In this document: positions 1 to 18,533 of the stretch, piece by piece
Position numbering within the stretch: the stretch's first letter is position 1
Layout of the letters: every line of letters starts with the position of its first letter
NCBI GenBank assembly: GCA_002685815.1
Contig: NYYM01000083.1
Coordinates: forward strand, 3,813-22,345
Reading direction: 5' to 3'
Length of the DNA stretch: 18,533 nucleotides
Origin: Dehalococcoidales bacterium
Lineage (GTDB): Bacteria; Chloroflexota; Dehalococcoidia; Dehalococcoidales; UBA2162
Made by a program: the position numbers and the translations under genes
Notes under the pieces: model-generated
The model's input: only the letters and a program-made list of their open reading frames with translations
Told to the model about the DNA's origin: nothing
Database searches by the model: none

Positions 1-701
1 CCAACATTCGAGCTCTCACTGATTTCCTTTATCAAGGGCAGGCAAATATCGAAGAGTTCCAACGGCCGGGCGATATTTAAGTCCTTTGTCCCCCGCACGG
101 CTATCGCCTTCAGTCTTTTGTCTCCCATAACCGGACCTACCATCCTGGCGGCACTGGAATTTCCGCAATCGATGGAAGCCATGTAGACCCTATTTTCACC
201 GGCCGGACCGATAGCAGCCACCTGGGCCTTATCTTCATTTAACTCTTTCCGGATAGCGGCTGAGGTTTCCTGACTGCCTTTCCCTCGCAGGTGAATGGCA
301 TCACGTATTTCTACTTTGTCGTTGTTTATCCAGAGGTAAACCAAATCAGCAGCCTGACCGCGAACAATTATTTTGTCGTAGCCGGCATATTTCAGTTCCG
401 GTCCGAAATAACCGCCCATCAGCGAATGGGCCTGCAGGTTTGTCTGGGGAGAAATGGTATTAATGGCTGTACGGTTGGCCCCCGGAACGGGAGTGCCCTG
501 TAAAAGGCCGGTGCTGAATATCAGCAGATTATCAGGAGAAAATGGTTCAACTTCCGGAGGAACTCTTTCCCACAGTATCTGGGCGGAGCCGCCCTGACCT
601 CCCAGATGCAGTTTCATTAGTTCGGGGTCTGTTTCTACCTTCTCAATGCTTCCCCGGGACAGGTCAATCTCCAGATTAAACCCCGTCTCTCCGTACCTCA
701 T
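1..701 (-). CDS. Aldehyde ferredoxin oxidoreductase family protein, N-terminal part (runs off left edge)
   Basis: Translating the minus strand from the ATG at 701-699 gives 233 uninterrupted codons to the window edge. The protein begins MRYGETGFNLEIDLSRGSIE and contains HLGGQGGSAQILWERV, NRTAINTISPQT, MGGYFGPELKYAGYDKIIVRG, AAIGPAGENRVYMASI and MVGPVMGDKRLKAIAVRGT. These follow the AOR N-terminal domain block by block, and the full AOR at 1977-3884 has matching segments. This domain binds the tungsten/molybdenum bispterin. The 4Fe-4S cysteines and the C-terminal domains lie outside the window. A GGGGGA-type ribosome site precedes the ATG. The gene starts 15 nt after the PaaX-like gene and is probably co-transcribed with it. 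It is clearly diverged from the plus-strand AOR, so it is a second isoenzyme rather than a duplicate copy. The aldehyde substrate is unknown. Confidence 0.9.
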   Translation of the reverse strand, partial: MRYGETGFNLEIDLSRGSIEKVETDPELMKLHLGGQGGSAQILWERVPPEVEPFSPDNLLIFSTGLLQGTPVPGANRTAINTISPQTNLQAHSLMGGYFGPELKYAGYDKIIVRGQAADLVYLWINNDKVEIRDAIHLRGKGSQETSAAIRKELNEDKAQVAAIGPAGENRVYMASIDCGNSSAARMVGPVMGDKRLKAIAVRGTKDLNIARPLELFDICLPLIKEISESSNV

Positions 702-716
702 GGTTTTCCCCCTTGA

Positions 717-1538
717 TTAGTAAGCCTTCATCACTGAATCAAAGTATTTATTTGCCTTTTCGGCTAAAATATCGTGATATTCATGGAACATAGTACTTGC
801 CTGAGACCGTAGCCAGTTCTCAGGCAGTAGTTCTTCGGGTAAATCGGGGTCAAAGAAGGGCAGCCGACGGTATTCGTGGATCAGTTTGAATCTCTCGGCA
901 AAAAACTCGCTTGGGCTGATTCCCCCGCCATTCCTAATCCGGTCCTGGTGTTCGTCCAGTCTGACGCGGTGCTCGGTAACAAAATTGGCGTATCTTTTGT
1001 GGATACGGTCAAGGTCCCAGCAACGTGAAATAATCGCCTTCGGATTGCTGGACCCAAGATGCTTTGCCTGAAATATCTGTACGTATTTTTTGATCCCAAG
1101 CTTCTTCACCAATTCTTGAACCTCATTACCCAAATCATGAGGTGAAATCCAGGTGGCGGTGCTAAGAGGTCCATAACCTAACCAGGTCAACTCCTGACGC
1201 AGCCTGTCTCTGGCTCCCCGCCGGTCTTCCGGAATAAAGTATACAATAACACTCCAATAGCCGTTCCAGCCACCACTTTTTCGCTCAAAGATGCGCCGTT
1301 CTCCCGCTTCCAGCAGGCATTTTCCATCCTCCGTCAGGGAATAATAGCTTCTCCCCCCATTATGTCTTACTTTGAGTAGACCCGCCCCGCACATTCTGGA
1401 TACGGCGGATCTGACAGATTGTTCGGAAATAGCGAAGTTGGCCAGCAGTTTTATCAGGCTGCCGATTCCGATTTCCACCCCTCTATGACGAACATAATCA
1501 CCGTAAAGGGTCAGCATGGCTGCTCTGGGACGAAACAT
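717..1538 (-). CDS. paaX: PaaX-family transcriptional regulator
   Basis: This is a 273-residue protein from the ATG at 1538. It opens with RPRAAMLTLYGDYVRHRG and ISEQSVRSAVSRMCGAGLL, the winged-helix DNA-binding part of the PaaX family. A central WSVIVYFIPEDRRGARDRLRQ segment and a C-terminal domain with FFAERFKLIHEYRRLPFFDPDLPEELLP follow. PaaX proteins repress phenylacetate catabolism genes and are released by phenylacetyl-CoA. The ORF stays open to 1595, but that start lies upstream of the predicted -10 box (1583-1588), so the ATG at 1538 is preferred. A palindrome lies at the expected transcription start, which fits autoregulation. The gene is divergent from the AOR operon and directly upstream of a second AOR gene, so control of aldehyde oxidation is the likely role. 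The effector is inferred, not seen. Confidence 0.88.
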   Translation of the reverse strand: MFRPRAAMLTLYGDYVRHRGVEIGIGSLIKLLANFAISEQSVRSAVSRMCGAGLLKVRHNGGRSYYSLTEDGKCLLEAGERRIFERKSGGWNGYWSVIVYFIPEDRRGARDRLRQELTWLGYGPLSTATWISPHDLGNEVQELVKKLGIKKYVQIFQAKHLGSSNPKAIISRCWDLDRIHKRYANFVTEHRVRLDEHQDRIRNGGGISPSEFFAERFKLIHEYRRLPFFDPDLPEELLPENWLRSQASTMFHEYHDILAEKANKYFDSVMKAY

Positions 1539-1561
1539 CAGTATGTCGCCTAATTCGTATT

Positions 1562-1576
1562 GCGTTATATTAACGC
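1562..1576. promoter_or_regulatory. Perfect 6-bp palindrome, candidate operator
   Basis: GCGTTA-TAT-TAACGC is an inverted repeat with 6-bp perfect arms and a 3-nt centre. It lies just downstream of the predicted -10 box of the PaaX-like gene, about where transcription would start. A second imperfect repeat, GCTA-N8-TAGC (1575-1590), overlaps the -10 box. Both are plausible binding sites for the regulator itself. Binding is inferred from position only. Confidence 0.45.
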
Positions 1577-1582
1577 TATAAA

Positions 1583-1611
1583 ATATTAGCAACAAAGCAC
1601 TAATTTGTCAA
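1583..1611 (-). promoter_or_regulatory. Sigma70-type promoter of the PaaX-like gene
   Basis: On the minus strand there is a consensus TTGACA (1611-1606), a 17-nt spacer and TAATAT (1588-1583). Transcription would start near 1576, about 38 nt before the chosen start codon at 1538. Confidence 0.65.
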
Positions 1612-1627
1612 CCGCTAACAGGTATGT

Positions 1628-1657
1628 TTGACAGTAAAAGAGGGGCTTTGGTATTAT
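1628..1657 (+). promoter_or_regulatory. Sigma70-type promoter of the AOR operon
   Basis: On the plus strand there is a consensus TTGACA (1628-1633), an 18-nt spacer and TATTAT (1652-1657). Transcription would start near 1664, 25 nt before the first start codon. The -35 boxes of this promoter and of the divergent PaaX-like promoter face each other 16 nt apart (TGTCAA at 1606-1611, TTGACA at 1628-1633). One bound protein could therefore control both. Confidence 0.65.
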
Positions 1658-1688
1658 CAGGGAGGGAAGAGAGGGAGGGGTTAGGGAG

Positions 1689-1976
1689 ATGGTATGGCGG
1701 AGAGGGAGGTTAATTTTGAGTGAAGAGAGCCGGCAGGAGACGACATCTGAGAGGACAGCCCGGGGGAGAACTCACGGGGCCTTCAGGTGTCTGAACTGTT
1801 TTGAGAGGATTGTCCCGCCGGAGAAGGCGGAGTCTTACAAGTGTCCCAAATGCGGGTTTGAATGGCGGGTATCGTGGCCCTCGCCGACGATACCCCGGAT
1901 CAGGGGGCCGGTCTGGGAGACCAACCGTCGGTTAACGGATGAAATCATGGCCAAAGAAAAGGGGCAGGGTAAATAG
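1689..1976 (+). CDS. Small zinc-ribbon protein, first gene of the AOR operon
   Basis: This 95-residue protein has two CxxC knuckles, FRCLNCFER (C34, C37) and YKCPKCGFEW (C52, C55), spaced as in a rubredoxin-like or zinc-ribbon fold that holds Zn or Fe. The N-terminus is charged and probably disordered. The C-terminal tail (PRIRGPVWETNRRLTDEI) belongs to no family I recognise. The ATG at 1689 has GGAGG at 1674-1678 as ribosome site. A TTG at 1716 has a better-spaced GGGAGG and is an alternative start giving 86 residues. The stop codon is directly followed by the AOR ATG, so the two are translationally coupled. It may be a small electron carrier or assembly factor for the AOR; this is inferred from position only. 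Confidence 0.7.
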   Translation: MVWRRGRLILSEESRQETTSERTARGRTHGAFRCLNCFERIVPPEKAESYKCPKCGFEWRVSWPSPTIPRIRGPVWETNRRLTDEIMAKEKGQGK

Positions 1977-3884
1977 ATGGCACTAAACAGAAAGATAGCC
2001 TACATTGACTTAAGCAGCGGCAAGGTTGAGACCAAACCGATATCCATGGAGATGAGGAAGAAGTACCTGGGGGGCCGGGGGCTGGATGCTTATCTGCTTT
2101 ACAACAACACTAAAGCCGGAGTTGACCCATTGGGGCCGGACAACGTTTGCCTGGTCAGCGCCGGTATTCTGGTGGGGACATTAGCTTCGGCAACGGCCCG
2201 GACACACATCGCCGGGAAGTCACCTTTAACCGGTTATTTTGGTAGCACCAACATGGGGGGCTTTTTTGCTCCGGAGATGAGGTGGGCCGGATTCGACCAT
2301 TTAGTGATTAGAGGCAAAGCGGAGAAGCCGGTTTACCTCTGGATTCATAATGGTGAGATTGAGATAAGGGATGCCAAAGACATTTGGGGCAAGGGAGTAA
2401 GGGACACCCAGTCGATAATCCGGGAAGAGATGGGAGACCGGGAGATCAAGGTAATGACGATAGGGATAGCCGGGGAGAACCTGGTCAGGTACGCCAACGT
2501 CATGACCGAGATCAAGAATTCAGGGGGCAGGACGGGTATGGGGGCCTTACTCGGCTCCAAGAACCTGAAGGCCATTGCGGTGCGGGGCACCCTGGACATC
2601 AAGATAGAGCACCCGGTTGAAGCCCTGGAGTATAACAAGCAGATAATCAGCCAGATAACCTCAGCCAAGGTATCCCAGGAGCAGGGCCGGCTGGGCACGC
2701 TTTTCATCTGGGGGGCGACCAACAGCCAGGGACTGGTCAGGACGCGGAACTTCCAGTTGAACCAGATGGAGGACTCTGATGGTATTGAGCCGGAGACTTT
2801 TGAGGACTCCGCCTTTGGCATGACCGGTTGTTTTGGCTGCCAGGTACACTGTCGGGCCAAATACATCATACCCGACGGTGACTACAAAGGGACTTATGAC
2901 GAAGGACCGGAATACACCTCGATAGGGGCATTTGCCGCCGAGCCGGGCTGTACCGACCTGACCACTATCCTGACCGGTAATCATCTGGTCAACGACTATG
3001 GTATGGATACTCTTGAGATAGGCAGCATGATTGCCTGGGCGATGGAGCTATACGAGAAGGGGATTCTGACCGACAAGGACACCGATGGGCTGGACTTGAG
3101 TTTTGGCAATGAGAAAGCGGTTATCGAGATGATACACCGCATCGCTCACCGGGAAGGCCTGGGCGATATTCTGGCCGAGGGCCCCCTGCGGGCCGCCGAG
3201 AAGATAGGTAAAGACTCGATCAGATACCAGGTCCACGTCAAAGGGATGAGTAATCTCCACTCTGATGAGAGACCGACACCGGCCCTGGCCCTGGGTATTG
3301 CGACGGCCTCCCGGGGATCAGACCACCTGAGGAGCCGGCCGGCCATCGACCTGTACCACTTGCCGGAGGCGGTCTTAAGGCAGATATACAGCCAGCCGGT
3401 AGCCTATGAAGGGCCCTTGACCTCGGACTACACCGACTATGAAGGTAAAAGCTGGCAGGTCTTCTGGCAGGAGATGTGCTACATGGCGGTAGATTGCCTG
3501 GGTATCTGCAAGTACCACACCATCTTCCTGGGGCCTAACTTCCCCAACTTCGAAGAGTGGTCCAAGCTGCTTTATTACAATACGGGACTGGAGCTGACTC
3601 CCCTGGAGATCTGGACCATAGCGGAGAGGACTAACGATTTGGAGAGGATGTTCAACTTAAGAGAAGGGCTGGCCAGGAGTGACGACTGGCTGGTTGACGC
3701 TTACTTTGATGAGCCCACCAAGCTGGGTATTCCCCTTATCAGGGACCGGGTGATAGACCGGGACAAGTTTAAGCAGATGATCGATGAGTTTTATGCATTT
3801 CACGGTTGGGATGAGCAGGGGAAACTGAAACCGGAGACACTCAAGAGGCTGGGTTTGGATAAAGAACCCTCCCACCTGCTCTAA
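1977..3884 (+). CDS. aorB: Tungsten-containing aldehyde ferredoxin oxidoreductase (AorB-like)
   Basis: This is a full-length 635-residue AOR, close to the roughly 600-residue family norm. Enzymes of this family oxidise aldehydes to carboxylates at a tungsten-bispterin site and carry one 4Fe-4S cluster. The N-terminal domain has KYLGGRGLDAYLLY, ARTHIAGKSPLTGYFGSTNM and NSGGRTGMGALLGSKNLKAI. The cluster ligands are visible as C285, C288 and C292 in TGCFGCQVHC, plus C511 in LGICKY near the C-terminus, the same spacing as classic AOR enzymes. The neighbours are a four-cluster ferredoxin, an FAD subunit and a MoaD-like protein. This matches the AorABC system of Aromatoleum aromaticum, where AorB is the tungsten subunit, rather than the ferredoxin-only archaeal enzymes. 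The substrate cannot be read from the sequence. The PaaX-like regulator nearby hints at aromatic aldehydes such as phenylacetaldehyde. Confidence 0.93.
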   Translation: MALNRKIAYIDLSSGKVETKPISMEMRKKYLGGRGLDAYLLYNNTKAGVDPLGPDNVCLVSAGILVGTLASATARTHIAGKSPLTGYFGSTNMGGFFAPEMRWAGFDHLVIRGKAEKPVYLWIHNGEIEIRDAKDIWGKGVRDTQSIIREEMGDREIKVMTIGIAGENLVRYANVMTEIKNSGGRTGMGALLGSKNLKAIAVRGTLDIKIEHPVEALEYNKQIISQITSAKVSQEQGRLGTLFIWGATNSQGLVRTRNFQLNQMEDSDGIEPETFEDSAFGMTGCFGCQVHCRAKYIIPDGDYKGTYDEGPEYTSIGAFAAEPGCTDLTTILTGNHLVNDYGMDTLEIGSMIAWAMELYEKGILTDKDTDGLDLSFGNEKAVIEMIHRIAHREGLGDILAEGPLRAAEKIGKDSIRYQVHVKGMSNLHSDERPTPALALGIATASRGSDHLRSRPAIDLYHLPEAVLRQIYSQPVAYEGPLTSDYTDYEGKSWQVFWQEMCYMAVDCLGICKYHTIFLGPNFPNFEEWSKLLYYNTGLELTPLEIWTIAERTNDLERMFNLREGLARSDDWLVDAYFDEPTKLGIPLIRDRVIDRDKFKQMIDEFYAFHGWDEQGKLKPETLKRLGLDKEPSHLL

Positions 3885-3911
3885 AAACCGGACAAGAAAT
3901 GGAGACAGTTT

Positions 3912-4406
3912 ATGAGAAAGATGCTTGTGACAGATTACGAGAAATGCACCGGGTGCCGTTTATGCGAACTGGTCTGCTCGGTCAAACATGAAGGAGTCAG
4001 CAATCCGGCCCGTTCCCGGATAAACGTCACCAAATGGGAGACGAAGGGTATCATGGTGCCCATGGTCTGCAGCCAGTGTGAAGATGCTCCCTGCATGGCC
4101 GTCTGCCCCACCAACGCCCGTATCCGGGAAAGTGAACTGGGTACGGTAACCGTCAACTACGACCGCTGCATCGGCTGCAAGACCTGCGTGGTGGCCTGTC
4201 CCTTTGGAGCGATTAACTTTGACCCCATCGACCACAAGGTAATCAGTTGTGACCTGTGCGAGGGCGACCCCCAGTGTGCCCGGTTCTGCGAGACCGGGGC
4301 GATACGCTACGCAGAGGCCAGTGACGCCAACAAGATGAGGCAGAGAGAAGCCGCCGAGAAGCTCTACGAGTCACTGCAGAAATTGGACGGAGCCGGAGTC
4401 AGTTAG
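3912..4406 (+). CDS. aorA: Ferredoxin-like subunit with four 4Fe-4S sites (AorA-like)
   Basis: This 164-residue protein has 16 cysteines in four groups: CTGCRLCELVC (C12-C22), CSQCEDAPCMAVC (C53-C65), CIGCKTCVVAC (C86-C96) and CDLCEGDPQCARFC (C113-C126). This is the pattern of polyferredoxin electron-transfer subunits such as AorA, HycB and CooF types. It would move electrons from the AOR tungsten site to the FAD subunit. No signal peptide or membrane segment is seen, so it is cytoplasmic. It starts 27 nt after the AOR stop with GGAGA as ribosome site. A helical charged tail (residues 138-158) follows the last cluster. It is paralogous to the ferredoxin at 15261-15734. Confidence 0.92.
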   Translation: MRKMLVTDYEKCTGCRLCELVCSVKHEGVSNPARSRINVTKWETKGIMVPMVCSQCEDAPCMAVCPTNARIRESELGTVTVNYDRCIGCKTCVVACPFGAINFDPIDHKVISCDLCEGDPQCARFCETGAIRYAEASDANKMRQREAAEKLYESLQKLDGAGVS

Positions 4407-4437
4407 ACACACCCCCTGGTCCTGAGAGGTAATCACC

Positions 4438-5706
4438 ATGGTAGTCATATTAGGCAATGGAGTTGCCGGTAATACTGCTGCTTCCACTATCCGCCACCTG
4501 GACAGCCGGATAGAGATAACTCTGATCTCAGCCGAGACCTACCCTGAGTATACCGCCTGCGCCCTGCCTCATTACCTGGCCGGTGAGTTTGAGAGGCAGC
4601 GGCTCTTTTTGAAGAGTGAGGAAGACTACCCGGCCGAAGGGATCAAGACCATCTTCGGCCGGACTGTCAGCGGTATTGACCCGGAAAAGAAGCAGGTGTT
4701 GCTGGGAGACGAGAGCCTTTCGTATGACAAACTGATTATGGCTACCGGCAGCCGCCCCCTGGTCCCCCCCATTCCGGGAGTTGATCTTGAGGGGGTTTTC
4801 AGCCTCAAGTCACCCGGCGATGCCGACCGCATACTGGAGGGCCTGGGCCAGACGGCCGTGGTGGTCGGTTCCGGACCCATCGGAGTAGAGACAGCCATAT
4901 CCCTGAAGAAGCAGGGAGATCAGGTCTACCTGATCGAGTTGTTAGAGCGGATAATGCCCAAGATATTTGATGAAGAGGCCGCTTCACTGGTGGCGGCCAT
5001 CCTGGAAGAAAAGGGTATCAGGGTCTTAACGGCCGAGAAGCTGGTCCAGATTAACGGCCAAGAGCGGGTAGAAGGCATCGTCACTGACAAACAGCAGATA
5101 GAATGCGACCAGGTGATCATGAGTGTCGGCGTGAGGTCCAATGTAGAGCTGGCCCGAGAAGCCGGGATAGAGGTGGGCTCCCTGGGAGGTATCGTGGTCA
5201 GCCGCCGCATGGAGACCAGTCTGGAGGGGATTTTCGCCTGCGGTGATTGCGTCCAGAGCCGGGACATGGCCAATGGTCAGGAGATGTTAAGCCCTCTCTG
5301 GCACAACGCCAAAAGGCAGGGCATCATAGCCGGCTACAACTGCCTGGGAATCGATAAAATATACCCCGGCTCGGAAAGCATCACCAGCCTGGATGTCTAC
5401 GGCACTCAGGCCGTTTCCTTCGGCAGCATTGCCGCCGGTAACGAGGCTGAGGACGTCGAGGTGATCGAGAAGTACTCCGGAGACAACTACTACCGTCTGG
5501 TTATCTCCAAAGGGCATCTGATCGGAGCCCAGTCCATCGGTAATGCCCAAGACATGGGGGCTTTACTCTATGTACTACTGAAGAGGGAAAACCTGGACAA
5601 GATTAAAAGCATGATTGAGCAAAGAATTACCCCCCTGAATCTCCGTCACCACCGGGTGGGCCGCTACATTACCCCATCGGCCATTGAGGCAGCCGGTGAG
5701 CGTTAA
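4438..5706 (+). CDS. aorC: FAD-dependent NAD(P) oxidoreductase subunit (AorC-like)
   Basis: This 422-residue flavoprotein of the pyridine nucleotide-disulfide oxidoreductase superfamily has an FAD-binding GNGVAG at residues 6-11. It also has MATGSRPLVPPIPG near residue 100, a NAD(P)-binding GSGPIG around 144-149, and the second FAD motif IFACGDC at about 265-271. The class of NADH oxidases and CoA-disulfide reductases has a catalytic Cys near residue 43. Here the matching segment is YTACALPHYLAGEF, so a cysteine is present, although a redox role is not proven. Beside an AOR and a four-cluster ferredoxin it fits the 45-kDa AorC subunit that passes electrons to NAD+. It overlaps the next gene, which indicates coupling. 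Confidence 0.9.
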   Translation: MVVILGNGVAGNTAASTIRHLDSRIEITLISAETYPEYTACALPHYLAGEFERQRLFLKSEEDYPAEGIKTIFGRTVSGIDPEKKQVLLGDESLSYDKLIMATGSRPLVPPIPGVDLEGVFSLKSPGDADRILEGLGQTAVVVGSGPIGVETAISLKKQGDQVYLIELLERIMPKIFDEEAASLVAAILEEKGIRVLTAEKLVQINGQERVEGIVTDKQQIECDQVIMSVGVRSNVELAREAGIEVGSLGGIVVSRRMETSLEGIFACGDCVQSRDMANGQEMLSPLWHNAKRQGIIAGYNCLGIDKIYPGSESITSLDVYGTQAVSFGSIAAGNEAEDVEVIEKYSGDNYYRLVISKGHLIGAQSIGNAQDMGALLYVLLKRENLDKIKSMIEQRITPLNLRHHRVGRYITPSAIEAAGER

Positions 5707-5968
5707 GGTAAACATCGCCCCCTTCTTAACTCACCTGACAGCTGACCACGAGTTGGTTGAGGTAAACGGCGGCACCGTGGGCCAGTGTCTTGACGGTCTG
5801 GTGGAGGAATATCCCGGCATCAGGGAATGGCTCTTTGCCAAAAACGGCAAACTCAACAACGTGATCGAAATCTACGTCAACGCCGAAAGCTCCTATCCCG
5901 ATGAACTAACTAAGCCGGTTAATGACGGTGACGAACTCCAGATAGTAATCATGATCGTCGGCGGATAA
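5696..5968 (+). CDS. MoaD/ThiS-like sulfur carrier protein
   Basis: This 90-residue ubiquitin-fold protein ends in the exposed GG (IVIMIVGG) that MoaD and ThiS proteins need for adenylation and thiocarboxylation. Internal segments such as GGTVGQCLDGLVEEYPGI and VNDGDELQIV are typical of MoaD. MoaD supplies the dithiolene sulfur of molybdopterin, the cofactor of the AOR in the same operon, so a dedicated carrier for the tungsten enzyme is likely. AOR clusters of this type often carry such a gene. The start chosen is GTG 5696, with GAGG at 5686-5689. It overlaps the end of the upstream flavoprotein gene by 11 nt. A TTG at 5684 is possible but has no ribosome site. Confidence 0.85.
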   Translation: MSVKVNIAPFLTHLTADHELVEVNGGTVGQCLDGLVEEYPGIREWLFAKNGKLNNVIEIYVNAESSYPDELTKPVNDGDELQIVIMIVGG

Positions 5969-6040
5969 AACAACCAGAACTCTCAAGAACAGGTCGCCAC
6001 GGTTCTCGGCATTCCCATCAATTGTTTACTGGCTTTTTAC

Positions 6041-8095
6041 TTAGACCTTTCTGATCTTACACAGCAGGGCTTTAAGCTCAGTATAACCGGTAATCGGGTC
6101 TCTGGGTTCAAGGGCGGTCAGTTCGTTAGCGTTAGCTTGATCCCAGCCGTGAGGAATGCTGACCAATTTAGGGGCCAGGTCTTTAGTTGTCCTGGCTCTC
6201 ATTGATATTTCACCCTTCAGTGTCTTTATGGCAATCATGTCACCATCCGAGACATCAAATTGCATAGCCGTCTCCGGATGAATTTCAGCTATCGGTTCCG
6301 GGGCCTTCCGTCTTAAAGAGGGCACGTTCTTAAACTGGGTATGAGTGTACTGCTGGACACGAGCGCCGGTGGTCAATATGAGGGGATACTCTTTGGCCAG
6401 TTCGGGATTGCTGGTCGGGCTCTGACTGGGCTCAACGTGGACCGGTATGGGGTCATAACCGTATTTGGCCAGGGTTTCCGAATAAAACTCAATTTTGCCG
6501 GACGGGGTTCGGAATTCACCCCGGGTGCCCAAATCGTACTTCTTCTCGGCGAAGAAGGCTCCTTCCGGATTTTGCTCGGTCAATTGCTCGACAGTCAGGC
6601 CGCTTGTTTTCAACCAGTACTCCACGATTTCATCATCGGTCTGCCAGGGGAATTGCTCACTGTAGCCCATTCTCCTGCCCAGTTCACTCCAAAACTTCCA
6701 GTCGGACCAGGACTCGTAGAGTGGCTCGATCAATTTCTTGCGCAGCAGCATAAAAGGCATACCGCTGGTGACCGCGTACACGTAACCCACACCACTCCGT
6801 TCAACGAATGAACTGGCAGGAAGCACGATGTCAGCCAGCTTGGCGGTTTCGGTCATGAACAAATCTATGACAACCAGCAGGTTAAGTTTCTCCAAGGCTT
6901 GCTTGATCCGGTTTGAATCGGGCAAGGTGATTACAGGATTGCCGCCGGTAACGATCATGGACTTAATGGGGTATGGCTTTTCGTTAAGTATGCTCTCGGT
7001 CAAATACATTGTCTGGCCGTAAGGGGCTTCGCGACCCCAGAGGCGATAAAACAGGGGGTGCTCAGCAGCGCCGATGGGTTCTTCTTCAACCTTGATGTGG
7101 AGGCTGCCCAGGCGTGGAAAAGGAACATTGACCCACCCTCCCGGTACATCGATATTACCGGTGACCGCCTGTAGAATGGCAAATGCCCGACCCGTCTGCA
7201 GGCCGTTCAGATGCTGGTCAATAGCGCAGGTGCCGGGGACGATGCTGGCTGACTCGGCATTGGCGTACATCCGGGCGATTTTTCTAATGTCATCGGCGGG
7301 AATCCAGGTGATTTCAGCTACTTCTTCGGGTGAATACTGTTTTACATGCTCAGCCAGCTTTTCAAAGCCAATGGTGTTCTTCTGAACAAATTCTTTATCA
7401 TAGAGGTCCTCGGAGATGATAACATCGAGGAAGGACAGGGCTAGAGCGCAGTCAGTACCGGGTCTGATAGATAGATGAGTGCCTCTCTTAGCAAGCGACG
7501 TCTGCTTGGGGTTGATAACGACCAGATCAAGCCCCTTCTCCAGTGATTCATAGAGGGTATTTGCCAGGGGTAATTTTGAATTATCCGGGTCGTGTCCCCA
7601 GAGCAAGACGCATTTGGCTTCTCCCGGCTCTTCTATCAAGAAAGTACCCAGCGTCAATTGCTGAGCCAGGATGCGAGCCCGGTAGCAATTACTCTCTACA
7701 GACAGGAAATTCGGGGTACCGTAGGCGCCACGAAAACGGCGGGCAAAGGCGGCCAGTTCATTGTTCTCGACGCCGATTGAACCGCAAAAAATGGCCAGGC
7801 TGTGGGCCTCGAATTCATCCTTTAATTGCCCCAGCTTACCGGAGATGGTATCCAGGGCTTCGTCCCAGGAGATTCTCTGCCAGTTCCCGTCTACTTTCTT
7901 CATCGGGTATTTGATTCTATCCGGGGAATAGACATACTCTACCAGCGCCGCGCCCCTGGAACAGAGGACGCCCCGGCTCAATGGATGCTCCGTCATACCT
8001 TCTATCCTGGTCAGTTTCCCATCTTCAACGAAGGCATTGATGCCGCAACCCCAGACACATAATATACAGTCGGTTTTGATTAGTTGTTCAGCCAT
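6041..8095 (-). CDS. Molybdopterin (Mo/W-bispterin) oxidoreductase, DMSO reductase superfamily
   Basis: This 684-residue enzyme has an N-terminal 4Fe-4S site (C10, C13, C17 and C45 in CILCVWGC and GVLCSRG). It then has the Mo/W-bispterin domains of the DMSO reductase superfamily (YPMKKVDGNWQRISWDEAL, LLWGHDPDNS, IDLFMTETAKLADIVLPASSFVER). Its C-terminal cap starts at TPSGKIEFYSETLAKYGYDP and SNPELAKEYPLIL. C137 in VESNCYRAR is the likely protein ligand to the metal. The cap region resembles acetylene hydratase and related uncharacterised enzymes, so the reaction cannot be named. No Tat signal is present, which suggests a cytoplasmic enzyme. The ATG at 8095 is chosen because GGGAGG lies 10 nt upstream; the longer ORF back to 8182 starts inside the predicted -35 box. 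No electron-transfer subunit is adjacent. Confidence 0.9.
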   Translation of the reverse strand: MAEQLIKTDCILCVWGCGINAFVEDGKLTRIEGMTEHPLSRGVLCSRGAALVEYVYSPDRIKYPMKKVDGNWQRISWDEALDTISGKLGQLKDEFEAHSLAIFCGSIGVENNELAAFARRFRGAYGTPNFLSVESNCYRARILAQQLTLGTFLIEEPGEAKCVLLWGHDPDNSKLPLANTLYESLEKGLDLVVINPKQTSLAKRGTHLSIRPGTDCALALSFLDVIISEDLYDKEFVQKNTIGFEKLAEHVKQYSPEEVAEITWIPADDIRKIARMYANAESASIVPGTCAIDQHLNGLQTGRAFAILQAVTGNIDVPGGWVNVPFPRLGSLHIKVEEEPIGAAEHPLFYRLWGREAPYGQTMYLTESILNEKPYPIKSMIVTGGNPVITLPDSNRIKQALEKLNLLVVIDLFMTETAKLADIVLPASSFVERSGVGYVYAVTSGMPFMLLRKKLIEPLYESWSDWKFWSELGRRMGYSEQFPWQTDDEIVEYWLKTSGLTVEQLTEQNPEGAFFAEKKYDLGTRGEFRTPSGKIEFYSETLAKYGYDPIPVHVEPSQSPTSNPELAKEYPLILTTGARVQQYTHTQFKNVPSLRRKAPEPIAEIHPETAMQFDVSDGDMIAIKTLKGEISMRARTTKDLAPKLVSIPHGWDQANANELTALEPRDPITGYTELKALLCKIRKV

Positions 8096-8153
8096 GATGG
8101 GCTGGCCTCCCTGCATATCCTGATTGTTTGCCTGACTAATATGGTCTTCTAAA

Positions 8154-8182
8154 ATACTAGCCTGTCCATATCTCTTTGTCAA
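8154..8182 (-). promoter_or_regulatory. Sigma70-type promoter of the molybdopterin oxidoreductase gene
   Basis: On the minus strand there is a consensus TTGACA (8182-8177), a 17-nt spacer and TAGTAT (8159-8154). Transcription would start near 8147, about 50 nt before the start codon at 8095. This supports that start over the longer ORF. Confidence 0.6.
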
Positions 8183-8363
8183 TTCATAAAGGAACCTCAG
8201 GGAGTGTCACGGGTGTTTCCCTATTTTGTCTACCAGCGCCAGTCTCTCAACGGCCTCGGGCACCTCGTCGTTCAAGAAATTACCTGTCGAAGGACTCAGC
8301 AGACCGTGAGTATTTGCATTTGACTCTTTGTTCTGATAACATCGGGTAGAGATATTTGCAGTT

Positions 8364-9905
8364 ATGCTGAAATCGCCTGTGACGAGTGAAGACCTTTCTA
8401 ACTTTGACCTTGATGCCTATCAGCCCATGTCTGTGCACCAGCAGGTCAGAGGCGCTATCCTGCACAGAATCAAAAACGGGCAGCCCGTCTTCCCTGAGAT
8501 CGATGGCAGAGAAGAGACGAAAGCCGATGTGATAAGGGTACTGCTTTCCGGAGCTCATCCCTATCTAATCTCAGAGGAAGGTACTGGTAAGACCAGACTG
8601 GCCGGATCCATCACTAACCTGTTGCCGGGGATTCTGATTATCAAGGGCTGCCCCTATCACGATGACCCTAAATGGCCCCACCAGTTGCTCTGCCCCAGGT
8701 GCAAAGCCAAGGATGACTCGGTGGCAGAATTTGGCATTGACTTTGTTCCCAATACCAGGAGATTTTCCCGGATACAAGGCAACGAGTATACCAACGAGGC
8801 GAAACTACTGGGACTTAAGGATATCCAGGCTATTGCCCAGGGTATGAGCCCATCAGACCCCGAAGCGTTTACCGGTACAGGCGTTTTCCGAGCCAACCGG
8901 GGTGTCCTGTTTGTGGACGAACTGCCGGCTATCAGGACCAAAATCCAGGTACTTTTTCACCCCATTTTACAGGAGAAGAAGGCTATACTGGAGGAATACA
9001 ACTGGCAACACCCGCTCGACCTGGTGTTTATAGCTACCGGTAACCCGACAGGTTTTGCGCACGTAAATGATATTCCCAGACCCCTTCTCGACAGGTTGGA
9101 GCTCATCTATATGGACTTGCCTGACGAAGAGGTGGAAAAGAAGATTATCCTGCAGGAAAAGTTTATTGAACTGAATGAACAGAAGCAGAATCCCGAATTT
9201 ACAATGCCGCTGTACTACGAACCGGATGATATAGCGAGAAAAGTTATTGCTCCCTGGTGGATAGTGGATGTGGTTAACAAGGCGGTCAGACACAGTCGTA
9301 TCTGCCCCTACGTAGAGAAACGGCCCAGCATCAGGGCCACTATCAGGGCCCTGGAGCATACCTACACCAGTGTGGAGGTGGAAAGCAAGCAAGTTGCTAA
9401 CCTGCGTCATGCCTTTTCCGGCCTGAGGCTTTCTCTCAGGGGCAGGATAGGCTTGAGATCGGACCTGATAGATTTTGAGGAACCAAGAAAAACATTCGCT
9501 CTTGCCGACAAGCTTTCAGAAGATTTCATGTGGAACGTGATTGAGACTATCCGTATGGACAGGGCTTTTCTGGGCGAATGGGACAGGCAAAAGGTGGGCG
9601 CTGAGCTAACCGAACTTTTATCTGGCGAGATAGATTTGTCTTCAGGTGAATTGGCCGATTCGATTGTGTCGGCTTACGACGGGTTGAACGAGATGGTGCA
9701 ACGGTTGAAAAGGATAGGTCAAGAAAGATTGGATTCGGATGCTTCAGGTTCGCCGGAGGCAAAGCTTTACAGTGGTGACGAGACTGAGGCCGGGGCCGAA
9801 TTTAATTATTCTGCCCTGGAACTGCTGGCCAATATTTGTGTCCGTGACCACACGTTGAGCGAATCAAAAACGGGACAATTGTTTGTTGCCAAGGAATACG
9901 TATGA
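8364..9905 (+). CDS. AAA+ ATPase of the magnesium chelatase I / MoxR type
   Basis: This 513-residue protein has an AAA+ module near its N-terminus. Walker A is EEGTGKT (71-77; the usual first Gly is Ser70), Walker B is VLFVDEL (181-187), sensor 1 is FIATGNP (223-229) and the arginine-finger region is RPLLDRLE (239-246). A cysteine/histidine cluster between Walker A and B (CPYHDDP at 96-102, CPRC at 110-113) resembles that of BchI-type chelatase subunits and may bind a metal. Such ATPases work with a VWA partner to insert a metal or remodel a target enzyme, and the VWA gene follows here with an ATGA overlap. No porphyrin genes are nearby, so a role in maturing a metalloenzyme is as likely as metal chelation. 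The ribosome site before the ATG is weak. Confidence 0.87.
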   Translation: MLKSPVTSEDLSNFDLDAYQPMSVHQQVRGAILHRIKNGQPVFPEIDGREETKADVIRVLLSGAHPYLISEEGTGKTRLAGSITNLLPGILIIKGCPYHDDPKWPHQLLCPRCKAKDDSVAEFGIDFVPNTRRFSRIQGNEYTNEAKLLGLKDIQAIAQGMSPSDPEAFTGTGVFRANRGVLFVDELPAIRTKIQVLFHPILQEKKAILEEYNWQHPLDLVFIATGNPTGFAHVNDIPRPLLDRLELIYMDLPDEEVEKKIILQEKFIELNEQKQNPEFTMPLYYEPDDIARKVIAPWWIVDVVNKAVRHSRICPYVEKRPSIRATIRALEHTYTSVEVESKQVANLRHAFSGLRLSLRGRIGLRSDLIDFEEPRKTFALADKLSEDFMWNVIETIRMDRAFLGEWDRQKVGAELTELLSGEIDLSSGELADSIVSAYDGLNEMVQRLKRIGQERLDSDASGSPEAKLYSGDETEAGAEFNYSALELLANICVRDHTLSESKTGQLFVAKEYV

Positions 9906-11122
9906 ATCAGATAACCATTGAGTACTGCAACCGGTGCAATCTCAAAGTAGAGAATGACTCGGATTTGCTGAGGGAAATAGCTTACAATGAAGACCGCTAT
10001 CTGGCAGACCTTCTTAAGCGAGCTCAAGAAGATGAGGATAACTCTCTCCACAAGGAAGCCACCGAACAAATGAAGCAAAGACTGAAGGAACCCCTGCCTG
10101 AAATTGACCTCCCCGAAGGCGAAGAAGATGATGAGCCGACCGAGGGGATGTTTCAGACCGACGATGATGACGAGGAGCCGAGTGATGAAATGGGCTCCCC
10201 CAAACAAGAGACTGATGAGATTAATGAGGACGACGTAAGGAAAGCCCTGGAAGAATACGCCCGTAACGGAGAAATATCTTTCCAGAATGGGAAGGTCACA
10301 GTAACCCCCAAAGGGGTCAAGAAACTGGCCGCCAACGCACTGGAGAGAATCTTGAAAAAGCTTAGCCAGAAAGGGGTCGGCATTCACGCGGCTGAGAAGG
10401 TCGGCTTTGGTGTGGATCTATCACTGCATACCCGAGCCTATGAACTTGGTGATGATTACTCCTCAGCCAATATGGAGCGCACCTTGCTCAACACACTCAG
10501 CAGAGCCGGAGACCTCAGGTTTGAACCTGAAGACTTTGAAATGCACGAGGAGATTCAGCAGTCAAAGCTGTGCGCCGGCATTATAATCGATGAGAGTGGC
10601 TCGATGAGAGATGCCCGTAAACTGTCAGCCGCCATGGAGACGGCTCTGGTCCTTTCCAAATTGATCCAGCGGGAGCCGGAGAATACCCTGAAGGTCTTTG
10701 TCTTTTCAGATGAAGTTAAGCAAATAGAGCCCTGGGCCATTGTTAACAAAGTCATCAGTGGAGGTGACACCGATATTAAGGCTGCTCTGGGGGCTTTCCG
10801 ACGGACCGTCAGACACGAGACCGGGGACAAGCAGGTCTATTTGATAACCGATACCGAACCTAATCTTGAAGAGGGTATGCACATACCTTTTGAAAAAGCA
10901 GCCGCCGGACTCCTTGAAGAAGCTTCCCGGTACCGCCAGGAAAAGATAGGGCTGAACATTATCATGCTGGACGAAGGTCCGGAATTAAAAGAACTGGCGG
11001 CAACCCTGGCTAAAAGGAATCTTGGCAGGGTCTTTTTCACCTCTCCGGTTAATCTGGGTGAAGTTCTTGTTCAGGACTATTTGAAGTCTAGGGGAGAATC
11101 CGCTTCTTCTGCAGCCAGCTAG
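9902..11122 (+). CDS. VWA-domain protein, partner of the AAA+ ATPase
   Basis: This 406-residue protein has an N-terminal CxxC (CNRC at 9-12), then an acidic low-complexity linker (about residues 73-110) like that of Mg-chelatase D and cobaltochelatase CobT subunits. A VWA domain follows from about residue 222. The metal-ion-dependent adhesion site is complete: DESGS (D230, S232, S234), T290 in GGDTD and D317 in ITDTEP. It overlaps the ATPase gene by four bases (ATGA), so the two are made together. Such pairs include BchI/BchD, CobS/CobT, MoxR/VWA, NorQ/NorD and CoxD/CoxE; several mature metalloenzymes. The target is unknown. The Mo/W enzymes in this window are candidates by proximity. Confidence 0.87.
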   Translation: MNQITIEYCNRCNLKVENDSDLLREIAYNEDRYLADLLKRAQEDEDNSLHKEATEQMKQRLKEPLPEIDLPEGEEDDEPTEGMFQTDDDDEEPSDEMGSPKQETDEINEDDVRKALEEYARNGEISFQNGKVTVTPKGVKKLAANALERILKKLSQKGVGIHAAEKVGFGVDLSLHTRAYELGDDYSSANMERTLLNTLSRAGDLRFEPEDFEMHEEIQQSKLCAGIIIDESGSMRDARKLSAAMETALVLSKLIQREPENTLKVFVFSDEVKQIEPWAIVNKVISGGDTDIKAALGAFRRTVRHETGDKQVYLITDTEPNLEEGMHIPFEKAAAGLLEEASRYRQEKIGLNIIMLDEGPELKELAATLAKRNLGRVFFTSPVNLGEVLVQDYLKSRGESASSAAS

Positions 11123-11192
11123 TCGGCTGCCCCGCCCGTCCGAAGCTAACTATCAGCTTGGTCTTACTGTTCTACTCGCGGTCGCCGTCTTC

Positions 11193-12539
11193 CTATCTGT
11201 AGACTCCGTATTCTTTGGCGGCTTCCATCATCGCCCGTATGTTGTCGGCCGGCGCCTTATCGACTGATGCGCCAGTTGACAATACATAGCCACCACCAGG
11301 AGCGCAGTCTTCGATGAGCTTACGGCAGTATTCTTTGACATCTGAGGCGGTGCCGGTGGTCAGTAACGAAGTGGGTACGTTACCTGAAATGCAGCATTTG
11401 TCACCCAGGGCCTTTTTGGCAGCGGCCATGTCTGTCTGATCAAAACGCCACATCACCGTCCTTTTCGGGAATTCGTTGACCGTCTCCAGACGCCCGGCGT
11501 AGCTGCCCTCGGCAAACAGAGAAGGAATAATGCCCTCGTCAATCAGGGCGAGGCAGACTTTTCTCAGAGAGGGCCAGTAGAAGGTTTCGAATTGCCTGGC
11601 AGACATAAAGCCGTCAGCCCCTTTGTGCAGGGGGAAAAAGACCGTTACGGCTCGGCCGGCATTGGCCGAGGCTATCGCGGCCTCAATGGTCAGGTTTGCT
11701 ATTACCTCCAGAGCTTCATGAAGTTTCTCCGGCTGGCGGTACATGTCCATTATTACGCCCTGGGTACCCCTGAGAGTATCTCCGATTGTGTCAAAGGGTG
11801 CCTTGGCCATGCCCCCGTCTCTGAGGGACGGTACGCCGGCTTCCCTGGCTTCTCTGTTACACTCGGAGACGACCGCCTGCCATTTGGGAAATTCCTTACC
11901 GATTTCAATCAACGTCTGCAAGGTGGCCTGGACATCCGGTCGAGAGAAGGGGATGAAATATCCGGCAGGAAGCTCAATAATGTTGGTGAAAGCCTGAAGA
12001 TGCCGGAAAGACTCGAATAGTCCAAAGATGCGGGGCATGTAGGTCCTCATCCAGAAATCGGAGGGGTTCTTCATCAGGGCATCGTATTCATCGGCCTTCA
12101 TATACTCGCCTTCGACAAACTGGTGTCCGGTAGCATCGTCAGGCAGACCGTGGCCGGGCCATGTATACAGCTTGTAATCGAGAAGGTCGTATATCCTTCC
12201 CGGCATGATCGCCCCAGGTCCGGAATAGGTGTCCATTTCAAAGTCATTGAGGAACTTCTTCCAGGCCCGGCCTAGTTCATCGTAGTCGTACATAACCGTC
12301 TTAAGATCGGAGCCGGCATGGTAGGCCGGTATGACGCCGTAAGCGAGTTGCAGCGGTACCCGATCGGGCTCTTTCATCTGGTAGGCATCAGCCAGCCGCT
12401 GTTGTCTCGCTTTGTAGGACTGCTCAGCCTCCGGACTAATGAAGTTGATTTCAGTTGGCGCCAGCCATCGCTTGAATCTCTCGGCCCGCTTTTCGTCCGG
12501 GGTCAACTCTGCCCATTTTCCATCCTCTGCCATTGTCAT
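11193..12539 (-). CDS. Uroporphyrinogen decarboxylase-fold protein, likely corrinoid methyltransferase
   Basis: This 448-residue protein belongs to the URO-D superfamily, seen in FSRPDVQATLQTLIEIGKEF, RGTQGVIMDMYRQPEKLHEA, HKGADGFMSARQFETFYWP and CISGNVPTSLLTTGTASDVKEY, ending PADNIRAMMEAAKEYG. It is about 100 residues longer than HemE. It has an extra N-terminal region (ISPEAEQSYKARQQRLADAY), as in the anaerobic MtaA/CmuA-like methyltransferases. These move methyl groups between corrinoid proteins and coenzymes or demethylate methoxy compounds. No corrinoid protein is next to it, so the substrate is open, and it is probably not a heme enzyme. The ATG at 12539 has AGAGGT eight nt upstream. 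Confidence 0.85.
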   Translation of the reverse strand: MTMAEDGKWAELTPDEKRAERFKRWLAPTEINFISPEAEQSYKARQQRLADAYQMKEPDRVPLQLAYGVIPAYHAGSDLKTVMYDYDELGRAWKKFLNDFEMDTYSGPGAIMPGRIYDLLDYKLYTWPGHGLPDDATGHQFVEGEYMKADEYDALMKNPSDFWMRTYMPRIFGLFESFRHLQAFTNIIELPAGYFIPFSRPDVQATLQTLIEIGKEFPKWQAVVSECNREAREAGVPSLRDGGMAKAPFDTIGDTLRGTQGVIMDMYRQPEKLHEALEVIANLTIEAAIASANAGRAVTVFFPLHKGADGFMSARQFETFYWPSLRKVCLALIDEGIIPSLFAEGSYAGRLETVNEFPKRTVMWRFDQTDMAAAKKALGDKCCISGNVPTSLLTTGTASDVKEYCRKLIEDCAPGGGYVLSTGASVDKAPADNIRAMMEAAKEYGVYR

Positions 12540-12591
12540 ATTGATTTACCTCTTACGTTCTTCTTACAGCTAAAATTGTCTCCTGGATAGT

Positions 12592-12612
12592 TCGTCACCA
12601 TATTTATGACGA
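12592..12612. promoter_or_regulatory. Inverted repeat in the leader of the URO-D-like gene
   Basis: Perfect 6-bp arms TCGTCA and TGACGA flank 9 nt. The repeat lies just downstream of the predicted transcription start of the minus-strand URO-D-like gene, where a repressor would block transcription. The regulator is unknown. It could also form a weak hairpin in the mRNA. Confidence 0.4.
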
Positions 12613-12628
12613 CGCTATCGGTGCGTTT

Positions 12629-12657
12629 ATTCTAATTTGCCGGATGTGAGAAGTCAA
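12629..12657 (-). promoter_or_regulatory. Sigma70-type promoter of the URO-D-like gene
   Basis: On the minus strand there is TTGACT (12657-12652), a 17-nt spacer and TAGAAT (12634-12629). This leaves a leader of about 80 nt before the ATG at 12539. Confidence 0.6.
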
Positions 12658-12713
12658 CGGATTTAAGTGAGCGCGGACTGGCGGCATTCTCCCCGGGCAC
12701 CGGAACGGCACGT

Positions 12714-12742
12714 TTGACATCGTCAGCTCGACTGATTAGACT
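12714..12742 (+). promoter_or_regulatory. Candidate promoter of the deiodinase-like gene
   Basis: There is a consensus TTGACA (12714-12719), a 17-nt spacer and TAGACT (12737-12742). It points towards the deiodinase-like gene and is divergent from the URO-D-like promoter. Confidence 0.45.
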
Positions 12743-12798
12743 ATTTGTTATCTGATAATGAAGGGCGTGCCGATGAAGGCATGGAAAGGACTGGTGTA

Positions 12799-13473
12799 AT
12801 GTTCGCCGTCGTTAAATGTCAAATATCGAAAAGCACACAAGGACGAGCAGAAGAAACTGGATGCCTTTGCTCCAAAGGTTGGAGACGTGGCCCCGGATTT
12901 CGAACTTGGGGACGCAAACGGGCAGAATTCTGTTCGCCTCTCTGACTTCCATGTTAAGAAACCGGTTGCGCTGAACTTCGGCAGTTACACCTGACCGCCT
13001 TTCGTCTGGGGGACGGTGAGTCTCCATGACCTCTACGAACAGCATCATGACCAGGTCCAATTCCTCCTCGTCTACGTGCGAGAAGCCCACCCAATCGATG
13101 GGTGGTGGCTGGGAGGAAAAGGGTCAGGGCGGTTAACGAAACGGATACTGAAAAGGGAATGTCCGGTAAGATGGCCGAGGCCGACATGCCCAAAGCTTCC
13201 ATTGATCTTTATGACGCCAAGACAATCGAGGAAAGACAGTCGGCGGCCGGGCGTTGCTCTACAGAGCTAAACCACGATACCCCCACTTATGTTGACGAGA
13301 TGGACGATAGAGTGAGCAAGGCCTATGCCGGCTGGCCCACCCGTCTTTACCTTATCGGAGTTGATGGGAAAGTAGCTTATGCCGGTGGGCTGGGACCGTT
13401 TGGATACAAACCGGAGGAACTGGGAGAAGCCATCGAGAAATACCTGGCACCGGTGAAGGCTGCTATCGGTTAG
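12799..13473 (+). pseudogene. Iodothyronine deiodinase-like selenoprotein with in-frame UGA; frame broken in this sequence
   Basis: One frame reads APKVGDVAPDFELGDANG, then VALNFGSYT, a UGA at 12992-12994 and PPFV. The segment FGSYT-U-PPF is the active-site motif of deiodinases (FGSCT-U-PPF in animals), in a thioredoxin fold. The same frame continues to VYVREAHPIDGW, also a deiodinase signature. The C-terminal half, TIEERQSAAGRC to VDEMDDRVSKAYAGWPTRLY and GGLGPFGYKPEEL, lies in another frame ending at 13473. One base appears to be missing between about 13100 and 13180. The N-terminus is also unclear: ATG 12799 has AAAGGA eight nt upstream but is out of frame, and ATG 12816 would need one extra base to give MSN-YRKAHKDE. 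It is either a decaying gene or an active one with two sequence errors. The intact protein would be about 220 residues. The function of bacterial deiodinase homologues is unknown. Confidence 0.78.
12992..13015 (+). promoter_or_regulatory. Sec UGA codon with possible bacterial SECIS hairpin
   Basis: Eight nt after the UGA (12992-12994), CGTC (13003-13006) and GACG (13012-13015) form a perfect 4-bp stem around the loop TGGGG. Bacterial SECIS elements lie just after the UGA and show Gs in a short apical loop, so the placement fits. The stem is short and the outer pairing weak. Confidence 0.4.
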
Positions 13474-13480
13474 TCGGTGG

Positions 13481-13498
13481 CGGTAATACTACCGGTTT
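13481..13498 (+). terminator. Weak intrinsic terminator after the deiodinase-like gene
   Basis: A perfect 5-bp stem CGGTA / TACCG with a 4-nt loop (13481-13494) is followed directly by GTTTT. It lies 8 nt after the stop codon, between two convergent genes. The stem and T run are short. Confidence 0.35.
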
Positions 13499-13540
13499 TG
13501 GTGGCCTTCAAGCGGGATTGCGTTCTACTTGATTAGCTGG

Positions 13541-13735
13541 TCACGGCCGGGGGATGATGAAGGCCCGGCTGGCGATTCGCAGTACCCTGTCCTCGCTGTC
13601 CGAGTAACGGGCTTTTATGGACAGCATCACTTTTGCGGCCACAGTTTCCTGCCAGAACCAATCGGAAAGCGTTTGGCTGGAAGCATATTTCTGCCTTAGC
13701 TGGGCTGTGATGCCCTCAAAATAGTAGGCTTTCAA
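13541..13735 (-). CDS. Small hypothetical protein coupled to the GrdB/PrdB-like selenoprotein gene
   Basis: This 64-codon ORF starts at TTG 13735-13733. Its start overlaps the stop codon of the selenoprotein gene (ATTTGAAA), so it would be translated by coupling. The protein reads KAYYFEGITAQLRQKY and ends RIASRAFIIPRP. I recognise no family. It has no signal peptide, membrane segment or cysteine. The composition is protein-like, with amphipathic helices likely. It could be a small partner of the reductase. The rare start codon and short length keep confidence moderate. Confidence 0.5.
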   Translation of the reverse strand: MKAYYFEGITAQLRQKYASSQTLSDWFWQETVAAKVMLSIKARYSDSEDRVLRIASRAFIIPRP

Positions 13736-14748
13736 ATCGTCGGCAGCGAGTTTAAGGAGACCAGTTGCCGGCGCATCATCCCGTGGACTCTGGGGGCATC
13801 CTCGCCAAGAAATGAATAAATAAAATCGCCAATCGCATCAATTCCCAGCCCACTGGAGCCTACTGTGGTCCGTCCTCGTCTCTCGACAGATATGTCGTAC
13901 CAGGGACGCAGGGTTACGATCTCTCTTTTGAAAGCCTCGAACAGTTGGTCGGCTTCGTCGAGTTCGTCTTTATCCTGGGCGAAGTGCACCGGACAGGCTA
14001 GGGCCACGACTTCGTTAGCCGATTCAGGCACATCTTCGGGGAAGTCTTCAATGAACGAGCCCTCGGGAGCTTCAAGAAGTTTCAGCGCCGCCAGGAGTAC
14101 CCGTTTCTGAAATATTGGGTCATCGGGTATGCCAAGAGGGCGTCCCAGCTCAAAAGGCACCCAAAGAGCTCTGGGAGGTCTGATGCGTTCCGTATGCAGC
14201 CGGACCAGACTAATGGAGGTTGTCGGTACTCCTTCTTCTTTAAAGAAATGGGCCAGTCCACCAACGGCGCGCGTGCAATTGGCTCAGACAGGCAGCAGGA
14301 CGATGGCGTCAACTTTGTCTTTTTTCAGCAGCCTGGCAACGCTGCGGGCCTGTTCTTCAAGATCCATCGGATCATGGGCTCCCATAAAGGAGTAGTGGGA
14401 ATCAGCGATACTGCCGATCACCCCCTCTTCATCTAACTCCCTGAGCCGATCCACCGGGAAGATGACGTTCAGGTCCTGCTGGAATCCGCTGCGATCAAAA
14501 TTAATTGATATATGTGTCATGACCAGTTCGTCAGCTTTTATGTCTCCCGGAATAATCGGGTAGCAGTCCGCGGTATCACGGGTAAAGGGGCGGTCGCCCC
14601 GCCGGTGAATTCCGGCGACTGAGACAAGCGCTACCCGCCTCTGACTCAAAGGTGCTCCTTCCGCCCAGGGGTCGGTTTCAAAGGTTGGACATTCGGTATC
14701 CTCGAAGTGTTTTCTTTCTGATTCAGTTAGTTTTTCAAGACGGACCAT
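13732..14748 (-). CDS. GrdB/PrdB-like reductase selenoprotein with in-frame UGA (Sec)
   Basis: Read through the UGA at 14286-14284, this is one 338-residue protein. Without readthrough it would appear as two unrelated ORFs. Residues around the UGA are DAIVLLPV-U155-ANC158-TRAVGGLAHF, giving a UxxC redox motif inside a conserved fold. The flanks RRVALVSVAGIHRRGDRPFT, THISINFDR, DLNVIFPVDRLRELDEEGVIGS and FELGRPLGIPDDPIFQKRVL match the selenoprotein B family of glycine, sarcosine, betaine and D-proline reductases. In these enzymes the selenol cleaves C-N bonds reductively. No GrdA, GrdC/D, GrdE or PrdA gene is adjacent, so the substrate is unknown. The ATG at 14748 has GGAGG ten nt upstream. 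The stop overlaps the small ORF at 13541-13735. The same frame stays open on both sides of the UGA with family-like sequence, which argues against a chance mutation. Confidence 0.88.
14260..14286 (-). promoter_or_regulatory. Sec UGA codon with possible stem-loop
   Basis: On the minus strand the UGA (14286-14284) is followed by GCCAAT (14283-14278), a 12-nt loop and GTTGGT (14265-14260). Together these pair over 6 bp with two G-U pairs. This could be part of a SECIS element, but the loop is large and GC-rich and the shape is not typical. Confidence 0.3.
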
Positions 14749-15260
14749 GGTTGTTCTTCCTCCACATGTCTATTCCCGACTGTTGTTTGGTAGCGGAAGA
14801 ACTCCAGGAAACTAATGAGATAACCTACAGACAAGTCTCAAGTTTCCCGGTCTGACGTAATGACTCGCCTATCACGTATCGTACGTCATCAAAGTCCACT
14901 TCTGCAAGCTAGCCGTGAGTGACGCTGTTCGAACCAACGATGTCAATCGACAGCCCCGCTTTCCATGGCAGTAGACCATGAGAGCGATTACATATATAGG
15001 TCTTTGTGTTATGGTGAATGAAACGGCAATATTAGTGCTTAGATATCCGCAAGAACTTAGGACGAAGGGCGGAAATACCGGGCGAATCGGACTGGAGTCT
15101 TTCTCGCGTGGAAAGACCAATTCTAGCCCTGGCCCGATTGATATACTTGAAGAATTGACTGAAAATGCAGGCACCTGTGTTGACACACTATATCATATAT
15201 GGTAAGGTATCATGCGGTAGTCAATTACCGCTTAGAGTTAAGCAAGAGAAGGGCCCGATT
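14749..15260. other. Intergenic region without a convincing gene
   Basis: This 512-base gap lies between divergent genes. It holds a 7-bp perfect inverted repeat TGACGTA-N22-TACGTCA (14853-14888), about 105 nt upstream of the selenoprotein start, and the promoter-like element at 15180-15208. A 75-codon plus-strand ORF (14978-15205) and a 104-codon minus-strand ORF cross it. Neither has a ribosome site or recognisable sequence. No tRNA, including tRNA-Sec, could be folded from it by eye. Confidence 0.5.
15180..15208 (+). promoter_or_regulatory. Candidate promoter of the ferredoxin-hisH-glutamate synthase operon
   Basis: A consensus TTGACA (15180-15185) is followed after 17 nt by TAAGGT (15203-15208), preceded by TG as in extended -10 promoters. 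The -10 match is poor. It sits about 50 nt before the first start codon of the operon. Confidence 0.35.
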
Positions 15261-15734
15261 ATGACGAAGAAGATCTACATTAAGGAAGCGGTCTGTATTG
15301 GCTGTCACTTGTGTCACGTATATTGCCAGCAGCACCGTTCCCAATCAAAGGATTTGATCAAAGCCTTCAAGAAAGAACCCTTTCCTCCCGTCTCGGGTGT
15401 GAGGATGGAGGAAAAGGGGCCCGTGGCATTCTCGGTTCGTTGCCAACAGTGTGAAGATTCTCCCTGCGTCTCTGCCTGCCTGACGGGAGCCCTGAGCAGG
15501 GATGGCGAGAGCGGTCTGGTCGACGTGGATTTGGAGAGGTGCGTTGGTTGCTGGACCTGTATGCTGGTTTGCCCGTTCGGAGCTATCAAGCGGGATTCCA
15601 GACAGAGCAAGATGGTTAAATGTGACCTTTGCCAGGGAGAAGATGAGCCGGTTTGCGTGGTCAATTGCCCTAATGAGGCGCTGGTATGCGCTGAGAGCGA
15701 CGGCAGTCCCGATGATTCCGAGGGGAAGGGATAG
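15261..15734 (+). CDS. Ferredoxin-like protein with four 4Fe-4S sites
   Basis: This 157-residue protein has 16 cysteines in four groups: C12-C22 (CIGCHLCHVYC), C61-C73 (CQQCEDSPCVSAC), C94-C104 (CVGCWTCMLVC) and C121-C136 (CDLCQGEDEPVCVVNC). It has the same architecture as the AorA-like protein at 3912-4406. The ATG at 15261 has AGAAGGG seven nt upstream. The ORF stays open to 15165 but has no ribosome site there. In this operon it probably carries electrons between the FAD oxidoreductase at 16380 and the glutamate synthase encoded downstream. The acidic C-terminal tail (DGSPDDSEGKG) is likely disordered. Confidence 0.88.
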   Translation: MTKKIYIKEAVCIGCHLCHVYCQQHRSQSKDLIKAFKKEPFPPVSGVRMEEKGPVAFSVRCQQCEDSPCVSACLTGALSRDGESGLVDVDLERCVGCWTCMLVCPFGAIKRDSRQSKMVKCDLCQGEDEPVCVVNCPNEALVCAESDGSPDDSEGKG

Positions 15735-15737
15735 AAA

Positions 15738-16364
15738 GTGATTGCGATAATCGATTATGGGGCCGGCAACCTGCGTAGCGTAGTCAATGCTGTTTCCAGC
15801 CTGGGCTACGAAACAAAGATAACGAGCCTCCCGGATGATGTAATCAGCGCTCAGGCGGTCATTTTTCCGGGGGTCGGAGTGGCGGCCGATACTATGATCA
15901 ATCTTAAGAAACTGGGACTGGCCAGTGTCATTCGGCGTATCATCGGTGAAGACAAACCTTTTTTCGGTATCTGCATTGGACTTCAGGTCCTTTTTAGCGG
16001 TACAGAGGAAGGTGGTTGGCAGGAGTGCCTTGATATTGTACCTGGAAGGGTAAACAAGCTCCCGTCAGGCCTTAAGATTCCCCATATGGGTTGGAACCAG
16101 GTGAAGCAGAAGATTGCTCACCCCGTTTTTGAAGGCGTGCCGGATGAGACAAACTTCTACTTCGTACACAGCTATTACGCCCAGCCGGAAGACAGGTCTT
16201 TGGTAGCCGGTGAGACCGACTACGGAATTTCATTTTGCAGCGCTGTCGCTCGGGGAAATCTGGTAGCCACTCAGTTCCATCCGGAGAAGAGCGGTGAAAT
16301 CGGACTCAGGATATTCGATAATTTTATCAGACTCGCTCTGGAAGTGAGCCTTAGAAGCAACTAG
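15738..16364 (+). CDS. hisH: Imidazole glycerol phosphate synthase glutaminase subunit HisH
   Basis: This 208-residue class-I glutamine amidotransferase has the HisH start IAIIDYGAGNLRSVVNA and the nucleophile C79 in GICIGLQ (usually GICLGMQ). It has the HisH-specific KIPHMGWNQV and YFVHSYY, and the catalytic H181 and E183 in QFHPEKSG. HisH cleaves glutamine and channels ammonia to HisF in histidine and AICAR synthesis. The start is GTG at 15738, three nt after the upstream stop, with AAGGGA as ribosome site. No other his gene is in the window. Its place between a ferredoxin and a flavoprotein in a glutamate synthase-like operon is unusual. Confidence 0.9.
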   Translation: MIAIIDYGAGNLRSVVNAVSSLGYETKITSLPDDVISAQAVIFPGVGVAADTMINLKKLGLASVIRRIIGEDKPFFGICIGLQVLFSGTEEGGWQECLDIVPGRVNKLPSGLKIPHMGWNQVKQKIAHPVFEGVPDETNFYFVHSYYAQPEDRSLVAGETDYGISFCSAVARGNLVATQFHPEKSGEIGLRIFDNFIRLALEVSLRSN

Positions 16365-16379
16365 ACGCGCAGGGGGAAA

Positions 16380-17678
16380 ATGACCAAAGCAAAACAAGTG
16401 CAATACCTCATCATTGGGAATTCAGCTGGCGGTATTGGGGCTGTTGAGGCTATCCGCGAGGTGGATAAAGCTGGGGCAATTACCATAATCTCCGATGAAC
16501 CTCACCCTGCCTACTCGCGTCCCCTTATTGCAGAGTATCTGGCCGAGGGGCGTCCTCTGGAAAGCATGCTCTATCGCCGGGCTGATTTCTACGAGAAGAA
16601 TGAGATTCAAACACTATTGGGCTCCAGGGTAGAAAGGCTTGATCTGGGCGAACAGGCTGTCGTGATGGAGAGTGGAGAGAGAGTCGAATGGCACAAGCTG
16701 TTGCTGGCTACCGGTGGTACTCCTATCGTTCCTCCAATGGAGGGGAGCGACCTGAAAGGGGTTTTCACTTTTACCGCCCTTGACGATGCTAAAGGAATTG
16801 ACCAGTTCCTCTCCGGGTTTGAAAAGACGACTCCCAGGGCGCTGGTTATCGGCGGCGGTCTTATCGGAGTCAGCGCAACACAGGCACTGGAGGAACGGGG
16901 AGTGGCGGTCTGTATTGTTGAGATGAGGGATCGGGTTTTGAACATGATCCTGGATGAAGAGGCCTCGGCTCTGGAAGAGGAAGCTCTGAAGAAGGCTGGG
17001 GTGGAAATAATAACCGATCATACCGTGGCTAAAATAGTCGGGGATTCGGACGGCGTGGTTGCCGAGGCTATTCTGGATGACGGTCGGTCGGTCCCCTGCG
17101 AACTGGTTATCGTGGCCATCGGTGTCCGACCCCGCACTGAACTGGTGACGGGTACAGAAATAGAAGTTAACCGGGGTATCGTGGTTGACCTTCAGATGGC
17201 TACCTCTGTCCCGGACGTCTATGCCTGTGGTGATGTAGCGGAGGCTTATGATTTTGTCTATGGAGAAAATCGGCTGTCTCCCATCTGGCCCAATGCTTAC
17301 GTCGGAGGAAGGATAGCCGGATTCAATATGGCCGGCCACCCCTGCGACTATCCCGGTGGCACCGCTATGAATTCTTCAAACTATTTCGGAGTAGATATCG
17401 TCTCGGCCGGACTGGTAATGCCGCCTGACGATACCTATGAAGTACTCAGCAACCAGTGCGACGAATACTACCGGAAAGTCTTGCTAAAGGACGGTCTGGT
17501 GGTTGGCCTGGTATTTGCCGGTGACATTGAAAAGTCGGGAATAATCTATAATCTGATGAAGGACAAGGTGCAGGTCGAGACCTTCAAGCAGAGCCTGGTC
17601 GCCGATGATTTCGGCCTTATCTCTTTGCCTGAAGAAATCTGGCGGTCTCATCTGGAAATGCCACCCGCCGTTGATTAA
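16380..17678 (+). CDS. FAD-dependent NAD(P) oxidoreductase, glutamate synthase-linked
   Basis: This 432-residue flavoprotein has an FAD-binding GNSAGG (13-18) and LLLATGGTPIVPP near residue 110. It also has a NAD(P)-binding GGGLIG (158-163) and the second FAD motif VYACGDVAEA with C283 and D285. It is a paralogue of the AorC-like protein at 4438-5706, with the same domain order and similar length. The AorC-like cysteine in YTACALPHYL is absent; the matching segment here is PAYSRPLIAEYL. It therefore should not act as a disulfide or NADH oxidase through that residue. With the ferredoxin upstream and the amidotransferase downstream, it is a good candidate for the NAD(P)H-oxidising subunit of a split glutamate synthase. 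GGGGG precedes the ATG. Confidence 0.87.
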   Translation: MTKAKQVQYLIIGNSAGGIGAVEAIREVDKAGAITIISDEPHPAYSRPLIAEYLAEGRPLESMLYRRADFYEKNEIQTLLGSRVERLDLGEQAVVMESGERVEWHKLLLATGGTPIVPPMEGSDLKGVFTFTALDDAKGIDQFLSGFEKTTPRALVIGGGLIGVSATQALEERGVAVCIVEMRDRVLNMILDEEASALEEEALKKAGVEIITDHTVAKIVGDSDGVVAEAILDDGRSVPCELVIVAIGVRPRTELVTGTEIEVNRGIVVDLQMATSVPDVYACGDVAEAYDFVYGENRLSPIWPNAYVGGRIAGFNMAGHPCDYPGGTAMNSSNYFGVDIVSAGLVMPPDDTYEVLSNQCDEYYRKVLLKDGLVVGLVFAGDIEKSGIIYNLMKDKVQVETFKQSLVADDFGLISLPEEIWRSHLEMPPAVD

Positions 17679-17730
17679 CCTGAGCCGATAAGCGCGGGAG
17701 AGCACAGACTTTTAGTTCGGGGATAGAATT

Positions 17731-18533
17731 ATGAAGGATATTCAACAGATTAATAACCCCTATGGGGATGACAAGGTAATGGATGCGTGCTCCATATTTG
17801 GGGTTATGGATACTTTCGGCAGGAGATTCTCCGGAGAGGGTATCATAAGGGCCATAGCCAACATGCATGACCGGGGTAACGGGCTGGGGGGCGGCTTTGC
17901 AATTTATGGAATATATCCCGAGTATGCCGACCTCTACGCTCTGCATGTAATGTATATGAGCCGCCAGGGACAAACTGAGACGGAGGGCTTTCTCAGGGAT
18001 ATGTTTTATATGGTCTACGATGAGGAAGTTCCCACCCGACAGACGCCGGCGATTACCAACCCGCCGTTGGTAAAACGTTACTTTCTGAAGGCGGATCAGC
18101 ACAAGCCTGAGGGCCAGTCGGAGGACGACTACGTCGTCGACCGGGTAATGGAGATAAACACGAAAGTAGGCGACAGTTTTGTCTTTTCCAGCGGCAAGGA
18201 TATGGGAGTTTTCAAAGGGGTGGGTTACCCTGAGGAGATAGCCGAATTCTTCCGTCTGGAGGAATACGAGGGTTATCTGTGGACGGCTCACGGCCGTTTT
18301 CCGACCAATACACGTGGCTGGTGGGGGGGAGCTCATCCATTCAGCATTCTGGATTGGACGGTAGTTCATAATGGGGAGATTTCCTCCTACGGCATAAACC
18401 GACGTTACCTGGAGCAGTTCGGCTATCAATGCACCATGCAGACGGATACCGAGGTAGTGGCTTACGCCGTTGACCTGCTGATGAGAAAACACAACCTGCC
18501 GATAGAGTTGGTGGTTAATATACTGGCCCCCCC
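17731..18533 (+). CDS. Class-II glutamine amidotransferase, split (archaeal-type) glutamate synthase subunit, partial
   Basis: From the ATG at 17731, 267 codons run off the right edge. C20 in MDACSIFGVMD is the likely N-terminal nucleophile after removal of the first 19 residues. TAHGRFPTNTRG, VVHNGEISSYG and QTDTEVVAYA are class-II amidotransferase motifs of the GltB N-terminal domain. The protein therefore releases ammonia from glutamine for glutamate synthesis. In the split form found in archaea and some anaerobes, FMN and GXGXG domains are separate genes, expected beyond the right edge. GGGGAT precedes the ATG. A long antisense ORF (17617-18492) over this gene is a shadow. Confidence 0.87.
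   Translation, partial: MKDIQQINNPYGDDKVMDACSIFGVMDTFGRRFSGEGIIRAIANMHDRGNGLGGGFAIYGIYPEYADLYALHVMYMSRQGQTETEGFLRDMFYMVYDEEVPTRQTPAITNPPLVKRYFLKADQHKPEGQSEDDYVVDRVMEINTKVGDSFVFSSGKDMGVFKGVGYPEEIAEFFRLEEYEGYLWTAHGRFPTNTRGWWGGAHPFSILDWTVVHNGEISSYGINRRYLEQFGYQCTMQTDTEVVAYAVDLLMRKHNLPIELVVNILAP

Follow-up and report, generated by a model that had tools for sequence, protein, structure and literature searches.

The locus at positions 12799 to 13473 of the window (by which we mean the whole analysed stretch of 18,533 nucleotides) is a real new member of a known family, PF00837 (T4_deiodinase), and it is broken as assembled. Judged from its sequence, this frame-broken gene probably belongs to a reductase that depends on selenium, has an active site of the deiodinase type and carries a resolving cysteine (Cys) of its own. 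Bacterial deiodinase-like selenoproteins have been known since 2005, when Sargasso Sea data yielded four sequences with selenocysteine (Sec) and apparently six with Cys; according to the accessible text, these proteins share the Pfam family and Sec with a bacterial SECIS, and a redox function was merely guessed at (PMC1088965). Reviews from 2022 and 2026, in the portions available, give the motif as UxxC without a function (PMC9312934, PMC13188914), whereas members of the window's clade have UPPF or UPPY together with a Cys in helix alphaD. The available parts of other papers describe a deiodinase-like fusion with an EF-hand domain in a marine survey (PMC9402790), and deiodinase activity of gut bacteria with no gene given in two gut reviews (PMC12521424, PMC9101513). 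In the literature covered, which was partly available as excerpts and excluded most subscription papers and all preprints, we found no report on Chloroflexota members, no demonstrated function for any bacterial gene of the PF00837 family, and no mention of the alphaD Cys or of a recurrent PrdB/GrdB-like selenoprotein neighbour. These last two features are apparently new.

Thyroid hormone, with which deiodinases are usually associated, is not an expected product of free-living bacteria. Relatives that share the active site are nonetheless present in many bacterial phyla, and the alphaD Cys, its absence from UPPC-type relatives and the PrdB-like partner are testable handles on the reaction and on the origin of deiodinases.

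Family membership and state of the copy

The features discussed below are as follows.

11193-12539, minus strand: uroporphyrinogen decarboxylase/MtaA-like protein
12799-13473, plus strand: deiodinase-like selenoprotein gene, disrupted by two frame changes
12800-13156, plus strand: N half, open once the UGA is read through (scanned as 12800-13267)
12992-12994, plus strand: UGA at the Sec position of FGSYT-U-PPF (UGA in 79 of 80 related loci)
13009-13025, plus strand: candidate bacterial SECIS with a 6-bp stem (GGGGAC/GTCTCC) and the loop GGTGA
13153-13473, plus strand: C half in another frame, stop TAG at 13471-13473, holding the alphaD Cys (AAGRC; scanned as 13102-13470)
13732-14748, minus strand: PrdB/GrdB-like protein, a second predicted selenoprotein, with UGA at 14284-14286 in PV-U-ANC

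Membership of PF00837 was confirmed in each half without joining them, far beyond chance: against a cut-off of 27, the N half alone scored 65.1 bits (E 7.6e-18) and the C half alone 43.2 bits (E 3.7e-11), which bears out the clear match to the deiodinase family claimed by the first-pass annotation. The motifs on which that claim was built (FGSYT-U-PPF, REAHPIDGW, VDEMDD, AYAGWPTRLY and GGLGP) are all in place, spread over two frames. The N half also matched AhpC-TSA just above its cut-off (27.0 bits versus 26) and Redoxin below it (25.5 bits versus 26.6), and the C half matched T4_deiodinase only; the assignment to an ordinary redoxin family without deiodinase features, which had been named as the outcome that would speak against the claim, was thus not obtained. 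The peroxiredoxin family AhpC/TSA is not the best-scoring one (27.0 versus 65.1 bits for PF00837). Peroxiredoxins carry the motif PxxxT/SxxC, of which the window has the Ser at -3 and Leu instead of Pro at -7. In a search of the PDB, the family profile found DIO3 (7.4e-33) and DIO2 (1.8e-28), followed by a thioredoxin-family protein (1.8e-6). The predicted model of a relative likewise had DIO3 and DIO2 as its best PDB matches, in a comparison narrower than a whole-PDB Foldseek search, so that its thioredoxin fold is most like that of DIO. A plain redoxin was rejected on the profile scores of the halves and the PDB ranking.

The two frame changes, at about 12813-12823 and about 13150-13160, are opposite in sense. 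The N half lies in the frame of 12800+3n and the C half in that of 13102+3n; the probable start, ATG at 12799, shares the frame of the C half, which implies two changes that add up to no net shift; the N-half frame has no ATG, GTG or TTG ahead of 12887. A programmed frameshift was rejected, because in 78 of 80 relatives the UGA is the sole interruption of a single open frame and the two changes of the window are opposite in sense. Among the 120 listed of 504 matches to the C half, the nearest protein besides the window's own (P0002, 73%) agrees in one frame with the window at 34 of 38 N-half-frame residues ahead of the second break and at 84 of 100 beyond it, and an unbroken close relative of that part therefore exists.

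Whether the copy in the window is a pseudogene, a matter that concerns this copy and not the function of the family, is nearly an even question, and we put the pseudogene slightly on the lesser side. In favour of decay, a single gene carries two breaks some 330 bases from each other while the adjoining genes, as scanned, are open frames, and the window is free of ambiguous bases; the 123-residue C-half product also represents a 90%-identity cluster of five member sequences, possibly dependent on each other. In a tree built by a quick method (SH-aLRT), the window groups with L097, L067, L101, L064 and L065 (support 95), and its branch is the longest of this small clade (0.68). Against decay, the window retains 46 of the 49 columns that are conserved in at least 90% of rows, its dN/dS versus L067 is about 0.15 (0.257/1.68, with dS near saturation), and its hairpin is identical to that of L067. 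These values fit purifying selection on the sequence until recently, and they are compatible with recent decay or with an assembly error. Draft assemblies often show broken genes; the source assembly (1.30 Mb in 96 contigs, 72% complete) has N's in other loci (17 in L002), two of the 80 related loci (L118 and L121) are broken as well, and the net shift of zero likewise speaks against a pseudogene. The broken copy may perhaps yield no protein.

The UGA codon and its predicted decoding

The first-pass annotation placed a UGA at the Sec position, and it is indeed found there, in an SxTU motif ahead of helix alpha1. A scan of genome contigs confirmed 409 stretches, of which the best 80 were analysed. 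By pattern, 73 of these 80 loci have an open frame, all with UGA; among the remaining seven, five carry the codon in an open frame whose motifs differ slightly, L118 carries it ahead of a frame change, and L121 lacks the active-site stretch. Cys at the Sec place was found in none of the best 80 of 409, in a scan whose search pattern showed C at that position, which may affect the weight given to the UGA.

Downstream of the codon, the loop of the candidate SECIS lies 23 bases past the U of UGA, as in L067. Taken alone, the window's hairpin has an ordinary energy (z -0.35; z -0.89 versus synonymous shuffles, of which 43 of 200 fold as well), and the signal runs in the wrong direction in the near relatives L023 (z 1.41) and L030 (z 0.49). 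Across the family, a first shuffle test of 26 members gave a mean z of -0.84, and in 73 relatives the 42 bases after the UGA folded better than synonymous shuffles with a mean z of -1.08 (se 0.12), a family average uncorrected for kinship; at 13 other positions of the same genes, the mean z was -0.24 to 0.21. In 62 of 74 cases, the first or second loop base of the strongest simple hairpin is a G. The fold signal behind the UGA is thus as expected of a bacterial SECIS. Rfam at the gathering threshold gave no match in the window, a result on which we base no judgement of the SECIS. The same assembly carries, within 5.7 kb of contig C29, SelA (558 bits), SelB (352.5 bits including a second stretch) and tRNA-Sec (73.4 bits), together with a SelD that has its own UGA. 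At the sequence level, the elements of a bacterial selenoprotein, namely an in-frame UGA, a SECIS-like hairpin (by family average) and SelA/B/C/D, are thus present, and we infer that the UGA would be decoded as Sec by SelB, with the hairpin as SECIS.

UGA is a stop codon in table 11, and a plain stop in a chance or decayed redoxin fragment is the reading that this table would suggest. We consider it highly improbable: UGA occupies one place in 79 of 80 loci, with both flanks conserved and none with Cys, the Sec machinery is present in the assembly, and the structure signal occurs solely behind the UGA. On the conserved UGA and this signal, the plain stop was rejected.

Two side observations concern UGA in relatives. 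One gene of one MAG (L030/L066) has a second in-frame UGA that replaces the second Trp of DGWW (DGW-U-LGK), 38 residues past Sec; it was seen in one of 73 open frames and may be an error, a mutation or a second Sec. Five genomes (G018, G096, G137, G158 and G225) have a UGA-bearing PF00837 match and no SelA at E 1e-60, and are probably incomplete assemblies.

Active site, alphaD cysteine and candidate reactions

The window shares with DIO1-3 (4tr3, 9h48) the FGSxTUPPF and EAHPxDGW motifs, Arg225, Arg260 and GP, as well as the fold, as modelled for a relative; 57 of 160 aligned residues are identical to DIO3 and 51 of 145 to DIO2. The network of Tyr197, Glu200, His202, Trp207 and Arg225 is invariant in 86 alignment rows and present in the window, and E, A, H and W of the EAHPxDGW insertion are also invariant in these rows. 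In contrast, the window has no equivalents of DIO3 His219, Arg275, Cys168 and Cys239, has the alphaD Cys instead, and carries its SECIS candidate inside the gene. At the position of His219 (His174 in DIO1), the rows have Pro (82/86) or His (4/86) and the window Ala; the H174A variant of human DIO1 was active, according to the part of the source available (PMC9141512). The position of Arg275 (Lys in DIO2) is Leu in the window and Leu, Pro or Arg in 39, 12 and 9 of the 86 rows, and the positions of Cys168 and Cys239 are Tyr and Thr in the window and mostly Phe/Tyr and Ile/Met/Val in the rows. The hormone-holding residues proposed for DIO3 are only partly kept, and iodothyronines seem unlikely as the physiological substrate.

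Counted over the 86 rows (83 distinct, with L031 partial and UGA elsewhere in L066 and L099 counted as Cys), helix alphaD has a Cys in 82, and L124, L125 and L131 have it one residue on, which makes 85 in all; L075 has no Cys besides Sec. The alphaD Cys is the sole Cys besides Sec in 57 of 86 rows. Of three outlying UPPF rows, two (L036 and L040) share it and L002 does not. A second type of relative from the same class, UPPC (L038, L041, L043 and L044), scores above the PF00837 cut-off and has UGA at the same place, but it has a Cys three residues past Sec and lacks the DGW Trp, Arg260, GP and the alphaD Cys, with Phe or Met at that position. With the three outlying rows added to the 86, the alphaD Cys is found in 87 of 89 versus 0 of 4 UPPC rows (P 5e-6, uncorrected for kinship), a comparison that covers four of the five UPPC loci in hand (the frame of L037 ends early), with further UPPC-type genes of the survey outside it. 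In the atypical 2-Cys peroxidases (PtGPX5, Tpx), which are another family, the resolving Cys of PtGPX5 sits in the helix equivalent to alphaD, as the available excerpt describes (PMC7506546), whereas the nucleophile here is a predicted Sec with a deiodinase loop. By this analogy, the alphaD Cys would act as a resolving Cys in a Sec-S-Cys intermediate that is reduced by thioredoxin or glutaredoxin.

In the reductase that we favour, SelB would insert Sec at the UGA, with the hairpin serving as SECIS. The selenolate, aided by the Ser-x-Thr-Sec/Tyr/Glu/His/Trp/Arg network, would attack a small halogenated or peroxidic substrate held beneath the DGW loop to give Sec-X; the alphaD Cys would then form a selenenyl sulfide with Sec, to be reduced by a thioredoxin- or glutaredoxin-type thiol. 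The first half-reaction would resemble that of DIO and the second that of an atypical 2-Cys peroxidase of the GPX5/Tpx type. The candidate reactions are dehalogenation and peroxide reduction.

Two narrower readings of this chemistry can be weighed. The protein could in effect be a selenium peroxiredoxin with H2O2 or an organic hydroperoxide as substrate, its likeness to deiodinases reflecting common descent only, which we hold to be possible but somewhat less than evenly probable. The EAHPxDGW insertion, which peroxiredoxins are not known to carry, keeps its E, A, H and W in all 86 rows, the Pro at -7 of the nucleophile is missing in the window, and redox neighbours are not general, as no family occurs in more than five of the 120 neighbour proteins scanned; all of these points argue against it. 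The retention of the DIO catalytic network and the DGW loop would suit a true dehalogenase that acts reductively on small (natural, aromatic) organohalides, as a companion of the reductive dehalogenases that works without cobalamin, and the same assembly encodes three reductive-dehalogenase proteins (L141, L142 and L143). Their TIGR02486 scores are 162.1, 232.4 and 226.0 bits (cut-off 160.35), all three stay below the NCBIfam cut-off for QueG, and PF13486 gave three weak matches, one just above its cut-off. We nonetheless regard a true dehalogenase as rather unlikely, since His219 and Arg275 of DIO3 are lost and members are likewise found in Planctomycetota, Latescibacterota, Poribacteria and other groups, which we do not know as dehalogenators. 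Within the class survey, moreover, PF00837 had no match in the f2 genomes of the same order, which are inferred to be probably Dehalococcoides and Dehalogenimonas. The likely dehalogenating lineage proposed by the first-pass annotation gains support from the three proteins, which make exposure of the host to organohalides plausible, and no more than that.

Distribution and genomic neighbourhood

In the class survey, PF00837 was found in 37 of 294 genomes, 29 of them above the cut-off; 28 of these 29 have an over-cut-off match with UGA inside. The remaining genome (G002), which is 54% complete and has no SelA match, encodes a PF00837 protein (L039) with Thr at the Sec position. Within the window's own family of genomes, the gene is present in five of 12, the window's genome counted. 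The best 80 of 409 loci are mostly from Chloroflexota and also from Planctomycetota, Latescibacterota, Poribacteria and Neomarinimicrobiota, with a few MAGs labelled Desulfobacterales, Deltaproteobacteria, Gammaproteobacteria, Actinomycetes, Coriobacteriia and Gemmatimonadota. The window's assembly itself has a second deiodinase-like gene (L002, G000:C47:10569-12860) with FGSFT-U-PPF, open but for the UGA, which contains N's and has an N-terminus that looks lipoprotein-like by eye; it lacks DGW, Arg260 and the alphaD Cys, and its placement in the tree is unsure owing to a long branch.

The PrdB/GrdB-like gene next to the deiodinase-like gene gives the assembly its sole PF07355 match (42.8 bits, scored on the part ahead of the UGA). 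It shares UxxC at the UGA with D-proline reductase PrdB and with GrdB, but its TIGR04483 score of 102.5 bits is far under the PrdB cut-off of 300, and it is thus not PrdB by this measure. By tblastn, a PrdB/GrdB-like gene accompanies six of the best 80 of 409 loci, with 59-75% identity in L101 (twice), L067 and L064 and with 31-33% in L102, L055 and L071, which lie outside the window's clade. From 15 PF07355 matches in 14 genomes, the expectation for the 763 kb of loci is about 0.3 genes, and at least six such neighbours have a P of about 1e-6 in a rough Poisson estimate, which is uncorrected for kinship and whose 14 genomes include six chosen because the neighbour was seen. Among genomes with SelA, PF07355 occurs in 21 of 23 with PF00837 versus 64 of 174 without it (Fisher 5e-7, uncorrected for kinship), in hand-compiled lists that mix UPPF with UPPC types for PF00837 and long GrdB with short PrdB-like proteins for PF07355; in this sample, the two genes lie side by side solely in G000 and G253. 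The two selenoproteins could belong to a single reductive pathway based on selenium (dehalogenation or the cleavage of some small organic compound) that, in relatives of Dehalococcoidia, operates alongside cobalamin reductive dehalogenases or in their place, an idea that we regard as improbable.

No general operon partner emerged from the 120 neighbour proteins scanned, which were taken from the 143 nearest after 23 had been dropped by hand and one swapped for the glutaredoxin gene of L065. Besides the uroporphyrinogen decarboxylase/MtaA-like gene of the window, a protein of PF01208 was seen close to L101, as was a CMD protein; Crp/Fnr regulators lie upstream in L064 and L067, and a glutaredoxin lies near L065 and L102. 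Elsewhere in the window, two aldehyde ferredoxin oxidoreductase genes (3-701 and 1977-5968) were observed, the latter followed by genes for a ferredoxin-type protein, a pyridine nucleotide oxidoreductase and, by eye, a small MoaD-like protein.
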